Shown piece by piece: positions 1 through 64,000 of a DNA stretch of 64,000 nucleotides; positions within the stretch are counted from its first letter, which is position 1, and the number at the start of each line of letters is the position of its first letter. The notes under the pieces are model-generated. The model saw only the letters and a program-made list of their open reading frames with translations, was not told where the DNA came from and did not search any database. The translations under genes were made by a program, and so were the position numbers. The DNA is from Rhodospirillaceae bacterium. GTDB lineage: Bacteria > Pseudomonadota > Alphaproteobacteria > TMED109. The stretch is from the NCBI GenBank assembly GCA_902557845.1, contig CACEBX010000001.1:1-64000 (forward strand). Direction: 5' to 3'.

Positions 1-2300
1 TTCCTGATCCAGCTTTTGTAAATGCTCCAGCACCTGAAATGACTCCTGATAACGTATGAGTATTAGAATCCCCTGATGTTAGTGTTATACCGTTAGCTAA
101 CTCTACTGTTCCAGAGCCACTTAAAGATTGGATCGTATCCGTAGCATCTACATCATAGGTTCCTGAATTAATTACATCCGTTGTATCTGCTAAAGTACCA
201 GAAACAGTTAAAGTTCCTGCAGAAACTGTTGTGTCTCCTGTATAAGTATTAGCTCCAGATAATAATAATGTTCCTGTTCCTGATTTTGTTAAAGCCCCTG
301 AGTCAGCAATAATTCCACCATAAGTAAGCGTTGTACTTGAAGAATTTTCTAAAGTTCCTCCACTGGCACCTAGTGATATCCCCCTGTCTGAATTTAGAGT
401 AATGTTAGATGTCGATAATAAACTTCCTCCATTCAAAACTAAAGATCCTGCAGTAGCGCTTGCGGGCGTTTGTCCTAAATTATTGTCAGCACTAATACTT
501 ATCTTTCCTCCAGAAATCGTAGTTGTACCTGAATATGTGTTAGTTCCCCCTAAAACAAGTGTTCCTGCACCTGATTTTGTTAAATTAGCAGATCCTGTGA
601 CCACTCCACTATAAGTTAATTCAGTAGAGGAATTAGCGTTAATCGTACCATTTCCATTCAGTGTAATACCTTTATTGGTCCCTAAAGAAAAAGTTCCAGT
701 TGTGTTTAAAGTTCCTCCATTAAAAATTATATTGTCGGCATCTGCTGATCCTGGAGTAGCTCCGATATTAGCTGAAGATGATATAGCTATTGTTCCAGCC
801 GATAAAGTTGTAGAACCTGAATAAGTATTTGAACCAGAAAGAGTGAGAGTTCCTGCTCCAGCTTTTGAAAGTCCTCCAGCACCTGAAATGACTCCTGATA
901 AAGTTTGATCATTAGAATCTCCTGTTGTAAGTGTTATACCACTGGCTAATTCTATTGCTCCAGAACCATCTAAAGATTGAATTGTGTCTGTGGTATCAAC
1001 ATCATAAGTTCCTGAATTTATTACGTCAGTGCTATCAGAGAGTGTTCCTGAAACAGTTAATTTTCCTGCAGAAATTGTTGTATTACCAGTATAGGTATTG
1101 GCTCCAGACAATGATAAAGTTCCATCACCTGATTTAGTAATTGCCCCAGAACCTGTAACCACTCCACCATAACTTAAGGTTGTACTACTATCTGTGTTTA
1201 TAGTGCCCGTACTACTTAATGTAATTCCCCTATTTGAGTCTAAAGTAAACCCAGAGGTATTATTTAAAGTTCCTCCGCTAAATATAATATTATCTGCATC
1301 TGTTGAACCTGGACTTCCGCTTATATTTGCATCGGAAGCAACTTGAAGCGTTCCGGCAGATAAAGTTGCGCTACCGGTATAACTATTATTTCCAGTAAGA
1401 ACTAATGTGCCCGCCCCTGATTTCGTTAAACCATAGGATCCAGATATTACGCCTCCGTAAGTTAAAGTATCATCAGTATCAACATTTATTGTACTATTGT
1501 TAGTTAAGGATATGCTTTTATTAGTTCCCAAAGTAAATGCTGCTGTAGATCGTAGAGCTCCTCCATTGAGAACTATATCTGTTTCAGCACTTCCAGGCGT
1601 TGCTCCTAAATTATCTGAAGCTGATACAGCTATTGTTCCTGCATTAATATTTATAGCTCCCGTAAATGATGAGTTTGTTCCAGATAATGTTAGGGTTCCA
1701 TTCCCTTGCTTAACTAAAGTACCATTTCCAGAAATTGTTCCTGAAATTGTATTATTACCATTATCCCCAGTAGTTAAAGTAAAAGTATCTGGTATAGAAA
1801 AAGCTCCTGATCCTTCTACAGAAGCAAATGTAACATCATTATCTAGAGTAGAAGTTGCATTATTTCTCAAATGAGGACTGCCAGAAAATGTTCCTTTAAA
1901 AACTAATTCTCCTGCAGAAGAGGTAAAGACTCCGGATATACTATTACTCCCTCCTTGAAAAGTGTAGATTCCTGTACCTTGTTTAGCAAAATTACCACTT
2001 CCAGTGAAATTTCCTGAAATATTTTCACTTCCATTATCACCCCCTGCAGTTAAAGTTCTAGAGCTCGCGATATCTATTGTACCCGCTCCTGTAAGTGACT
2101 GGATAGTATCGTTTGTATTTACATCATAGGTAGATCCAGAATTAACTATAACATCAGTACTATCAGATAAAGTCCCTGAAACTGTTACTGTTCCAGCACT
2201 TATCGTAGTATCACCTGTATAAGTGTTAGCTGCACTTAAAGTAACAGTTCCGGATCCTGATTTAATAAAATTTCCGGATCCAGATATTGCTCCTGAATAG
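1..2300 (-). repeat. Tandem beta-strand repeat region inside tpsA, with A-B-B higher-order period
   Basis: The TYTG-like hallmark recurs about every 270-290 bases (near plus positions 238, 527, 818, 1089, 1376, 1660, 1935 and 2216). Two unit types can be told apart. Type A encodes a stretch like INSGTYDVDATDTIQSLSGSG (1-240, 840-1085, about 2060-2215). Type B encodes a stretch like LGATPGSADADNIIFNGG (310-530, 600-820, 1150-1375, 1440-1665). Reading left to right the order begins A-B-B-A-B-B, a super-period of about 840 bases. Copies are clearly diverged, so recent gene conversion is not obvious. Boundaries are approximate. Confidence 0.8.
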
Positions 2301-3988
2301 GTGGCAGTACCAGATTGATTAAAAGTTGCATCCCCACTTGCAAGTGAAATACTATTTGAAATAGTGCTCCCACTTGCAGAACTTATTGAGGATCCTCCTC
2401 CCAAACTAATAGTACCTGAACCAGATACTGATCCAGAGCCTGGTGTCAGTACCAATCCTCCTGAACCAGACCTTGTAATATTAGCGTTTATGAATATATC
2501 GTTATTTGATTGCAGAGTAAGATCATTACCACTAGAAGAAGATATCGCTGATGAAACAGTTATATCTCCATCTTGAGACCCTCCACCATCTGTTCTAACT
2601 GTTATATTGCTGCTAGCTAAAGCAGAAACTAGAGTAGAAGCACTGATAACTTCATCATCCTCATTTGCTGTGTAATCAGAACTTCCACTTGAAGAAATTT
2701 CTATATTATACGGATCCAATAGCCATTCTCCATCTTTACCTGCAAAGGATTTTGTAGAAACTCTTGAATTATTGATATTTAACTTATATCCAGAGGTTTC
2801 AATTCTTCCTCCATCACCCCCTTCTAGTCCACCCTCTGCTAACAAAGCGCCTTTCACAGTGGTTTTTCCAGATTTATTGTGAATATCTGACCAAACTACA
2901 ATCTCTCCTCCAATTCCATATTTTATGGAAGATGCATCAATTTTTGTATCTTTCTCTACAACTACAGTTTTAGCTTGATATACATCAGGATTAGAATTCT
3001 GCCAGCTTCCACCTACTAAGGCTTGCCCTCCTCCTGTTTTACCTATTACATTTATTACAGATCCTGTTTTTAATGTAATATGTTCGCCAGTTAACTCTAT
3101 TTTTCCTCCAATTGATACTTCAGAGGAGGCTACCATAGTTCCAGAATTTTTTATTTTTCCCTTTTTCGAGGATAAAAATATTTTTCCTCCCTGTTTTGTA
3201 ATACCCTTGGCCTTAATTGTTCCCTTGTTATTGATTACGGCAGATAAAACTTCATCTTTTCCCTCTGAAGAAAGAATAACTGCTCCATCATTTGCATTAA
3301 TTGCATGATTATTTTCTATTAATGAATTTAACGAACCTTTTTCTATGCTGTAATTTATTAATTGGTTTCCATCTAAGGATAATTTAACTTTATCACCAGA
3401 AAGTAATGCAGAAGACCCAGAAGGAGTATTTATAGATCCATTGTTTTCTACTCTATTGGCTATTAATGCTATTGTTCCTCCTTCATAAGCATTTAATTCT
3501 CCATTGTTTTGTACTAAAGAATTGTAATTATTATCTTTTTCGAAAATGTACTTATCATTTAAAAAATTATCAGAACTCATATTCAAGGAGGTAGCAATCA
3601 TTGCTCCTACATCAACTTTCGATCCTCCTTGAAATATAACTCCGCTTGGATTAATAAATATTAATTGGCCGTTTGCCTTTAAACTTCCGTAAATATGGGA
3701 AGGATCATTAGCAAAAACTCTATTTAAAGCCGTAGAAGATCTTCTAGGTTGAAAAAACTCTACACTTGCTTCTTTTCCTATATTAAAAGTTTCCCAATTT
3801 AGAATTACTTTATCTGATGATTGATTAATCGATAAGTTATTATTTTCTTGTTTAATTGTTGCGCTGCCACCTGCAACTGTTCCTCCTGTAGGAAGAGTAT
3901 CTTTATGTATTTCTTGGGATGATAAATTTGACAAAAATAGAGCAGTAGAGACTACTAGAGACATAGATATTTTTGTAAATTTTATCAT
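1..3988 (-). CDS. Two-partner secretion exoprotein (TpsA, filamentous-haemagglutinin type), C-terminus beyond window
   Basis: I read this frame codon by codon and it is open from the ATG at 3988 to the left edge, at least 1329 residues, with no stop. A signal peptide (about residues 1-25, starting MIKFTKISMSLVVSTALFL) precedes a haemagglutination-activity/TPS domain, including the strand INPSGVIFQGG at about residues 112-122. From about residue 560 onward the protein is made of autotransporter-associated beta-strand repeats (L-SG-x-N-T-Y-T-G and SGAGTLTKSGSG type). The family forms surface or secreted beta-helical adhesins exported by a cognate TpsB, which is encoded 35 bases upstream. Composition is more GC-rich than the flanking genes, suggesting repeat-driven bias or transfer. 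The function as an adhesin is inferred; the ligand is unknown. Confidence 0.9.
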   Translation of the reverse strand, partial: MIKFTKISMSLVVSTALFLSNLSSQEIHKDTLPTGGTVAGGSATIKQENNNLSINQSSDKVILNWETFNIGKEASVEFFQPRRSSTALNRVFANDPSHIYGSLKANGQLIFINPSGVIFQGGSKVDVGAMIATSLNMSSDNFLNDKYIFEKDNNYNSLVQNNGELNAYEGGTIALIANRVENNGSINTPSGSSALLSGDKVKLSLDGNQLINYSIEKGSLNSLIENNHAINANDGAVILSSEGKDEVLSAVINNKGTIKAKGITKQGGKIFLSSKKGKIKNSGTMVASSEVSIGGKIELTGEHITLKTGSVINVIGKTGGGQALVGGSWQNSNPDVYQAKTVVVEKDTKIDASSIKYGIGGEIVVWSDIHNKSGKTTVKGALLAEGGLEGGDGGRIETSGYKLNINNSRVSTKSFAGKDGEWLLDPYNIEISSSGSSDYTANEDDEVISASTLVSALASSNITVRTDGGGSQDGDITVSSAISSSSGNDLTLQSNNDIFINANITRSGSGGLVLTPGSGSVSGSGTISLGGGSSISSASGSTISNSISLASGDATFNQSGTATYSGAISGSGNFIKSGSGTVTLSAANTYTGDTTISAGTVTVSGTLSDSTDVIVNSGSTYDVNTNDTIQSLTGAGTIDIASSRTLTAGGDNGSENISGNFTGSGNFAKQGTGIYTFQGGSNSISGVFTSSAGELVFKGTFSGSPHLRNNATSTLDNDVTFASVEGSGAFSIPDTFTLTTGDNGNNTISGTISGNGTLVKQGNGTLTLSGTNSSFTGAININAGTIAVSASDNLGATPGSAETDIVLNGGALRSTAAFTLGTNKSISLTNNSTINVDTDDTLTYGGVISGSYGLTKSGAGTLVLTGNNSYTGSATLSAGTLQVASDANISGSPGSTDADNIIFSGGTLNNTSGFTLDSNRGITLSSTGTINTDSSTTLSYGGVVTGSGAITKSGDGTLSLSGANTYTGNTTISAGKLTVSGTLSDSTDVINSGTYDVDTTDTIQSLDGSGAIELASGITLTTGDSNDQTLSGVISGAGGLSKAGAGTLTLSGSNTYSGSTTLSAGTIAISSSANIGATPGSADADNIIFNGGTLNTTGTFSLGTNKGITLNGNGTINANSSTELTYSGVVTGSANLTKSGAGTLVLGGTNTYSGTTTISGGKISISADNNLGQTPASATAGSLVLNGGSLLSTSNITLNSDRGISLGASGGTLENSSSTTLTYGGIIADSGALTKSGTGTLLLSGANTYTGDTTVSAGTLTVSGTLADTTDVINSGTYDVDATDTIQSLSGSGTVELANGITLTSGDSNTHTLSGVISGAGAFTKAGSG

Positions 3989-4023
3989 TTAAAATTTTAA
4001 GTAAAAACTGTTTCATTTTTTTT

Positions 4024-5772
4024 CTATTTTAAGTTAAAAACACCAAGAAACCAATACCTCCAAGTATCGTCTTTGCCATCACTATTATTTCCAGAACTAG
4101 TCTTTCCTGGATTGCCAGATATCGAATCGGCAACACCTAATTTTAAACTGTAATCATTGCCTGAAAACATATCTAAAAATGCACCCCAACCTTTTAGTGA
4201 ATATTTGTTAGGTGTAGTCATGCTAATATTCAGTAAGTCTTTGTATTGTTTGATGTTTCCATAATCATAGAATAAACCATATTGCATACTATCAAACAAG
4301 TTTATATAAGAACTATTTGGTTTATATCTCAGATCAATACTCACTTTCCTTCCTTCATCACCACTAGCTTCTCCAGAGGGGTAAGCTCTAATTCCTCCAA
4401 TTCCTCCAAGTGTGAATTTTTCTGAACTATCAAGGTTTTGACTAGCTAACTGCATGGAACCTAAAATTTGTAAATCAAGTCTTTCTACGATTCGTTGAAT
4501 ACGAAGAAGTTGAATATAAGTTTTACTAAAACTTCCGTCAGTTTTAGCGCCACTTGAACCCTGATCACTTGATAAATCAGTAGACGCTCCAGATAAATCT
4601 AATTCACCAAAAGATTGTTTAAATAAAGCTTGCATGTATCCCCCAAGAAAAATATTGTCTATATTTTGAAATAAAATACTTGAGTCATAACTTTCAATGA
4701 TTTTATCACTAGTCTCTACTCCAGTAGTCTCATTATACATATCTTTAAGATTATAGCCACCTAAAATGAGCAGTGTTCTTTCTGCGCTTCTTAATATAGG
4801 ATATTTTGCATTAACTGTATAAGTAAAAGCATCTCCTTTAGACTGAGGGCTTGTTTTCAAGTCTTTTCCTATCTTGTACTTTAGCTGATTTAATGATAAT
4901 GTCCCTCTCATACCATCTCTGCCAATTGGGAAGTTATACCCTAGTTTATTTAAACTAAAGTTACCTGTAGGAGCAGTAATCATATTAAACGTAATCTGAT
5001 CTCCTGTTTTAGTAGGATTATTAATAAATACTGTTCCTGTGGCTCTATTTTGACCGGTATACCTATTTCCATAATTATCTAAGAATATTGATCCTGTTGC
5101 AGCAGGTCCTTCACTAGCATCTATTACTATACTTGTTGAGTAAGCATCTTTTCCAGGCTTTAATGTAACCTTAGCGTCTATTCCCGGAACTTCATTAAAG
5201 TTTAATATAGCTCTTTCTAGACCTTTTTGAGTAAACTTTCCCTTCATGCCTTCAATAAAGTAACTCTCTGAAACTCCTTCTCTTAGTCTGAGGTTATTTT
5301 TTTTTATTTCATAAGGTTGCTTACTGTCTAATTTTCCTTCTGATATATAAATTATTATAATTCCATTCTTTACTTCCTGTTCTGGTATATATACTTGAGC
5401 TAAGAAATAACCTTCATCTCTATAAAAATCTTGAATTCTTTTTGCAGCTTTTTGTATGTCATCAAAAGATAAGCTTTTTCCTATTAAATCGGAAATGACA
5501 GCTGTTAGTTGTTTATCCGTAAAACCATTTGTTTGCCCATCAAACTTAAAACCTTTTACCTCAATTTTTTCGCCATTTTGTCCAGAAACTCCATTAATCA
5601 ATTCTTTACCTTCTGGAACTTGAACAGGTAATATATTTACTTTTCTTAACTCTTCCTCAAAGTTTAATAAACTCCCTGCATTGGGAACTGAATAAGAATT
5701 ATATACTATATTAAAGTTAACAAGAAATAGTACTGTTAATGTCCTTTTATTTAAAATTTCAATTATTTTCAT
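4024..5772 (-). CDS. TpsB outer-membrane transporter of two-partner secretion (FhaC/ShlB/HecB family)
   Basis: An Omp85-superfamily pore that recognises the TPS domain of its partner in the periplasm and passes it through the outer membrane. About 582 residues are expected from the ATG at 5772. A longer in-frame reading would run into the tRNA gene, so I reject it. Residues 1-30 look like a signal peptide; a POTRA-type domain lies near residues 71-150 (starting EVKGFKFDG); the rest is a 16-strand-type barrel with the conserved lid-loop motif GGIGGIRAYPSG. It is followed 35 bases downstream by the exoprotein gene, the usual tpsB-tpsA order. A specific substrate beyond the neighbour is not implied. 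Confidence 0.92.
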   Translation of the reverse strand: MKIIEILNKRTLTVLFLVNFNIVYNSYSVPNAGSLLNFEEELRKVNILPVQVPEGKELINGVSGQNGEKIEVKGFKFDGQTNGFTDKQLTAVISDLIGKSLSFDDIQKAAKRIQDFYRDEGYFLAQVYIPEQEVKNGIIIIYISEGKLDSKQPYEIKKNNLRLREGVSESYFIEGMKGKFTQKGLERAILNFNEVPGIDAKVTLKPGKDAYSTSIVIDASEGPAATGSIFLDNYGNRYTGQNRATGTVFINNPTKTGDQITFNMITAPTGNFSLNKLGYNFPIGRDGMRGTLSLNQLKYKIGKDLKTSPQSKGDAFTYTVNAKYPILRSAERTLLILGGYNLKDMYNETTGVETSDKIIESYDSSILFQNIDNIFLGGYMQALFKQSFGELDLSGASTDLSSDQGSSGAKTDGSFSKTYIQLLRIQRIVERLDLQILGSMQLASQNLDSSEKFTLGGIGGIRAYPSGEASGDEGRKVSIDLRYKPNSSYINLFDSMQYGLFYDYGNIKQYKDLLNISMTTPNKYSLKGWGAFLDMFSGNDYSLKLGVADSISGNPGKTSSGNNSDGKDDTWRYWFLGVFNLK

Positions 5773-5796
5773 ACTATCTTTACCTAACTGTGAAAG

Positions 5797-5873
5797 TGGC
5801 GTCCTCGGCAAGATTCGAACTTGCGACCCTCTGCTTAGAAGGCAGATGCTCTATCCAGCTGAGCTACGAGGAC
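5797..5873 (-). tRNA. tRNA-Arg (anticodon TCT)
   Basis: A 77-base cloverleaf including an encoded CCA at 5797-5799. The acceptor stem GTCCTCG pairs with CGAGGAC; the D arm AGCTCAGCTGGATAGAGC, the anticodon loop CTTCTAA with TCT, and the T arm GGTTCGAATC-like sequence are all present. It reads AGA codons. A TATAAT-like -10 sits at 5884-5889 with a weak TTTAAT -35 about 17 bases further up. The 3' end lies 24 bases from the start of tpsB, so the tRNA could be the left boundary of an acquired segment. Confidence 0.95.
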
Positions 5874-5951
5874 TTAGTCAAAAATTATATGTCATTATTT
5901 TTTAAAATTAAAGACTAAATATAATTCAAATTAATATTTAGTATACTATGG

Positions 5952-5979
5952 TTGTTAAATATTTATTGGTATATATAAT
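5952..5979 (+). promoter_or_regulatory. Candidate sigma-70 promoter for egtC-egtB
   Basis: TTGTTA (5952-5957), a 16-base spacer and TATAAT (5974-5979) stand 41 bases before the egtC start. The region is very AT-rich, so chance matches are common; the full TATAAT and the position make it credible but not proven. No clear Shine-Dalgarno precedes the egtC ATG. Confidence 0.4.
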
Positions 5980-6019
5980 TTTATTAAATCTAAATAATTA
6001 AAAAAATAAATAATGTAAA

Positions 6020-6808
6020 ATGTGTAGACATATTGGATACATTGGAAATAAAGAGTTTATTGATAAAATCATTCTTGAAAAAAATCACTCTTTAATAGAT
6101 ATGGCTTTTCAACCAAAAGAAATGGAAAATGCTAAGCTTAATGCTGATGGTTTTGGAATAGGCTGGAACAGCATAGAGAATGAAAAAGGATTTTTTCTTT
6201 ACAAAAACTATATGCCAATTTGGAATGACCCAAACCTTAATTCTTTTGCAAAAAATATTAAGACTAATTTATTGATAGGAAATGTAAGAAGTGCAACTTT
6301 ATTAACTAATATTGGATATCAAAATTCTCACCCATTTGTTTTTGAAAACTTACTCTTTTCTCATAATGGATTTATTGAAAATTTTGAACCTGTAATTAAA
6401 GGAAAGCTTTTAGGTTTATTAGACAATAACCTATTATCTGCAATAAAAGGAAATACTGACTCTGAGTTAATTTTTTTCATAATTATTAATATATATAAAA
6501 AAGAGAAAAGCCTATTAAAAGCAATAAAGAAAACATTACAAATTCTCTCTGAATTATGTAAAGCTGCTATGCTAAATTTTATAATAGCAGAGTTTAAAGG
6601 GACAAAAAACAAACTATATGCAACTAAAACTGCAATAAAATTATCACCACCTTCGCTTTATTATCAGGTCAATAAAAATAAAAGTATTTTTATTTCCTCT
6701 GAAAAACTTGATAAAAAAAAGTGGGCATCAGTAAAAAATAACTCTTTAATAGAATGCAGTAAAAATAAATTTAAAATTATGGATATTAGCAATCTTGCAA
6801 TCAATTAA
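6020..6808 (+). CDS. egtC: EgtC-like class II glutamine amidotransferase
   Basis: In ergothioneine synthesis EgtC hydrolyses gamma-glutamyl-hercynylcysteine sulfoxide, releasing glutamate. The 262-residue protein begins MCRHIGYIG, with Cys2 as the N-terminal nucleophile after Met removal. It carries class II amidotransferase motifs ADGFGIGW (about residue 43), GNVRSATL (about 89), SHPFVFENLLFSHNG (about 104) and GNTDSE (about 141). It overlaps the following egtB gene, and egtD lies further on, which decides between EgtC and a generic YafJ-type amidotransferase. Its presence implies the gamma-glutamylcysteine (mycobacterial-type) route. No egtA or egtE is in the window; glutathione enzymes could supply gamma-glutamylcysteine. 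Confidence 0.85.
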   Translation: MCRHIGYIGNKEFIDKIILEKNHSLIDMAFQPKEMENAKLNADGFGIGWNSIENEKGFFLYKNYMPIWNDPNLNSFAKNIKTNLLIGNVRSATLLTNIGYQNSHPFVFENLLFSHNGFIENFEPVIKGKLLGLLDNNLLSAIKGNTDSELIFFIIINIYKKEKSLLKAIKKTLQILSELCKAAMLNFIIAEFKGTKNKLYATKTAIKLSPPSLYYQVNKNKSIFISSEKLDKKKWASVKNNSLIECSKNKFKIMDISNLAIN

Positions 6809-7943
6809 ATATATTAATACCCTACAAAAAAAGCAAAAAATGATTTTAAATCAATTGCTTAAGATTAATAAACATAATATAAATAAGAAAATACATTCTG
6901 AATTAAGCCCCCTAGGGTGGCACGTATTACACTGTATTTTTGTCGAAGCTACATGGATTAGAAGTTACTTTTATTCAGATGAAACAATTGTAAGCAAATT
7001 TAAACATCTTGCTGATGCTACTAAAATAAACGTAAATAAAAGACATCTTGGGCTTCCTAATGTGCATGATTTAAAAACCTACGCAGAAACTTTTTTCCAT
7101 GAAAATATACTACTTATTAAACAATTATTATCTAGAAAAATAAAAAAGAGGTATACCATAAGCTATATTATTAATTTTCTTAATCAACATCATTCACAAC
7201 ATATAGAAATTATGAACATCATAATAAGCTTACACAATTTAAATTTTAATACAAAATTTAAAGACTTTGCTCAAGAAATTTATCCTAAAGAATATAAATT
7301 TTCTGGAATTGAAATAAGCAAAGGAATTTATAAAGTTGGTGCAAAAAAATTAGCCTTTTCATTTGATAATGAAAATCCAAGACATGAAATATATTTAAAA
7401 AATTATATTATTTCAAAAAAGTTAATTAAAATTTCTGAGTGGTATGCTTTTATGAAAGAAAATGGATACGAAAGAAAAGAGTTTTGGTCTGCCCAAGGAT
7501 GGAAATGGCGTGTTAAAAATAATATAAAATTTCCAATGAATTGGGTTTTTAAAAATAAAAATAATTTTTCACTTTCTACTCCAGATGGATATATTATTCC
7601 AAAAAATAATTTGCCTGTAAGTAATATAAGCAAGTATGAGCTAGAAGCTTTTGCATCTTGGAATAAACTTAGACTACCTCATGAGTTTGAATGGGAGGTA
7701 GCCTCTAATAAATTAGAAGAAAAGTTTAAAGTTTGGGAATGGAGCTCAAATCTTTTTTTTGGTTATAAAAATTTTAAACCTTATCCGTATAAAGAATATT
7801 CTTATCCATGGTTTAATCAAAATTACTTTACTTTAAAAGGTTCTAGTGCTTTTACGTTAAAAGATGTTAGAAGAGAATCTTTTAGAAATTTTTACCAACC
7901 GAATGCTAGATACATTTTTTCAGGTGGTCGTTTGTGCATTTAG
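6795..7943 (+). CDS. egtB: EgtB-like sulfoxide synthase (DinB plus FGE-sulfatase domains)
   Basis: A non-haem iron enzyme that joins hercynine to a cysteine-containing thiol with oxygen. The N-terminal DinB-like domain shows the iron-ligand pattern WHVLHCIFVEATWI (about residues 47-60) and HHSQHIEIM (about 135-143). The C-terminal formylglycine-generating-enzyme-like domain has VWEWSSN (about 314) and RNFYQPNARYIFSGGR (about 364). At 382 residues it is a little shorter than the usual roughly 430. The first start is TTG at 6795, overlapping egtC by 14 bases; an ATG at 6840 is a real alternative. The divergent sequence means the thiol substrate cannot be read off, but the pairing with egtC favours gamma-glutamylcysteine. 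Confidence 0.82.
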   Translation: MQSIKYINTLQKKQKMILNQLLKINKHNINKKIHSELSPLGWHVLHCIFVEATWIRSYFYSDETIVSKFKHLADATKINVNKRHLGLPNVHDLKTYAETFFHENILLIKQLLSRKIKKRYTISYIINFLNQHHSQHIEIMNIIISLHNLNFNTKFKDFAQEIYPKEYKFSGIEISKGIYKVGAKKLAFSFDNENPRHEIYLKNYIISKKLIKISEWYAFMKENGYERKEFWSAQGWKWRVKNNIKFPMNWVFKNKNNFSLSTPDGYIIPKNNLPVSNISKYELEAFASWNKLRLPHEFEWEVASNKLEEKFKVWEWSSNLFFGYKNFKPYPYKEYSYPWFNQNYFTLKGSSAFTLKDVRRESFRNFYQPNARYIFSGGRLCI

Positions 7944-9160
7944 TTTTTTTTAAGATAAATTGATGTTAGTAAACCTAATGTAGAAATTAGCAATAAAAAT
8001 ATAAAAAAGATTTGAAAAGCGCTTTTAATGTCTTGTAGATCAAGCAAAAACCCAAATAGTGGGCCAATAAAAACATCAGGCAAATATCCTATAAATGATA
8101 TTATTCCTACAGCGGCTCCTGTTATAGAACTAGGGATACAAGAATCTTCTAGTAAACTATAAAAAATCCCTCTTAGTGCAAAAACTCCTATCATACTTAT
8201 TGTTAAATTTAAATACACAATAGAGATAATCTCCTTGTCTAGATTAAAAATACTCAAAAAAGCATAAGACACTAACATAAAGAAAAATAAGTATTTAGTA
8301 CAAACTCTTGGTGTAATTTTATCAGCAATAAAACCTGCCAGCAATGCAGCTACAGGCCTAGTATAGGAAAAAATGGTCATTACATATGCAGATTTCTCTT
8401 TGCTAAATTCTAAAATTTCATAAAAGTATAAAGAGTAATAATCTATTGCTTTGTAACAAGTATAAGCGCTAAAAACAATTATTGAAATGCATAATATTGG
8501 TTTTTTATTTTTATAAATTTCGTTGTAATTGTATTTAATTTTTTTATTTTTAGTATGATTTTTTTCCTCTTTAAAAAAAAATAAAATTATTATTGATGAT
8601 AGAAAAGTTACAAATGAATAAAAAAATATTACTAAAGCCAATGGCGATAGGCTTATGGAAATAATATTTTTTAAAAAATCTAATAAAGTATTACTTGTAT
8701 AAAGAAGCACCGCGACGGATGCACATAAAGAAGCTACTAAACCTCTTCCAGCTTCGAGAGCACCGAAAGAAGCACCCTGATTGTTTCCAGCTATAGATCG
8801 AGTTGCTTTTATAAGAGCCGCCCAGAAAAAGAGAATAGTAGTTATGCCCCAATATCCAAATAAAAAATATAAGCCATAAATATTCGGATTTGTCATGTAG
8901 AAAACTCCACCTAAGGAGGTCATAAATAAAGAAAAAAACAGTAAATATTTAGGTGTCACTTTATCTGCTATATATCCTCCAGGCAAATAACTAAGAAAAG
9001 CAGTAATTCCATAGATACTAAACGCTATACCTAGCTGCATGTTAGTATAATAATAATCTTCTAATAGTGATGGTCTAAAAAATCTTATTACATGAAATGG
9101 CAGAGCAAATATTAGCTCACCTGCAATTATTAAAAAGACTAATGGTAATATTTTTTTCAT
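7940..9160 (-). CDS. Major facilitator superfamily transporter, substrate unknown
   Basis: A 406-residue protein with about twelve hydrophobic segments and the MFS loop motif GGYIADKVTPKYLL between helices 2 and 3, repeated in the second half as AGFIADKITPRVC. The GYWGITTILFFWAALIKATR stretch resembles the organophosphate/YihN-NarK-like branch of MFS. It is the only gene between egtB (4-base convergent overlap) and egtD (divergent, 119-base gap), so ergothioneine or precursor transport is an attractive guess. The sequence gives no direct support for a substrate. Confidence 0.8.
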   Translation of the reverse strand: MKKILPLVFLIIAGELIFALPFHVIRFFRPSLLEDYYYTNMQLGIAFSIYGITAFLSYLPGGYIADKVTPKYLLFFSLFMTSLGGVFYMTNPNIYGLYFLFGYWGITTILFFWAALIKATRSIAGNNQGASFGALEAGRGLVASLCASVAVLLYTSNTLLDFLKNIISISLSPLALVIFFYSFVTFLSSIIILFFFKEEKNHTKNKKIKYNYNEIYKNKKPILCISIIVFSAYTCYKAIDYYSLYFYEILEFSKEKSAYVMTIFSYTRPVAALLAGFIADKITPRVCTKYLFFFMLVSYAFLSIFNLDKEIISIVYLNLTISMIGVFALRGIFYSLLEDSCIPSSITGAAVGIISFIGYLPDVFIGPLFGFLLDLQDIKSAFQIFFIFLLLISTLGLLTSIYLKKN

Positions 9161-9279
9161 AATTTTATTTTATTAATAATTAATTGTAATCTATACAAAA
9201 CATTAAATGAAAATAAAATATTTTATTAATTATAACTTTATGTTACTTATAATTTTTATATTTTATTGGAAATAATACT

Positions 9280-10245
9280 TTGTCTCACACTCACGATATT
9301 CAACAAATAAGTAAAGTAGATGATTCTTTTAGTTTAAAAGAGCTAAATTTAATGTTAAAAAAAAAAAATAAATCTATTCCTACTAAATTTTTATATGATG
9401 ATTTAGGAAGTAAGTTATTTGAAGAAATAAGTAATACTAAAGAATATTATTTAACTAGAACAGAAAAAAAAATACTTAATAAGTATTCTTCTAAAATCAT
9501 TAATGAGTCAGGAGCTCGTGAATTATTGGAGTTAGGAAGTGGGTCTTCAAAAAAAACCAAACTGTTAATACTAGAAGCTTTAAAGGTAGAAAATAATATA
9601 ACTTATGTATCATTTGATATATCAGAAAAAGCATTAAAGATGTCTTATGAAGAGTTAAAAAATATAAGCTCAAATCTAAATATTAAGCTAGTTAAAGGAG
9701 ACTTTATAAATGATTTAGAAAAACTAGACCATACTGATAAACCAAGATTATATTTATTTCTAGGAAGTACACTTGGAAACTTTAATAACGAGACAGCCAT
9801 AAAATTTCTATCTAATATTTCAAAAAAAATGAAAAAAAATGATTTTCTTTTATTAGGTGTTGATAAAATAAAAAATAAAGAAATTATTAAAGCTGCATAT
9901 AATGATCAAGCAGGTATAACCGAAAAGTTTAATAAAAATATCCTAAATGTTATTAACAAAGAATATGATTTAAACTTTAACCCTAAAATGTTTCGACATG
10001 TTGCAGAATTTAATGAAGATAAAAATCAGATTGAAATGTATCTCAAAGCTATCAGCGATCAAAAAATTAATTCTCACATAGAAAATATTAAAATAAACCT
10101 AGGGGAAAAAATCCTTACTGAAATAAGCAGGAAATTTTCGGATTCATCAATTGATGAAATTTTTCAAAACTCAGGACTTGAGACCGTGCATGACTTTAAA
10201 GATGAAAGAAACTATTACTCTCTATATTTACTAAAATCTAGTTAA
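9280..10245 (+). CDS. egtD: EgtD, L-histidine N-alpha-trimethyltransferase
   Basis: Transfers three methyl groups from S-adenosylmethionine to histidine, giving hercynine, the first step of ergothioneine synthesis. The 321-residue protein has the family N-terminal block KFLYDDLGSKLFEEISNTKEYY, the SAM-binding ELGSGSSKKT (about residue 83) and FLGSTLGNF (about 161), all typical of the SAM-dependent DUF2260/EgtD family. The start is TTG at 9280 with only a weak upstream GGA. It probably has its own promoter in the 119-base gap shared with the divergent MFS gene. Together with egtB and egtC it gives a near-complete pathway; the EgtE lyase step is not seen here. Confidence 0.93.
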   Translation: MSHTHDIQQISKVDDSFSLKELNLMLKKKNKSIPTKFLYDDLGSKLFEEISNTKEYYLTRTEKKILNKYSSKIINESGARELLELGSGSSKKTKLLILEALKVENNITYVSFDISEKALKMSYEELKNISSNLNIKLVKGDFINDLEKLDHTDKPRLYLFLGSTLGNFNNETAIKFLSNISKKMKKNDFLLLGVDKIKNKEIIKAAYNDQAGITEKFNKNILNVINKEYDLNFNPKMFRHVAEFNEDKNQIEMYLKAISDQKINSHIENIKINLGEKILTEISRKFSDSSIDEIFQNSGLETVHDFKDERNYYSLYLLKSS

Positions 10246-10357
10246 ATTAGTCTACACAGATATGAAGCTTTAGATTTTTTTTAAAAATTAATTAAAAGCC
10301 TTAACATAAAATAATCTTTTTTAACTTTACTAAATTATGCTATATTTATTGTTTAAT

Positions 10358-10786
10358 ATGCGAGTACTTTTTTTAACTATAATTGCTTTATTTTTCATTA
10401 CGGGATGTACCAAAAATGGTGTTCCTCTAATGAGTAGTGGAGTTTCAGGAACTGAAGGGCTACCACCTGAACAGTTGAGTTTTGCTAAGTTTAAAGACAT
10501 TGCTATACCTGACGGAGCAGTTATGGATATGGAAAATACAGTTATATTTGGAAGTGATGATGAGTGGTTCGGAAGATTATCAATAAATCCTCGTTTAAGT
10601 CATGCAGAAACTTTTGATTTTTTTAGATATGAAATGCCTAATCTTTCCTGGAAAGAAATTACCAATGTTAGAGCTACAAGTAGTGTTTTATCTTATGAAA
10701 AAGATCAAAGAATTGTCACAATTCAAATTACAACCTCTTATGGACAAACACATTGTTCAATTAATATGTCTCCAAAAAAGCAATAG
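10358..10786 (+). CDS. Small putative lipoprotein of unknown function
   Basis: I chose the ATG at 10358 rather than the one at 10337 because it places a clean lipoprotein signal at the start: MRVLFLTIIALFFITGC, with the lipobox Cys at residue 17. The mature part (about 125 residues) contains FKDIAIPDGAVMDMENTV and a DEWFGRLSI stretch and has no further membrane segment. I do not recognise a characterised family. It is followed 11 bases later by a tiny membrane-peptide gene, so the two are probably co-transcribed. An envelope role is inferred from the signal only. Confidence 0.75.
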   Translation: MRVLFLTIIALFFITGCTKNGVPLMSSGVSGTEGLPPEQLSFAKFKDIAIPDGAVMDMENTVIFGSDDEWFGRLSINPRLSHAETFDFFRYEMPNLSWKEITNVRATSSVLSYEKDQRIVTIQITTSYGQTHCSINMSPKKQ

Positions 10787-10797
10787 GATTATACAAT

Positions 10798-10905
10798 ATG
10801 GAAAAAGAAGATAATAAAAACTATGGAAGTATTGCGCTAGTTACACTAATAACTTTATTAGCATCAGCTGGAGTTATTTATTTAATAGTAACAGTTTTAA
10901 ATTAA
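10798..10905 (+). CDS. 35-residue single-transmembrane peptide
   Basis: The reading is MEKEDNKNYGSIALVTLITL followed by LASAGVIYLIVTVLN, stop at 10905: a charged N-terminus then one hydrophobic helix. It lies 11 bases after the lipoprotein gene, with AATAGGATTATACAATATG giving a weak AGGA ribosome-binding site. It ends 6 bases before the convergent SDR stop. No family recognised. The tight spacing and the membrane-helix pattern make it more likely real than chance. Confidence 0.55.
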   Translation: MEKEDNKNYGSIALVTLITLLASAGVIYLIVTVLN

Positions 10906-10911
10906 ATAAAC

Positions 10912-11652
10912 TTATAATTTCCTTAGTTTCTCTATTTTAACACCGCCAGGTGCCTGCTCTGTTGGTGTAATCTCTATAGCTGAAACATTTACATGTGCTG
11001 GACATTCAATAGCAAATAGTATTGAGTCTGCGATGTCAGATGCTTTTAACATATTCAATCCTTTTTTCATATTCATAGCATCTTTTTTATCATCAAAGGC
11101 TACATCAAAAAACTCTGTATCTACTCTACCAGGATTTATTTCTGTGCATCTTATTCCAGTACCAGAGAGTTCCAATCTAAGATTTTGATTAATTAAATGC
11201 ACAGCTCCTTTTGACCCTCCATATACTGAACTAGATAGAGGATATAGCCCTGCGATTGATCCTATGTTAATAATGTGTCCTTTTTTTCTTTTTACCATGC
11301 TTGGAACTATACACCTTAGTAGTTGAAGGAATGCTTGAACGTTAGTATCAATTGTAGTTGCAATATCTACAGCTTTAGTTTTGTAAATTTTATCAAAACC
11401 TCTTCCTAAACCGGCATTATTAATGAAAATATCAAATTTTATTTTTTTAAGCTTTTCAATTTCTTTCGTATTTCTTATATCCATTATTACTGCTTCGCAG
11501 CCTGTCTCTTTTTTTAACTTTATTAATTTTGATTTCCTTCTAGCTAAAGCAGTAACTTTATATCCTTTTTTGCTTAACAGTCTTACGACTGCTTCTCCAA
11601 TGCCACTAGAAGCACCTGTCACTAATGCTGTTTTATATTGATTAGAAAGCAT
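10912..11652 (-). CDS. Short-chain dehydrogenase/reductase (YdfG-like)
   Basis: A 246-residue classical SDR. It has the nucleotide-binding TGASSGIGEAV (about residue 12), ARRKSK suggesting NADP preference, NNAGLGRGF (about 79), the catalytic Ser at about 132 and YGGSKGA (Tyr and Lys of the YxxxK motif, about 145). C-terminal IEITPTEQAPGG fits the YdfG family, NADP-dependent 3-hydroxy acid (serine/allo-threonine) dehydrogenases. The exact substrate is not readable. It lies 6 bases upstream of the ModE-like regulator on the same strand. Confidence 0.87.
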   Translation of the reverse strand: MLSNQYKTALVTGASSGIGEAVVRLLSKKGYKVTALARRKSKLIKLKKETGCEAVIMDIRNTKEIEKLKKIKFDIFINNAGLGRGFDKIYKTKAVDIATTIDTNVQAFLQLLRCIVPSMVKRKKGHIINIGSIAGLYPLSSSVYGGSKGAVHLINQNLRLELSGTGIRCTEINPGRVDTEFFDVAFDDKKDAMNMKKGLNMLKASDIADSILFAIECPAHVNVSAIEITPTEQAPGGVKIEKLRKL

Positions 11653-11658
11653 TTTTAA

Positions 11659-12027
11659 TCATATATCACCAAACAAACTTTCTAAATCCTTTTTTTCTTT
11701 GCTTGTAAGTTTTGTTAATTTATTTTCTATATTTCTAAAAATTTTAATAAATATTTTTCCTTCATGAGTTAATTGAGATCCTCTCACTCCTTTTCCTCCT
11801 GATTTAGCATCAACTAATTTTTTTGATGATTGGTTATTTAACTCATTGATTAATTTCCAAGCCTTTTTATACGATAGCCCTATACTCTCAGCAGCTTTAG
11901 ATATTGATCCTTTTTCATTAATTTTTTCTAGCAATAATATTTTACCCGGTCCCACATAAAAATTATTTTTTATCTGAATTCTAATTTTTATTAATTTTTT
12001 TTTTTTAGTATTCAATATAAACCTCAT
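11659..12027 (-). CDS. ModE N-terminal-type winged-helix regulator
   Basis: A 122-residue DNA-binding protein with the ModE/LysR-like helix-turn-helix GSISKAAESIGLSYKKAWKL (about residues 39-58), followed by the wing stretch SGGKGVRGSQLTHEG. E. coli ModE adds two molybdate-binding TOBE domains after this; none is present here, so molybdate sensing is not supported. It overlaps the DUF192 gene by 23 bases and precedes the SDR, suggesting one transcript. Target genes are unknown. Confidence 0.82.
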   Translation of the reverse strand: MRFILNTKKKKLIKIRIQIKNNFYVGPGKILLLEKINEKGSISKAAESIGLSYKKAWKLINELNNQSSKKLVDAKSGGKGVRGSQLTHEGKIFIKIFRNIENKLTKLTSKEKKDLESLFGDI

Positions 12028-12442
12028 CCCCTATGTTAACTCCAAGTTTATCTATTAAACCAGAATTTATTTCTAAAATATATTTAGTAACCATCTTAGA
12101 AGTATAAATTTTTTCACTTAAAGGCATTACCTCTTCAAGCAAGTCTACTATAATATTTTCTTCAGAAATAAATATTATATCCAAACTTAATTGAGTATTC
12201 TTCATCCAAATATTTGCAAAAGATGACTCAGGCAATATAAATAGCATTCCTTGATCTATATTCAAATTTGATCTAAACATTAACCCTTTTCTTCTCTTTT
12301 CTTTTGTATCAGCAATTTCAACTTTAAACATAAAATCTTCAATGTTTACGTACCCAAACTTTAACTCAGAAGCATTTGAAAAGTTAAAAGCTTGAAAAAA
12401 GAAAAAGACAAAGAATAAAGTTTTTATTTTTTTTAAGTGCAT
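12005..12442 (-). CDS. DUF192 family exported protein
   Basis: 145 residues with a hydrophobic signal segment (residues 7-24). The DUF192 core follows: FKVEIADTKEKRRKGLMFR, GMLFILPESS, FANIWMKNTQLSLDIIFI and a C-terminal SGLIDKLGVNIGD. The family is widespread in Proteobacteria and mostly uncharacterised; proteins of this fold are small secreted or periplasmic beta domains. It starts 28 bases from the divergent symporter gene. No specific function can be given. Confidence 0.85.
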   Translation of the reverse strand: MHLKKIKTLFFVFFFFQAFNFSNASELKFGYVNIEDFMFKVEIADTKEKRRKGLMFRSNLNIDQGMLFILPESSFANIWMKNTQLSLDIIFISEENIIVDLLEEVMPLSEKIYTSKMVTKYILEINSGLIDKLGVNIGDEVYIEY

Positions 12443-12470
12443 ATTCTCAAATCTTTTATAAAATATATAT

Positions 12471-13694
12471 ATGAATTTATCAAAAAAAATTTTTTTAGCG
12501 CTTGGAGTTGGTTTTCTCTTTGGCTCACTTTTTAATTACCTAGACCTTTTTCAAAATAAAATATTTTTAGATTTTATAGAAGTACCTGGAAGTATATTTA
12601 TATCCTCACTTAAAATGTTAATAGTCCCTGTAGTATTTTTTTCTATAGTTAGCGGCGTCACTGGACTTAGTAATGTTTCTACTTTGGGCAGGATAGGAAC
12701 TATTTCTGTGTTATTATATTTAATAACTACATGTATAGCTATAACCTTGGCTCTAGTTTTTTCTAATATTATTGACCCTGGAATTAAGAAAAATATAATG
12801 GAAGTAGAAACTTTTATAAAGCAGGAAACCCCTGATTTAAAAAATGTTATTATAAATATTGTACCTAGCAATATATTTAAAGCCTTTTCAGATGCTAATA
12901 TGCTGCAAGTAATTTTCTTTGCTATAATATTTGGTATTACATTGAATTTAATAAGCAAAAAAAACGTTAAATTAAAAGAGGCAATTTTCCAGTTTAATGA
13001 TCTATTTTTAAAAATGATTGAAGTCATAATGTATATTGCACCTTATGGAGTTTTTTTTCTAATATTTAAGACTTTTCTTACTCAAGGTTTCGAAACTATT
13101 TTTGAATTAGGAGAATACTTTTTTACAGTTTTACTAGTATTAATTATTCATTTATTTTTTACTTATGGTGGGCTCTTATTAATATTAGGAAAAATTAATA
13201 TTTTTAAATTTTTTTCTAAGATGAAAAACTCTATGCTGTTTGCCTTTTCCACCTCTAGTAGTGCTGCTACTATACCTATTAATTTGAAAACTGTAGAAGA
13301 AAGTTTGGGAGTGAAAAAATCAGTAGCCTCATTTACGGTTCCATTAGGGGCAACAATAAATATGGATGGCACTGCTATAATGCAAGGAGTAGCTACTGTT
13401 TTTTTAGCTAATACTTATGGAGTTGATCTTAGTTTAGCTGATTTCATGTCAGTTATTTTAGTAGCTACTTTAGCATCAATTGGAACAGCTGGAGTCCCTG
13501 GTGTAGGACTAATAATGCTTACTATGGTATTAAATCAAGTTGGCTTGCCTGCGGAGGGCATAGCATTAATTATTGGCATTGACAGAATTCTAGACATGAC
13601 TAGAACTGCTGTAAATGTTACTGGTGATGCAACTGTATCATGCGTAGTTGCAAAAATTGAAAAAAAGTTAAATTTGCAAAAGCTTAACTCTTAG
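12471..13694 (+). CDS. Dicarboxylate/amino acid:cation symporter (DAACS, GltP/DctA-like)
   Basis: A 407-residue inner-membrane secondary transporter that imports acidic amino acids or C4-dicarboxylates with Na+ or H+. The hairpin-1 serine motif TSSSAATIP (about residue 262), the NMDGT cation-site motif (about 299) and ASIGTAGVPGVGLIML in hairpin 2 are all present, as is the last-helix DRILDMTRTAVNVTGD. An Arg (R in MTRTAVN) is the residue that in characterised members binds acidic side chains. It ends 11 bases inside the convergent sulfurtransferase gene. Confidence 0.92.
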   Translation: MNLSKKIFLALGVGFLFGSLFNYLDLFQNKIFLDFIEVPGSIFISSLKMLIVPVVFFSIVSGVTGLSNVSTLGRIGTISVLLYLITTCIAITLALVFSNIIDPGIKKNIMEVETFIKQETPDLKNVIINIVPSNIFKAFSDANMLQVIFFAIIFGITLNLISKKNVKLKEAIFQFNDLFLKMIEVIMYIAPYGVFFLIFKTFLTQGFETIFELGEYFFTVLLVLIIHLFFTYGGLLLILGKINIFKFFSKMKNSMLFAFSTSSSAATIPINLKTVEESLGVKKSVASFTVPLGATINMDGTAIMQGVATVFLANTYGVDLSLADFMSVILVATLASIGTAGVPGVGLIMLTMVLNQVGLPAEGIALIIGIDRILDMTRTAVNVTGDATVSCVVAKIEKKLNLQKLNS

Positions 13695-14499
13695 TTCTTA
13701 AGTACCACTCTGTCCAAGAGCCATCATAAACACTCCAATTTAAGTTTCCTATAAAAGATAGTGAGAAAGCTATAGAGCAAGCACTTATACCTGAACCACA
13801 AGTACAAATTACTTTATTGTTTTTGAAAATAACTTTTTTTAAAATATTTCTAACCTTGCTTTTTGTTTTAAAAAAACCATTGAGCTCTAATATTGAAGCT
13901 TCTAAATTTTTACTTCCTTCTATATTACCCTTACCTATATTTTTTCTGGGTTCAGGATCTAATTTTAAAAATCTTCTAGCAGGCCTTGCATCTAAAATAG
14001 AATAGTTATTATCTTGCTTTTTTATATATGATAATTCTTCATAGGTTAAATTTAATTTTTTTTTTAACCTACCTACCTTATATTTAGTTTGAGTAATTTT
14101 TTCTAGACCAGATATTATTTTTCCATTAGCAAAAGTCCATGCTTTAAAACCTCCATTTAATATAAATACTTTTTTATGTCCAAAATACTTAAACATCCAC
14201 CAAACTCTAGGAGAACTTAATACACCTTCTCTACAATAAACTACTAATATATCATCTGATTTTACTCCTAAATCAGATACTTTATTTTCAAATATACTGG
14301 CACTTGGAAGCATATGAGGCAAATTAGAACTTGCATCACAAATACCATCGATATCAAAAAAAACTGATTTTGGTATTCTTTTACTTTTATATTCTTTTTT
14401 AGGGTCTCTATCAATATTGGGTAAATACCAAGAAGCATCTAAAATCTTTACATTTTTTCTTTTAATATTTTTTTTTAACCAATGCGCACTTACTAACAT
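13684..14499 (-). CDS. sseA: 3-mercaptopyruvate-type sulfurtransferase (tandem rhodanese)
   Basis: Two rhodanese domains (about residues 1-125 and 145-271). The active loop of the second domain is CGSGISA, with the catalytic Cys, which fits mercaptopyruvate rather than thiosulfate sulfurtransferases. RVWWMFKYFGH and LNGGFKAW are family signatures in the first domain. It transfers sulfur from 3-mercaptopyruvate to thiols or cyanide. The gene starts 2 bases after the cysteine synthase stop, so cysteine formation and sulfur transfer appear coupled at the end of the ABC operon. Confidence 0.9.
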   Translation of the reverse strand: MLVSAHWLKKNIKRKNVKILDASWYLPNIDRDPKKEYKSKRIPKSVFFDIDGICDASSNLPHMLPSASIFENKVSDLGVKSDDILVVYCREGVLSSPRVWWMFKYFGHKKVFILNGGFKAWTFANGKIISGLEKITQTKYKVGRLKKKLNLTYEELSYIKKQDNNYSILDARPARRFLKLDPEPRKNIGKGNIEGSKNLEASILELNGFFKTKSKVRNILKKVIFKNNKVICTCGSGISACSIAFSLSFIGNLNWSVYDGSWTEWYLRTKS

Positions 14500-14501
14500 A
14501 T

Positions 14502-15494
14502 TTATAACCAGTTTGGATAAGTAAGACCCTTAGAAGTCAAATATTCTTTATTAAAAATTTTATTAGAATACCTGCCAGCATAATCACAAAGCACTGTTAC
14601 TATAGTTTTATTAGGACCTAAGTGCCTTGCAAGTTTTATAGCTCCCGCTATATTTATACCGCTACTTGGGCCTAGAAATAAACCTTCTTCTCTAATTAAA
14701 TCATAAATTATATTTAATGCAGATTGATCAGAAATTTTAAAAGCTCCGTCAAACTCTATACCTTCAATATTTTTTGTAATTCTACTTTGTCCTATTCCTT
14801 CAGTAATAGAACTATAAGCTGCTTTAGAATTTCCTTTTCTTATATAAGAATACATACCAGAGCCATAAGGATCAGCACAAAAGATTTTTATATTTTTATT
14901 TTTATGCTTAAGCCCTAAAAAATTACCAGCCAATGTACCTCCCGTACCTATAGAACAAATAAAAGCATCTATTTTTCCTTGAGTTTGTTCCCATATCTCT
15001 CTTGAGGTAGTTTCTATATGAGCCTTTCTGTTCGCAAGATTATCAAATTGATTAGACCAATTTGCATTTTTTTCTTGAGCAATTTTTTTTGATAATTGTA
15101 TGTAATTTTTATTGTCGGTAAACGGCGCTTTCTCAGTTAATACCACTTCTGCTCCTAACTGTTTTAATAATACAATTTTTTCTTGGCTTTGGTCATTTGG
15201 CATAACTATTATTGTTTTATATCCCTTTGCGCTCCCTATTACAGTTAAACCTATTCCTGTGTTGCCTCCTGTTCCTTCAACTATTATTTTATTATTAAGG
15301 TCGTTGTTTTTTTCTAGCTCATTAATTATATATAATGCAGCTCTATCTTTTACTGATTGTCCAGGATTTAAAAATTCTGCTTTTCCTAAAATACTACATT
15401 GGGTTATTTCAGATGCTTTTTTTAATTTAATCAATGGCGTGTTTCCTACTTCATCAGCTATGCTTTCTGAAAAGAAATTTATGCTTCTATCCAT
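14502..15494 (-). CDS. cysK: Cysteine synthase family PLP enzyme
   Basis: O-acetylserine sulfhydrylase family. PLP lysine lies in NPGQSVKDRA (about residue 44), the substrate loop is EGTGGNTGIG, the phosphate-binding loop is GTGGTLAG, and a C-terminal LGPSSGINIAGA holds the PLP-ring serine. I chose the ATG at 15494 (MDRSINFFSE): AAGAG stands before it and it overlaps the permease stop by 8 bases, a translational-coupling arrangement. At about 330 residues it belongs to the longer alphaproteobacterial cysteine synthase group. Cystathionine beta-synthase activity cannot be excluded. Confidence 0.88.
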   Translation of the reverse strand: MDRSINFFSESIADEVGNTPLIKLKKASEITQCSILGKAEFLNPGQSVKDRAALYIINELEKNNDLNNKIIVEGTGGNTGIGLTVIGSAKGYKTIIVMPNDQSQEKIVLLKQLGAEVVLTEKAPFTDNKNYIQLSKKIAQEKNANWSNQFDNLANRKAHIETTSREIWEQTQGKIDAFICSIGTGGTLAGNFLGLKHKNKNIKIFCADPYGSGMYSYIRKGNSKAAYSSITEGIGQSRITKNIEGIEFDGAFKISDQSALNIIYDLIREEGLFLGPSSGINIAGAIKLARHLGPNKTIVTVLCDYAGRYSNKIFNKEYLTSKGLTYPNWL

Positions 15495-16323
15495 TTTTAC
15501 TCTTAGACTTTTTAATTGCATTATTTTGTGGATTATAACCTCTTACAGCTAAAAATAAAAAAATTAAAGTGCAAATTAAGCATACTAGAAAACCATTTAG
15601 GTAAAATTTTCCCAAGCTTGCGGCTCTTACCATTTCTACCCCATATGTAAATGGATTTAATTTTGCTATATGGTAGACATAGAGAGCCCCATTATCGATA
15701 AGTCTCCATAAAGGATATAAAGCTGAAGAGATAAAAAACATAGGGAATATAACAAAATTCATAGTTCCAGCAAAATTTTCTAATTGTTTAATGTATACTG
15801 ATAACAAGAGACCTAATGAGCCTAGCATTAACCCAAATAATACAATAAAGGGGAACGCCAAAAACCAACCCGTAAAACTTGTTAAAAAAGGAGTATAAAT
15901 ATTTACAATAGGCAAACAAATTATTAAAAAACAGTATGCTTGTATTACTGATAGAATAGTGCCAGCAATTAATTTTGATATTAGCATATACCATCTTGGT
16001 AAAGGAACGGTGAGTAAAATTTTCATTACTCCCATTTCTCTATCATACACCATAGATAAAGAAGATTGCATTCCGCTAAATAATAAAACCATTCCCAGCA
16101 AACCAGGCGTAATATACTCAAAGTAATTTATATTTTGAGTAGGATAGAAATTTATTAATGCAGGTTGTATACCTTTAGCAGATCCTACTCCTGCTGCAAA
16201 TACAAACAACCAGAGGGCCGGCCTAACTATAGCTGAAAAAAGTCTTCCTTTTTGATTAGAAAACTTAATAATTTCTCTAATTGATAGTCCTAAAAGGGCT
16301 GCTATATAATGCCTAATTTTCAT
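15487..16323 (-). CDS. PQQ-dehydrogenase-associated ABC-2 type permease (PedC-like)
   Basis: 278 residues with about six membrane spans in an ABC-2 permease pattern: FEYITPGLLGMVLLFSGMQSS, EMGVMKILLTVPLPRWYMLI, and the C-terminal KLNPFTYGVEMVR. The neighbouring ATPase, beta-propeller and binding protein are the standard companions of the TIGR03861 permease found with PQQ-dependent alcohol dehydrogenases. In Pseudomonas putida the corresponding PedA1A2BC system is needed for lanthanide-dependent growth (from memory). ABC-2 permeases usually export, so the transport direction is unclear. It overlaps the preceding gene by 11 bases. Confidence 0.85.
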   Translation of the reverse strand: MKIRHYIAALLGLSIREIIKFSNQKGRLFSAIVRPALWLFVFAAGVGSAKGIQPALINFYPTQNINYFEYITPGLLGMVLLFSGMQSSLSMVYDREMGVMKILLTVPLPRWYMLISKLIAGTILSVIQAYCFLIICLPIVNIYTPFLTSFTGWFLAFPFIVLFGLMLGSLGLLLSVYIKQLENFAGTMNFVIFPMFFISSALYPLWRLIDNGALYVYHIAKLNPFTYGVEMVRAASLGKFYLNGFLVCLICTLIFLFLAVRGYNPQNNAIKKSKSKNG

Positions 16324-17512
16324 AATTATTAATATTACACTCGATTTCTTTTTGAATTATTCCTAGTGTATCTAGGTTATTTTTACTATTTTTAAAGCTC
16401 TCAATAGGTGCGACTTCAGCGACCCAATTATTTGAGGAAACAAGAAGCATAGTTTGCCTTAATTGCTTAGTTTTTTTCCTATAGTTTAAGCTTATTCCTT
16501 TAGATCCGTCGACTTTAAACTCATCACTTAATAAAAAAACTTTTATTATATTTGTATCATTTGACTTAGTTCTTAAAATACTTTCCAAAATACTTTTGAT
16601 AGCTATCCAAGACGCCCAATCTTTTTCATTCATTCTTCTATTAAAACTTCTTTCAAATCTTCCATTAACTTGAGGAGCACCATGCCTCATATAGGACCAG
16701 TGCCAAGCTTTTGGTAATAGTCCAGAGGATCCGACCACAGCCACTGGAGTCATAGTAGAATAGGGCACACCTAAAGCAAACTCTCCATCTATATCTGAAA
16801 TAAATACACTTTTAAACTTTCTTCCTTTTGTTAAAAAAGAAAGATCATTTTTCTCTCTAACCCGAGGATCATTAGAGTTCACAAAATTTTTCTCTTCTAC
16901 TATTTTAACACCAAACTTTTTGGAAGATGCTTTAAATGAAGTACTTGAGTTTTTGTCATCATTTAAGCTTCCTGTTAATAATAAAGTTTTATTCCATTTT
17001 TTTTGTACTAAGAATTGAGCCAAAGCGTCTGTTTTCATCATATCACTAGGGAAAGTGTGATATAAATTGTCTATACATATATCTGTTCTCAATGAATTAT
17101 TTGGATTTGAGATATTGAAAAAAATTACTTGATTTTTAACTTTAATACTACTTTGTAAGTTTCGTAAGATTTTCAAATTCAGATCTAATAAAACAGCATT
17201 GTATTCATTTATTACATCTGATTTAAAAAAGTTTATTAGCTTTTTCTCATCACTATACCTTAAGTGATCGAGAACAATTTGTGTTTTTGTTATTCTTTCA
17301 AATTTTTTTGAGTCAATTACTCCTAACTTAGCACCATCTATGGCTCTATGTTCATTTCTATGACTTGATCTAATATCAACAGGATGTCTTCCCCAATCTG
17401 AATATCTTATATCATCTTTTAAATCAATATATCCTATTTTGAAAATCTTAGTTTCAGCATAAGAAAAAAAATACAGCAATAATAAAGGTAATGTTATAAA
17501 CGTTATTTTCAT
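16313..17512 (-). CDS. PQQ-dehydrogenase-associated periplasmic binding protein (PedB-like)
   Basis: A 399-residue exported protein with signal peptide MKITFITLPLLLLYFFSYAE and a type-I periplasmic-binding fold related to branched-chain amino acid receptors. Stretches such as IGYIDLKDDIRYSDWGR, FPSDMMKTDALAQFL and MRHGAPQVNGRFERSF fit the TIGR03863 (PQQ_ABC_bind) family. The ligand is unknown; in this locus type a lanthanide complex or a PQQ-related compound is proposed. The gene lies 1 base after the beta-propeller gene. Confidence 0.82.
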   Translation of the reverse strand: MKITFITLPLLLLYFFSYAETKIFKIGYIDLKDDIRYSDWGRHPVDIRSSHRNEHRAIDGAKLGVIDSKKFERITKTQIVLDHLRYSDEKKLINFFKSDVINEYNAVLLDLNLKILRNLQSSIKVKNQVIFFNISNPNNSLRTDICIDNLYHTFPSDMMKTDALAQFLVQKKWNKTLLLTGSLNDDKNSSTSFKASSKKFGVKIVEEKNFVNSNDPRVREKNDLSFLTKGRKFKSVFISDIDGEFALGVPYSTMTPVAVVGSSGLLPKAWHWSYMRHGAPQVNGRFERSFNRRMNEKDWASWIAIKSILESILRTKSNDTNIIKVFLLSDEFKVDGSKGISLNYRKKTKQLRQTMLLVSSNNWVAEVAPIESFKNSKNNLDTLGIIQKEIECNINNYEN

Positions 17513-17513
17513 T

Positions 17514-18488
17514 TTATTTCTTGATTCTTACAGAATGGGGAGTTTTGCCAACCGGTATTGCGGAAGTAGAAATTAGCCTTTCTAAATCTATAATAGATAT
17601 GTCATCACTGTTACCATTGGTAACAACTAGTTCTTTTTCATTTCCAGTTATATCTGCACCCCAAACTCTATCCCCTACTAGAATATATTTTCTAACTTCA
17701 TAAGTGTGTGCGTCTACAACTGCAACATGATTAGCGCTACCTAAAGTAACAAATACTATATTTTTCTTTTTAGCGTAGGCAAAATCAACCGGTGTAATTT
17801 GCTGCTCTCTTATTCCTTTAATGGAAAATTTAATAGTTTTTATTAACTCTTGTTTTTCAGTATCTATTATTCCTACAGTTCCGCTTAATTCATTACTAAC
17901 CCAATACTCTTTGCCACTATTAACAAATAACCCTCTTCTTGGCCTATTTCCTACTAATACTTCATTAACGATTTTTTTATTAACAACATCTATTATAAGA
18001 ACTGAACTAGTTCCTTCTGAAGTAACATAAATAAATTTCCCATCAGGTGAAAAGTTTACTCCCTCAGGTTCAACGCCTACATCATTAATGCTTGTTATTA
18101 TTTTTTTATTTTTAAGATCAATTATAGTTAATTGGTTGTCGTCTTCATTAGAGACCGCTATATATTTGTTTTCATGATCTATATCAAAGATTTCTGGATC
18201 ATCCCCTGTTTCTATTTTATCCAAAATTTTAAGCTTTTTTGTATCTATTTCTAAAATATGGTTTTCTTCACTTACAACTACGTAAAGCTTAGAAAAATCA
18301 TTATTAAACTTTATGTCTCTAGGCCTACCTCCTGTATCTATTGTTTTAATAATTTTTTTTGATACCTTGTCTAAAACCACTAGGGTATCACTATTCTCAT
18401 TGCTCACAAAAATATAATTTGCTTGTGAAAATAATGAAACAAAAAATAAATTTATACAGATTACTATTACCATGTATAGATTGTGCAT
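17514..18488 (-). CDS. PQQ-dehydrogenase-associated YVTN beta-propeller protein (PedA2-like)
   Basis: About 324 residues. The ATG at 18488 is preceded by GAGGA at a good distance, and is preferred to an upstream TTG. A signal peptide (MHNLYMVIVICINLFFVSLF) leads into seven or so YVTN-type blades, for example VVLDKVSKKIIKTIDTGGRP, IKFNNDFSKLYVVVSE and INFSPDGKFIYVTSE-like repeats. This matches the TIGR03866 family. It is a periplasmic protein of unknown biochemical role, always beside the PQQ-associated ABC ATPase, whose stop codon lies 1 base upstream. Confidence 0.87.
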   Translation of the reverse strand: MHNLYMVIVICINLFFVSLFSQANYIFVSNENSDTLVVLDKVSKKIIKTIDTGGRPRDIKFNNDFSKLYVVVSEENHILEIDTKKLKILDKIETGDDPEIFDIDHENKYIAVSNEDDNQLTIIDLKNKKIITSINDVGVEPEGVNFSPDGKFIYVTSEGTSSVLIIDVVNKKIVNEVLVGNRPRRGLFVNSGKEYWVSNELSGTVGIIDTEKQELIKTIKFSIKGIREQQITPVDFAYAKKKNIVFVTLGSANHVAVVDAHTYEVRKYILVGDRVWGADITGNEKELVVTNGNSDDISIIDLERLISTSAIPVGKTPHSVRIKK

Positions 18489-18489
18489 A

Positions 18490-19209
18490 TTATTTTTCCT
18501 CAACTAATTTTAAAAAAGCTTTAGCTAATTTATTTTCTTTTGCCATACTTAAAATTTCTTTTTTAGACCCTATAGCTATTATTTCACCTTTATCTAAAAT
18601 TATAATTTTATCAGCTTTTTCTGCTTCGTCCACTAAATGAGTGGTCCATAAAACAGATAAATTTTTTGAACTCTTAAGATTTAATATCTTCTTTAATAGG
18701 TCTGCTCTACTTCTCGGGTCAAGCCCGACTGTAGGTTCATCCATAAGAAGCATTTTAGGTTCATGTAACAAAGACCTGATTAATTCTACTTTTCGTCTTT
18801 CTCCACCAGATAAAGTTCTAACTTTTTTATTTATTTTTTTTTCTAAACCATTTTCATTTAGTTCTTTTTCAATTATCTTTTTTAAACTTGCAACTCTCAG
18901 TCCATGCAATCTAGCATGAAATAATAGATTTTCTTTCACAGTCAACTCTAGATCAATAGTAGGCTGCTGAAATACAACTCCTAGATTTTTTAATGCACCA
19001 ATACTCTGACTAGCAATGTTATTTCCATTAATAACACAGCTTCCACTATCTGCTCTTACCAACCCTGTAATAATTGAGAACAATGTTGATTTTCCTGCTC
19101 CATTTGGTCCTAATAGCACGACTAATTGATTAGGCTTTAATTTTAAACAAATATTATTTAAAGCTAAAAAAGATCCGTAATACTTTTTAATATTATTTAT
19201 TTCTAACAT
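18490..19209 (-). CDS. PQQ-dehydrogenase-associated ABC transporter ATPase (PedA1-like)
   Basis: A complete ABC ATPase: Walker A GPNGAGKST (about residue 33), Q-loop VVFQQPT, signature LSGGERRKVELIRSL, Walker B MLLMDEPTVGLD and switch His in WTTHLVDEAEKAD. I prefer the ATG at 19209 (MLEINNIKKYY) because AAGAGAAG stands before it; an in-frame start at 19227 would overlap the previous gene. It energises the ABC-2 permease PedC-like protein. Family assignment (TIGR03864) comes from the gene set rather than from this sequence alone. Confidence 0.87.
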   Translation of the reverse strand: MLEINNIKKYYGSFLALNNICLKLKPNQLVVLLGPNGAGKSTLFSIITGLVRADSGSCVINGNNIASQSIGALKNLGVVFQQPTIDLELTVKENLLFHARLHGLRVASLKKIIEKELNENGLEKKINKKVRTLSGGERRKVELIRSLLHEPKMLLMDEPTVGLDPRSRADLLKKILNLKSSKNLSVLWTTHLVDEAEKADKIIILDKGEIIAIGSKKEILSMAKENKLAKAFLKLVEEK

Positions 19210-19219
19210 AAACTTCTCT

Positions 19220-19987
19220 TTAAGCATTAGTGTCTACTCCTTTTAATATCTGTTTGTTTCTACTAATTATACTTTTCCTCAAAGACTCTATTTTTCTATC
19301 ATCTAACTTCCTTGGTCTTCTAATACCTATTTTTTTATCCATTAAAACTCTTGAAGGAGCTGAGGAAAGAAAAATAATTCTATCCGCTAAGTAAATTGCT
19401 TCTCTTAAATCATGCGTCACAAAAATTATTGTTGTTGGCTCATTAGTCCATAAACTAATCAACATATCCCTGAGTTTATTTGCCATTTCATCATCAAGAG
19501 AAACAAAAGGTTCATCTAATAAAAATAATTCAGGTTGACTTGAATATGATCTTGCTAGAGCTACGCGACGTTGCATGCCCCCGGATAATTGGCTAGGGTA
19601 ATAACCAAGAAATTCTTCTAAACCCATTATATTTAAAATCTCTCTAGCTCTATTAGATTCTTTTTGTTCCTTAGATAAAACTACTTCTACATTTTCTAAT
19701 ACTGTAAGCCATGGAAGCAATCTAGGATTCTGAAACATATAAGCTGTTCTAATATCTTTCAGTTGTTTTTTTTTATCAAAAATAATTTTACCATTTAGAC
19801 TTTTGTCTAAACCTGATATTAAATTTAGAAGGGTAGTTTTTCCACATCCTGATGGACCTATAATAGAACAAAACTCTCCTTTTGAAATATTTAAATTAAG
19901 CTTGCCAATAGCAAAGTGCTTTTTTCTTTTGTTAGTATTAGTTTGGAAAACTTTTGATTTAATATTTATTTTTATGCTCGTAGACAT
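19220..19987 (-). CDS. NitT/TauT-family ABC importer ATPase (SsuB/TauB-like)
   Basis: A complete ATPase with GPSGCGKTTL, AYMFQNPRLLPWLTVLENV, LSGGMQRRVALARS, LFLLDEPFVSLD and FVTHDLREAIYLADR, all in the nitrate/sulfonate/taurine family style. The likely start is the ATG at 19987, which overlaps the permease stop as TAATG and has GGAG before it. It powers the adjacent SsuC-like permease. It is the third gene of the operon, 10 bases ahead of the Ped-type ATPase. Confidence 0.9.
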   Translation of the reverse strand: MSTSIKINIKSKVFQTNTNKRKKHFAIGKLNLNISKGEFCSIIGPSGCGKTTLLNLISGLDKSLNGKIIFDKKKQLKDIRTAYMFQNPRLLPWLTVLENVEVVLSKEQKESNRAREILNIMGLEEFLGYYPSQLSGGMQRRVALARSYSSQPELFLLDEPFVSLDDEMANKLRDMLISLWTNEPTTIIFVTHDLREAIYLADRIIFLSSAPSRVLMDKKIGIRRPRKLDDRKIESLRKSIISRNKQILKGVDTNA

Positions 19988-20739
19988 TAGGTTCTCCATC
20001 TTCTAGAATAATTATCTAGTGGTTTAAAAAATAATAATTCTAAACCTATCATTACTATTACAAATGCTATTGTATAAGCTAATATAGATTTAATATCAAA
20101 AAACTGAAAAAACTCATGTATTTTAAATCCTACTCCATTGCTTCTACCTAAAAGCTCAACTACTAAAACTATCTTCCATATCAAAGAAATACCACCTCTT
20201 GCTGCGGCAATTATATATGGAAAAAGTTGAGGTATATAAAATATAAAAAATTTTTTTACATTAGATACTTTATAGACAAATGCTACTTGTAGAAGCCTTT
20301 TATCTATAGACTTAGCTCCTTCTCTAATTGTAACTACAACGTTTGGAATTTTATTTAAGCTTACAGCTACAATAGCAGCTACTTCGGTTAGCCCAAACCA
20401 GATATAAGATAATATAATTAATACAAGGGCTGGTATATTTAAAAACAATATATTCCATCCATCAAAAAAAGAGTCAAAGTTTTTATAATTGCCCATAAGC
20501 ATCCCAATTAATATTCCAACTATCATTGCTATAAAAAAAGAAACGAAGACTCTATATAAAGTCATACCTAAATGAAAAATCAGTTCACCATCTAAAACTT
20601 CTGCAAATAAAGTTTTTCCTATACTTAAAAGAGAAGGAAATGTCGCAGGATTAGAAAAGTTAGACAATAGCTCCCATAAAATAAATAGTAAAATAAAAGA
20701 AAACCCTTTAATTGAACTTAAATACTTTCTAATTGGCAT
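19987..20739 (-). CDS. NitT/TauT-family ABC importer permease (SsuC/TauC-like)
   Basis: 250 residues with about six membrane segments (LFILWELLSNF near the start) and the EAA loop ATPase-contact region EGAKSIDKRLLQVAFVYKVS. RGGISLIWKIVLVVELLG is typical of SsuC/TauC permeases. It overlaps the binding-protein gene by 11 bases and the ATPase by a TAATG junction. The transported solute is set by the binding protein and is not known. Confidence 0.9.
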   Translation of the reverse strand: MPIRKYLSSIKGFSFILLFILWELLSNFSNPATFPSLLSIGKTLFAEVLDGELIFHLGMTLYRVFVSFFIAMIVGILIGMLMGNYKNFDSFFDGWNILFLNIPALVLIILSYIWFGLTEVAAIVAVSLNKIPNVVVTIREGAKSIDKRLLQVAFVYKVSNVKKFFIFYIPQLFPYIIAAARGGISLIWKIVLVVELLGRSNGVGFKIHEFFQFFDIKSILAYTIAFVIVMIGLELLFFKPLDNYSRRWRT

Positions 20740-21697
20740 TCCAAATAGTTCCTTCCGCTAAATGTTTCCCTTCTCCGACTAATTTCTTACCACCAATTTC
20801 CTTTAAAATATCATATGCTTTTATAATATTGCTATTAAGTGTTTCTATATCGCTTTTGGGAATTCCTTTTCTAAAACCATCTCTAATTTTGATAAGCATT
20901 TCCTTATCTTTTGCTCCAGTCATCTGCATAATTCTATTCCACTCTTCATCAGACTCTTCTAAAATTTTTCTTGATAAATTTGTTGCCTTTAAAAATTTTT
21001 TTACTAAATCTTGGTCTCTTGTCAAAAGATCCTCTTTGAAAACATATCCTATAAGAGGCAGATCGCCTTTAATTCCCAAAATAGGAAGGATATCTTCTAT
21101 ATTAATAATACTCTTAAATCCTTGAGCCTCTAGTCTAGCATTATAATTCCAATAGTTAATCCCTGCATCTAAATCCCCTGTTTTTAATAAACCATTAATT
21201 AAAGGGGGGGCAGCAAATGAAGTTTTAAAATAGCTAATAGCTTCCTTTCCATATTTTTTTTTAAAAAATGCTCTAAAAAATAACCAAGATTTATCAATAG
21301 CCCCTCCTGCTACTCCAACTTTTTTATTTTTTAAATCATCTAATTCATTAATTTCACTATTATTTTTTATAATCAAGCCTCCTGCAGCAGTAGAATATGG
21401 CAAGAATGAAACTTTACTGCCGTTATATCTTTGCTTGCTTACCCAAATCCAATCAGTAACAAAAATATCTACTGAACCAGATAAAAAAGCAATAGCAGCT
21501 GCATCCTTATTTGTCATTTGAACTCTTTTTAAATTTAATTGAAACTGCTTATGCAAACCATGATGCTCTAAAACATCTAACTCCCAATTTACTGATCCAA
21601 ATTTCAATACAGCAATTTTAAGCTCTTTTGAAAAGATAGGGAAACTTAAGATAGCAAAAAGGCATAAAAGAAATATATGTTTATAGTACTTAGTCAT
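20729..21697 (-). CDS. NitT/TauT-family ABC substrate-binding protein
   Basis: 322 residues with a signal peptide (MTKYYKHIFLLCLFAILSFP) and an NMT1/SsuA-type fold. Typical blocks are AIAFLSGSVDIFVTDWIWVS, STAAGGLIIKNNSEINELDD and KNKKVGVAGGAIDKSW. It has no close resemblance I can name to taurine, nitrate or thiamine-precursor receptors. As first gene of the nine-gene unit it may deliver a ligand connected with the PQQ/lanthanide genes, or an organosulfur compound used by the downstream cysK and sseA. Both ideas are inference. Confidence 0.85.
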   Translation of the reverse strand: MTKYYKHIFLLCLFAILSFPIFSKELKIAVLKFGSVNWELDVLEHHGLHKQFQLNLKRVQMTNKDAAAIAFLSGSVDIFVTDWIWVSKQRYNGSKVSFLPYSTAAGGLIIKNNSEINELDDLKNKKVGVAGGAIDKSWLFFRAFFKKKYGKEAISYFKTSFAAPPLINGLLKTGDLDAGINYWNYNARLEAQGFKSIINIEDILPILGIKGDLPLIGYVFKEDLLTRDQDLVKKFLKATNLSRKILEESDEEWNRIMQMTGAKDKEMLIKIRDGFRKGIPKSDIETLNSNIIKAYDILKEIGGKKLVGEGKHLAEGTIWNAN

Positions 21698-21707
21698 AAA
21701 TTAAAAT

Positions 21708-21735
21708 ATTATCTCATGAATTTATATTTTGTGAA
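21708..21735 (-). promoter_or_regulatory. Candidate sigma-70 promoter of the nine-gene ABC operon
   Basis: On the minus strand TTCACA (21735-21730), a 16-base spacer and GATAAT (21713-21708) each match five of six consensus bases. The predicted start of transcription would lie only a few bases before the ATG at 21697, implying an almost leaderless message, which weakens the call. No other promoter candidate is visible in the short gap to asnB. Confidence 0.35.
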
Positions 21736-21757
21736 AAGTTTCTTGTAAAATATTTTT

Positions 21758-23617
21758 TTATACATATTTATTTGTTTCTGCCCATTTTGCATAACAAACT
21801 AGTGTCCATAATTTCCAGGAGTTATCTTTCTTACCTAAAAAAAATTCATTCTTCCAATTCTCTATAATTCTGTTGTCTTTTACATTAAGGCTTTCTAGGA
21901 CTTTACTAGAGGAAGCATAATCTACTAAATATCTTAGCTCATTAGCAAGCCATTTATCTAGAGGTACTTCAAATCCCTTTTTGGGTAAGTTTAAATAATT
22001 ATTTGGAAACAAATGAGAAAATGATTCTCTAAGAATTTTCTTTCCTGATAATAACCCTACCTTTTTAGTTCCAGGTATACTAAATGCATAATTAACTAAA
22101 TCAGTATCTAAAAAAGGAGATCTTACTTCTAAACTATGTCTCATTGAGCATCTATCTAACTTTACTAACATGTCTCCCGATAAAGAAAATTTAATATCTC
22201 TTGCCAATACTTCATTTAAATTATCCCCATGAAAATCTAATTCATTATAAACTTCTTGCTCAATATCTGTTTTTTCTTTACCAAAAAAACCTTCATGCTC
22301 CTCATTTGATAATTGGTCTAGAAAATTAAATTGCATTTCATTTAAATTTAGCGTGCTGTTTAATAATAACCTTTTTAACTTTCTTAAATTCTCATTAAAT
22401 AAGTTGCTTTTAAGATTTGGTAAAGAAGAACCTATTGATTTTCTAATAACTTTAGGGATTAAGTTGGTAAGTAAATTCCATCTATATGCAATATATTTTC
22501 TATATCCACCAAATATTTCATCACCTCCATCACCAGATAAAGCAACTTTTATGTGTTTACTTGTTTCTTTTGAGATCATATACATCGGAATTGCACTTGA
22601 ATCAGCAAACGGTTCATCGCTGGTACCAATAATTTGCTCTATCATAGGATAAGTTGTTTTAGCATCAAGATATAATTTATTATGTTCAAATCCAAAATAT
22701 TTAGCTAACCCTGATGCATGATTTGATTCATCATAATAATCACCCTGATTTTTATATCCGACCGTAAAATGTGGAATTTTTTTATTTAGAACAGATAAAC
22801 AAGCACTAATTATTCCGGAGTCTAATCCACTTGACAAGAAGACACCTAAAGGAACATCAGATACTAACCTTTTTTCAACTGCCTTAACAGTTAAGTCAAA
22901 AATTCTTTTTTTATTATATTCAATATTATGTTTAGAAACTTTATTGTTTAAAGAAAACCATTTTCTTATCTTGATGCCAGAAGAATTGAAAGCTAAAAAA
23001 CTCCCTGCAGGTAGTTTTTTAAAATTTTCATAAATAGTAAGAGGCTCATGAATAAACCTAAACCTAAATAGGCTTTTAATAGCTAATTGGTCCACTTTTC
23101 CTTCATTAGCAATTTCTCTTAAACTTCTTATATCAGAGGAAAATGCTATAGTATTTTCTGATGAAGAAAAAACTAAAGGTTTTTTTCCAAACCTATCTCT
23201 TGCTAAATACAGAGTTTTCTTTTTTTTATCCCATATTGAAAAAGCAAACATTCCATCTAATTTATTTAAAGCCTCTATTCCCCAATAATCCCAACAAGCT
23301 AGCAGGACCTCTGTATCACCTGAAGATTTAAATTTATATCCCTTTCTTATTAAAATGTTTTTTAAATCTTTAAAATTGTATATTTCTCCATTGTAGCTTA
23401 ATACGAAGTTACTAGACTCCATAGGCTGAGACGAAGTATTTTGCAAATCTAGTATTTTTAATCTTGTATGTAAAAAAAAAGCATTTTTATCATGCCACAT
23501 ACCTTTTGCATCTGGTCCTCTAGTTTTTAAATAAGTATAAGATTTATTTAGTTTTCTTTCTAAAAATTCTTTGTCGTCTAATTTATTCAGATTAACTATT
23601 CCTGCCAGTCCACACAT
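21758..23617 (-). CDS. Asparagine-synthase-like glutamine amidotransferase (AsnB/WbpS type), first copy
   Basis: 619 residues. Class II glutaminase domain at residues 1-190 with nucleophile Cys2 (MCGLAGIVN), NGEIYNF and GDTEVLLACWDYWG. The synthetase domain has the ATP PP-loop LGVFLSSGLDSG (about 256) and SGDGGDEIFGGY (about 361). It adds ammonia from glutamine to an acyl-adenylate. In polysaccharide loci such proteins (for example WbpS in Pseudomonas O-antigen clusters) amidate uronic acids, and the location beside glycosyltransferases and Wbp-like genes favours that over asparagine supply. Confidence 0.88.
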   Translation of the reverse strand: MCGLAGIVNLNKLDDKEFLERKLNKSYTYLKTRGPDAKGMWHDKNAFFLHTRLKILDLQNTSSQPMESSNFVLSYNGEIYNFKDLKNILIRKGYKFKSSGDTEVLLACWDYWGIEALNKLDGMFAFSIWDKKKKTLYLARDRFGKKPLVFSSSENTIAFSSDIRSLREIANEGKVDQLAIKSLFRFRFIHEPLTIYENFKKLPAGSFLAFNSSGIKIRKWFSLNNKVSKHNIEYNKKRIFDLTVKAVEKRLVSDVPLGVFLSSGLDSGIISACLSVLNKKIPHFTVGYKNQGDYYDESNHASGLAKYFGFEHNKLYLDAKTTYPMIEQIIGTSDEPFADSSAIPMYMISKETSKHIKVALSGDGGDEIFGGYRKYIAYRWNLLTNLIPKVIRKSIGSSLPNLKSNLFNENLRKLKRLLLNSTLNLNEMQFNFLDQLSNEEHEGFFGKEKTDIEQEVYNELDFHGDNLNEVLARDIKFSLSGDMLVKLDRCSMRHSLEVRSPFLDTDLVNYAFSIPGTKKVGLLSGKKILRESFSHLFPNNYLNLPKKGFEVPLDKWLANELRYLVDYASSSKVLESLNVKDNRIIENWKNEFFLGKKDNSWKLWTLVCYAKWAETNKYV

Positions 23618-23618
23618 T

Positions 23619-24713
23619 TTATAACAGCTCTCTGTAAGTATTGTTGTATAAATAAGACATTTTTTTAATACTAAATTCTCTTTTGATTCTTTCGCGTGAC
23701 CTTTCCTTAAGTTTTGATAAATCTCGCTTTTTTAGATCTAGAGCATCTATTAAACATTTTGCAATCTCCTTGCTACTAGAATCTTTAATTATTAATCCAA
23801 TATCAGATAATATATCTTTAGAGTCTCCTACGTTTGTTGCCACCGGAAACAACTTACAAAGCATCCCCTCAGCTAATACGTTAGAAAAGCCTTCTCCAAA
23901 CTTCGAAGGAAGTACTATAATATCTCCAACACTGTAATATTTTTCTATATTTACTTTCATGCCTAGAAAAATTACTCCTTTTTGTACTTTCAAAGTTTCT
24001 GTCCCTTTTCCAATTAACAATAATATAATGTTTTTATTTTGTTTTTTAATTATTTTAAATGCATCAAGTAAATTGATATGATTTTTCATCGGATCTACTC
24101 TGCCAGCAAAAACTATAACTATACTATTACTTTTTATTCCTAAGGCTTTTCTTAAGTTTTTTCTAATACCATTTGAAAAAAAAAACTTTTTTTCATCAAT
24201 ACCATTATGAATTACTTTACTAAATTTATTAGAAAATCCCAAACTAGTGTGGTATTTTCGACCTGCATTAGAATTATAAATTATAGAATTAGCTAAAAAT
24301 GAAATTGATTTACAAAGAAATATTATAAATTTTAATGTCCAGGAATAGTATTTTAGTTGCATATTAGAACACCTTATACCCCAAACTATTTTTAACTTCT
24401 TATTAAAAAAAATCTTTATTAATGACACCAACAAACAAGCATTATACATCCACGCATGAACAATTAAAGAGTTTGAAGAAATAATAAGTCTACTTATCTT
24501 ATGAATAGAAAAGAAGACTTTTAACTTAGTGTCAATATTTAACTCCGTATAATTTATTTTATATTTTTCTAAATCTTTCTTATAAATATCAGCATTTTTC
24601 AAAATTAATAATTGATGACTAGGATTTAGTTTTAATAATTCTAGTAATTGTCTCTCCGCTCCTCCGTTTCCTAGGTTTGCAATTATGTGAATTACTTTTT
24701 TATATTTTTTCAT
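23619..24713 (-). CDS. Glycosyltransferase family 4
   Basis: 364 residues with GT-B architecture: N-terminal HIIANLGNGGAERQLLELL acceptor-side motif, linker VIHNGIDEKKF, donor-binding IVFAGRVDPMKNHINLLDAF and the C-terminal EGFSNVLAEGMLCKLFPVAT with the EX7E pattern. It transfers a sugar in assembly of a lipid-linked glycan, on the cytoplasmic face. It starts with a 4-base overlap with the previous gene and ends 1 base before asnB. Donor sugar unknown. Confidence 0.9.
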   Translation of the reverse strand: MKKYKKVIHIIANLGNGGAERQLLELLKLNPSHQLLILKNADIYKKDLEKYKINYTELNIDTKLKVFFSIHKISRLIISSNSLIVHAWMYNACLLVSLIKIFFNKKLKIVWGIRCSNMQLKYYSWTLKFIIFLCKSISFLANSIIYNSNAGRKYHTSLGFSNKFSKVIHNGIDEKKFFFSNGIRKNLRKALGIKSNSIVIVFAGRVDPMKNHINLLDAFKIIKKQNKNIILLLIGKGTETLKVQKGVIFLGMKVNIEKYYSVGDIIVLPSKFGEGFSNVLAEGMLCKLFPVATNVGDSKDILSDIGLIIKDSSSKEIAKCLIDALDLKKRDLSKLKERSRERIKREFSIKKMSYLYNNTYRELL

Positions 24714-25783
24714 AATGTACTAAAAATAAATTTATCTAACTTTTTTCTATATGCTGCTTCACTTAAAAAGTCATTAAGCAAGCTTTCTCTTAAGTTAGGG
24801 TTTAGTTTATCTTTTCTGGGTTGCAAACTTTTTAAATGCCTTAGCAAGGATTCTTCATTTTTTACCATATTAATAGTTTTATTTTTTACATTTAAGGTCA
24901 AGTCGTTCAAGGTCGAGATATCTTTAAAAGCAATTACTGGTGTCCCTAATGCCAAAGACTCAAGCACGCAATTAGGCATTCCTTCCCACCTTGAAGGAAG
25001 CAATAAATAATCAGCCCCTGCTATAACGTTATATGGCCTATGAATAAACCCGCAAAATTTGATTTTTGATTGAAGTTTTTTATCTTTGACAATATTCTCT
25101 AGATTTTCTCTTTGGGAACCTTCACCTATTATTGTTAGCTCTGCATTATCAACTTTTGAAAACAAACTTAAAATTCTATCCAAACCTTTTTGATAGGTTA
25201 GTCTGCCAACAAAAACTAATTTTACTCCTTCTCCTTTTTTTCTTTCAGGTATGACATTTTTTCTTATACTTTTTACATCTAAAGGATTTGGTAAAAGAAA
25301 AATTTTTTTTTTTTTAACTTTATACTTTACAGCTTCGTTGTACATAGTAACCGAAGTCACTATAATTATATCTGCAATATTAATTAACCTGAGATACAAA
25401 AATCTTAATACTCTTAATTTAAAGGAATGACTTAGTGAAGGATATAACATATTGGGTTGTCTAACTACAATATTACAATCGTGCAATCTAAGCAGTTTGG
25501 TTATAATTAAACCTAAAGTAATATGAGGGAAAGTTGAGTAAACAATATTGAATTTATTTTTTTTAATATATAAAAGAATCTTTGGTATGGCATAAACAAA
25601 TCTTTCATATTTATACTCGACAGTATTTACTAAATTAGTTTTTAATGGACCCATTTTATTTTGAACAAATAATTTAAAAAAAAAAGGTCTTTTTTGAAAA
25701 TTATGAAAATACAATAACATAATTTTTTCTGCTCCACCTACTGAATAAGAAGGTAGAATACCAAGTAGTTTTTTTTTTTTCAT
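24710..25783 (-). CDS. Glycosyltransferase family 4
   Basis: About 357 residues from the ATG at 25783 (MKKKKLLGILPSYSVGGAEK), which has AAAGAG just upstream. A reading from 25825 would overlap the aminotransferase by 38 bases and is less likely. GT-B signature: KLVFVGRLTYQKGLDRILSL and SRWEGMPNCVLESLALGTPV. It resembles polysaccharide galactosyl- or N-acetylhexosaminyl-transferases, but the sugar cannot be assigned. It is part of the minus-strand glycan cluster. Confidence 0.88.
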   Translation of the reverse strand: MKKKKLLGILPSYSVGGAEKIMLLYFHNFQKRPFFFKLFVQNKMGPLKTNLVNTVEYKYERFVYAIPKILLYIKKNKFNIVYSTFPHITLGLIITKLLRLHDCNIVVRQPNMLYPSLSHSFKLRVLRFLYLRLINIADIIIVTSVTMYNEAVKYKVKKKKIFLLPNPLDVKSIRKNVIPERKKGEGVKLVFVGRLTYQKGLDRILSLFSKVDNAELTIIGEGSQRENLENIVKDKKLQSKIKFCGFIHRPYNVIAGADYLLLPSRWEGMPNCVLESLALGTPVIAFKDISTLNDLTLNVKNKTINMVKNEESLLRHLKSLQPRKDKLNPNLRESLLNDFLSEAAYRKKLDKFIFSTL

Positions 25784-25787
25784 CTCT

Positions 25788-26915
25788 TTACAAAAGTAAA
25801 TTATTTGCTTTCTTAAGGGTTTCAATAATATATTCGACTTCTAAATCAGTTAAATAAGGGTGTATTGGTATACTAAAAACATTTTTAGATAGTTTAGTAC
25901 TTACAGATAAATCTTTATTTAATGAAAAGGCTTTATAAGCTGGCTGTTCATGCATAGGTTTTGGATAATATATCATAGCAGGAATGTTATTATCTTTCAG
26001 AAAACCTATAACTTCGTCTCTATTGGAACTTTGTATAGTATACTGCGCCCATACACTAGTACTATCGTTAGGAATTTCTGGAATTTGAAAGCTAGACCTA
26101 AGTTCCTCAGAATAAATTTTTGCTATTCTATTTCTTTCTTTTATCTCCCAATCAAAAATTTCTAATTTACTTAATAAAACAGCAGCTTGAATTGTGTCAA
26201 GCCTAGCATTCATGCCCATATAATTTATATCGTATTTACCTTTCCCTTTTCCATGCGCTCTTAAGCTTTCTAACTTATCTTTAATGTCTAAGTTATCAGT
26301 AAATATTGCTCCACCGTCTCCATAACATCCTAAAGGTTTAGCAGGAAAAAACGATGTTGTTGTGATTTCTGTTAAATTTCCTACCTTTTTGTTCCTAAAT
26401 ACACCCCCGAAGCTCTGAGCGCCATCTGCAATAATATTTAAATTAAATGATTCTGCTATCGAATTAAGTTTATCGTAATTTGCTGGTAATCCATACAAAT
26501 CAACAGACATTATAGCTTTTATTCTTAACTTTTTACTTTTACACTTATCTATAGCATTTAGAAGGTTTTTATAACATATATTAAAAGTATTTTTTCCTAC
26601 ATCAATAAAAACAGGTTTTGCTCCTACCATTAAGATTGCTTCTGCTGTTGCAGGAAATGTAAAGCTAGGACAAAAAACAATATCTCCTTTTCCTATATTT
26701 AGAGCTAACAATGATAAAATGAGTGCATCAGTTCCACTAGAACAAGATATACAGTATTTTGCCTTTGTGTAATTTGCTAAACTAACTTCAAGCTTGTTTA
26801 CTTCAGGCCCCATTATAAACTTCGAATCAGAGAGTACTTTATCTAAATTTAACTTTAGATTTTTTTCAATGGTCTTTTGTTGTTTTGATAAGTCTAAAAA
26901 TTTAATTTGTAACAT
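25788..26915 (-). CDS. DegT/DnrJ/EryC1 sugar aminotransferase, WbpE-like
   Basis: 375 residues. The PLP lysine is in TSFFPAKPLGCYGDGGAI (about residue 187), with GTDALILSLLALNIG and DLYGLPANYDKL upstream. It resembles WbpE strongly (GPEVNKLEVSLANYTKAKYC, FCPSFTFPATAEAILMVGAK), which transfers an amino group from glutamate to a UDP-3-keto-N-acetylglucosaminuronic acid. The acetyltransferase next to it is the matching WbpD-like partner. Other C3-amino sugars are possible. Confidence 0.88.
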   Translation of the reverse strand: MLQIKFLDLSKQQKTIEKNLKLNLDKVLSDSKFIMGPEVNKLEVSLANYTKAKYCISCSSGTDALILSLLALNIGKGDIVFCPSFTFPATAEAILMVGAKPVFIDVGKNTFNICYKNLLNAIDKCKSKKLRIKAIMSVDLYGLPANYDKLNSIAESFNLNIIADGAQSFGGVFRNKKVGNLTEITTTSFFPAKPLGCYGDGGAIFTDNLDIKDKLESLRAHGKGKGKYDINYMGMNARLDTIQAAVLLSKLEIFDWEIKERNRIAKIYSEELRSSFQIPEIPNDSTSVWAQYTIQSSNRDEVIGFLKDNNIPAMIYYPKPMHEQPAYKAFSLNKDLSVSTKLSKNVFSIPIHPYLTDLEVEYIIETLKKANNLLL

Positions 26916-26918
26916 CTT

Positions 26919-27470
26919 TTATTTCTTTCTTAAAATTTCTCCATCTAAATCAAACTTTTCTCCTGTTTCTGGACATGTCAGATTTTCATCAAGCTTATAT
27001 CCTTTGGTTGAAACCCATCCCATTTCTTTTGCAGGGTTTCCAGCCATTATAGAAAAGTCTCTAACATCTTTAGTGATAACAGAACCAGCTCCTATTAAAG
27101 AAAAACTTCCTACAGTAACTCCACAAATTATTGTAGCATTAGCTCCAATAGAAGCTCCTTCTTTTACTAAGGTTTTTTTAAACTCTTTTTTTCTATCAAT
27201 AAATGCCCTTGGATTAATAACATTTGTAAAAACACAAGAAGGGCCACAAAAAACATTGTCCTCAAGTTCAACTCCTTCGTATACAGAAACATTGTTTTGA
27301 ATTTTACAACCTTTTCCTATAACTACATTGCTGCCTATCATTACATTTTGACCTAAGATACTGTTATCACCTATGCGACTTTTTGACATAACATGGCTGA
27401 AATGCCAAATAGAAATATTCTTTCCTAGTATTGTATTATCATCTATAACTGCTGTCTTATGTATAAACAC
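26919..27470 (-). CDS. Left-handed beta-helix acetyltransferase, WbpD-like
   Basis: 183 residues with hexapeptide repeats, including KIQNNVSVYEGVELEDNVFC, CVFTNVINPRAF and ASIGANATIICGVTVGSFSL. It is very similar to WbpD, which acetylates the 3-amino group of UDP-GlcNAc(3NH2)A with acetyl-CoA, forming a trimer. It is placed between the aminotransferase (3 bases) and the oxidoreductase genes (4 bases), as in diacetamido-uronic acid pathways. The exact sugar is inferred from neighbours. Confidence 0.88.
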   Translation of the reverse strand: MFIHKTAVIDDNTILGKNISIWHFSHVMSKSRIGDNSILGQNVMIGSNVVIGKGCKIQNNVSVYEGVELEDNVFCGPSCVFTNVINPRAFIDRKKEFKKTLVKEGASIGANATIICGVTVGSFSLIGAGSVITKDVRDFSIMAGNPAKEMGWVSTKGYKLDENLTCPETGEKFDLDGEILRKK

Positions 27471-27474
27471 TGTT

Positions 27475-28452
27475 CTACCAATTTATTAAATCTTTTTTTG
27501 CCAACTCTAATACTTTTAAAACACTTAACCCTTCTTCTACATTAGATGCTGGGGTTTTTCCTTTAGTTACCCAGTCTATAAATGCTTTACATTCAAGCTT
27601 AAGAGGTTCTGCATTATAATTAAATAGAATTTTTTTTCCTTCTGCTTTTTGTACTAGTGGAAAATTCTTAACCCAACCTACTTTATGATTATAAAGTACT
27701 AACTTTTTTTCGTTGCTCAAGACATCAGCAAATACTATCATTCCTTTTTCTCCTACCACAACTAGCCTCTGATCTTTATAAGGATGCAACCATGATACAA
27801 AAATATGAGATTTTATTTTATTTCTAAACTTTAGTAAAGTTACTGTTGTATCTGCAACTTTATTGTTTAAATATTTTGCTCCAAAAGCTTTTACATTAAT
27901 TAGTTTTTCACTCACTAAATCAAGTATCATTGAAATATCATGAGGAGCAAATGACCATAACACATCCTCTTCTTTTCTTAGTTTCCCCAAGGCCAATCTA
28001 TTTGAATAAATATATCTTACTTTTCCAATTTGACCTTTATTAATACTTTCTTTCATTTTTATATATGCAGGATGGTACAACATCAAATGCCCTACCATTA
28101 ATTTAACATTGTTTTTTTTTGACAAAAGTAAAAGCTTTTTTCCATCACTGTATTTTAAGCATAATGGCTTTTCAACAAATACATTTTTTTTTTCAATTAA
28201 AGCTGCCCTAACTAGTTTATAATGAGTTTTAGCAGGAGTAGCAATAACAATACTTGATATACTTTCATCCTTAAGGATTTTTTTATAATCGGTAGTAAAT
28301 TTAATATTTTTAGATATTTTACCAACAAGGTTTATAGCTTTGGGGTTTTTATCACTAACGCTGCTTAGTACTCCAAAAGAATTTAAATCCCGTGCTAAAT
28401 TTTTACCCCAATATCCGCACCCTATTAATCCTATAAATTTTTTTTGAGCCAT
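27475..28452 (-). CDS. Gfo/Idh/MocA sugar oxidoreductase, possible WbpB role
   Basis: 325 residues with a Rossmann start IGLIGCGYWGKNLARDL, the EKPLCLKYSDG motif (about residue 96, catalytic-Lys region of the family) and WSFAPHDISMILDL. In WbpB-type enzymes the family oxidises the C3 hydroxyl of UDP-N-acetylglucosaminuronate with NAD. This protein is not clearly WbpB by itself, so the role rests on adjacency to the WbpD/WbpE-like genes. It stops 22 bases upstream of the following wbpD start region and begins 2 bases after lepA. Confidence 0.82.
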   Translation of the reverse strand: MAQKKFIGLIGCGYWGKNLARDLNSFGVLSSVSDKNPKAINLVGKISKNIKFTTDYKKILKDESISSIVIATPAKTHYKLVRAALIEKKNVFVEKPLCLKYSDGKKLLLLSKKNNVKLMVGHLMLYHPAYIKMKESINKGQIGKVRYIYSNRLALGKLRKEEDVLWSFAPHDISMILDLVSEKLINVKAFGAKYLNNKVADTTVTLLKFRNKIKSHIFVSWLHPYKDQRLVVVGEKGMIVFADVLSNEKKLVLYNHKVGWVKNFPLVQKAEGKKILFNYNAEPLKLECKAFIDWVTKGKTPASNVEEGLSVLKVLELAKKDLINW

Positions 28453-28454
28453 GT

Positions 28455-30251
28455 TTAATTATCTAGTTTTATAGCAGCTAAAAAAGCTTCCTGAGGAATA
28501 TTAACATTTCCAACTTGTTTCATTTTTTTCTTACCCGCTTTTTGTTTATCCAATAACTTTCTCTTTCTTGTAACATCACCTCCATAGCATTTTGCTATAA
28601 CATCTTTTCTTAAAGAACTTAAAGTTTCTCTAGCTATTACTTTAGAGCCTATTGAGGCTTGAATTGCAATTTTAAAAAGCTGTTTGGGAATACTTTCTTT
28701 TAATTTATTGCAAATAACTCTACCTCTAGTCGTTGCTTTTTCAACATGTGTAATAAAAGATAAACCTTCTACTATCTCGCCATTTACCAAGATGCTAACT
28801 TTTTGAAGATTTCCAACCTTATACTCATCCATTTCATAATCAAAACTTCCATATCCTTTACTTATAGACTTTAATCTATCATGAAAATCAAAAATAACTT
28901 CATTTAAAGGTAAATAATACTCTAATAATACTCGGTTACCTGTAAAATTAATTTCTTTCTGAACTCCTCTTTTTTCAGTGCAAAGCTGAATTACAGGCCC
29001 AATATAAGACTCAGGGCAAAAAATACTTGCTTTTATCCACGGCTCTTTAATTTCTTTAATTTTAGTTTGCTGAGGCCACTCAGCAGGGTTATGAATTGAC
29101 TCTTCTATTTCATCAGTTCTTATAATTTTATATATCACACTAGGAGGTGTAATAATCAAATCTAAATTAAACTCTCTTTTTAACCTTTCTTGAATTATTT
29201 CCAAGTGAAGCAACCCCAAAAATCCGCATCTAAATCCTAAACCTAAAGCAGCACTAGACTCATTTTCATAAGTAAAAGAACTGTCATTTAATTTTAATTT
29301 TCCCAAGGACGTTTTTAAGGCATCATATTCATTAGCATCCAAAGGATATAACCCACAAAATACTACTGGAACGCTTGGTTTAAAACCAGGAAGAGGTATT
29401 AACTTATCAGGATTCCTGCTTTCTACAATTGTATCACCTACCCAAGCCTGAGAAGTTTCTTTAATATTAGCCGTAATGAAACCTACTTCTCCAGCCTTTA
29501 AAATATCAACTTCAACTGGTTTTGGAGTAAAAACTCCAACTTTTTCAATTATGTATTCTGTATCTGATATCAATAATTTAATTTTCATATTTTTTTTTAA
29601 AAAACCGCTTTTTATTCTAATAAGAACCATTACTCCTAGGTAAGAATCATACCAAGAGTCTACTAATAAAGCTTTGAGAGGTCCGCTTTCTGAACCTTGA
29701 GGATAGGGGCATTTGGTAATGACTTTTTCTAAAAGCTCTTTTATACCAAGTCCCGTTTTAGCTGATACTGATATTGTATCATCCGTATCAATTCCTATCA
29801 ATTCATTAATCTGTTTTTTAACTTTTTCTACATCTGATGACGGTAAATCTACCTTATTTAAAACAGGTATAATTTCAAGATTTGCTTCAATAGCAAGCCA
29901 AGCATTAGCTAATGTCTGAGCTTCTACTCCTTGTGTGGCATCAACGATCAATAAAGCTCCTTCACATGCTGCCATAGACCTAGACACCTCATAACTAAAA
30001 TCAACATGTCCTGGTGTGTCAATCAGGTTTAATATATATTTTTTTTCTTTTTCTCTATGTTCTAACCTTACAGTTTGCGCCTTGATTGTAATTCCTCTTT
30101 CTCTCTCTATTTCCATTGAGTCTAGTATTTGATCCTTCATTTCTCTTTTTGAAAGACCTTCACAAAATTCTATTAATCTATCTGCTAGAGTTGATTTGCC
30201 ATGATCAATATGGGCAATTATCGCAAAGTTTCTTATAAAAGTATCAGTCAA
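28455..30251 (-). CDS. lepA: Elongation factor 4 (LepA)
   Basis: 598 residues, the usual length. GTPase G1 [15 protein letters not shown]2/G3 [12 protein letters not shown] and DTPGHVDF, G4 NKVDLPSSD. The C-terminal LepA domain holds [20 protein letters not shown] and [17 protein letters not shown]. It is a ribosome-associated GTPase that back-translocates or resolves stalled ribosomes. It stands alone as a housekeeping gene inside a polysaccharide cluster, in the same direction, with 2 bases to the next gene downstream and 20 upstream. Confidence 0.97.
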
Positions 30252-30271
30252 TATTGTTCTCTAAAATAGAT

Positions 30272-32161
30272 TTATAATGCATTATGGTCTCTCCATGCTT
30301 TAAACATTATTAAACTCCATAATTTGTAAGTCAATTTTTTTTCTCCTTTTAAAAAAGATTGATAAAAAAATTTAAGTTTATTTTTATTTATAAAGTCGTC
30401 ATTTATTTCTATTATTTCTAAGGCCCACTCCTTCAGTGGTCCTTTAAGCCATAAATCTAATGGTGGCTCAAAGCCTTGTTTCTTTCTAGCATAAATTTTA
30501 CTTGAAAATTTTTTCGACAAAATATCACGTAGTATAAATTTATCATATTTATTTTTATATAGAAATTTATCTGGTAGACTCCATGCAAATTTTGCAAGAT
30601 TAGGGTCTAGAAAAGGACTTCTAACCTCTAAGCTATTAGCCATTGAGGCTCTATCAATTTTAACTAATAAGTTACTAGGAAGGTAAGTTATAAGATCTCT
30701 AAACATAACATACCTGTAATCTGATATATTGGCTCCTTGATAATTAAAAACCTTGTTAAAATTGCTATTATTATTTAGATGTCTTTCATACATTCCCTCA
30801 TCTGGCCTCCATCTTGATAGTTCATCATTATACAAACTTTCTATGCAACTATGACTTATTTTTCTTATTTTTTTTCCTAATGACTTTATAAGTTTGTTTT
30901 TGCTATCACTAAAAAAATAAGGTAAAAATTCAATATTTTTTTTTAGAAATTTAGGAGACATTTTTAAATTACTCCATAATTTTGAAATGTTTTTGTATCT
31001 AGGATATCCCCCAAATAACTCATCTGCCCCATCTCCCGAAATAGCTACTTTAATTTTTTTTTTTGCAAAACTTGATAATAAAAAAGTAGGAATTTGAGAA
31101 GGGTCAGAAAAAGGTTCATCAAAACATCTTACTATATCAGGTATAATATTAATACAATCACTATCATTTAATATTTTTTCATTGTGATTTGTATTAAGCT
31201 TAATTGCTACTTCACTTGCGTATTGTGCTTCATTTTTATTTTTATCCTTAAAACCTATAGAAAAAGTATCTAAATCATGCCCTTGAGTTTTTAGTGAAAG
31301 GACTAAATTTGAACTATCTATACCTCCAGACAAAAATGCTCCTACTGGAACGTCTGCTGCAAGCCTTGAACTAGTAGCATTTTTTATTTTGAAAATCATT
31401 TCTTCTTTAGCACTTTCGTAAGTTCCTTTAAATGGATTTTCTCTCATTTTCAAAAACTCATAATATGTATTCCAATATTCATCAATTTTTATTTTTTTAT
31501 TAAAATCATATTTGAGAATTTGACCAGGACTTAATTTGTGAATATCCTCTAAAATACTTAATGGATCTGGCACATATCCATATCTTAAATAATCTGCAGA
31601 AGTATTATAGTTTATTTTTTTCTGGAAGTACTTAGACTTCATTAAAGCTTTTATATCTGAGCTAAAAAAAAAATTATTTTTTTTATCTTTTCCATAATAT
31701 ATTGGTTTTTCTCCAAATTTATCCCTTGCCAACCAAAGGCTCTTAGATTTAAAATTATAAGCCGCTATTGCAAACATCCCATCAATCATTGAAATCGCTT
31801 TTGCAAAACCATAATTAGCAATACATTCTAAGACAACTTCTGTGTCAGAGCTAGATTTCCAAATAATACTCTTATCTGATAAAGTATTCTTTAAATCTAA
31901 GTAATTATAAATTTCTCCATTGAAAACTATAATCCAGTCCAAGCTTTTAGAAATCATAGGTTGCTTAGCGTGGACTGATAAATCTAGAATACTAAGTCTT
32001 TGAAAAGCTAGGCCTAATTTATTTTCTTTATCTGAATAAACCCCATTATCGTCTGGGCCTCTGTGATATATGAGCTTTGAAATATTTAAAAGGTCTTGTT
32101 TTGCATAATCTTCATTTTCCCAAACTTTATCACTTAGAATATACCCGGCAAATCCACACAT
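30272..32161 (-). CDS. Asparagine-synthase-like glutamine amidotransferase (AsnB/WbpS type), second copy
   Basis: 629 residues with Cys2 nucleophile (MCGFAGYIL), FNGEIYNYLDLKN, the PP-loop VGAFLSGGIDSS and SGDGADELFGGYPRY. Its closest-looking relatives are the polysaccharide-cluster or exosortase-type asparagine synthases rather than cellular AsnB. It is diverged from the copy at 21758-23617, so it is not a recent duplicate. A role amidating a uronic acid residue is inferred. It lies 1 base after the GT2 gene. Confidence 0.87.
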   Translation of the reverse strand: MCGFAGYILSDKVWENEDYAKQDLLNISKLIYHRGPDDNGVYSDKENKLGLAFQRLSILDLSVHAKQPMISKSLDWIIVFNGEIYNYLDLKNTLSDKSIIWKSSSDTEVVLECIANYGFAKAISMIDGMFAIAAYNFKSKSLWLARDKFGEKPIYYGKDKKNNFFFSSDIKALMKSKYFQKKINYNTSADYLRYGYVPDPLSILEDIHKLSPGQILKYDFNKKIKIDEYWNTYYEFLKMRENPFKGTYESAKEEMIFKIKNATSSRLAADVPVGAFLSGGIDSSNLVLSLKTQGHDLDTFSIGFKDKNKNEAQYASEVAIKLNTNHNEKILNDSDCINIIPDIVRCFDEPFSDPSQIPTFLLSSFAKKKIKVAISGDGADELFGGYPRYKNISKLWSNLKMSPKFLKKNIEFLPYFFSDSKNKLIKSLGKKIRKISHSCIESLYNDELSRWRPDEGMYERHLNNNSNFNKVFNYQGANISDYRYVMFRDLITYLPSNLLVKIDRASMANSLEVRSPFLDPNLAKFAWSLPDKFLYKNKYDKFILRDILSKKFSSKIYARKKQGFEPPLDLWLKGPLKEWALEIIEINDDFINKNKLKFFYQSFLKGEKKLTYKLWSLIMFKAWRDHNAL

Positions 32162-32162
32162 A

Positions 32163-33158
32163 TTAATATTCTCTTAATTGCACTTTATAAGTCAATTTTT
32201 TTTCAAATCCTGTACGCCAACTTTTTTTCCTAACATAGCCTTTTTTAGTAAAAACTCGTAGGCTTTTATACATTAAATTAATATAGTTTTTAGGAAAATA
32301 AAACTTCGATAATATATAATTTATGAAGTGTAAAGAAATAAATCTATTATTCAAAGTAATATTATAATTATGTGCTCTTGATAAAGCTCTTTTGAAAGCA
32401 AGCTTTTTTAAACTTTTATCAATATGCTTATTTTCTTCACAAAATTTAATTAATGCTAGAATTGACTCATATCTACTTCTTCTTATTTGAGTAGACAAAC
32501 TTCGAGATGATTGATTTTTTGGCATTCTTGCTACTAATTCTTTTAAAAAAATACCTTTTCCAGATGAAAATAACCTTAAAAATAAAATTTGATCTGGTGA
32601 TACAAAGCTTTCATCGCATCCTCCTGAAATGAAAAATCTTTTTACTGATAAAAGAATACAGCTTGAGTTAGCAGGGCAATTTCTGATGAATTTAGCTAGA
32701 CCTTCATTTTTGCTTTGTAGAACATAATTAAAATTATTTAACTTTTGATCTACTACTTTACTTTCATGAATCAACCCATAAACAAACTCTTCTTTTTTTT
32801 GTTTAGCTAAGCGTAACATTTTAGCAGTTGATTTATATCCTATTATGTCATCTCCATCTAAAAGCCTTACCCAATAGCCTGTTGCCATTAACATAGCTTC
32901 ATTAGTTGAATATGATGCGCCCATATTTGTTCTCTTTATAACCTTAACTTTTCCAGGGAGTTTGTATCTAAAAGTATTTAACGTTAACAAACTATTATCA
33001 GTTGAGCCGTCATCTATAAAAATATATTCCCTTTTATGAGCACCGCCTTCTTTTGCTAACGCTCTTATAACAGATGAAATATAGTTTTTTTTGTTATATA
33101 AAGTAATGATATAAGAAACAAAATTCTTATTTTTTTCCTTTAAATTAAATTTTTCTAT
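32163..33158 (-). CDS. Glycosyltransferase family 2 with non-standard start
   Basis: The first ATG/GTG/TTG-type start in frame is a TTG at 32990, but it would cut off the GT2 nucleotide-binding core. Upstream the frame stays open and encodes FVSYIITLYNKKNYISS and YIFIDDGSTDNS, the conserved GT-A N-terminus. The frame then reaches a stop at 33177-33179. No ATG, GTG, TTG or CTG occurs in that extension; an ATA at 33158 with GAGGA 7 bases before it is the best start candidate. The downstream RLLDGDDI is the DxD-type motif. Product: a sugar transferase of the surface-glycan cluster. Confidence 0.75.
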   Translation of the reverse strand: MEKFNLKEKNKNFVSYIITLYNKKNYISSVIRALAKEGGAHKREYIFIDDGSTDNSLLTLNTFRYKLPGKVKVIKRTNMGASYSTNEAMLMATGYWVRLLDGDDIIGYKSTAKMLRLAKQKKEEFVYGLIHESKVVDQKLNNFNYVLQSKNEGLAKFIRNCPANSSCILLSVKRFFISGGCDESFVSPDQILFLRLFSSGKGIFLKELVARMPKNQSSRSLSTQIRRSRYESILALIKFCEENKHIDKSLKKLAFKRALSRAHNYNITLNNRFISLHFINYILSKFYFPKNYINLMYKSLRVFTKKGYVRKKSWRTGFEKKLTYKVQLREY

Positions 33159-33240
33159 TATATTTTCCTCAAAATATTATGATTATAATAATGATAAAAA
33201 ATATATAACTAAAAAACAAAGTTTTTTTAAAAACAATTTA

Positions 33241-34686
33241 ATGATTAATTTAAAGATTATTTTTTTTATTTTAGGAGTGCTTATATTAGTTCTTAGTATT
33301 AGCATGACCTTACCCTTAATCCTAGACTATTTTTTGTATAATAGTTTATCTGTTTTCTTTCCTAGTTTTTTAATTTCTACTTTCATAGGATTAAGCTTAA
33401 TATTAGCTTTTAGAAATAATGATAGAAAAATTAGTGTAAACGATACTATAATAGTTACTGTGCTTTCTTTACCTGTCTTATGTTTTTTTGGAAGCCTTCC
33501 ATTTTTTTTTGATAAAAATATATCCATGTTCTCTGAAGCTTTTTTTGAGGCTACATCTGGTTTAACCACTACAGGTGCTAGTATATACAACAATGTTGAA
33601 GCTTTATCTAAAGGATTGTTGGTATGGAGATCATTGTTACAATGGTTAGGAGGAATAGGAATTATTATTTTTGCGATAGCTATTCTCCCCATTCTAAATA
33701 TAGGAGGCATGCAATTATTTACTCAGGATTGGAAAGAAAAAGACTCTGACCTTCATCATAGATCAAAAGAATTAGCAAAATTAGTAGGAGGTGTATATTT
33801 TTTATTTACTGTAATTATTTTTTTAATTTTGTGGATACTTGGCATGCCTTTCTTTGAAGCCTTTTGCCATTCCTTAACTACAGTTGCCACAGGTGGTTTT
33901 TCTACAAATAATAACTCTATTGCCCATTACAACAATACCTTGATAGAGTTAACTATAGTAGTAGGTATGATAATTGCTAGTTTACCTTTTACCTTGTACC
34001 TATCCTCATTACATAAAGGATTAAAAGCTTTTAAAGACTCTCAAGTAATTATTTTTTTATTATTAATTCTTTTATTTACTCTAGCCCTAACTTTATGGAA
34101 CTGTTTTGCTAATAATATAGCTTTTTTTACATCTTTAAGACTAGCCTTGTTTAATGGCGTTTCTGTTATGACAGGTACTGGATATACTACAGCTAATTTT
34201 TCTAGCTGGGGATCATTTTCTACTTCGTTGTTCTTAATTATGATGTTGATAGGTGGCTGCACAGGATCTACAACAGGAGGCATAAAAATATTTAGAATTC
34301 AAATTCTTTTTTTTATTATTATGAAAGAGTTAAAAAAAATTAATTCACCAAGAGCAATTTTTTCTTCTAATTATAAAAATCAACTTATTAATGATGACAT
34401 CATAAATTCAGTTATGATTATTATTATTTTTTTCCTTGTTGGTATTTTTTTTATTTCTTTAATATTTTTTTTACATGGCTATGATTTTATAACTAGTATA
34501 TCAGCTGCTATTACATCTATTTCAGTAGTAGGACCTGGGTTAGGAAACATAATAGGACCAGAAGAAAACTTCGGCAGTTTGACATCTAATCTTAAAGCAA
34601 CTTTATCTTTAGCAATGATTATGGGCAGATTAGAGTTTATTGCTTTCTTTGTTCTACTTCTTCCCAGCTTTTGGACCCAAAAATAA
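33241..34686 (+). CDS. trkH: TrkH potassium uptake channel protein
   Basis: 481 residues, about ten membrane segments, with four pore-loop repeats: TSGLTTTGASIY, TVATGGFSTN, VMTGTGYTTANF and ISVVGPGLGN. WLGGIGIIIFAIAILPIL and GCTGSTTGGIKIFR are strong TrkH signatures. It imports K+ together with a cytosolic TrkA-type regulator, not found in the window. The gene's last 50 bases overlap the end of the convergent RND pump gene, an unusually long 3' overlap. Confidence 0.95.
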   Translation: MINLKIIFFILGVLILVLSISMTLPLILDYFLYNSLSVFFPSFLISTFIGLSLILAFRNNDRKISVNDTIIVTVLSLPVLCFFGSLPFFFDKNISMFSEAFFEATSGLTTTGASIYNNVEALSKGLLVWRSLLQWLGGIGIIIFAIAILPILNIGGMQLFTQDWKEKDSDLHHRSKELAKLVGGVYFLFTVIIFLILWILGMPFFEAFCHSLTTVATGGFSTNNNSIAHYNNTLIELTIVVGMIIASLPFTLYLSSLHKGLKAFKDSQVIIFLLLILLFTLALTLWNCFANNIAFFTSLRLALFNGVSVMTGTGYTTANFSSWGSFSTSLFLIMMLIGGCTGSTTGGIKIFRIQILFFIIMKELKKINSPRAIFSSNYKNQLINDDIINSVMIIIIFFLVGIFFISLIFFLHGYDFITSISAAITSISVVGPGLGNIIGPEENFGSLTSNLKATLSLAMIMGRLEFIAFFVLLLPSFWTQK

Positions 34687-37600
34687 TTTGCTTAAGCTCA
34701 GAGCCTATAAATATCAGAGCAGGTATCAAAATTAAAACCAGAAAAGTCGCTGCTAACAATCCAAAAACAATAGTGATAGCCATGGGTTTTAAAAATTGGG
34801 CTTGCAAGCTTTTTTCAAATAATAAAGGAGTAAGCCCTCCTATTGTTGTAAAAGAAGTTAGTAATACAGCTCTAAGCCTTTCTTGAGAACCTTGAATAAC
34901 TGAGTCTAAAACTTTTTTACCAGAATTTATTTTTTCATATATATTTGAAACTAAAATAATAGAATCATTTACTACTATACCAGCTAAACCAAGTATAGCC
35001 ACCAATGAAAGTATAGTAATATCAAAACCAGTAATCCAATGACCTAATATTACACCTATAAGTATAAAAGGAATAATTGACATAATGCATAATGGTAATA
35101 AATAGGATTGAAATATAAATGCAAGAATTACAAAAATTACACCCAAAGCTAAAAACGCCCCTCTTTTCATATCTCCAAATGTATCTGCTTGCTCTTCAGA
35201 CCTGCCAGCTAGTTTCCATTTTATGTTATAGTCATCTTTTATTTTGTAAAGAACCTCATTTTCAAATTTTTTAAAAAAATAATCAGGGTTTAATATATTT
35301 TCATTTATTTCAGCAGTAATAGAGATTTCTCTAAATCCATTCCTTCTTTTTATTACTGAAAAATCTTGTTGTTTAGATATATTTACAATTTCTCCTAATG
35401 GAACAAGCCCTCCTGTTGGAGATTTAATTAAAAAAGAGTTTATATTGGAAATGCTAATGCTTTTAGGGTCAGTCCTTATTATAAGTTCAACCTCTTCTTC
35501 CCCTCTAAAAAAATTAGAAATTAATACACCATCAAAGCTTTCTTTAATTTTTTTCGAAACATATCTATTATCAAACCCCAAGCTTTTTCCTTTTTCTGTA
35601 ACTATAAAAGAAATTTCTCTTTTCCCTACTGGCAAATTATCCTTTATGTCGCTTACTCCCTCATATAAAAATAAATTTTCTTTTATAAACTCAGATGCTT
35701 CTTTCATTTTATTCAAGCTTGTATTCTTCGATATTAATCTAATATCAACATCTAATCCTGGAGGACCTCCTTTTCTTTCCTTGATTATTAAACTTCTTAA
35801 TCCTTCTTTTGGTTCTATTGACTTTTTCCACTCTTCTATTAATTCTGATGTTCTAATATTTCTATTTTCAGAAGGCTCTAACTCTATTATCATTCCACCA
35901 ATATGATCACCTTCCTCTTTAGTGGAGTCTCTGCTTCCCCAAATAGGTTTCCCAATAGTTGAATATATATTTTTTACGATATTTTCTTCGTCAATATTTT
36001 TTAAAGAACTTTCTAGTTCATTTGTAAATTCTATAGTTTTATTTTTTAAGCTTCCTGGAAAAAAATTATAGTTTACTAATATTATATTGCTTTCTGGAGA
36101 TGGAAAAAAATAAAATTTAACTACTCCATTCTTTAAAAGAAATATAGAAAATATTAAAAAGGAAATTGCTAAAGAAAAAGTAGTGTACCTAAATTCAATA
36201 GACTTCTTCAAAAGTAAATAAAAATAATTTTTATTAAAATAGGTTAAATAACTATTAAGATTTAATACTTTCCTCTCAATACTCGCTTTGTTATTTGAAA
36301 GCGCATGATTCAAATGACCAGGTAAAACAAAAAAACATTCAAATAGACTAGCTAATATTACGCTGATAACTACTAGTGGTATTGCCTCTATTACTTGTCC
36401 TATAACCCCTGATATTAAAAATACAGGAGCAAACCCTGCTACAGTTGTTAAAGAAGCAGCAGTTACTGGTCCTAGCATTTTCGTTGCTCCAAGAAAAGAC
36501 GCTTTATATGGATCGTTTGTCATTTCATATTGGTAATCAATATGCTCAGCAACTACTATAGAATCATCAACTATAATTCCAAGCATCATAATTAAAGCAA
36601 AAAGGCTTATCATATTAATAGATTGTCCGGTTGCTAACATAATTGCCAAGGTAACTGACAAGGCTGCAGGTATCCCCAATGCTACCCAAATTGCAACTTT
36701 AAATCTTAAAAATAGAAACAATATAATTAGGACTAATATTAAACCACCTACTCCGTTTTTAAGTAACAAGTTGATTCTATCTCTTATCAATTGAGACGAA
36801 AGATCATATATTTCTATTTTGATATCTTTATTAATATTAACATTGTAATCTAAAATAATTTCTTCCAAGGCCTTAGTTGCTTTTAAAGTATCCGTTCCTA
36901 GGGACCGATAGACTCTTAGTGTTAGAGCTGGATTAGAGTTACTTAACCCATAGCTTTCTGTTTCTTTGGTAGACTCGTATACTTTTGCTAAATCTTGAAC
37001 AATCATATCTTGTTTTGTATAAGGAGAACTCAAAATTATTTTTTTAATTTTGCTTATTGTATCTTTTGTACCAGAAGTTCTCAGTTGTACTAATTTATCA
37101 TCCCTGAAAACTCCTGAAGGAATACTCTTCAAATTAGTAAAAATTTCTGTGTTAATATCATTTATATCTAATTTATTAGAAAACATAGCAACAGGATCTA
37201 CATCTATATAAATCACTTGCTTTCTTAAGCCATCAATTTCAACTTTATCTAAGCCTTTATCCAACAACATCTGCTTTATATCTCTTGCTATTACTTTTAA
37301 TTGAGTTTCTGGGACATCTCCAGATAATAGTATTAAGCCTATTTGTTCATAAGGTATAATAACTTTGCTTTCTGGTTTCTTCGATTCATCAGGTAAATTA
37401 GAAATTGCTTTAATAGACCTATCTACATCTATTAAGGCTTTTTGCATATCAGCTCCACTTCTAAACTCTAAAAGAATATTAGCGATACCTTCTTTTGCAG
37501 TAGACTTTGTATTTTTAACTTTATCTATATATCTAACTTTTTCTTCAATAGGCTTTATAATTGAGTATTCAATATCTTTAGGACTTGCACCAGGCCATTC

Positions 37601-37753
37601 TACATTTACAGTAATATAATCAATAGAGTAATTAGGAAAAAATTGAGTATTTAAAACTTTAGACGCATAAAAACCTAAAATTATCATTAGCAGAAGAAAA
37701 AGATTAGCCGCTGTTTTGTGCTCTAAAAGTTTATGAAAGAAGCCTTGTTTCAT
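34637..37753 (-). CDS. RND family efflux transporter inner-membrane pump
   Basis: 1038 residues, normal AcrB/MexF length, with TM1 at the start and two large periplasmic halves. The proton-relay pair is visible as MMLGIIVDDSIVVAEH in TM4, and the second half has ILGLAGIVVNDSIILVSNIY. PNYSIDYITVNVEWPGASP is the typical first-loop start of the family branch distant from classical AcrB. It exports lipophilic compounds with an adaptor (next gene upstream, 3 bases away) and an outer-membrane channel not seen here. Substrate unknown. Confidence 0.93.
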   Translation of the reverse strand: MKQGFFHKLLEHKTAANLFLLLMIILGFYASKVLNTQFFPNYSIDYITVNVEWPGASPKDIEYSIIKPIEEKVRYIDKVKNTKSTAKEGIANILLEFRSGADMQKALIDVDRSIKAISNLPDESKKPESKVIIPYEQIGLILLSGDVPETQLKVIARDIKQMLLDKGLDKVEIDGLRKQVIYIDVDPVAMFSNKLDINDINTEIFTNLKSIPSGVFRDDKLVQLRTSGTKDTISKIKKIILSSPYTKQDMIVQDLAKVYESTKETESYGLSNSNPALTLRVYRSLGTDTLKATKALEEIILDYNVNINKDIKIEIYDLSSQLIRDRINLLLKNGVGGLILVLIILFLFLRFKVAIWVALGIPAALSVTLAIMLATGQSINMISLFALIMMLGIIVDDSIVVAEHIDYQYEMTNDPYKASFLGATKMLGPVTAASLTTVAGFAPVFLISGVIGQVIEAIPLVVISVILASLFECFFVLPGHLNHALSNNKASIERKVLNLNSYLTYFNKNYFYLLLKKSIEFRYTTFSLAISFLIFSIFLLKNGVVKFYFFPSPESNIILVNYNFFPGSLKNKTIEFTNELESSLKNIDEENIVKNIYSTIGKPIWGSRDSTKEEGDHIGGMIIELEPSENRNIRTSELIEEWKKSIEPKEGLRSLIIKERKGGPPGLDVDIRLISKNTSLNKMKEASEFIKENLFLYEGVSDIKDNLPVGKREISFIVTEKGKSLGFDNRYVSKKIKESFDGVLISNFFRGEEEVELIIRTDPKSISISNINSFLIKSPTGGLVPLGEIVNISKQQDFSVIKRRNGFREISITAEINENILNPDYFFKKFENEVLYKIKDDYNIKWKLAGRSEEQADTFGDMKRGAFLALGVIFVILAFIFQSYLLPLCIMSIIPFILIGVILGHWITGFDITILSLVAILGLAGIVVNDSIILVSNIYEKINSGKKVLDSVIQGSQERLRAVLLTSFTTIGGLTPLLFEKSLQAQFLKPMAITIVFGLLAATFLVLILIPALIFIGSELKQIIFGSKSWEEVEQRKQ

Positions 37754-37756
37754 ATT

Positions 37757-38965
37757 TTAGTTATTTTTAGAATAGTATTTGTTTGCATTTTGGAAGTTAT
37801 CTAATCTTGTTAAAATAATATGAGATCCTAGCAAAAAATCTCCTGAAATTATTAACTGGTTATCTATATAACCTTCGACATTTATTTTCGTTCTTACTGC
37901 ATTATTATTATTTAAAAAATATACATATTTTTCTTCATAAACTGCATTTTCTGGCACTTTTATGGCACCCTTAATAACATTTCCGTCAAATAAAACTTCT
38001 AAAAATACTCCTGGTCTAATTGGATCATCATCACTAATATTGTTAATTCTTGCATACATATTTAATCCTGCTAATTCCTCACTTATTACGCTATCAATTC
38101 TAGTAATTTGCGCTTCATAAACTTTATTAAATTTAGATTTATTCCATCTTATTTTAATTTTTTTTCCTTTTAGTTCTTCACTACTTACTAATTCTGTAAA
38201 TATACTTTCACCAACAAAAAACTTTGCTTCCAATTCCGCAGTGTTTATAAGCTTGCCAAGGAGTTCTCCAGACTTTATCTCACTACCTACATCAATGACA
38301 TTATTGGTCACCTTCCCTTCAAATGGAGCTCTATACTTAGTAAAAGAAAGATTTTTTTTTGCTACATTTAAAGAAGCTTCTGCTTGTCTTAAGTTTACTT
38401 TAATAGTATTTATTTTATATTCTTCCTGAGAAAATTGTGTTTTAGCCTTTGATACTTTGAGAGCAGCATCATCTAAGGCTTTTTGAGAAACTGTATTTCC
38501 AAATAGCTTCTTTTTTCTTTTATAGTCTTGTTCTGCTAACTTCAGTTGCTTTCCTACTTCAGTTAAAATTAAGTTGGTCTTATCTAGTTCAATTTTTAAC
38601 TCATCCAATAAAGCTTTTTTACTTATTAGTTCCTGCTCAAACTCAAATGGGTCAATCTTTAACAATACTTCGCCTTTTTTAACCTCATCAGAGTTAAACA
38701 GCTTTTTTGAAACATATATTACTTTTCCGCTCAATCTAGAAACTATATTTATCTCATTTTTACCAGCAACTCTTCCAAAAAATAAAAACTGTGGCCTTAT
38801 TTCCTCTGGATAAACTGTCTTGGTTTGCACAAGTATTTTTTTTTCATCTTCTACCAAGCTAATTACCTCTGTTTGGAATACTTTTAATATTAGTAATATT
38901 AAAAGTAATATTACGAACACCAATAAAGGATAAAAATAGTATTTATATTTTGTAAATGTATTCAT
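37757..38965 (-). CDS. RND efflux periplasmic adaptor (membrane fusion protein)
   Basis: 402 residues: one N-terminal membrane anchor (residues 9-29), barrel-sandwich hybrid start FFGRVAGKNEINIVSRLSGK, a helical hairpin coiled coil (about residues 115-215), and lipoyl return strand YRAPFEGKVTNNVIDVGSEI. It bridges the inner-membrane pump to an outer-membrane duct. It overlaps plsC by 4 bases (ATGA), so pump and lipid genes are translationally coupled in one operon. Confidence 0.92.
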   Translation of the reverse strand: MNTFTKYKYYFYPLLVFVILLLILLILKVFQTEVISLVEDEKKILVQTKTVYPEEIRPQFLFFGRVAGKNEINIVSRLSGKVIYVSKKLFNSDEVKKGEVLLKIDPFEFEQELISKKALLDELKIELDKTNLILTEVGKQLKLAEQDYKRKKKLFGNTVSQKALDDAALKVSKAKTQFSQEEYKINTIKVNLRQAEASLNVAKKNLSFTKYRAPFEGKVTNNVIDVGSEIKSGELLGKLINTAELEAKFFVGESIFTELVSSEELKGKKIKIRWNKSKFNKVYEAQITRIDSVISEELAGLNMYARINNISDDDPIRPGVFLEVLFDGNVIKGAIKVPENAVYEEKYVYFLNNNNAVRTKINVEGYIDNQLIISGDFLLGSHIILTRLDNFQNANKYYSKNN

Positions 38966-39657
38966 TTATTTTTTTTATTTTCTATTTCTAAATCATTTTT
39001 TAGTTTAGCTAAAAATTCTTTTTTGCTTTCTTTAAATTCAATGGGCGCTAATATCTTAACTTTTATGGATTTATTTTTTTTTATAAAAGTATTTTTTGGC
39101 CATACTAAGTTTGAACTAATATATATAGGATAAACTAGACACTTGCAAAACTTTTGAATAGCATAAATACCTGATTTCATTTCACCTATCCTATTTTCTA
39201 TTTGCCTAGTACCCTCTGGAAAGATAATTACCTTATAATTTTTTTTTAAAAACTTATAAACCTTTTCAGAAATAATTTTTACTGACCTTACTCTTTCTTT
39301 TCTATTAACAAAAACATTTCCTAGCCTAGCAGCATACCATCCGTAAATAGGGACAAACAGCAACTCTTTTTTAACCACATAAACTACTTTGTCAAATTCT
39401 TTCAAAAAGAAAATAGTATCAAATACTGACTGATGATTTGCCGCTATTAAATACCCTTTGTTATCAGCAATGTATTTATTTTCATAATTAACTTTAGCCC
39501 CTATAAGCTTTTTTAAAAAAAAAATTATAAAAAGTGCCCAAAATTTTACTACATTTCTAGTTAATCTTTCAGAGATCAGAAATGGGAGGAATACTATTCC
39601 AAAGAAAAAAATTGAGAAATAAAATATTAAATTAAAAATAATAGATTTAACTAACAT
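38962..39657 (-). CDS. plsC: 1-acyl-sn-glycerol-3-phosphate acyltransferase
   Basis: 231 residues with an N-terminal membrane segment. The acyltransferase motif I is NHQSVFDTIFF (HX4D, about residue 73) and motif III is FPEGTR (about 147). It acylates lysophosphatidic acid to phosphatidic acid at the inner membrane. The order ftsE-ftsX-ydcF-like-plsC is common in Alphaproteobacteria, which supports orthology. It is followed by the RND adaptor and pump in the same unit. Confidence 0.93.
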   Translation of the reverse strand: MLVKSIIFNLIFYFSIFFFGIVFLPFLISERLTRNVVKFWALFIIFFLKKLIGAKVNYENKYIADNKGYLIAANHQSVFDTIFFLKEFDKVVYVVKKELLFVPIYGWYAARLGNVFVNRKERVRSVKIISEKVYKFLKKNYKVIIFPEGTRQIENRIGEMKSGIYAIQKFCKCLVYPIYISSNLVWPKNTFIKKNKSIKVKILAPIEFKESKKEFLAKLKNDLEIENKKNK

Positions 39658-39661
39658 AGAA

Positions 39662-40219
39662 TTATAATACCAAATAACAAAATAAATACTTTAAATACTC
39701 CTCTGATAAAAATATTAATAATTGAAAATTATTAACTAGATTTTCTCTAACACTAATGTCACTAGTAACAGGATCTGCAAAAAATTTTAAGTTTTTAGAT
39801 TTTTTTTTTAATATAAGCATGCTTCTAGGCATATGATAATCAGAGGTTATAATTTTTACATTAGTTATATTTTTTTTGTAAGCCCACTTAATTATCTCTT
39901 CAGCATTGTCGATTGTAGTTTCTGACTTTTTATCAATAAACACTCTTTTATTTTCTAAAAGTTCCTTAGAAAGGACCTCTATATTTTTTATGCTTTTGTC
40001 CACCCCTGAAATTATGAGATAACTATTAGGTATATTTTTAAATAATTCTATTCCTTTAGCTATCCTTCCTTTGCCGCCTGTTAAAACTGCTACACCTTCT
40101 ATTAATTCTTTATTTGCAGTATCGAAATTTTGTATATTATTGAAAAATTTTAAAAAGTTGAAAGAAAAGAGCAATCCTAAAACTAAAAGCGTTAAAAAAA
40201 ATAAAAACCTTAATTGCAA
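39662..40219 (-). CDS. YdcF/ElyC-like DUF218 membrane protein
   Basis: 185 residues: one N-terminal membrane helix, then a DUF218 domain with VAVLTGGKGRIAKGIELFK, LIISGVDKS, KKSETTIDNAEEI and IITSDYHMPRSM. Relatives (YdcF, ElyC, SanA) act in envelope or peptidoglycan precursor metabolism, with an unproven catalytic role. The position between ftsX and plsC is conserved in Alphaproteobacteria. It lies 2 bases downstream of ftsX. Confidence 0.87.
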   Translation of the reverse strand: MQLRFLFFLTLLVLGLLFSFNFLKFFNNIQNFDTANKELIEGVAVLTGGKGRIAKGIELFKNIPNSYLIISGVDKSIKNIEVLSKELLENKRVFIDKKSETTIDNAEEIIKWAYKKNITNVKIITSDYHMPRSMLILKKKSKNLKFFADPVTSDISVRENLVNNFQLLIFLSEEYLKYLFCYLVL

Positions 40220-40221
40220 AT

Positions 40222-41022
40222 CTATAATACCTTTCTAAGCTGGCTTTTTAAATAGTATCCTAAACTAAGAGTACAAATAATATTTTGTATAAGTGCTAAA
40301 ATTATTATTGTTCCTATATTACCTATGATTGAGAAATTCAGAATTTTATATTCAGTTTCTAATATATATATTAAAAAATAGCTAGACAAAACTCCTAGCG
40401 CTTGAAATAAAAAGTAGCCCGAACTTACATTAAATATTATGTCCCAATCCCTACCTCCATAAATTCTAGATTTAATTAAAAAAGTCTTTATTTTTTTTAT
40501 ATAGTTTATTTGCAAGATTGATAATAAGGTCATAAAAAATATTGTAGAAATAAATACTGAAAAAAAACTAAAAAACTTAGTATTTTGATCCATTGTAGTT
40601 TTTTCTATAATTTCAGATCCTTTTATTATTTCTTTTATATTTTTATTTTCTTTATTTATGTCTAGGTAGTTATTTTTTTTAATTACAATTTCAAAAGCTT
40701 CAGGTATAAAGTCTTCTAAAATTGATTCAGATTCTATTTTTTTATTTAATTTTTCTAAAATAACTTTTTTTTCTATTTTTTTAACTGATATGATTCTATC
40801 ATTAACACTTAATCTAGAAAAAATTAGATCTTTATTTTCTTCATAAGACTCTTCTGTAAAAGGTATTAGCAGGGTGTAAACAGGTTTATCCCTAAAAAAT
40901 AATAGATTATCTAGATATGGAATGTTGGTAATAAATATTAGAGAAAATAAGAAATTAAAAAAATAATGGCTTATATAATCTATTTTGGCTGATGGAAAAA
41001 ACTTTATTATAATATATTTCAT
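40222..41022 (-). CDS. ftsX: FtsX-like cell-division permease
   Basis: 266 residues with four predicted membrane segments (about 25-45, 150-175, 195-220 and 230-258) and a periplasmic loop of about 100 residues between the first two, the FtsX layout. The loop's EDFIPEAFEIVIK fits the FtsX conserved leucine/proline region. It overlaps ftsE by 4 bases. In well-studied bacteria FtsEX relays ATP-driven signals to peptidoglycan hydrolases. Here the partner ATPase is degenerate, so the function may be changed or reduced. Confidence 0.8.
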   Translation of the reverse strand: MKYIIIKFFPSAKIDYISHYFFNFLFSLIFITNIPYLDNLLFFRDKPVYTLLIPFTEESYEENKDLIFSRLSVNDRIISVKKIEKKVILEKLNKKIESESILEDFIPEAFEIVIKKNNYLDINKENKNIKEIIKGSEIIEKTTMDQNTKFFSFFSVFISTIFFMTLLSILQINYIKKIKTFLIKSRIYGGRDWDIIFNVSSGYFLFQALGVLSSYFLIYILETEYKILNFSIIGNIGTIIILALIQNIICTLSLGYYLKSQLRKVL

Positions 41023-41675
41023 AACTTAACTAAGTTTAAATTTTTGATTTTATAACATTCATCATATTCTAATAGGCTATTGTTAATATCAGCACTAAAA
41101 GTAATTATGGTTGTTCCTATCTTTTTTAAAGCCAGCAATAAGTACGAAATTTTTTTTTGTAAATCAGGATCTAAATTTATAAAAAAGCTATCTAATAATA
41201 ATATTCTTGGTCTAGTGATGATTGCTCTAGCAAATTGTACTATCCTTTTTTCATATTGACTTAAATTTACAGTTTCCATGACTAAGATTTTATCTATTTT
41301 TAACCAAGAAATTAGTTCCTGGACTGCTATTTCTATTTCATCCTTTTTTTTATTTGCTGAAATTAAAGGTAATATAATATTATCTTTTACTCCTAAATTA
41401 TTAATCAAATCATTGTTTTCTTCTATTAAACTTATTTCATTATGAAGTTTAGCAATTTCATTTCTATTTAGCTTATTGGTGTTTTTTCCTAATATATATA
41501 GATTTCCTGAACCAGCTTTTTCTTGCAACCCAAAAACTTTGAATAGTTTAGTTTTTCCTGAAGCTGGCTCTCCAGTAATGGATACTAGGGTACCTGAGGG
41601 AATAAAAATATTAATATTACTTATTAATGTTTTACTATTTTTAAGATTTATAGATAGATTTTCTAGTCTTATCAA
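41019..41675 (-). CDS. ftsE: Degenerate FtsE-like ATPase
   Basis: 218 residues, co-linear with E. coli FtsE. Walker A is kept (GEPASGKTK). The Q-loop Gln is replaced (IFQD becomes IEEN), the signature LSGGEQQR reads LSQYEKRI, the Walker B glutamate is Ser (LLLDSFFINLD for LLADEPTGNLD) and the switch His is Ala (ITFSADIN for MATHDIN). It should bind nucleotide but may not hydrolyse it. Identity rests on synteny: overlap with ftsX, then ydcF-like and plsC, with the zinc-ribbon gene divergent on the other side. Confidence 0.8.
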   Translation of the reverse strand: MIRLENLSINLKNSKTLISNINIFIPSGTLVSITGEPASGKTKLFKVFGLQEKAGSGNLYILGKNTNKLNRNEIAKLHNEISLIEENNDLINNLGVKDNIILPLISANKKKDEIEIAVQELISWLKIDKILVMETVNLSQYEKRIVQFARAIITRPRILLLDSFFINLDPDLQKKISYLLLALKKIGTTIITFSADINNSLLEYDECYKIKNLNLVKL

Positions 41676-41746
41676 TATATTTACCCTTTAGAAGTTATTT
41701 GTTATATTTTAATTCAAATTAATAAAGAAGTTAATTACTAAAAATT

Positions 41747-42055
41747 ATGATAATTGAATGTCCAAAATGTAAGTCAACTTTTAACTTTGCTGATAGTATA
41801 GAACAAAAAAGTTTTTCAAACTTTAAATGTAGTATTTGTCAGCATATCTGGAAAGTTAAACCACAAAAGATAAAGCCTAGTTTGGATAGAAAGAATAGAA
41901 AAGAAAATAATTACTCATATGTTCTCATACTTAACCTAGTTATTCTTTTATTAACTATTTTAGCATTAATACTTTTTAAGGAAAAGCTTGTTTATTCCAA
42001 TAGTTTTTGGATGGAGTTCTATAAGTTTTTTTTAAATTTAATACCAATCAAGTAA
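41747..42055 (+). CDS. MJ0042-type zinc-ribbon membrane protein
   Basis: 102 residues. Residues 1-37 hold a zinc ribbon, CPKCKSTFNF and CSICQHIW, with four cysteines. A basic linker and one membrane helix (about residues 65-87) follow. The family is typical of alphaproteobacterial and other proteobacterial genomes next to ftsE. It ends inside the convergent TIGR02302 gene with an 18-base overlap. Function unknown; likely a small membrane-anchored regulatory protein. Confidence 0.85.
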   Translation: MIIECPKCKSTFNFADSIEQKSFSNFKCSICQHIWKVKPQKIKPSLDRKNRKENNYSYVLILNLVILLLTILALILFKEKLVYSNSFWMEFYKFFLNLIPIK

Positions 42056-44431
42056 GTTTTTTATATACCTTTTATCTTTCGCGCTTCTTTCTTTTTCATT
42101 ATATCTGCCATAGAGCTCTCTAGCTATTTTTTGAGCCTCCTGGACTTTAATAGTATCTGGTAGTTCTAGATTTCCTCCTGAAGAGGTGCCTTGATAGTCT
42201 GGTGCATCAATAGGGTTAGTGTAGCTTTTTTCATTTAGCCTTGTTAAGTCTTCCCTATTACTTTCAGGAATATTTTGAGCTAAGTCATTGTTATATCTAA
42301 TTTTATTCATTGCTCTTTGTAGCATCTCCGCTGCTCTTCCTTGAGCGTTTGAAGCTTGATCTGGCCTGCCATTCTCTAATTCCCTAGTGGCTTGTCTCAT
42401 AGCTCTATCTGCTCTTCCTAGCTCTTGAGGAATTTCATTTTCTGACTCTCCTATATCTCGCATGATATTTCCAAGTGTATTTCTTAGATTCTCTTGTTTT
42501 TCTTTTGATGTTCGGCCTCCACTACCTTCAGAGCTTTGCTTGAATTTGCCTCTGTTAGCCGCCTCATTAAAAGATTCTTCCATAATTATCTCTTGCTCAT
42601 TAAGAAGTTCTGATAATTTATTTATAACGTCTTTCTTCATTTGTTCCTTTAAAAGTTCGCTTTTATCTAGTCTGTTTGGGTTTTTTATAGACTCTGAGAG
42701 CTGTTTCAATTCTTGAATTTTTTGGTGGAGATTTTCCTTGCTTCCTGTCTTTAATAAATCCTCTAATGCGTTTGCTGCTTTATCTATCTGATTTTTTATA
42801 TTTTTATTATTTTCATTGTTTGTTAAAGAATTTTTTCCCTCTTCATTATTTAAATCAAGTAAACTTTCTATTGATTCTTTGTATTCCTCTATATTTGTGC
42901 TAATTTTATCTGTTTCTCTTTGTTTGATACTATCAAATAGATTCTGTTCTATTTGTTCTAAATGATTTTTAGAAGAAACAAGAGTTCCTTCTTCAATAGA
43001 GATAGCTAAATCCCATAGATTTTTATAAAATAAATCTTCACTAGATAAAGGCAACGAATTTATTTCTTTAAAGTTTAAAGTGACTAACTCGTATCTATTT
43101 TTAACCAAGCTATTATTTAAAAACTCTTGCTTTCCTAAAATTATCTTATCTATAGCATGCTTTCCTTCTTCTAAGGATATTTTTCTTTTTGCTAAGTTAG
43201 ATCGGATTTTATAAATTAATTTAGCACTTTGAGAGTAAAATTTTTTTTCTGGAAGCTTCAAATTATTTTCAATAAATCCTTTTTGGTTTAAATCATCAAA
43301 TACTGTAATTATCACCTTTGAACTTTCTCCTGCCCATAAATGATCGGATAAATTTTCATAAAAAAAACTTTTAACTCCGTCCTTAGCGCTCTCATTTGCA
43401 ATTAAGAGTCCAAATAATAAAGGGTCATCTTTAAAGTGGTCATAAGACATTGGTTTTGAAAAGCTAACATTAGCTTTCTTAACTCTATAATCATCTTTAG
43501 CAGAAGTAGAAAACTTTAAACTAACTCCATTTACAGTTTCTGGTTTTGACATAAATTTTACTTCTGGTGGAAAGTCCTTAATAACTTCTAAGTTAAAATT
43601 TGAAACTAACTTTCCTGCAACTACAAGTTTAATATTTTCCATTTTAGTTATTTTATGCCTTATATCCAAATTATTACTTTTGGTACTCTGTTTATACTCC
43701 TGATTTTCTCCTACAATAACTTTAATATTATTAGTATCTAAACCAGAAGTTTGTATTAATAGTTCACTAGCAAAAGGAACATGGATTATTTTATTTTTTA
43801 ATTCATCTATTTCTATATTTATTTGCGCTAAATTAGTATAAGTAGGAGGTTCAACCCATGCTAATATATTTAAACTTTCCTTATTAAAATTATTTTCTTT
43901 AAAGGTGACTTTGAACATTTTAGATATATTCTTTTCTATGACATTATTACTATATCCCCAAAACAAGGAAATGATAAAAAATAATATAAATAATAATCGC
44001 AACTTTAGCGGGTCTTCTGAGTCAAAGTATATTTTTGGAATAAAAAAATTAATATTACTCATGTATGCTTTTGACTGTTTAATATGTGCTTTCCATAATG
44101 CTTTATTATGATTGTTTTCTGCAGGCCTATCCTGTATTGCAACAAAAGGATTGCTGTTTTTAAAGTTTTTTTCTTCTAACCAGTTTACTGAATATTTGTA
44201 AGAAACAAATTTGAAGTGTTTTTTATTGACTTTAAAAAAAATAACTATAGTTGCTAAAAAAAGCGTTAGAGCAAATACATGATAGTACCCTACAAGAAAA
44301 TTCCAAAAGCCGAAAATAGTAGAACTTAAAAAAAATAAAGAAAATAAAAATATAATATAAAAATACTTAAAGTTTTTATTTAAATTTAGAAGTGTTTGAA
44401 TAAACCTTATCTTTAAGTGATTTAAATACAT
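42038..44431 (-). CDS. TIGR02302/DUF4175 large alphaproteobacterial membrane protein
   Basis: 797 residues with two N-terminal membrane segments plus one at about 150, then a long charged region rich in Gln and Glu (coiled-coil-prone, about residues 530-740). ESENEIPQELGRADRAMRQA and NAQGRAAEMLQRAMNKI are the family signature. The family is nearly confined to Alphaproteobacteria and is uncharacterised. Its neighbours, lysA upstream (3 bases) and the zinc-ribbon gene downstream, are the standard setting. Confidence 0.9.
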   Translation of the reverse strand: MYLNHLKIRFIQTLLNLNKNFKYFYIIFLFSLFFLSSTIFGFWNFLVGYYHVFALTLFLATIVIFFKVNKKHFKFVSYKYSVNWLEEKNFKNSNPFVAIQDRPAENNHNKALWKAHIKQSKAYMSNINFFIPKIYFDSEDPLKLRLLFILFFIISLFWGYSNNVIEKNISKMFKVTFKENNFNKESLNILAWVEPPTYTNLAQINIEIDELKNKIIHVPFASELLIQTSGLDTNNIKVIVGENQEYKQSTKSNNLDIRHKITKMENIKLVVAGKLVSNFNLEVIKDFPPEVKFMSKPETVNGVSLKFSTSAKDDYRVKKANVSFSKPMSYDHFKDDPLLFGLLIANESAKDGVKSFFYENLSDHLWAGESSKVIITVFDDLNQKGFIENNLKLPEKKFYSQSAKLIYKIRSNLAKRKISLEEGKHAIDKIILGKQEFLNNSLVKNRYELVTLNFKEINSLPLSSEDLFYKNLWDLAISIEEGTLVSSKNHLEQIEQNLFDSIKQRETDKISTNIEEYKESIESLLDLNNEEGKNSLTNNENNKNIKNQIDKAANALEDLLKTGSKENLHQKIQELKQLSESIKNPNRLDKSELLKEQMKKDVINKLSELLNEQEIIMEESFNEAANRGKFKQSSEGSGGRTSKEKQENLRNTLGNIMRDIGESENEIPQELGRADRAMRQATRELENGRPDQASNAQGRAAEMLQRAMNKIRYNNDLAQNIPESNREDLTRLNEKSYTNPIDAPDYQGTSSGGNLELPDTIKVQEAQKIARELYGRYNEKERSAKDKRYIKNLLDWY

Positions 44432-44434
44432 TTG

Positions 44435-45703
44435 TTATTTTATCCAAGAAGGTACTTTTTCAAGTTTTAAAAAGTCGTCCTCTTTCATTTTTTTTCTTAT
44501 TTCAAAAAACATATTTTTGCTTACTAATACTTCAGGTATGAGCCCTCTGCTATTATAAGTTGAAGACATTGCAGAGCCATAAGCGCCTACTTTCTCAATA
44601 AACAAAAAGTCTCCTCTTTCGATGCTTTTGTTTAGTTTTGCATTTTCTGTAATTACATCTGCTGTCTCGCAAATAGGCCCAACTATATCAAAGTATTCTT
44701 CCTTATATTTATCTTTATTTAATTTAATTTGCTTTACTAAATGTTTGGCATCATATAAAGCAGGCCTAATAAAATCATTCATTCCTGCATCAACAATAAT
44801 AAATTTTTTTTCTTCATTACTTTTTTTGTATAATATCTTAGTTACTAAAATTCCAGCGTTAGCTACTATAAACCTTCCAGGCTCAATAATAATTTTCTTT
44901 TTTGTTCTTAGTGATATATCTTTTACTAAGTTAGTATATTCTTTAGTAATATCCTTAATCTTTTTTGAAGAATAATTAATTCCTAGCCCTCCGCCTACAT
45001 CTAAATGTTTAATCTTAATTTTATTTTTTTCTAGCTCTTTACAAAATTTTTCTATTTTTTTAAAAGAATTTTTAAACGGCTTCATTTGCAATATCTGTGA
45101 CCCAATGTGCATATCTACACCTACTATATTTAAATAAGGGCTATTCTTAGCTGATATATATATCTTGATTGCTTCATCAGATGATACACCAAATTTATCT
45201 GTTTTCTTTCCAGTAGAAATTTTAGGGTGCCCTCCAGCTTCAATATCAGGATTAATTCTTATTGCAATATTTGCTTTTATTTTTTTTTCTCTGGCTAGTT
45301 GTTCAATTATTAAAAATTCTTGTTGTGACTCTATGTTAAACTGTAAAATTTTGTGCTCTATGGCCCTAGAAATTTCTAAATCTGTTTTACCAACTCCAGA
45401 AAATACTATTTTATTTGGTGGTATTCCTGCCTTTAATGCTCTTGACATTTCTCCATATGAAACTACATCAGCACCAGCTCCCTTTTTAGCCAATAATTTT
45501 AGAATAGATTTGTTTGAATTTGCTTTTACTGCATAGGCAATGAGAACATTGCATCCTTTAAATTTTTTAGCTAATAAATCAAAGTTATCTAATATTTGCT
45601 TGCTAGAATATAGGTAAAATGGTGTTTTGATTTTCTTACAAATCTCTTCTACTGCAATATTTTCACAAAAAAGTATTTTTCTTTTGTATTCAAAATTATT
45701 CAT
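44435..45703 (-). CDS. lysA: Diaminopimelate decarboxylase
   Basis: 422 residues of fold type III PLP decarboxylase. The PLP lysine is in AYAVKANSN (about residue 61), with HIGSQIL, DVGGGLGINY, EPGRFIVANAG and the substrate-binding GPICETADVI (catalytic Cys), then GAYGSAMSSTYNSR. It makes L-lysine from meso-diaminopimelate. It follows the LptM-like lipoprotein gene by 2 bases, and a 3-base gap separates it from the TIGR02302 gene. Confidence 0.96.
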   Translation of the reverse strand: MNNFEYKRKILFCENIAVEEICKKIKTPFYLYSSKQILDNFDLLAKKFKGCNVLIAYAVKANSNKSILKLLAKKGAGADVVSYGEMSRALKAGIPPNKIVFSGVGKTDLEISRAIEHKILQFNIESQQEFLIIEQLAREKKIKANIAIRINPDIEAGGHPKISTGKKTDKFGVSSDEAIKIYISAKNSPYLNIVGVDMHIGSQILQMKPFKNSFKKIEKFCKELEKNKIKIKHLDVGGGLGINYSSKKIKDITKEYTNLVKDISLRTKKKIIIEPGRFIVANAGILVTKILYKKSNEEKKFIIVDAGMNDFIRPALYDAKHLVKQIKLNKDKYKEEYFDIVGPICETADVITENAKLNKSIERGDFLFIEKVGAYGSAMSSTYNSRGLIPEVLVSKNMFFEIRKKMKEDDFLKLEKVPSWIK

Positions 45704-45705
45704 TT

Positions 45706-45843
45706 TTAAAATTTATAAATCCTTTCTTTATCTATTTTTGCAGGCTCAGCATCTAAATCTGATTTGACCTTCGGAATATCTCCTCTTTTACCACACCCTT
45801 GAATACTAAATAATAATATTATTATTAATATTATTTTAACCAT
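45706..45843 (-). CDS. lptM: LptM (YifL)-like small lipoprotein
   Basis: A 45-residue gene missed by length filters. MVKIILIIILLFSIQGCGKR ends in a lipobox (SIQGC), and the LPxGCGxKGP-like motif appears as QGCGKRGDIPKV. Its ATG overlaps the last 13 bases of argH and its stop lies 2 bases before lysA. In E. coli LptM helps the LPS translocon LptD mature. The argH-lipoprotein-lysA order is typical of Alphaproteobacteria and supports the call more than the short sequence does. Confidence 0.85.
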   Translation of the reverse strand: MVKIILIIILLFSIQGCGKRGDIPKVKSDLDAEPAKIDKERIYKF

Positions 45844-47231
45844 TTTTCTTCTGCTAATATAATTTCTCTTTTAACATTTAATGGGCTAGTTCCCCCTTCA
45901 CTGATTTTATTCCTAATTGAACTTTCTATGTCAAGAATAGCATAGATCTTTTTTGATATTTTAGAATGATACTTCTTTAAATCTTTTAAACTCAACTTTT
46001 CTAAGGGTAAGTTTTTTAATTCTGCCATTTTTACTATATTACCTGTTAACTTATGAGCATCTCTAAAAGGCACGTTCAACTCCTCCACAAACCAGTCCGC
46101 CATATCAGTAGCATTTAAAAAACCAAGAGAGCACATCAATCTCATATTTTCTGGAATAAACTTTATACTATCAATCATACCAATCATTACTAGCAAGCAA
46201 ATTTTAGTAGTCTCTAAACTATCAAATAAAGGCTCTTTATCTTCCTGCATGTCCTTAGAATAAGCTAAAGGCAGACCTTTCATTACATTAAACACGGATA
46301 CATAATTACCTATTATTCTTCCACTTTTTCCTCTAATCAATTCCGCTGCATCAGGATTCTTTTTTTGAGGCATTATAGAAGATCCTGTAGAATATTTATC
46401 AGAAAGTTTTATAAAGTTAAAGCCAGGAGAACTCCATAAAATTATTTCTTCAGACAACCTACTTAAATGCATAAAAATCAAAGAGCATAGATTTAATATA
46501 TCTAAAATAAAGTCTCTGTCCGATACTGCATCTAAAGAATTCCTCATAACTCCTTCAAAACCAAGTTTATTTGCTGTTTCTTGTCTATTAATATTAAATG
46601 TGGTTCCTGCTAACGCCGCGCTCCCTAAAGGGGAAAAGTTATGCCTTCTTAAACTCGAGTAGTTTTCTCTATCCCTGCCAAACATATTTACGTAAGCTAA
46701 AAGATGGTGTGATAATAAAATTGGTTGTGCAGGCTGCATATGAGTTAACCCAGGCATAACATCACCTATATGTTTTTTAGCCTTGTTTAAAAGAGACTCT
46801 TGTAGCGTTTTTAGTAAACCGTCTATTTCTTTACATTGTTCTCTTGCCCATATTTTGGTTGCAGTTGCTACTTGATCATTTCTAGATCTTGCTGTGTGAA
46901 GTTTTTTTCCAATAGAACCAATTATTTCTATTAATCTAGTTTCAATATGAGTATGAATATCCTCTAATTCATTTTTAAAAATAATTTTATTATTCTTAAT
47001 TTCCTTTTTAACTTGCAACAAACCTTTTCTGATTTCTTCATACTCCTTAGTTTTAATAATATTTTGGCCGGCAAGCATTTCAGCATGACAAATAGAAGCT
47101 TCAATATCAGCTTCATAAAGTTTTTTGTCAAAATTTATAGAAGCGTTTAAAATGGACATATGGTCAGATGGAGTCTCATTAAATCTTCCCGCCCAAAGAT
47201 TTTTTTTTCTTTTATTTGTCTTTTTTTTCAT
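45831..47231 (-). CDS. argH: Argininosuccinate lyase
   Basis: 466 residues of the fumarase/aspartase superfamily. TARSRNDQVATATK, LTHMQPAQPILLSHH (catalytic region) and the catalytic-Ser loop GSSIMPQKKNPDAAELIRGK are all present, plus MQEDKEPLFDS. It releases arginine and fumarate from argininosuccinate. It is divergent from the TlpA-like gene with a 25-base gap and is translationally coupled to the following lipoprotein gene. Confidence 0.97.
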   Translation of the reverse strand: MKKKTNKRKKNLWAGRFNETPSDHMSILNASINFDKKLYEADIEASICHAEMLAGQNIIKTKEYEEIRKGLLQVKKEIKNNKIIFKNELEDIHTHIETRLIEIIGSIGKKLHTARSRNDQVATATKIWAREQCKEIDGLLKTLQESLLNKAKKHIGDVMPGLTHMQPAQPILLSHHLLAYVNMFGRDRENYSSLRRHNFSPLGSAALAGTTFNINRQETANKLGFEGVMRNSLDAVSDRDFILDILNLCSLIFMHLSRLSEEIILWSSPGFNFIKLSDKYSTGSSIMPQKKNPDAAELIRGKSGRIIGNYVSVFNVMKGLPLAYSKDMQEDKEPLFDSLETTKICLLVMIGMIDSIKFIPENMRLMCSLGFLNATDMADWFVEELNVPFRDAHKLTGNIVKMAELKNLPLEKLSLKDLKKYHSKISKKIYAILDIESSIRNKISEGGTSPLNVKREIILAEEKWLK

Positions 47232-47256
47232 TTAACCTCTATATTTAAGGATTACG

Positions 47257-47778
47257 ATGATCGATACTTTTAATAGATTTTTTTTTATTTTATTTTACTC
47301 TATTATAATTTTAGTTTCACCTGCAGTTTGGTCAAGTGATTTAGAGAAAATTCAAAAAATTCAATATAGTGCCTCCTTAAAAAATATTAACTTTTATGAC
47401 TTCAAAAAAAATACTATTGATATAGTCGATAAAAGTACAGACTTCTATATTGTTAACTTTTGGGCTTCTTGGTGTGCTCCTTGTATTAAAGAAATGAAAA
47501 GCTTAGATAACCTTAAAAAAATGTTTACGAAAATTAAAGTTATAACTGTTAGCCAAGATGCAGATATACAAGATGCAAATAGGTTTTTTAAAAAAAATAA
47601 GTATGAAAATTTAGAAAAATATTATGATTACGATAAAACAATATCTAAAAACTTTACACTTAGGGGGCTTCCTACTACATTTATATTCAAGAAAGACCTT
47701 TTAGCCTTTGCCAAAGTTGAAGGTATAATTGAATGGGACTCAGAGGCTTTTATAGATTGGTTGAAAAAAATTAAATGA
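47257..47778 (+). CDS. TlpA-like thioredoxin-fold lipid- or membrane-anchored reductase
   Basis: 173 residues with an N-terminal signal or anchor (residues 7-26, ending near AVWSSD). The thioredoxin-fold motif NFWASWCAPCIKEMKSLD has WCAPC at about residue 72-76. It keeps periplasmic thiols reduced, often supporting cytochrome biogenesis. The conserved setting opposite argH in Alphaproteobacteria fits TlpA. It overlaps the convergent nicotinamidase gene by 8 bases. It differs clearly from the CcmG-type protein at 56003-56512. Confidence 0.88.
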   Translation: MIDTFNRFFFILFYSIIILVSPAVWSSDLEKIQKIQYSASLKNINFYDFKKNTIDIVDKSTDFYIVNFWASWCAPCIKEMKSLDNLKKMFTKIKVITVSQDADIQDANRFFKKNKYENLEKYYDYDKTISKNFTLRGLPTTFIFKKDLLAFAKVEGIIEWDSEAFIDWLKKIK

Positions 47779-48514
47779 ACTCTTCTAACTTTCCAAAACC
47801 AACATTATTTTTTTTAAAATTATTCACAGTTTCTTGTACTGAGTTTCCAATATTTACAGGCAAAGTTGCATCTTGTATTACATAAGTACTATATCCTAAA
47901 ACTGCGCTATCAATTGCTGTGTACTGAACGCAAAAATCTAAAGCTAAGCCTGCTACGAAAACTCTTTTTATATTTAGCGACCTTAATATTCCATCTAGGC
48001 CTGTAGATGTAACTCTGTCATTTTCAAAAAATCCTGAATAAGAGTCAATATGCTTTCTAAAGCCCTTTCTGATAATAAAGCTAGCTTTATTTGTTATTAG
48101 ATTTTTATGAAATTCTGCTCCTTTAGTTCCTATAATACAGTGAGGAGGCCATATTACTTGATTTCCATAAGGCATTTTTTTAGTTGAAAAAACCTCTTTT
48201 TTAGGATTAGTAGTAACAAAAGAAGAGTGATCTTCGGGATGCCAATCTTGAGTCAAAATAATATATTGAAATTTTTTTTGGATTTTATTAATTACTTCAA
48301 TAACCCTATCTCCATTTTGAACTGGCAATGTACCGCCTGGACAAAAATCATTTTGCATATCAACTATAATTAATACGTCTTCACTACTTTTATACTGTTC
48401 TATATTACCTGAATTAGAAGAATTATCATGGCCAAAAGTCAACTTACTTTGGTAAAAAATAAGGCTACTTGATAATAAGCCTAATACTAAGCTTCTTCTA
48501 TTTAGCATATTCAT
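47771..48514 (-). CDS. pncA: Nicotinamidase/isochorismatase-family hydrolase with Tat-like signal
   Basis: About 247 residues. The PncA catalytic set is visible: Asp in IIVDMQNDFCPGGTLPV, Lys in RKGFRKHIDSYSGFFEN and Cys in VAGLALDFCVQYTA; DWHPEDHSSF gives metal-binding histidines. It deamidates nicotinamide to nicotinate. The ATG at 48514 has AGAGA upstream and gives an N-terminus MNMLNRRSLVLGLLSSSL with twin arginines and a hydrophobic stretch: an exported form, unusual for PncA, which is normally cytoplasmic. It overlaps thrH by 17 bases. Confidence 0.87.
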   Translation of the reverse strand: MNMLNRRSLVLGLLSSSLIFYQSKLTFGHDNSSNSGNIEQYKSSEDVLIIVDMQNDFCPGGTLPVQNGDRVIEVINKIQKKFQYIILTQDWHPEDHSSFVTTNPKKEVFSTKKMPYGNQVIWPPHCIIGTKGAEFHKNLITNKASFIIRKGFRKHIDSYSGFFENDRVTSTGLDGILRSLNIKRVFVAGLALDFCVQYTAIDSAVLGYSTYVIQDATLPVNIGNSVQETVNNFKKNNVGFGKLEEFI

Positions 48515-49121
48515 TGTTCCATTCTCTACTTTTTTTATTGATAACATTTAACAAAGCATTGTATGTATTGCAATTATAAATCTTTTTGTTTTCTGAAATA
48601 ATCTTTTTTGTTGATTTAAATAAAATTCCAAATCTTGCTTCTTTAAGCATGTTTAAGTCGTTGTAACTATCCCCAATTGCGATGGTATTAGTACTAAGTT
48701 TTTTCATAAAAATAATAGCCTTTCTCTTATGATCATTGGTGCACTTTTTCATACCTACTACCATCCCTTTATTTACTACCAAATGATGACATAGTACTGT
48801 AGGAAAGTTGAGTTTCTTAAAAATAGGTTGGGATAGATTAAAAAAAGTATCTGATAGAATAATAACTTGATGGTTTTTTCGTATTGTTGATAAAAACTTT
48901 AAAGCCCCCTTAAAAGGTTTAATAGTTTTTGCAATTTCAAATAATAATTTTGCTTTAATATTTTTTTTATTTAAAACATTAATTCTATGCTTCATCAAAT
49001 CCTGATAATGGGGAATATCCTTGGTAGTTAGTTCTAATTCTTTTATTTTAGTTTTTTTTGCTAAGCTTTCCCAAATCTCTGGCACTAAAACTCCTTCTAA
49101 ATCAATTCCTATAAAATGCAA
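48498..49121 (-). CDS. thrH: ThrH-type phosphoserine phosphatase/homoserine phosphotransferase
   Basis: 207 residues of the HAD superfamily. It closely follows Pseudomonas ThrH: IDLEGVLVPEIWESLA (the nucleophile is the first Asp of DLEG), TTKDIPHYQDLMKHR, QVIILSDTFFNLSQP and AIGDSYNDLNMLKEARFGIL. It can dephosphorylate phosphoserine and transfer the phosphate to homoserine. It gives a serine-biosynthesis route in a lineage that may lack SerB. It is followed 8 bases upstream by etfA and overlaps the nicotinamidase gene. Confidence 0.9.
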   Translation of the reverse strand: MHFIGIDLEGVLVPEIWESLAKKTKIKELELTTKDIPHYQDLMKHRINVLNKKNIKAKLLFEIAKTIKPFKGALKFLSTIRKNHQVIILSDTFFNLSQPIFKKLNFPTVLCHHLVVNKGMVVGMKKCTNDHKRKAIIFMKKLSTNTIAIGDSYNDLNMLKEARFGILFKSTKKIISENKKIYNCNTYNALLNVINKKSREWNNEYAK

Positions 49122-49129
49122 AACACCCT

Positions 49130-50047
49130 CTAGATTAATTTAATAATTTCAGGAATAGTAGAAAATAAATCTCCAACAAGTCCATAATCTGCAATTTGAA
49201 AGATTGGAGCCTCTTCATCCTTATTAATAGCAACTATTACTTTGCTATCTTTCATACCAGCTAAATGCTGTATAGCCCCAGAAATACCTATAGCTATATA
49301 AAGTTGTGGAGCAACTACTTTTCCTGTCTGTCCTACTTGATAGTCATTTGATATAAATCCTGCATCTACAGCCGCCCTACTAGCACCAACTGCAGCTCCA
49401 AGTTTATCTGCAAGAGACTCTATTATTTGAAAATTTTCTGATGATCCTATACCCCTTCCTCCAGAAATCACTATACTTGCTGATGATAAATCTGGTCTCT
49501 CACTTTTAGACTCTTCTCTTTCTAAAAACTTATTAAAGGTTACTTTTTCTGGTTCCTTTAGTTGAATAAACTCTGAAGAACCCGTCTTAGTTGTAAATGG
49601 TTCAAAAGCAGTAGCCCTAATTGTTATAAGCTTAATGCTTTCTTCTGACTTAACTGTAGCTATTGCATTTCCTGCGTATATTGGCCTATCAAAAGTATCA
49701 TTATCATGAATATTTATAACATCAGAAATCATCTGTTTGTCTAAATTTGCTGCTAATCTAGGCATAAAGTTTTTTGAAAATGTACCTGATGGTGCCAATA
49801 AAAATTTATATTTAGAAGATAAAGGCTTTAAAATATCAACTATTTCTTCTGCTAAAACATCTTGTTGATTTGAAGAAAAATAGTATATTTTTTTTGCATC
49901 AGTAAGAATTGCAACATCTTCTTTTGCTTTACCATCTAGAATTAATACATCTATATTTTGGGAAAGCTTTTTTGCAGCAGAAATAGTTGCCAAACTTGGT
50001 CTATTAGGCTTTCCATTTTCTAATTCTAAGACTACCAAACAACTCAT
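49130..50047 (-). CDS. etfA: Electron transfer flavoprotein alpha subunit
   Basis: 305 residues. The C-terminal FAD-binding half is diagnostic: SGGRGIGSSENFQIIESLAD, AAVGASRAAVDAGF, QVGQTGKVV, GISGAIQHLAGM and AINKDEEAPIFQIADYGLVG. It passes electrons from acyl-CoA and other dehydrogenases toward the quinone pool via ETF-ubiquinone oxidoreductase, which is not in this window. It overlaps etfB by 4 bases. Confidence 0.96.
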   Translation of the reverse strand: MSCLVVLELENGKPNRPSLATISAAKKLSQNIDVLILDGKAKEDVAILTDAKKIYYFSSNQQDVLAEEIVDILKPLSSKYKFLLAPSGTFSKNFMPRLAANLDKQMISDVINIHDNDTFDRPIYAGNAIATVKSEESIKLITIRATAFEPFTTKTGSSEFIQLKEPEKVTFNKFLEREESKSERPDLSSASIVISGGRGIGSSENFQIIESLADKLGAAVGASRAAVDAGFISNDYQVGQTGKVVAPQLYIAIGISGAIQHLAGMKDSKVIVAINKDEEAPIFQIADYGLVGDLFSTIPEIIKLI

Positions 50048-50799
50048 TTAATTAAACCTTCCTTATCTCTTAACGTTTTAACTAAGTCTTCTGCATTAGA
50101 AAACATTTTTACAGTTCCCCCTCTTTCTTTAGGGCTTGTTATTTTTATTGTTTTGAGTCTAGGTTTAAAATCAATATTTAATTCATCTGCATTCATTTCT
50201 ATTATTTCTTTCTTCTTTGCTTTCATTATATTTGGCAATGAAGCATATCTAGGTTCATTTAGTCTTAAGTCTGAGGTAATTACTACAGGTAAGTTTGCCT
50301 CTAAAGTTTCTAAACCTCCGTCTATTTCTCTAGTCACTATGGCTTTGTCATCTTTAATTTCCACTTTTGATGCAAAAGTTACTTGAGGCCAGTTTAATAT
50401 TGCAGCTAATTTTTGACCCGTTTGATTGAAATCATCATCTATGGCCTGCTTTCCTAGTAAAGCAATATTAATTGCTTCCTTTTTACAAATTTCAGCGAGT
50501 ATTTTTGCCACTCCTAAAGGTTCAAGAGCCCCTTCAGTACCAATATGAATACCTCGGTCACCACCAATAGCTAATGCTGCCCTAATTGTTTCTTTAACAC
50601 TGTTGTCTCCAATGGAAACTACCAAAACTTCATTTACGACACCTTTTTCTTTTAATCTAACAGCTTCTTCTAAAGCTATTTCGTCAAAAGGATTTATAGA
50701 CATTTTTACATTATCTTTTTCTACATCAGAGCCATCTTCTTTGACTCTAATTTTAACATTATAATCAATGACTCTCTTAATTGCCACTAAAGCTTTCAT
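50044..50799 (-). CDS. etfB: Electron transfer flavoprotein beta subunit
   Basis: 251 residues with KRVIDYNVKIRVKEDGSDVE, MSINPFDEIALEEAVRLKE, LLGKQAIDDDFNQTGQ (AMP-binding region) and the C-terminal signature-like PKERGGTVKMF. It forms the heterodimer with EtfA that holds FAD and AMP. It is the first gene of the pair; a 94-base gap separates it from the small membrane-protein gene upstream. Confidence 0.96.
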   Translation of the reverse strand: MKALVAIKRVIDYNVKIRVKEDGSDVEKDNVKMSINPFDEIALEEAVRLKEKGVVNEVLVVSIGDNSVKETIRAALAIGGDRGIHIGTEGALEPLGVAKILAEICKKEAINIALLGKQAIDDDFNQTGQKLAAILNWPQVTFASKVEIKDDKAIVTREIDGGLETLEANLPVVITSDLRLNEPRYASLPNIMKAKKKEIIEMNADELNIDFKPRLKTIKITSPKERGGTVKMFSNAEDLVKTLRDKEGLIK

Positions 50800-50893
50800 A
50801 TAAACTCAAAAATATTGATATGTAATTAATATAAGATAATTATATATAGATGTAGTTAAAGATGTAAAGTTAAATAAATACTTAATTTACTAG

Positions 50894-51091
50894 TTAAGAA
50901 CTTAAAAAACCAAAAATGATTACAATTAATAAGATAGCAATAGCCTGAAATAAAACTCTCATCCTCATTAATTTTTGAGACCAGTTTTTATTAAAAGCAT
51001 CACCTCTTGCCATGGCTAAAACTCCTAATGCTAATACTATAAAAACAGCAACTGAAAAAATTACTATTGCGTAATTTAAAAATATCTCCAT
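50894..51091 (-). CDS. HIG1-domain twin-transmembrane protein
   Basis: 65 residues with two membrane helices (about 8-27 and 46-63) around a basic loop NKNWSQKLMRMRVLFQ, which is the HIG1_N-type pattern. In mitochondria the HIG1 family stabilises respiratory supercomplexes; the bacterial members are poorly studied but often sit beside etfBA in Alphaproteobacteria. A respiratory-complex role is inferred from this. Confidence 0.82.
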   Translation of the reverse strand: MEIFLNYAIVIFSVAVFIVLALGVLAMARGDAFNKNWSQKLMRMRVLFQAIAILLIVIIFGFLSS

Positions 51092-51141
51092 GATTTAAAT
51101 ATAAATTATGTATTAATATTAGGAAAGTAAAAATTGATCGC

Positions 51142-51780
51142 ATGAATAGTCAAAAAGAATTAATTGGACCAGTGAACAAATCAAAAACAGAAACTGAACA
51201 ACTAATATTTTTTTTACATGGCTGGGGCTCTGATGGAAATGACTTAATACAAATCTCTAATTTATGGGAAAAAGAAATTAATAAGACTGCTTTTTATGCT
51301 CCGCATGGCCCTTCACCTTGCCCACAGAACCCAAGTGGAAGACAGTGGTTTGATATACTTACAGAAGATAATGAAAAAATGTATAATGAATTAGATCATT
51401 CATTCTCTTTATTAGATAAATATATAGATGAACAATTGAGAAAATATAAACTTGGCAAAGAAGACTTCTTTTTAGTAGGGTTTAGCCAAGGAACTATGCT
51501 CTCTTTGCATACTTCTATAAGAAGAAAATGTAAAGGAATAATAGGATACTCTGGTGCCTTTTTGGAAGGCAAATTACCAGATAAAATATTTAAAAATGAT
51601 ATTTTATTAATACATGGTCAATTAGACTCAGTTGTTCCGGTGGAACGAATGAAAAAAGCAGAAAAAAGTTTAATGGGTATGAGTAATAAGATTGAAACAA
51701 AAGTATATGCTCAATTAGAACACTCTATAAATGAAGAAGGTCTATTTTTAGGAAGTGAATTTATTAAAAAAAGGTTTTGA
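51142..51780 (+). CDS. Carboxylesterase/phospholipase-type alpha/beta hydrolase
   Basis: 212 residues of the Abhydrolase_2 family. FFLHGWGSDGND (oxyanion region), nucleophile Ser in GFSQGTMLS (about residue 115), Asp in LIHGQLDSVVPVERM and a C-terminal His in QLEHSINEEG. It hydrolyses short-chain esters or lysophospholipids in the cytoplasm. Starts 50 bases from the divergent HIG1 gene. The true substrate is not readable. Confidence 0.9.
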   Translation: MNSQKELIGPVNKSKTETEQLIFFLHGWGSDGNDLIQISNLWEKEINKTAFYAPHGPSPCPQNPSGRQWFDILTEDNEKMYNELDHSFSLLDKYIDEQLRKYKLGKEDFFLVGFSQGTMLSLHTSIRRKCKGIIGYSGAFLEGKLPDKIFKNDILLIHGQLDSVVPVERMKKAEKSLMGMSNKIETKVYAQLEHSINEEGLFLGSEFIKKRF

Positions 51781-51830
51781 TGAATTAGTAATAGTCTTGA
51801 AACATTAACGAAAATTTTATAATATTTTGT

Positions 51831-52394
51831 ATGAAAGGAAATTTGAATAGTAGCCCTTGCTTAGTTTTAAATGCTGATTATCAGCCCCTAAGTTATTTTC
51901 CTCTTTCCTTGTGGGGTTGGCAAGAAACTATAAAAGCAGTTTTTTTAAACCGCGTCAATATAGTTGCTGAATATGATATATCTGTTAAATCTAGTTCTTT
52001 TTCAATGAAACTTCCTAGTGTAATCTCTTTAAAAAAATTTATTCCCATTAAAAAAAATATACCTTTTACAAGATTTAACTTATTTTTAAGAGATGGATTC
52101 AGGTGTCAATACTGCAATACCAAATATAAAGCATCTGAATTAACATTTGATCACGTAGTTTCCAGATCTAGAGGAGGTTTGTCTAATTGGGAAAATGTAG
52201 TCTCAGCATGCTTTAAATGTAACAATAAAAAAGGGAGTCTTTCGTGTAGTGAAGCAAAAATGAAGCTTGTGAAAGTCCCAACTAAACCTACTCAATACGG
52301 TCTTAAAGAAGCAGGAAAACTTTTTCCTCCTAACTACCTTCATCATTCATGGACTGACTTCTTATATTGGGATACTGTGCTTGATAAAAGTTAA
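51831..52394 (+). CDS. HNH endonuclease domain protein
   Basis: 187 residues. N-terminal LVLNADYQPLSYFPLSLWGW is the family lead-in. The HNH core lies at about residues 90-145: FRCQYCNTKYKASELTFDHV, then SRGGLSNWENVVSACFKCN, with two CxxC zinc pairs. The family is widespread in Alphaproteobacteria and Cyanobacteria as a stand-alone gene, and its biological role is not settled. It is not next to phage or intron genes here. The end overlaps the GT39 gene by 14 bases. Confidence 0.9.
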   Translation: MKGNLNSSPCLVLNADYQPLSYFPLSLWGWQETIKAVFLNRVNIVAEYDISVKSSSFSMKLPSVISLKKFIPIKKNIPFTRFNLFLRDGFRCQYCNTKYKASELTFDHVVSRSRGGLSNWENVVSACFKCNNKKGSLSCSEAKMKLVKVPTKPTQYGLKEAGKLFPPNYLHHSWTDFLYWDTVLDKS

Positions 52395-53859
52395 AAGAAA
52401 AGTGTCTTTTTCATTTTCAAAAAATACTGTTTTTTTTCTGTCTATAACATTACTTTTGTTTTTTAGAATTTATTTGAATGCTTCCACCAATATTCCTTTG
52501 CATTTTGATGAAGCACAATATTGGAGTTGGTCTCAAGATATTGAGTGGGGATACTTTTCAAAGCCACCACTGCTAGCTTGGATTATTGGAGCAAATAATT
52601 ATTTTTGTGGTGATACAGAGTTTTGTATTAGACTACCAGTTCCAATTTTGTACTTTCTTGCAACAATATTTATATTTTATTCTTCCATTTTATTAACTAG
52701 AAATAAAATTATATCATCAGTTGCTGCTATAACTTTTAATTTGATCCCTGGCATTACTTTTTCATCTTTTGTAACTACTACTGATGTGCCCTTAATTTTA
52801 TTTTCTTCAATATTTTCTTATGTATTCTTGATAATTTATAAAAAAAAGAATCCTTCACACTTGTATTTTTTTCTTTTAGGCATTGTTTTTTTTTTAGGCT
52901 TCTTAAGCAAGTATGCAATGGCCTATTTGTTAATTTCTTTATGTATATCAATAATCACATTTAAAAGCTTAAGGAAAAAATTTTTAAATTATGGAGGCTT
53001 TTTTTTTCTTTTTACTTTCTTTATATTAATTATTCCACATGTTTATTGGAATTTTAAGAATGGGTTTGTGACTTTTAACCACACAGTTCATAATGCTAAT
53101 ATTGAAAGTATTAATTTAAACTTTAAAGAACCTTTTTTTTTTATTTTAAGTCAGTTTATTGTATTTGGCATATATCCCTTGTATTGTATTTTACAAAATG
53201 TCCTAAAATACAAGCAACTAAATAACGAAAAAAAAATATTACTTATTTTCTTTTTAACTCCTATCTTAATCATTTCTTTTTTATCTTTGTTTTCAAGGGC
53301 TAATGCTAATTGGGCAGCAGTCGGATTTCCTTTTGGAATTATTTTTTTAGCAGTAGTGCTCAATAATAAAGAGATGCTGTTTAAAAAATTTAGACTTGTC
53401 TTATCTCAAATTTTGTTGAGTGTTTTAATAATAATAGTAATTTTATTAGGAAAAAATAATATTTTCTTAGATCCTTTTTCAAAACAAAGACATGCAAAAA
53501 AGTTAGCTTCATTTATCACCAAAGAACTTAATGATATAAAAAATGTAGCCTTTATGGCAGATGATAGAGAAGATTTTGCCTTAATGCTCTACTATGCAAA
53601 AGACTTCAAAGGTAAAAGAGCTAAATGGAATGGAGATATTAATATTGATGATCACTTTGAACTTACAACTGACGTAAATAATCTTTCAGGCTATAACTTA
53701 TTATTTCTTACTAGAACAGAACCCACTGCAGAAATGATTAAAAGAAGTACTTCTTATAAATTACTCAGAGAGTTAAAATTTTTTAATAGAGAAAAAGTTA
53801 AGCAATATAATCTATATTTGTTATTGAATTGGAAGAAAGAAAATAGCTCAACCAAATAG
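52381..53859 (+). CDS. GT39/GT83-type membrane glycosyltransferase (ArnT/PMT-like)
   Basis: About 490 residues with roughly ten membrane helices. The conserved first periplasmic loop LHFDEAQYWSWSQDIEWGYF and SKPPLLAWIIG contains the catalytic acidic residues (DE). It uses a polyprenyl-phosphate sugar as donor to modify lipid A, core or other periplasmic acceptors. The start is TTG at 52381 or GTG at 52402. It converges on the LAB_N gene and, with the GT2 beyond, forms a typical donor-synthesis and transfer set. Confidence 0.88.
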   Translation: MIKVKRKVSFSFSKNTVFFLSITLLLFFRIYLNASTNIPLHFDEAQYWSWSQDIEWGYFSKPPLLAWIIGANNYFCGDTEFCIRLPVPILYFLATIFIFYSSILLTRNKIISSVAAITFNLIPGITFSSFVTTTDVPLILFSSIFSYVFLIIYKKKNPSHLYFFLLGIVFFLGFLSKYAMAYLLISLCISIITFKSLRKKFLNYGGFFFLFTFFILIIPHVYWNFKNGFVTFNHTVHNANIESINLNFKEPFFFILSQFIVFGIYPLYCILQNVLKYKQLNNEKKILLIFFLTPILIISFLSLFSRANANWAAVGFPFGIIFLAVVLNNKEMLFKKFRLVLSQILLSVLIIIVILLGKNNIFLDPFSKQRHAKKLASFITKELNDIKNVAFMADDREDFALMLYYAKDFKGKRAKWNGDINIDDHFELTTDVNNLSGYNLLFLTRTEPTAEMIKRSTSYKLLRELKFFNREKVKQYNLYLLLNWKKENSSTK

Positions 53860-54183
53860 TTTCTTAAACTTCTTTAAGATATCGGCTAGTCCTTTCTGTA
53901 ATCCTGTTAAAGATATATTGATTCTATTTTGTTTATTTATAAAATAAAGATTTCTAGCATAAATAAGTAACCCAGCTGATTGCCCTAATATAAAAACTGG
54001 GTCTTTTCTATGAACTGCATAAGCAAGCAAAGTTAAACCTCCTAAAATACTAAAAAACCAAAATGCTAGTGGTATAATACTTTTTTTATTAATTTCACTG
54101 TATATCCACTGTACTATAAATCTTGCTGAAAAAAATAATTGTCCTAAAAAACCTACTATGAGCCAAGATAAACTAATTTCCAT
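53848..54183 (-). CDS. LAB_N-domain small membrane protein
   Basis: About 111 residues, with three or four membrane helices. The stretch GFLGQLFFSARFIVQWIYSE is the lipid-A-disaccharide-synthase N-terminal-like domain, here free of the LpxB catalytic part. I take the ATG at 54183, preceded by GAGG. Such proteins often accompany a GT2 and GT39 pair in lipid A or sugar-modification clusters. It overlaps the GT2 gene by 11 bases. Confidence 0.87.
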   Translation of the reverse strand: MEISLSWLIVGFLGQLFFSARFIVQWIYSEINKKSIIPLAFWFFSILGGLTLLAYAVHRKDPVFILGQSAGLLIYARNLYFINKQNRINISLTGLQKGLADILKKFKKLFG

Positions 54184-54940
54184 ATTTTCCTCTTTTATTT
54201 TTGGTAGATTCACAAATTTCTTTTATTACAATAGAAGATTGCGTTCTTTTTCTTAACCATATTACACCAAATAGATCATAAATTCCAACTAATGCTCTTT
54301 GCAAGTTAGAATATTTTGAAACACCACTTTTTCTTATTCTATGGTTTACATTGATTGAGATTATCTTACCACCCATAGTCAAAAATAAAAAAGGTAAAAA
54401 TCTATGCAAATGATTAAAAAATGGCAAGTATAAAAATTCTTGTTTTTTGAAAAGCTTTAATGCGCAACCTGTATCTGGTACATTATCATTTAGTAAAAGT
54501 CTTCTTATAAAAAAAGCACCCCTAGAAGCAACCCTTCTTGCAAAAGTATCATTTCTTTTTTTCCTATTACCTATAACTAAAAAAAAAGGAATATTATTTT
54601 TATAATAACTAATTAAATCTAAAATATTAGAGGGATCATTCTGTCCGTCTCCATCTAGGGTAACAATATAATCATATTTTGAATTAATAATACCAGTACG
54701 CAAGCTTAAACTCTGACCATAGTTTTTTTTGTGAGCAACTAGTTTAAGACATGAATGATTTTTTAATTTTTTTTTAATTTTTTTAATAGTTCCATCAGTA
54801 GATCCGTCATCTACAACTACAACTTCATAACCTATTTTATTATAAAGATTGGTTTTAATTTCATCTAATAAATTTTCTATATTTTCTTCTTCATTGAGCA
54901 CTGGTATTATAATTGAAATATTTTTTATTTTATTTTTCAT
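54173..54940 (-). CDS. DPM1/ArnC-like polyprenyl-phosphate glycosyltransferase (GT2)
   Basis: About 255 residues. GT2 core: ISIIIPVLNEEENIENLLDE, VVVDDGSTDGT, GQSLSLRTGI, VTLDGDGQNDP (DxD) and the acceptor-side PDTGCALKLFKK. No clear C-terminal membrane helices. It makes a polyprenyl-phosphate-sugar from a nucleotide sugar on the cytoplasmic face. I prefer the ATG at 54940, with GGAAAGAA upstream, overlapping ccmI by 11 bases. The sugar is unknown; uronic acid or aminoarabinose are the usual ones. Confidence 0.88.
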   Translation of the reverse strand: MKNKIKNISIIIPVLNEEENIENLLDEIKTNLYNKIGYEVVVVDDGSTDGTIKKIKKKLKNHSCLKLVAHKKNYGQSLSLRTGIINSKYDYIVTLDGDGQNDPSNILDLISYYKNNIPFFLVIGNRKKRNDTFARRVASRGAFFIRRLLLNDNVPDTGCALKLFKKQEFLYLPFFNHLHRFLPFLFLTMGGKIISINVNHRIRKSGVSKYSNLQRALVGIYDLFGVIWLRKRTQSSIVIKEICESTKNKRGKYGN

Positions 54941-55610
54941 TAATTCTTTCCATTTCAAGAATTTTATTATTAATTTGATTATACTCTTGAGAGTCTTTAT
55001 TTAAAAGTCTCTTTAAGTTCTCAAACATACTATAGGCTTTTGAAAAGTTTTTTTTTTGATATTCATAATTTCCTAAAATGTATAATGCTAATATATTTTT
55101 CGGCTCATAGGAAAGTATATCATTTAACAGAATCAATGTTTCATTGCCTAAACTTTCACCTTCTAATAAAACTCTCACTTGTGCCTCTGCCTTCATTATA
55201 TTAATGTTTGCAGGAGCCAAATCTCGTGCTTTTTTATACAAAGTTAAAGCATCAGCTAAATAGCCCAAAAAAAATTTAGTCTCAGCTAACTCTATTATTT
55301 TTTCTACATCGTCAGGGAACTTAATAAGTTCTTCTTCTAAATTGAGCATTAGTTCACTTATAATTGCAACTTCATTTGCTTCCCTATTTCCAATATTAGT
55401 TTGAGTTTCCATTTTTTCTAGCACTGATTCTCCTATCCAATAGTTTGAAAGATTAATATATAAAGAAACTCCTATAAAGGAAGTTATTGCTATAAATATA
55501 ACTTTGAACTTTTTAATATTACTTTTTGATTTAACGGGCATTAATCCCCTAAAACTAAATAAAGTTATTATTGTTATTAAAAAAATTATAATAAATAAAT
55601 AAAAAATCAT
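54930..55610 (-). CDS. ccmI: Cytochrome c biogenesis protein CcmI (short form)
   Basis: 226 residues: two membrane segments (1-20 and 35-54) then a TPR-rich part, for example LALYILGNYEYQKKNFSKAY. CcmI holds apocytochrome c for haem ligation. It is shorter than E. coli/Rhodobacter CcmI, so the C-terminal part may be reduced. It overlaps ccmH by 4 bases. Confidence 0.85.
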   Translation of the reverse strand: MIFYLFIIIFLITIITLFSFRGLMPVKSKSNIKKFKVIFIAITSFIGVSLYINLSNYWIGESVLEKMETQTNIGNREANEVAIISELMLNLEEELIKFPDDVEKIIELAETKFFLGYLADALTLYKKARDLAPANINIMKAEAQVRVLLEGESLGNETLILLNDILSYEPKNILALYILGNYEYQKKNFSKAYSMFENLKRLLNKDSQEYNQINNKILEMERINEK

Positions 55611-55990
55611 TTTTCTCTTTTAAAAAAGCTTAATTTTTTTGAGGCTATAAAACTTAATACTAAAAAAGAAAATAATGGTGCAAGCCAAAGAAATATATTA
55701 TTAAAACTAAATGTTGGTTTAAATAAAATAAACTCTCCATATCTATCAACCAAAAATAACTTAATTTCACTTTCAGATTTACCCCTCATATACATTTCTA
55801 ATATTAGCTCTTTGAGATCTTTTGCTATTTGAGAATCTGACTCAAGAAGTGACTGATTTTGACATACTACACATCTTAGTTCTGCAGCAAGTTTTCTCAT
55901 CTTTTCTTTTTCTAATTCAATATTTTTAGCTAAACTTGTAAAAACAAATAATAGAAGTAAAGTAAGTAGTATTTTTTTAATTAATAACAT
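55607..55990 (-). CDS. ccmH: Cytochrome c maturation thiol oxidoreductase CcmH
   Basis: 127 residues: signal helix, then the active-site LRCVVCQNQSL (about residue 38), MRGKSESEIKLFLVDRYGEF, and a second membrane helix near the C-terminus. CcmH reduces the haem-binding cysteines of apocytochrome c with CcmG. It lies 12 bases downstream of ccmG. Confidence 0.95.
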   Translation of the reverse strand: MLLIKKILLTLLLLFVFTSLAKNIELEKEKMRKLAAELRCVVCQNQSLLESDSQIAKDLKELILEMYMRGKSESEIKLFLVDRYGEFILFKPTFSFNNIFLWLAPLFSFLVLSFIASKKLSFFKREK

Positions 55991-56002
55991 AAAAAGTTTA
56001 AG

Positions 56003-56512
56003 CTAATGTATAATTCCTGAAATTATCTTTTTAAACTCCATCTTGTTTATAGGGCCTACATGTTTATATAAAATTTTACTATCTTCGTTAACAAAAAAAG
56101 TCTCAGGAACACCATATAAACCTAAATTTATAGACTCTTTACCAGAAAAATCATAAAAAACTTTTTTATACGGATTTCCTAATTCAAGTAAAAAGCTTTC
56201 TATATTTTCTATACTATCTTTATATGCAAGTCCAACAATAGTATACTCTTCAGAAAAGCTCTTTAAAACCTCATGCTCTATTCGACATGGGGCACACCAA
56301 GAAGCAAATATATTAATTATTACAAACTTATTTTTAATAAAATCATTAATATTATCATTATTGTCTAGACTTTTGATTTTTAGAGAAGGGAATTTTTTTT
56401 CAATTAAAGCAGAGCTTAATGGCTCTAATTCTTTTTGATACTTTATTTTATTATATAAAAAAATAGAAACTATTAAAAAGATTATTAAAGGTAAAAATTT
56501 AAGTAATTTCAT
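56003..56512 (-). CDS. ccmG: Thiol:disulfide interchange protein CcmG/DsbE
   Basis: 169 residues: one N-terminal membrane anchor, thioredoxin fold with FASWCAPCRIEHEVLKSF (WCAPC about residue 73), and GVPETFFVNEDSKILYKHVG with the cis-Pro. It keeps CcmH and apocytochrome reduced. It is 9 bases downstream of ccmF, in the conserved order. Confidence 0.94.
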   Translation of the reverse strand: MKLLKFLPLIIFLIVSIFLYNKIKYQKELEPLSSALIEKKFPSLKIKSLDNNDNINDFIKNKFVIINIFASWCAPCRIEHEVLKSFSEEYTIVGLAYKDSIENIESFLLELGNPYKKVFYDFSGKESINLGLYGVPETFFVNEDSKILYKHVGPINKMEFKKIISGIIH

Positions 56513-56521
56513 ATTTAATAT

Positions 56522-58471
56522 TTACAACTTTCTAAAAAAGCTTTTTCTGTAATCTATTAGAGATACTACTCCCCCGAAAGCCATAATAATTGCTCCCAAC
56601 CAAATAAAGATTATATGTGGATTATGATATACTCTGATTATTCTCTTTCCTGATCCTATTGGTTGTTCCTGACCCATAACAATATACAAATGACTAAAAA
56701 AATTTCTCTTTATAGCTGCTTCAGTGGATGGCATTCCTGTATCTAAGTAAACTCTTCTTTCTGCTTTCATTTTAAATTCATTATCATTTTTTTTAACTAA
56801 AAAAGTTCCTGTTTCTGAGAACCAATTTTCTTTTTTAAATTTATCTAATTTAAAAAAGGTTATAGTAAAGTTTTCTACATGAATTTTACTATTTAAACTT
56901 TCTACACCTTGATAATAAGTCTTCATTCCTTCTGAAAGGGAGACTCCTAAAATAAATACAGCTACCCCAATATGGGCAAAATACATTCCATAAATAGACA
57001 ATCTTATTTTTTTTGTTTTATTCAAATTAATTTTGAAACCTTTGGATTTATCATGAAGTTTACTAAAAAAATCTCCTATTACTGATAATAGCATCCAAAT
57101 TGTCGCAGCCACTCCTAATAGAATTAGGACAGGCACATCATAAATGATATAATAAATAGAAACTAGAAATATAAAAACTATCATCAACTTCCAAAACCTT
57201 GAGTAAAGATAATCCAAATTAGTTACTTTCCAATTAAGATTAATACTCACGCCGCTTAAAAATATGGCTGGAAAAATTAATGGAAGAAAAACTATTTTAA
57301 AATATGGCGCTCCAACTGAAATATCTTGGCCTGTCGTTGCTTCAATGACTAATGGCCATATAGTTCCTAGTAAAATGGTAATTGCAGAAGCACATAAAAA
57401 AATGTTATTTAACAACAAACCGCCCTCTCTTGAAACTAAGTATATATTTTTTTTGTTTTCTATTTTTTCTAACTTTATGCCATACAATAGTAGTGAACCA
57501 GCAGTAACAATAACTAAGAAAGTTAAAATAAAAATTCCCCTTGCTGGATCTGAAGCAAAAGCATGTACAGATGTTAGCAAACCAGATCTAACAATAAAAG
57601 TTCCTAATAATGTTAATGAAAAAGCAAGTATAGATAATAGAATTGTCCAACTTTTTAACCCTTCTCTCTTTTCTGTTACTTTGACAGAATGCAATAAAGC
57701 AGTAGTAAGAAGCCAAGGCAATAAAGATATATTTTCAACTGGGTCCCAAAACCACCATCCTCCCCATCCTAGCTCATAATAAGCCCACCATGATCCCAAA
57801 GTAATTCCCAAAGTTAAAAAAATCCATGATATTAAAATCCAAGGCTTTACCCATTTTGCCCATTCTCTTGTAACTTCCCCTTGTAATAAAGCTGCGATTG
57901 AAAAAGAAAAAGGAATAGTTAGCCCAACATAGCCAAGATATAAAAGTGGAGGATGAAAAGCTAGCCCAGGATCCTGAAGAACAGGGTTTAAACCTAATCC
58001 CTCACTAGGTATTGGAAAAGTTCTAATAAAAGGATTTGAAGTAAATACTGTAAAACCAACAAATCCTAGATTTACTAAAGCTAATGTTGCCATTACTTTA
58101 AATGCAAACCGTTTAGGTAAATTTTTTATAAAAATTAAAAACAATAATCCATATAATGATAAAACTGATAACCACATTAGCAATGATCCTTCATGGTTGC
58201 CCCAAGTTCCAGTAATTTTATAAATCAGAGGTTTATTTGTATGTGTATTGTTATATACGTTTAAAACACTAAAGTCTGAAGATACATAATTTATTATTAA
58301 AATAAAAAAAGAGGTTAATACTAAAATATAAGAAAAAAAAGAAAGCCTTTTTATAACATCAAAAAAAGAATATTTTAAATCTAATGAATTAAATTTAAAA
58401 GACAATGCTAACTGTGCTGAAAAAAGCAAGAAAGAGATAATCAAAAAAATATTTCCTATTTCTGGTAACAT
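56522..58471 (-). CDS. ccmF: Haem lyase subunit CcmF
   Basis: 649 residues, about 15 membrane segments. The WWD domain is clear: ELGWGGWWFWDPVENISLLP (about residue 232), and MWLSVLSLYGL and AFHPPLLYLGYVG have conserved haem-ligand histidines. It attaches haem from CcmE to apocytochrome c. It starts 1 base after ccmE's stop. Confidence 0.96.
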   Translation of the reverse strand: MLPEIGNIFLIISFLLFSAQLALSFKFNSLDLKYSFFDVIKRLSFFSYILVLTSFFILIINYVSSDFSVLNVYNNTHTNKPLIYKITGTWGNHEGSLLMWLSVLSLYGLLFLIFIKNLPKRFAFKVMATLALVNLGFVGFTVFTSNPFIRTFPIPSEGLGLNPVLQDPGLAFHPPLLYLGYVGLTIPFSFSIAALLQGEVTREWAKWVKPWILISWIFLTLGITLGSWWAYYELGWGGWWFWDPVENISLLPWLLTTALLHSVKVTEKREGLKSWTILLSILAFSLTLLGTFIVRSGLLTSVHAFASDPARGIFILTFLVIVTAGSLLLYGIKLEKIENKKNIYLVSREGGLLLNNIFLCASAITILLGTIWPLVIEATTGQDISVGAPYFKIVFLPLIFPAIFLSGVSINLNWKVTNLDYLYSRFWKLMIVFIFLVSIYYIIYDVPVLILLGVAATIWMLLSVIGDFFSKLHDKSKGFKINLNKTKKIRLSIYGMYFAHIGVAVFILGVSLSEGMKTYYQGVESLNSKIHVENFTITFFKLDKFKKENWFSETGTFLVKKNDNEFKMKAERRVYLDTGMPSTEAAIKRNFFSHLYIVMGQEQPIGSGKRIIRVYHNPHIIFIWLGAIIMAFGGVVSLIDYRKSFFRKL

Positions 58472-58472
58472 G

Positions 58473-58892
58473 TTAATTTCTTATCATCTTTTCTATTTCT
58501 GGTGGCATATAGTTTTCATCATGTTTTGCTAAAACCTTTTTCGCTAAAAAAACTTTTTTTCCTTTATCTATACTTCCTTCTGCGACTATTCCTTGACCTT
58601 CTCTAAATAAATCCGGCAATATTCCTTTATAGGAAATACGAAGTATATTCTTTTTGTCGGTAATACTAAATAAAACTTCTAAACCACTACTATCGAAAAC
58701 TATACTATTATCTACAACTAAACCGCCAACCCTTATCAATTCACTTAAACTAATTTCTTTATTGAGAATTTCTGTAGGAGAATAAAAAAAAACTATTTTC
58801 TCTTCTAAAGCTTTTAAGACAAAAAAAATTGTACTACCTATAGCAATCATAAAAATTAATAGAATGTTTAGTCTCTTATATTTTTGTTTCAT
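58473..58892 (-). CDS. ccmE: Haem chaperone CcmE
   Basis: 139 residues: N-terminal membrane anchor, then an OB-fold domain with VGGLVVDNSIVFDSSG and the haem-binding His in VLAKHDENYMPPE (about residue 126). It carries haem covalently from CcmC to CcmF. Its first 17 bases overlap ccmD. Confidence 0.95.
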   Translation of the reverse strand: MKQKYKRLNILLIFMIAIGSTIFFVLKALEEKIVFFYSPTEILNKEISLSELIRVGGLVVDNSIVFDSSGLEVLFSITDKKNILRISYKGILPDLFREGQGIVAEGSIDKGKKVFLAKKVLAKHDENYMPPEIEKMIRN

Positions 58893-59028
58893 ATTTTTTC
58901 ATACGTTTTAATTTACTTCTTTGTATTAATATATAAGAAAAAATTAATGTTAATGGAATAAAATATGCTGTCCATATGTAAAAACTGTGTCCATCCATAT
59001 TAATAAAATTTAATATTTCATCTATCAT
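58876..59028 (-). CDS. ccmD: Haem exporter protein CcmD
   Basis: A 50-residue gene too short for most ORF thresholds, read directly: MIDEILNFINMDGHSFYIWT and one membrane helix, followed by a basic tail KLKRMKKYE. MDGHSFYIWTAYFI is the CcmD signature. It starts 1 base after ccmC's stop and overlaps ccmE. CcmD joins CcmABC and helps release holo-CcmE. Confidence 0.92.
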   Translation of the reverse strand: MIDEILNFINMDGHSFYIWTAYFIPLTLIFSYILIQRSKLKRMKKYETKI

Positions 59029-59029
59029 T

Positions 59030-59758
59030 TTAGTTATTAGGTTTATTCTTGTAATACATTATTTTTCTTTTTTTGAGGTTTATATCTACTGAAACTAATA
59101 AAATATAAATAAAAAGAAATAAGAAACCTATAGCCATTAAAAATAAAGGTATTAACATCTCACTGTTGATGGAAATTCCACCGGTTCTAAGTATACTAGC
59201 TGGTTGATGTAAGGTGTTCCACCAATCTACAGAAAATTTAATTATAGGCAAATTAAATCCCCCTATTAATGCTAAGTATGCAAAAGTATAATCACCTTTA
59301 GAAGAATAGGAAAATGACTCCATAATTAGTTTTAAGCCTAAATAAATAAAAAATAACACTAAAAAGGAAGTTAGTCTTGCATCCCAAACCCAATAAGTTC
59401 CCCAAGTAGGCTTTCCCCATAAAGAACCAGTCAAGAGTGCAGTGAAAGTAAAAATTACTCCTATAGTAACGGATTCTTTAGCTAATATTAAAAACAGCGG
59501 AAACTTCCAGACTAAAAATACGACACTGCTAAAAAAAATAAATGCATATATCATTAAACTCATCCAAGCAGCTGGTACGTGAATATACATTATTCTAACA
59601 GTTTCTTTTTGCTGATAATCTGGTGGCGATAAAAATAAGGCAAATATAAGACCTACAGATAGTACTCCTAAAGAAAGTATTCCCATAATTTTTCTTACGG
59701 GTAAAACTATAGTTAAAAACTTCACTGGATTTGCGTATTTATGAAAATATTTTAACAT
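59030..59758 (-). CDS. ccmC: Haem transporter CcmC
   Basis: 242 residues with six membrane helices and the WWD domain GKPTWGTYWVWDARLTSFLV (about residue 115), flanked by conserved histidines in MYIHVPAAWMSLM and WWNTLHQPASI. It loads haem on CcmE. It follows ccmB by 1 base. Confidence 0.95.
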   Translation of the reverse strand: MLKYFHKYANPVKFLTIVLPVRKIMGILSLGVLSVGLIFALFLSPPDYQQKETVRIMYIHVPAAWMSLMIYAFIFFSSVVFLVWKFPLFLILAKESVTIGVIFTFTALLTGSLWGKPTWGTYWVWDARLTSFLVLFFIYLGLKLIMESFSYSSKGDYTFAYLALIGGFNLPIIKFSVDWWNTLHQPASILRTGGISINSEMLIPLFLMAIGFLFLFIYILLVSVDINLKKRKIMYYKNKPNN

Positions 59759-59759
59759 T

Positions 59760-60422
59760 CTATTTTAAACTCTCCCATAATATCTTTATAGTTATATAGG
59801 GTAAAATTACTATACTAATACTTAGAATAGCACATAGTAAATAATATTCAGAGTAAGATCCATTATTAAAACTATTTACACCTAATACTCCAAAAATAAT
59901 TATAGGAAGAAAAAAGGGGATTGATAAAAAAATCAACAACGGTCCTCTGGCAGAGGCTCCCAAGGTTAAAGCTGCAATAGGCATACCCACAAGGCTAAAT
60001 AATGGCGTTCCAAATAATAATGAAAAAAACAACCCCATTGCATCGTTTGAAGACCCACTTAAAAAAATTAGAAAAATTGGAGAGAAAAAAATTATTGGTA
60101 AACTAGTAAAAACCCAATGACTAATACATTTTGTCATTACTATTATGAAAAAGGGAATATTATTAATTCTATATTGAAGCAAGACACCATTCTGATAGTC
60201 TTCTTTAAATAAACTCTCTAATGAAATTAAATTAGAAAACAATGCACATATCCATATAGAAGCTATGGCAGTTTTTTTTAATAAATCTACTGAGCTGCCA
60301 TATGTTAAAGGAAAAATTAATAAACATAATAAAAAAAAAGATATTGCAAACCAGGATTTATTAGAATCTAGCAAGTAATTTTTAAAGTCTTTTAGCAAAA
60401 ATAAGAAAAATAATTTAATCAA
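59760..60422 (-). CDS. ccmB: Haem exporter permease CcmB
   Basis: 220 residues, six membrane segments, with ISLESLFKEDYQNGVLLQYR and FFSLLFGTPLFSLVGMPIAA characteristic of CcmB. It partners the CcmA ATPase in releasing holo-CcmE from CcmCD. It overlaps ccmA by 8 bases. Confidence 0.93.
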   Translation of the reverse strand: MIKLFFLFLLKDFKNYLLDSNKSWFAISFFLLCLLIFPLTYGSSVDLLKKTAIASIWICALFSNLISLESLFKEDYQNGVLLQYRINNIPFFIIVMTKCISHWVFTSLPIIFFSPIFLIFLSGSSNDAMGLFFSLLFGTPLFSLVGMPIAALTLGASARGPLLIFLSIPFFLPIIIFGVLGVNSFNNGSYSEYYLLCAILSISIVILPYITIKILWESLK

Positions 60423-61011
60423 TTTTCACTCTAGTAACTTTATTTTTATCAAAATAACTTATCCTTTCATGTGATGTTGCTAATGCCCCACCTCCTAAAG
60501 AAAGATGTTCTTGAATAAGTTTTAAAATTATTTTTTTTGTTTTTTTGTCCAGACCTGATAGTGGCTCATCTAAAAGCCATATTTTGCTTTTCATCATAAT
60601 CAACCTTGCAAAGGATAGCTTTTTTTTTTGTCCAAAAGACAAAGAACTGACTGGTACATCTATAAACTTATTTAAATTAAAATATTCTATAATGGCCTGA
60701 TAACTTTTTTTATAGTTAAAAATATTTTTCCAAAAATATAAAAAGCTATCTACTGTTTGAGTATCATAAAGTCCATTTCTATGGCCTACATAACCAAAAT
60801 TATCTATACCTTTTTTTATTAATACTTCCCCTGAATAGGTTAAAATATTGGATACGCATAATAAGAGTGTGGTTTTTCCAGAACCATTATTTCCATCTAT
60901 AAAAACAATATTTCTAGGATAAAGATTAAATGATAGTTTATTAAATATTATTTTATAGTTTCTTTCACAACTAAGGTTTTTTACTTTTAATAAATACTCT
61001 TTGCTCATCAA
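60415..61011 (-). CDS. ccmA: Cytochrome c maturation ATPase CcmA
   Basis: 198 residues, a compact ABC ATPase: Walker A GNNGSGKTTLL (about residue 39), signature LSFGQKKKLSFARL, Walker B IWLLDEPLSGLD and switch His in ATSHER. It drives release of holo-CcmE. Intact motifs contrast with the degenerate FtsE at 41019-41675. The next gene upstream is the PaaK-like ligase, 4 bases away. Confidence 0.94.
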   Translation of the reverse strand: MMSKEYLLKVKNLSCERNYKIIFNKLSFNLYPRNIVFIDGNNGSGKTTLLLCVSNILTYSGEVLIKKGIDNFGYVGHRNGLYDTQTVDSFLYFWKNIFNYKKSYQAIIEYFNLNKFIDVPVSSLSFGQKKKLSFARLIMMKSKIWLLDEPLSGLDKKTKKIILKLIQEHLSLGGGALATSHERISYFDKNKVTRVKID

Positions 61012-61015
61012 AAAA

Positions 61016-62287
61016 TTAATTTAGTACTCTTTTATCTTGTATTACTAATCCATCATTTAATATATCGCCTTTCTTTACTAAAGAAACATTAATATTAAGC
61101 TTAAAATTACTTTTAAAAAATTCTTTTACTTTATTTTGCAGTTCTACATCATGTATATTTGTCTCACAAAAAAGCTCACCATTATCCAAGAGTTCTTTTG
61201 TATTAATAACAAATTTTACTTTAGAAATTTCTTTAAAACTGTCTGTTATTTTATTTATTTGGTCAGGCGTTACAAATATTCCTTTAAATTTTGTTGATTG
61301 ATCGGCTCTTCCCATCCAACCATGGATTCTGAAATTTGTTCTTCCACAAGGGCTAGGATCTATTATAATTTTTGATAAGTCTCCAGTTCCTAATCTGATC
61401 ATAGGGTAGTCAGAATTAATTTTTGTAACAACTATTTCTCCAACCTCTCCTGGAGGCAAACTTTTGGATGTTCCTGGTCTAACAATTTCCAAAATAACTT
61501 CCTCTTCAATTAACATGCCTTCCGTTAGATTGTTTCTACTGTCTTTTGTTTCATAAGCTATGCAGCCTATCTCTGCAATTCCATACATTTGAACAACATC
61601 AACCCCTTCTTCAGCTAACTTTTCCCTCAATGGTGGAGGAAATGGTTCTGCTCCCACTAAACCTTTTTTAAGAGAAGATATGTCAATTTTTTTTTCTTTT
61701 GATTTTTCTAATAAGATTTTAAGAAAAGATGGTGTTCCTAAATAAAATGAAGGCCTAAGATTTTTAATGGTTTCTAACTGTAGTTCAGTATTCCCTATAC
61801 CCCCTGGTATTACTGTACATCCAATGTTATTGCAAGCTTGCTGCATCATAATACCTGCTGGCCCTAGATGGTAAGAGAAAGTATTATAAGCAATGTCTTT
61901 TTCTCTCAAACCAGCTGCATATAAACTTCTAGATATATTCCAAAAATCATTTTTATTTCCTGGTTCATAAATTGGACCTGGTGATGCAAACATAAATGGG
62001 AATTGGTTATACGGCTTGGTATTAAGGTTTCCAAAAGGAAAAGCATTTTTTTGTAATAAAGGAAATGAAGACTTCTTTGTTATAGGAAGTTGTATTAAAT
62101 CTTCTCTACTATTAATTTTTGATAAATCAATGCCACTTAAAATATTATTCCAGCCTTTAGATACGTCCACTATATTTTTAATTCTTTGAGAAAAGTTTTT
62201 AAATAGTATTTTTTCTCTAACCTCTCTTTCTAAAGTTTCATTTTTATCAAAAAAAGAGCCTTTAAAACCAAAGTCTTTTACAACCAA
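61016..62287 (-). CDS. PaaK-like (phenylacetate-CoA ligase family) adenylate-forming protein
   Basis: 423 residues. Adenylation core motifs are QMYGIAEIGCIAYET (about residue 233) and MIRLGTGDLSKI with GWMGRADQSTKFKGIFVTP. The start is TTG at 62287 with a strong AGGAG 7 bases before it, overlapping livF by 10 bases. In the final block VIQDKRVLN the lysine that in PaaK-type enzymes sits in a GK-x-KR context appears as Gln by my alignment, so full thioesterification is uncertain. It follows a branched-chain-type ABC importer, so the acid may be an imported aromatic or branched compound. Confidence 0.82.
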   Translation of the reverse strand: MVVKDFGFKGSFFDKNETLEREVREKILFKNFSQRIKNIVDVSKGWNNILSGIDLSKINSREDLIQLPITKKSSFPLLQKNAFPFGNLNTKPYNQFPFMFASPGPIYEPGNKNDFWNISRSLYAAGLREKDIAYNTFSYHLGPAGIMMQQACNNIGCTVIPGGIGNTELQLETIKNLRPSFYLGTPSFLKILLEKSKEKKIDISSLKKGLVGAEPFPPPLREKLAEEGVDVVQMYGIAEIGCIAYETKDSRNNLTEGMLIEEEVILEIVRPGTSKSLPPGEVGEIVVTKINSDYPMIRLGTGDLSKIIIDPSPCGRTNFRIHGWMGRADQSTKFKGIFVTPDQINKITDSFKEISKVKFVINTKELLDNGELFCETNIHDVELQNKVKEFFKSNFKLNINVSLVKKGDILNDGLVIQDKRVLN

Positions 62288-63063
62288 CGTTTTCTCCTCT
62301 TATATGATTTAAGGTTTTTGAAAGACTTTCTCTCACCTTTGCTCCCTCCTAAATAAAACTCTTTTACATCCTCGTTGTTTGCTAGAACTTTAGATGAGCC
62401 TTCTAAAACTATTTTTCCATTTTCCATAATGTATGCTCTATTAGAAACATTTAAAGCTAGTCTTGCATTTTGCTCCACAAGTAAAATAGTTATACCTAAT
62501 TCCTCATTAAGTTTTTTTATAATGCCAAAAACTTCCTTTACTAATAATGGAGATAGACCCATAGAAGGTTCATCCATAAGAATTATTTTTGGCTTAGCCA
62601 TTAATGCTCTTCCAATAGCTAACATTTGTTGCTCCCCTCCAGATAAATATCCAGACAAACCATTTCTTTCTTTAAGCCTTGGAAAGTAATTTAAAACTTT
62701 TTCTATATCATCATTAATATTTTTTCTATCTCTTCTAGTATGTGCTCCAAGCCGAAGGTTTTCTAGTACTGTCATATCTGCTATACACCTCCTGCCTTCC
62801 ATAACCTGAAATAATCCACTTTTAACAATTTCTGATGGATTAGAGTTTGTAATCTCCTCATCTAAAAAACGAATATTACCTTTTGTAACTTCTCCATCTT
62901 CATTTTTTAACAATCCAGATACGGCCTTTAATGTAGTTGATTTGCCTGCTCCATTTGCGCCTAATAAAGAAACTATTTCTCCCTCTTTTACTTCAAGGCT
63001 TAGACCTTTAATAACTAATACTACTTCGTTATAAACTACCTCTATATTTTTTAACTCTAGCAT
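62278..63063 (-). CDS. livF: Branched-chain amino acid type ABC ATPase LivF
   Basis: 261 residues from the ATG at 63063 (MLELKNIEVVYNEV). An upstream in-frame start would overlap the binding-protein gene. GANGAGKSTTLKAVSGLL, QVMEGRRCIADMTVLENL, LSGGEQQMLAIGRAL, IILMDEPSMGLSP and LLVEQNARLALNV are LivF hallmarks, complete and intact. Imports branched-chain or aromatic-like acids with LivH/M/G (beyond the window). It has an unusual basic tail, KSYKRRKRWL. Confidence 0.93.
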   Translation of the reverse strand: MLELKNIEVVYNEVVLVIKGLSLEVKEGEIVSLLGANGAGKSTTLKAVSGLLKNEDGEVTKGNIRFLDEEITNSNPSEIVKSGLFQVMEGRRCIADMTVLENLRLGAHTRRDRKNINDDIEKVLNYFPRLKERNGLSGYLSGGEQQMLAIGRALMAKPKIILMDEPSMGLSPLLVKEVFGIIKKLNEELGITILLVEQNARLALNVSNRAYIMENGKIVLEGSSKVLANNEDVKEFYLGGSKGERKSFKNLKSYKRRKRWL

Positions 63064-63080
63064 ATTGAAAAAATTTAATC

Positions 63081-64000
63081 TTAATAGCCTCTCCACTCTG
63101 GCCTTCTTGGCAGTGTAACTTGATCTACTTTAACTAATTCAATAATTTTCTTGTTCATTAGCTCTTCCACAGTGATTTTTTCTGTATTTCCATTAACTTT
63201 AACTTTGTAGATAGGAACGTCCATTAGTCCTCTGTGATCATCCTCCTTCCAAGTTGAAGGCAAACAAACTCCATCAAGCCCTTTTGGCGTCCAATTTTCC
63301 TTTTCATACATTGCTTTTTTAATTCCTTCTCCGCTAAAGTCATCATTACTCATTGCTAACTCCATTGCTTCTGCTATGTAAAACATTGTACAAACTGCTG
63401 AAATGTAATGGACTGACCTATATTTGTTTTTTTTTCCAGAAACTCCAGATACTTCTCTTATTAAATCCATACCTTTGTTTTTATTCCCCCATACAGAATT
63501 TGTTCTAACAGCAAAAACTACTCCATCCGCAGCTTTTCCAGAAGCTTTTATGACAGGCTCATCCACGCCCCATACATTTGTCATAAACTGGGTTTTCACC
63601 CCCACTGTGTTGCATGCCTTTAATAAAGAAGTTGTAGAATTAGAGGAATTAGCAAGATAAGCATAATTTGCTTCAACTTGTTTTAAAGTCAAACATTGCG
63701 CTGTGAAGTCTCCAGGCGCCAAGGTATAATTTATAACCGATAAAACCTCAAAACCTAGTTCTTCAGCATAATCTTGGCAAGCCTTTTTGGGAGCATTAGG
63801 ATAAGGATGATTATCGCCCATATGTACGTATTTAGGTTTTTCAGTTTTGTTTTTTGTTTTCCAATCTTTTAAAGCCCATGTTAACAGACCTCTACAAGCA
63901 TCAGAATAAGAAGGGCCATAAAAAAAATTATATGGAGCAGCCTTGAATGAATTAGGTGCTGTACCAGTGGGGTCTGTTAATTGACCTGCATAAGAACCTG
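63081..64000 (-). CDS. LivK-like ABC substrate-binding protein, N-terminus beyond window
   Basis: The frame is open from the stop at 63081 to the right edge, so the gene is truncated at its 5' end; an internal ATG at 63821 is not the start. At least 306 residues of a Peripla_BP_6-type fold: YGPSYSDACRGLLTWALKDW near the edge, MGDNHPYPNAPKKACQDYAE, SVHYISAVCTMFYIAEAMEL and WKEDDHRGLMDVPIYKVKVN at the C-terminus. It delivers a branched-chain-type or aromatic acid to LivHMGF. It precedes livF by 17 bases. Confidence 0.88.
   Translation of the reverse strand, partial: GSYAGQLTDPTGTAPNSFKAAPYNFFYGPSYSDACRGLLTWALKDWKTKNKTEKPKYVHMGDNHPYPNAPKKACQDYAEELGFEVLSVINYTLAPGDFTAQCLTLKQVEANYAYLANSSNSTTSLLKACNTVGVKTQFMTNVWGVDEPVIKASGKAADGVVFAVRTNSVWGNKNKGMDLIREVSGVSGKKNKYRSVHYISAVCTMFYIAEAMELAMSNDDFSGEGIKKAMYEKENWTPKGLDGVCLPSTWKEDDHRGLMDVPIYKVKVNGNTEKITVEELMNKKIIELVKVDQVTLPRRPEWRGY

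Follow-up and report, generated by a model that had tools for sequence, protein, structure and literature searches.

Experimental data on lanthanide transport of the Lut/Ped type come from Methylorubrum extorquens and Pseudomonas putida only. The Lut cluster of M. extorquens AM1, lutA to lutI, encodes a periplasmic binding component (LutA), an exported protein (LutB), an ATPase (LutE) and a membrane component (LutF), and in mutants of the lut ABC transporter La3+ accumulates in the periplasm and not in the cytoplasm (PMC7391723). The PedA1A2BC system of P. putida KT2440 comprises the same four families, and a ped transporter mutant shows a specific failure of La-dependent growth at low La (PMC6839425). 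M. extorquens AM1 also has PqqT (PDB 9b1u, 9b1v and 9ooz), which binds PQQ at 50 nM (PMC12828617; PMC12124388) and, as the wild-type protein, La3+ only at a micromolar Kd (PMC12828617). A further comparison is TMED127/Methylaequorales, like the organism studied here a marine, streamlined alphaproteobacterium that carries both Lut and PQQ genes; its methylotrophy island combines lutABEFCG with PQQ synthesis (PMC12542740).

The locus described here lies in a 64,000-nucleotide stretch of DNA from an uncultured marine Rhodospirillaceae bacterium, hereafter the window, and joins counterparts of these systems (Table 1). Genes F, E, D and G match LutA, LutB, LutE and LutF; their order differs from that in AM1, lanM, lutH, lutC, lutD and lutG are absent from the nine genes, a PqqT-type importer precedes them and cysK-sseA trails. 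Gene A encodes a homologue of PqqT with the same fold, but unlike PqqT as characterised it is joined gaplessly to its own permease and ATPase and then to the Lut genes, and PQQ is its predicted ligand at an identity to PqqT of ~34%, a distance that counts against a function in cofactor supply. Genes H and I keep the order and strand of the cysK-(alaX)-sseA housekeeping pair of Alphaproteobacteria, but here the pair sits directly behind the pedC/lutF gene. Finally, whereas the TMED127/Methylaequorales island holds Lut with xoxF and pqq genes, pqqBCDE lies on another contig of this genome and the dehydrogenase of congeneric genomes is PedH-like.

Table 1. The nine genes of the locus and the spacer preceding gene A, in window coordinates
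Feature	Position	Strand	Assignment	Length	Remarks
Spacer	21698..21757	-	spacer with promoter-like site	60 bases	TTCACA-16-GATAAT, extended -10; candidate operon promoter
A	20729..21697	-	periplasmic binding protein of PqqT type, predicted to bind PQQ	322 aa	NMT1-type
B	19987..20739	-	inner-membrane permease of PqqT-type importer	250 aa	BPD_transp_1; always adjoins A in relatives
C	19220..19999	-	ATPase of PqqT-type importer	259 aa	ABC_tran
D	18490..19227	-	LutE/PedB-type ATPase	245 aa	PQQ_ABC_ATP, TIGR03864, E 1e-86, 290 bits vs 302 cut-off
E	17514..18503	-	LutB/PedA2-type beta-propeller protein	329 aa	PQQ_ABC_repeats, TIGR03866, 330 bits, above cut-off
F	16313..17512	-	LutA/PedA1-type binding protein	399 aa	PQQ_ABC_bind, TIGR03863, E 1e-95, 320 bits vs 414 cut-off
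G	15487..16323	-	LutF/PedC-type ABC-2 permease	278 aa	TIGR03861, 293 bits, above cut-off
H	14502..15521	-	cysteine synthase A (CysK, PRK10717 type)	339 aa	NF007989, 465 bits, above cut-off; probably housekeeping
I	13684..14499	-	3-mercaptopyruvate-type sulfurtransferase (SseA)	271 aa	PRK11493, 198 bits vs 250 cut-off; probably housekeeping

The nine collinear open reading frames, all on the minus strand, span exactly 13684-21697 and belong to the families named in a preliminary description of this DNA. That description was also right about their tight packing, though not about junctions of 1-10 bases: six are overlaps of 11, 13, 8, 14, 11 and 35 bases, the last shrinking to 8 bases with the following ATG taken as the cysK start, and the other two are gaps of 1 and 2 bases. 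Gene E may start at a TTG or at an ATG 15 bases further in. Little intergenic room is left for internal promoters, and the layout agrees with the single operon that had been proposed. An asparagine synthase gene lies 60 bases upstream of A on the same strand, and at the opposite end the last gene, I, runs into a convergently oriented symporter gene, the two overlapping at their 3' ends. Promoter-like sites in the spacer before A were not commoner than in shuffled sequence, and promoter and terminator scans likewise did no better than shuffles. The order of the nine genes is kept in four genera of the same family (g1, g3, g7 and g8), down to ~45-50% identity, and in a sister family with alaX inserted, and this conservation excludes a chance arrangement.

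We interpret the locus as an operon that supplies cofactors to lanthanide/PQQ-dependent alcohol dehydrogenases and that ends in two sulfur genes of housekeeping type, and assign this cofactor-supply reading a probability of about 0.65. A would capture PQQ in the periplasm, whether it had leaked from the cell or came from seawater, and hand it to the inner-membrane permease; D-E-F-G (LutE/LutB/LutA/LutF, or PedB/A2/A1/C) would carry a lanthanide across the inner membrane; and the dehydrogenase served by both transporters would be a PedH-like periplasmic enzyme with its gene at another locus. In contrast to the P. putida system, no PQQ dehydrogenase lies alongside these genes or, as previously stated, anywhere in the window. 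Two congeners (G001 and G003) carry a gene for an alcohol dehydrogenase that is PedH-like and has the lanthanide motif D-x-D, and such enzymes also occur in the family, but the neighbourhood of that gene is missing from the present assembly (G000) and from a further one (G002). Because the whole neighbourhood is missing from an assembly that is 72% complete, the absence of the dehydrogenase here is uninformative, and a different role for the operon, argued from that absence, is rejected in view of the congeners that carry the gene and the two assemblies that lack the region. Together with pqqBCDE in the genome, the congeneric enzyme upholds the link to lanthanide-dependent PQQ enzymes that had been suggested. 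The presence of pqqBCDE also rules out PQQ auxotrophy with scavenging. Cytoplasmic import of PQQ is, however, odd for a PQQ producer with periplasmic PQQ enzymes, and this counts against the cofactor-supply reading. Elsewhere in the genome, two TonB-dependent receptor genes lie side by side, one of them BtuB-like; the other, of 825 aa, had no relative in the PDB besides spurious antibody matches and received no LutH or PqqU assignment.

Judged by family membership, D-E-F-G is the PedA1A2BC/LutABEF lanthanide set, as the preliminary description had recognised: all four subunit families (TIGR03861, TIGR03863, TIGR03864 and TIGR03866) occur together. Genes D and F score under the NCBI curated cut-offs, albeit with E-values <1e-85 and beside E and G, which exceed theirs; these two scores count against the cofactor-supply reading. 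No solved structure in the PDB was related to F by sequence. The exporter-like, ABC-2 character of the PedC/LutF permease is a further point against lanthanide import, and the best-surviving alternative builds on it: D-E-F-G would export, for example, PQQ, a lanthanophore or a periplasmic factor for the maturation of PQQ enzymes, and the lanthanide phenotypes described for mutants would be indirect. The folds of G, a DrrB-type permease, and of D, which is DrrA-like, are better known in exporters, the NCBI family names refer to PQQ alcohol dehydrogenases and not to metals, and lut-type genes are present alongside many different PQQ dehydrogenases across genomes. Against this, the periplasmic build-up of La3+ in the M. 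extorquens mutants (PMC7391723) and the La-specific growth defect in P. putida (PMC6839425) argue for import, and binding proteins usually mark importers; export is therefore unlikely, though it deserves more weight than the other alternatives.

The probable PQQ importer and Lut are paired well beyond this family. In a survey of 385 Alphaproteobacteria genomes, with counts uncorrected for shared ancestry, LutA was present in 43 of the 45 genomes holding an A-type binding protein, and in 25 of the 45 the two genes lay within 20 kb of each other, over 16 families. The association of importer and Ped-type genes, for which the preliminary description had asked whether it was random in relatives, is thus non-random, and the importer and Lut form a general PQQ/lanthanide pairing. 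In two genomes (G123 and G231), A-B-C even lies between pqqBCDE and Lut. Such closeness raises the question of a single machine importing PQQ as well as lanthanide, in which PQQ might act as the lanthanide carrier and LutE as a shared ATPase; it would feed a cytoplasmic use of PQQ or lanthanide, as yet undescribed, in a PQQ-making cell, and we consider it improbable. Slightly less probable still is that the two transporters jointly import a lanthanide-PQQ complex, or share LutE, with PQQ carrying the lanthanide into the cytoplasm. Several families (f1, f125, f78, f131, f162 and f30) have D immediately after C and on the same strand, A-B-C-D persists in a genome rated 100% complete (G056) that lacks LutA and an above-cut-off PedC/LutF, and PqqT has been crystallised together with PQQ and Gd3+. 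However, the micromolar La3+ Kd of wild-type PqqT (PMC12828617) far exceeds the picomolar lanthanide of seawater, and many families have A-B-C far from Lut or on the opposite strand.

A-B-C itself is very probably a PQQ importer, with A as its PQQ-binding protein. By sequence, A matches the PqqT entries of the PDB at E 4e-54 (4e-117 in a profile search), and by fold at a TM score of 0.91-0.93 (E ~1e-32, compared with 3e-15 for SsuA); PqqT crystal structures are its only strong PDB matches by either route. Moreover, Tyr161 of PqqT is conserved in A and the D-K-x-W motif is invariant. The best family matches of C are SaoA/SsuB/NrtCD-type ATPases, all under cut-off. The preliminary description had labelled this importer NitT/TauT, as if for a sulfur compound, and one could propose that it takes up sulfonate, taurine, nitrate or a thiamine precursor and is merely co-operonic with the Lut genes: A matches NMT1/SsuA-family Pfam and NCBIfam models, and sulfur genes are close by. 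Yet A scores just 40 bits against SsuA_fam (cut-off 163.5), neither SsuA nor TauA appears among its PDB sequence matches below E 0.01, both trail far behind PqqT by fold, and A is tightly coupled with LutA across genomes. By sequence and fold, A is closer to PqqT than to other NMT1-family proteins and does not qualify as part of an SsuA/TauA importer, so that a sulfonate or thiamine-precursor importer is rejected as very improbable.

The sulfur genes at the tail have a history of their own. Among the 385 genomes, sseA directly follows cysK in 81 of the 99 that hold both, and of the 19 pair-bearing genomes with LutA, 16 have the pair elsewhere and three have it within 20 kb of LutA. The cysK-sseA pair is thus an old, independent and widespread alphaproteobacterial housekeeping pair, normally away from Lut genes; it stands behind them only in the family of the window organism and its sister family (f125), in which alaX, lost here, still separates cysK from sseA. 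The pair probably moved downstream of Lut in the common ancestor of the two families. No other protein of the assembly exceeds the CysK cut-off, so that H is probably needed for cysteine anyway, and I has the active-site loop CGSGISA and matches PDB mercaptopyruvate sulfurtransferases and rhodaneses at E ~1e-54. We infer that neither has a functional tie to the rest of the operon. In genera g2 and g5, cysK is gone from the locus, yet the operon retains I; this retention is a hint of some tie and counts against the cofactor-supply reading. Least credible of all is the model first put forward, in which CysK and the sulfurtransferase recycle the sulfur of an imported, sulfur-containing metal chelator or perform a metal-thiol step that matures the dehydrogenase. 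The conserved nine-gene order, the retention of I and the rhodanese-domain protein PP_2666 adjoining pedC in P. putida (PMC12997753) speak for it; PP_2666 is predicted to be non-cytoplasmic, whereas I is a two-domain mercaptopyruvate sulfurtransferase with no evident signal peptide. Against it, A is PqqT-like, cysK is dispensable from the locus, and the chelator is rejected on the class-wide adjacency test, cysK-sseA showing the very random association in relatives that the same description had held to speak against its proposal.

We therefore regard the operon as a compact arrangement of parts already known, which does not amount to a new sulfur-metal system. A tempting link between lanthanide and sulfur metabolism is removed as unsupported, and what would be annotated as a taurine/nitrate importer becomes a probable PQQ importer. 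PqqT-type importers and lanthanide transporters travel together over numerous families of Alphaproteobacteria, among them streamlined marine families whose surroundings offer only picomolar lanthanide, and this yields a testable prediction of how such bacteria may retain both halves of the lanthanide-PQQ cofactor.

Neighbouring genes of the nine-gene operon (A to I from the 5' end) overlap by 8-35 bases or lie 1-2 bases apart, and judged by this layout all nine very likely form a single transcript. The tight packing claimed in the preliminary description is borne out, with most overlaps wider than the 1-10 bases given there. An asparagine synthase gene lies 60 bases upstream on the same strand, and a convergent symporter gene overlaps the end of I by 11 bases. 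The symporter recurs at this position in most small-genome genera of the organism's GTDB family (f1) and the sister family f125 (locus L168), and not in genus g7. Two genes downstream of the operon end, a LysR/ModE-like gene, with similar-sized genes at its position in related genera, encodes a possible metal- or cofactor-responsive regulator.

Features of the operon region and of related loci (own genome, G000; other genomes in brackets)
Feature	Location	Strand
Nine-gene operon, A to I	window 13684-21697	-
A binding protein; B permease; C ATPase (order from 5' end)	within 13684-21697	-
D PQQ_ABC_ATP; E PQQ_ABC_repeats; F PQQ_ABC_bind; G PedC	after C, within 13684-21697	-
H cysteine synthase A; I mercaptopyruvate-type sulfurtransferase	after G, within 13684-21697	-
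Sodium:dicarboxylate-type symporter	window 12471-13694	+
LysR/ModE-like winged-helix protein, 122 aa	window 11659-12027	-
Two adjacent TonB-dependent receptors	contig C6, L194:4868-10989	
MotA/TolQ/ExbB-like gene and partners	L092:6919-9308 (G001)	
MotA/TolQ/ExbB-like gene and partners	L198:8744-10768 (G056)	
A-B-C-D, LutE ATPase above cut-off	L198:10765-14083 (G056)	
cysK-alaX-sseA-metC	L165:8626-12737 (G151, f125)	

Generic libraries return weak NMT1/SsuA matches for A. Against solved structures, its sequence matches 9b1u/9b1v/9ooz at E 4e-54 (next match 5e-4), and its family profile, in which PqqT is one of 12 rows, matches them at 4e-117 (next 7e-6). A fold search with an AlphaFold model of A (mean pLDDT 93, PqqT absent from its alignment) again placed these entries first (E about 1e-32, TM 0.91-0.93), followed by SsuA at 3e-15. 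The entries are named as PqqT with PQQ, PqqT Y161W with PQQ, and PqqT with PQQ and Gd3+, PqqT being the PQQ-binding protein of M. extorquens (Kd 50 nM; PMC12828617; PMC12124388). Tyr161 of PqqT aligns with a Tyr of A, and 22 diverse homologues all share D135, K136, W138 and W183 of A.

Among 385 Alphaproteobacteria, the A profile has a single match in each of 45 genomes, and LutA (TIGR03863) is matched in 55. Both occur in 43 genomes (hypergeometric P about 2e-43, shared ancestry ignored), and in 25 genomes from 16 families they lie at most 20 kb apart. In two genomes (G123 and G231), A-B-C is located between pqqBCDE and the Lut genes. In G056, one of two genomes with A but without LutA, about 3.5 kb separate A-B-C-D from a PQQ dehydrogenase; in this genome, rated 100% complete, LutA was not found, nor was PedC/LutF above cut-off. 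In M. extorquens the four-gene Lut/Ped set transports La3+ (PMC7391723), and in P. putida it supports La-dependent growth at low La (PMC6839425). From this co-occurrence and proximity, importer and Lut set therefore constitute a general PQQ/lanthanide pairing and no peculiarity of the window. The earlier proposal that the importer belongs to a combined sulfur-metal system is not supported, since A is nearest to PqqT and the pairing is general.

The sulfur genes had likewise been proposed as a functional part of that system, through a sulfur-containing chelator or a metal-thiol step. Across 190 genomes, H-type cysK occurs in 112 and sseA in 110; 99 have both, and in 81 of these sseA follows cysK on the same strand at a distance of up to 3.5 kb (within 200 bases in 46, and in 27 with space for one gene such as alaX). 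LutA is present in 19 of the 81, and the pair is near it only in two f1 genomes and one f125 genome. Such pairing, mostly away from LutA, argues against a functional part, and the simplest reading is that H-I is a housekeeping pair that ended up behind the Lut operon. In the G000 assembly only H exceeds the CysK cut-off, and a second, longer match below it (459 aa) is probably of the cystathionine beta-synthase type. In G151, the sulfur-metabolism genes cysK and sseA flank an alanyl-tRNA editing gene (alaX), and gap sizes suggest this layout in about 27 other alphaproteobacterial genomes.

PQQ_ABC_bind was found in 24 of 28 f1 genomes, the other four being incomplete assemblies (55-82%). The order of A to G and I is kept down to about 45-50% identity within f1, with all nine genes in genera g1, g3, g7 and g8. 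Genera g2 and g5 show G-I order with H missing from the locus, and cysK is on a different contig in G004, G011 and G017. Because I remains in the operon where H departs, I may keep a residual function. In f125, one locus (L165) reads A-B-C-D-E-F-G-H-alaX-I-metC and another (L168) A-B-C-D-(stub of G)-H-alaX-I, with the same convergent symporter and E, F and G on another contig. Since f125 adjoins f1 in the tree of A (support 0.98), a single origin of the nine-gene order is the simplest reading.

The organism very probably makes PQQ, as pqqB, pqqC, pqqD and pqqE lie on contig C2. No PQQ dehydrogenase was found in its 72%-complete assembly, from which the 11-kb neighbourhood that holds the enzyme in congeners is entirely missing; this neighbourhood is also missing in G002, save about 300 bases at each end. 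The dehydrogenase of congener G001 has PedH (6zcv and 6zcw) as its closest match, at E about 1e-109. Its YDFDGVN motif has a further Asp two positions behind the catalytic one, as in 6zcv/6zcw and XoxF, whereas Ca-type 1flg has Ser. All f1 dehydrogenases examined have this Asp. In G001 and G056, of two distant families, a MotA/TolQ/ExbB-like gene and its ~200-aa partners adjoin the lanthanide-type dehydrogenase, in one case also beside PqqT-ABC-LutE. The partners had no Pfam matches, some share a D(V/L)DLWVQ-P-like stretch, and no described function was found for the set. The search of G000 turned up exactly two TonB-dependent receptors, the number also seen in most of its small-genome relatives. 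One is BtuB-like; the other (825 aa, without clear relative) is the sole candidate seen for taking lanthanide or PQQ across the outer membrane.

All the parts are known modules, and what is new is their arrangement in one operon, although pqqT-lut proximity may have been remarked earlier; a marine precedent has Lut together with PQQ biosynthesis (PMC12542740). PQQ import across the inner membrane is surprising in a cell that makes PQQ itself; PqqT has been proposed to act in retention and recapture of leaked PQQ (PMC12124388). Alongside the gene identities, A-LutA coupling and dehydrogenase motif observed here, a mechanism can be proposed in which A would capture PQQ in the periplasm for inward movement by B-C, F and E with D and G would, by homology, move lanthanide inward, and both systems would serve a PedH-like periplasmic dehydrogenase.
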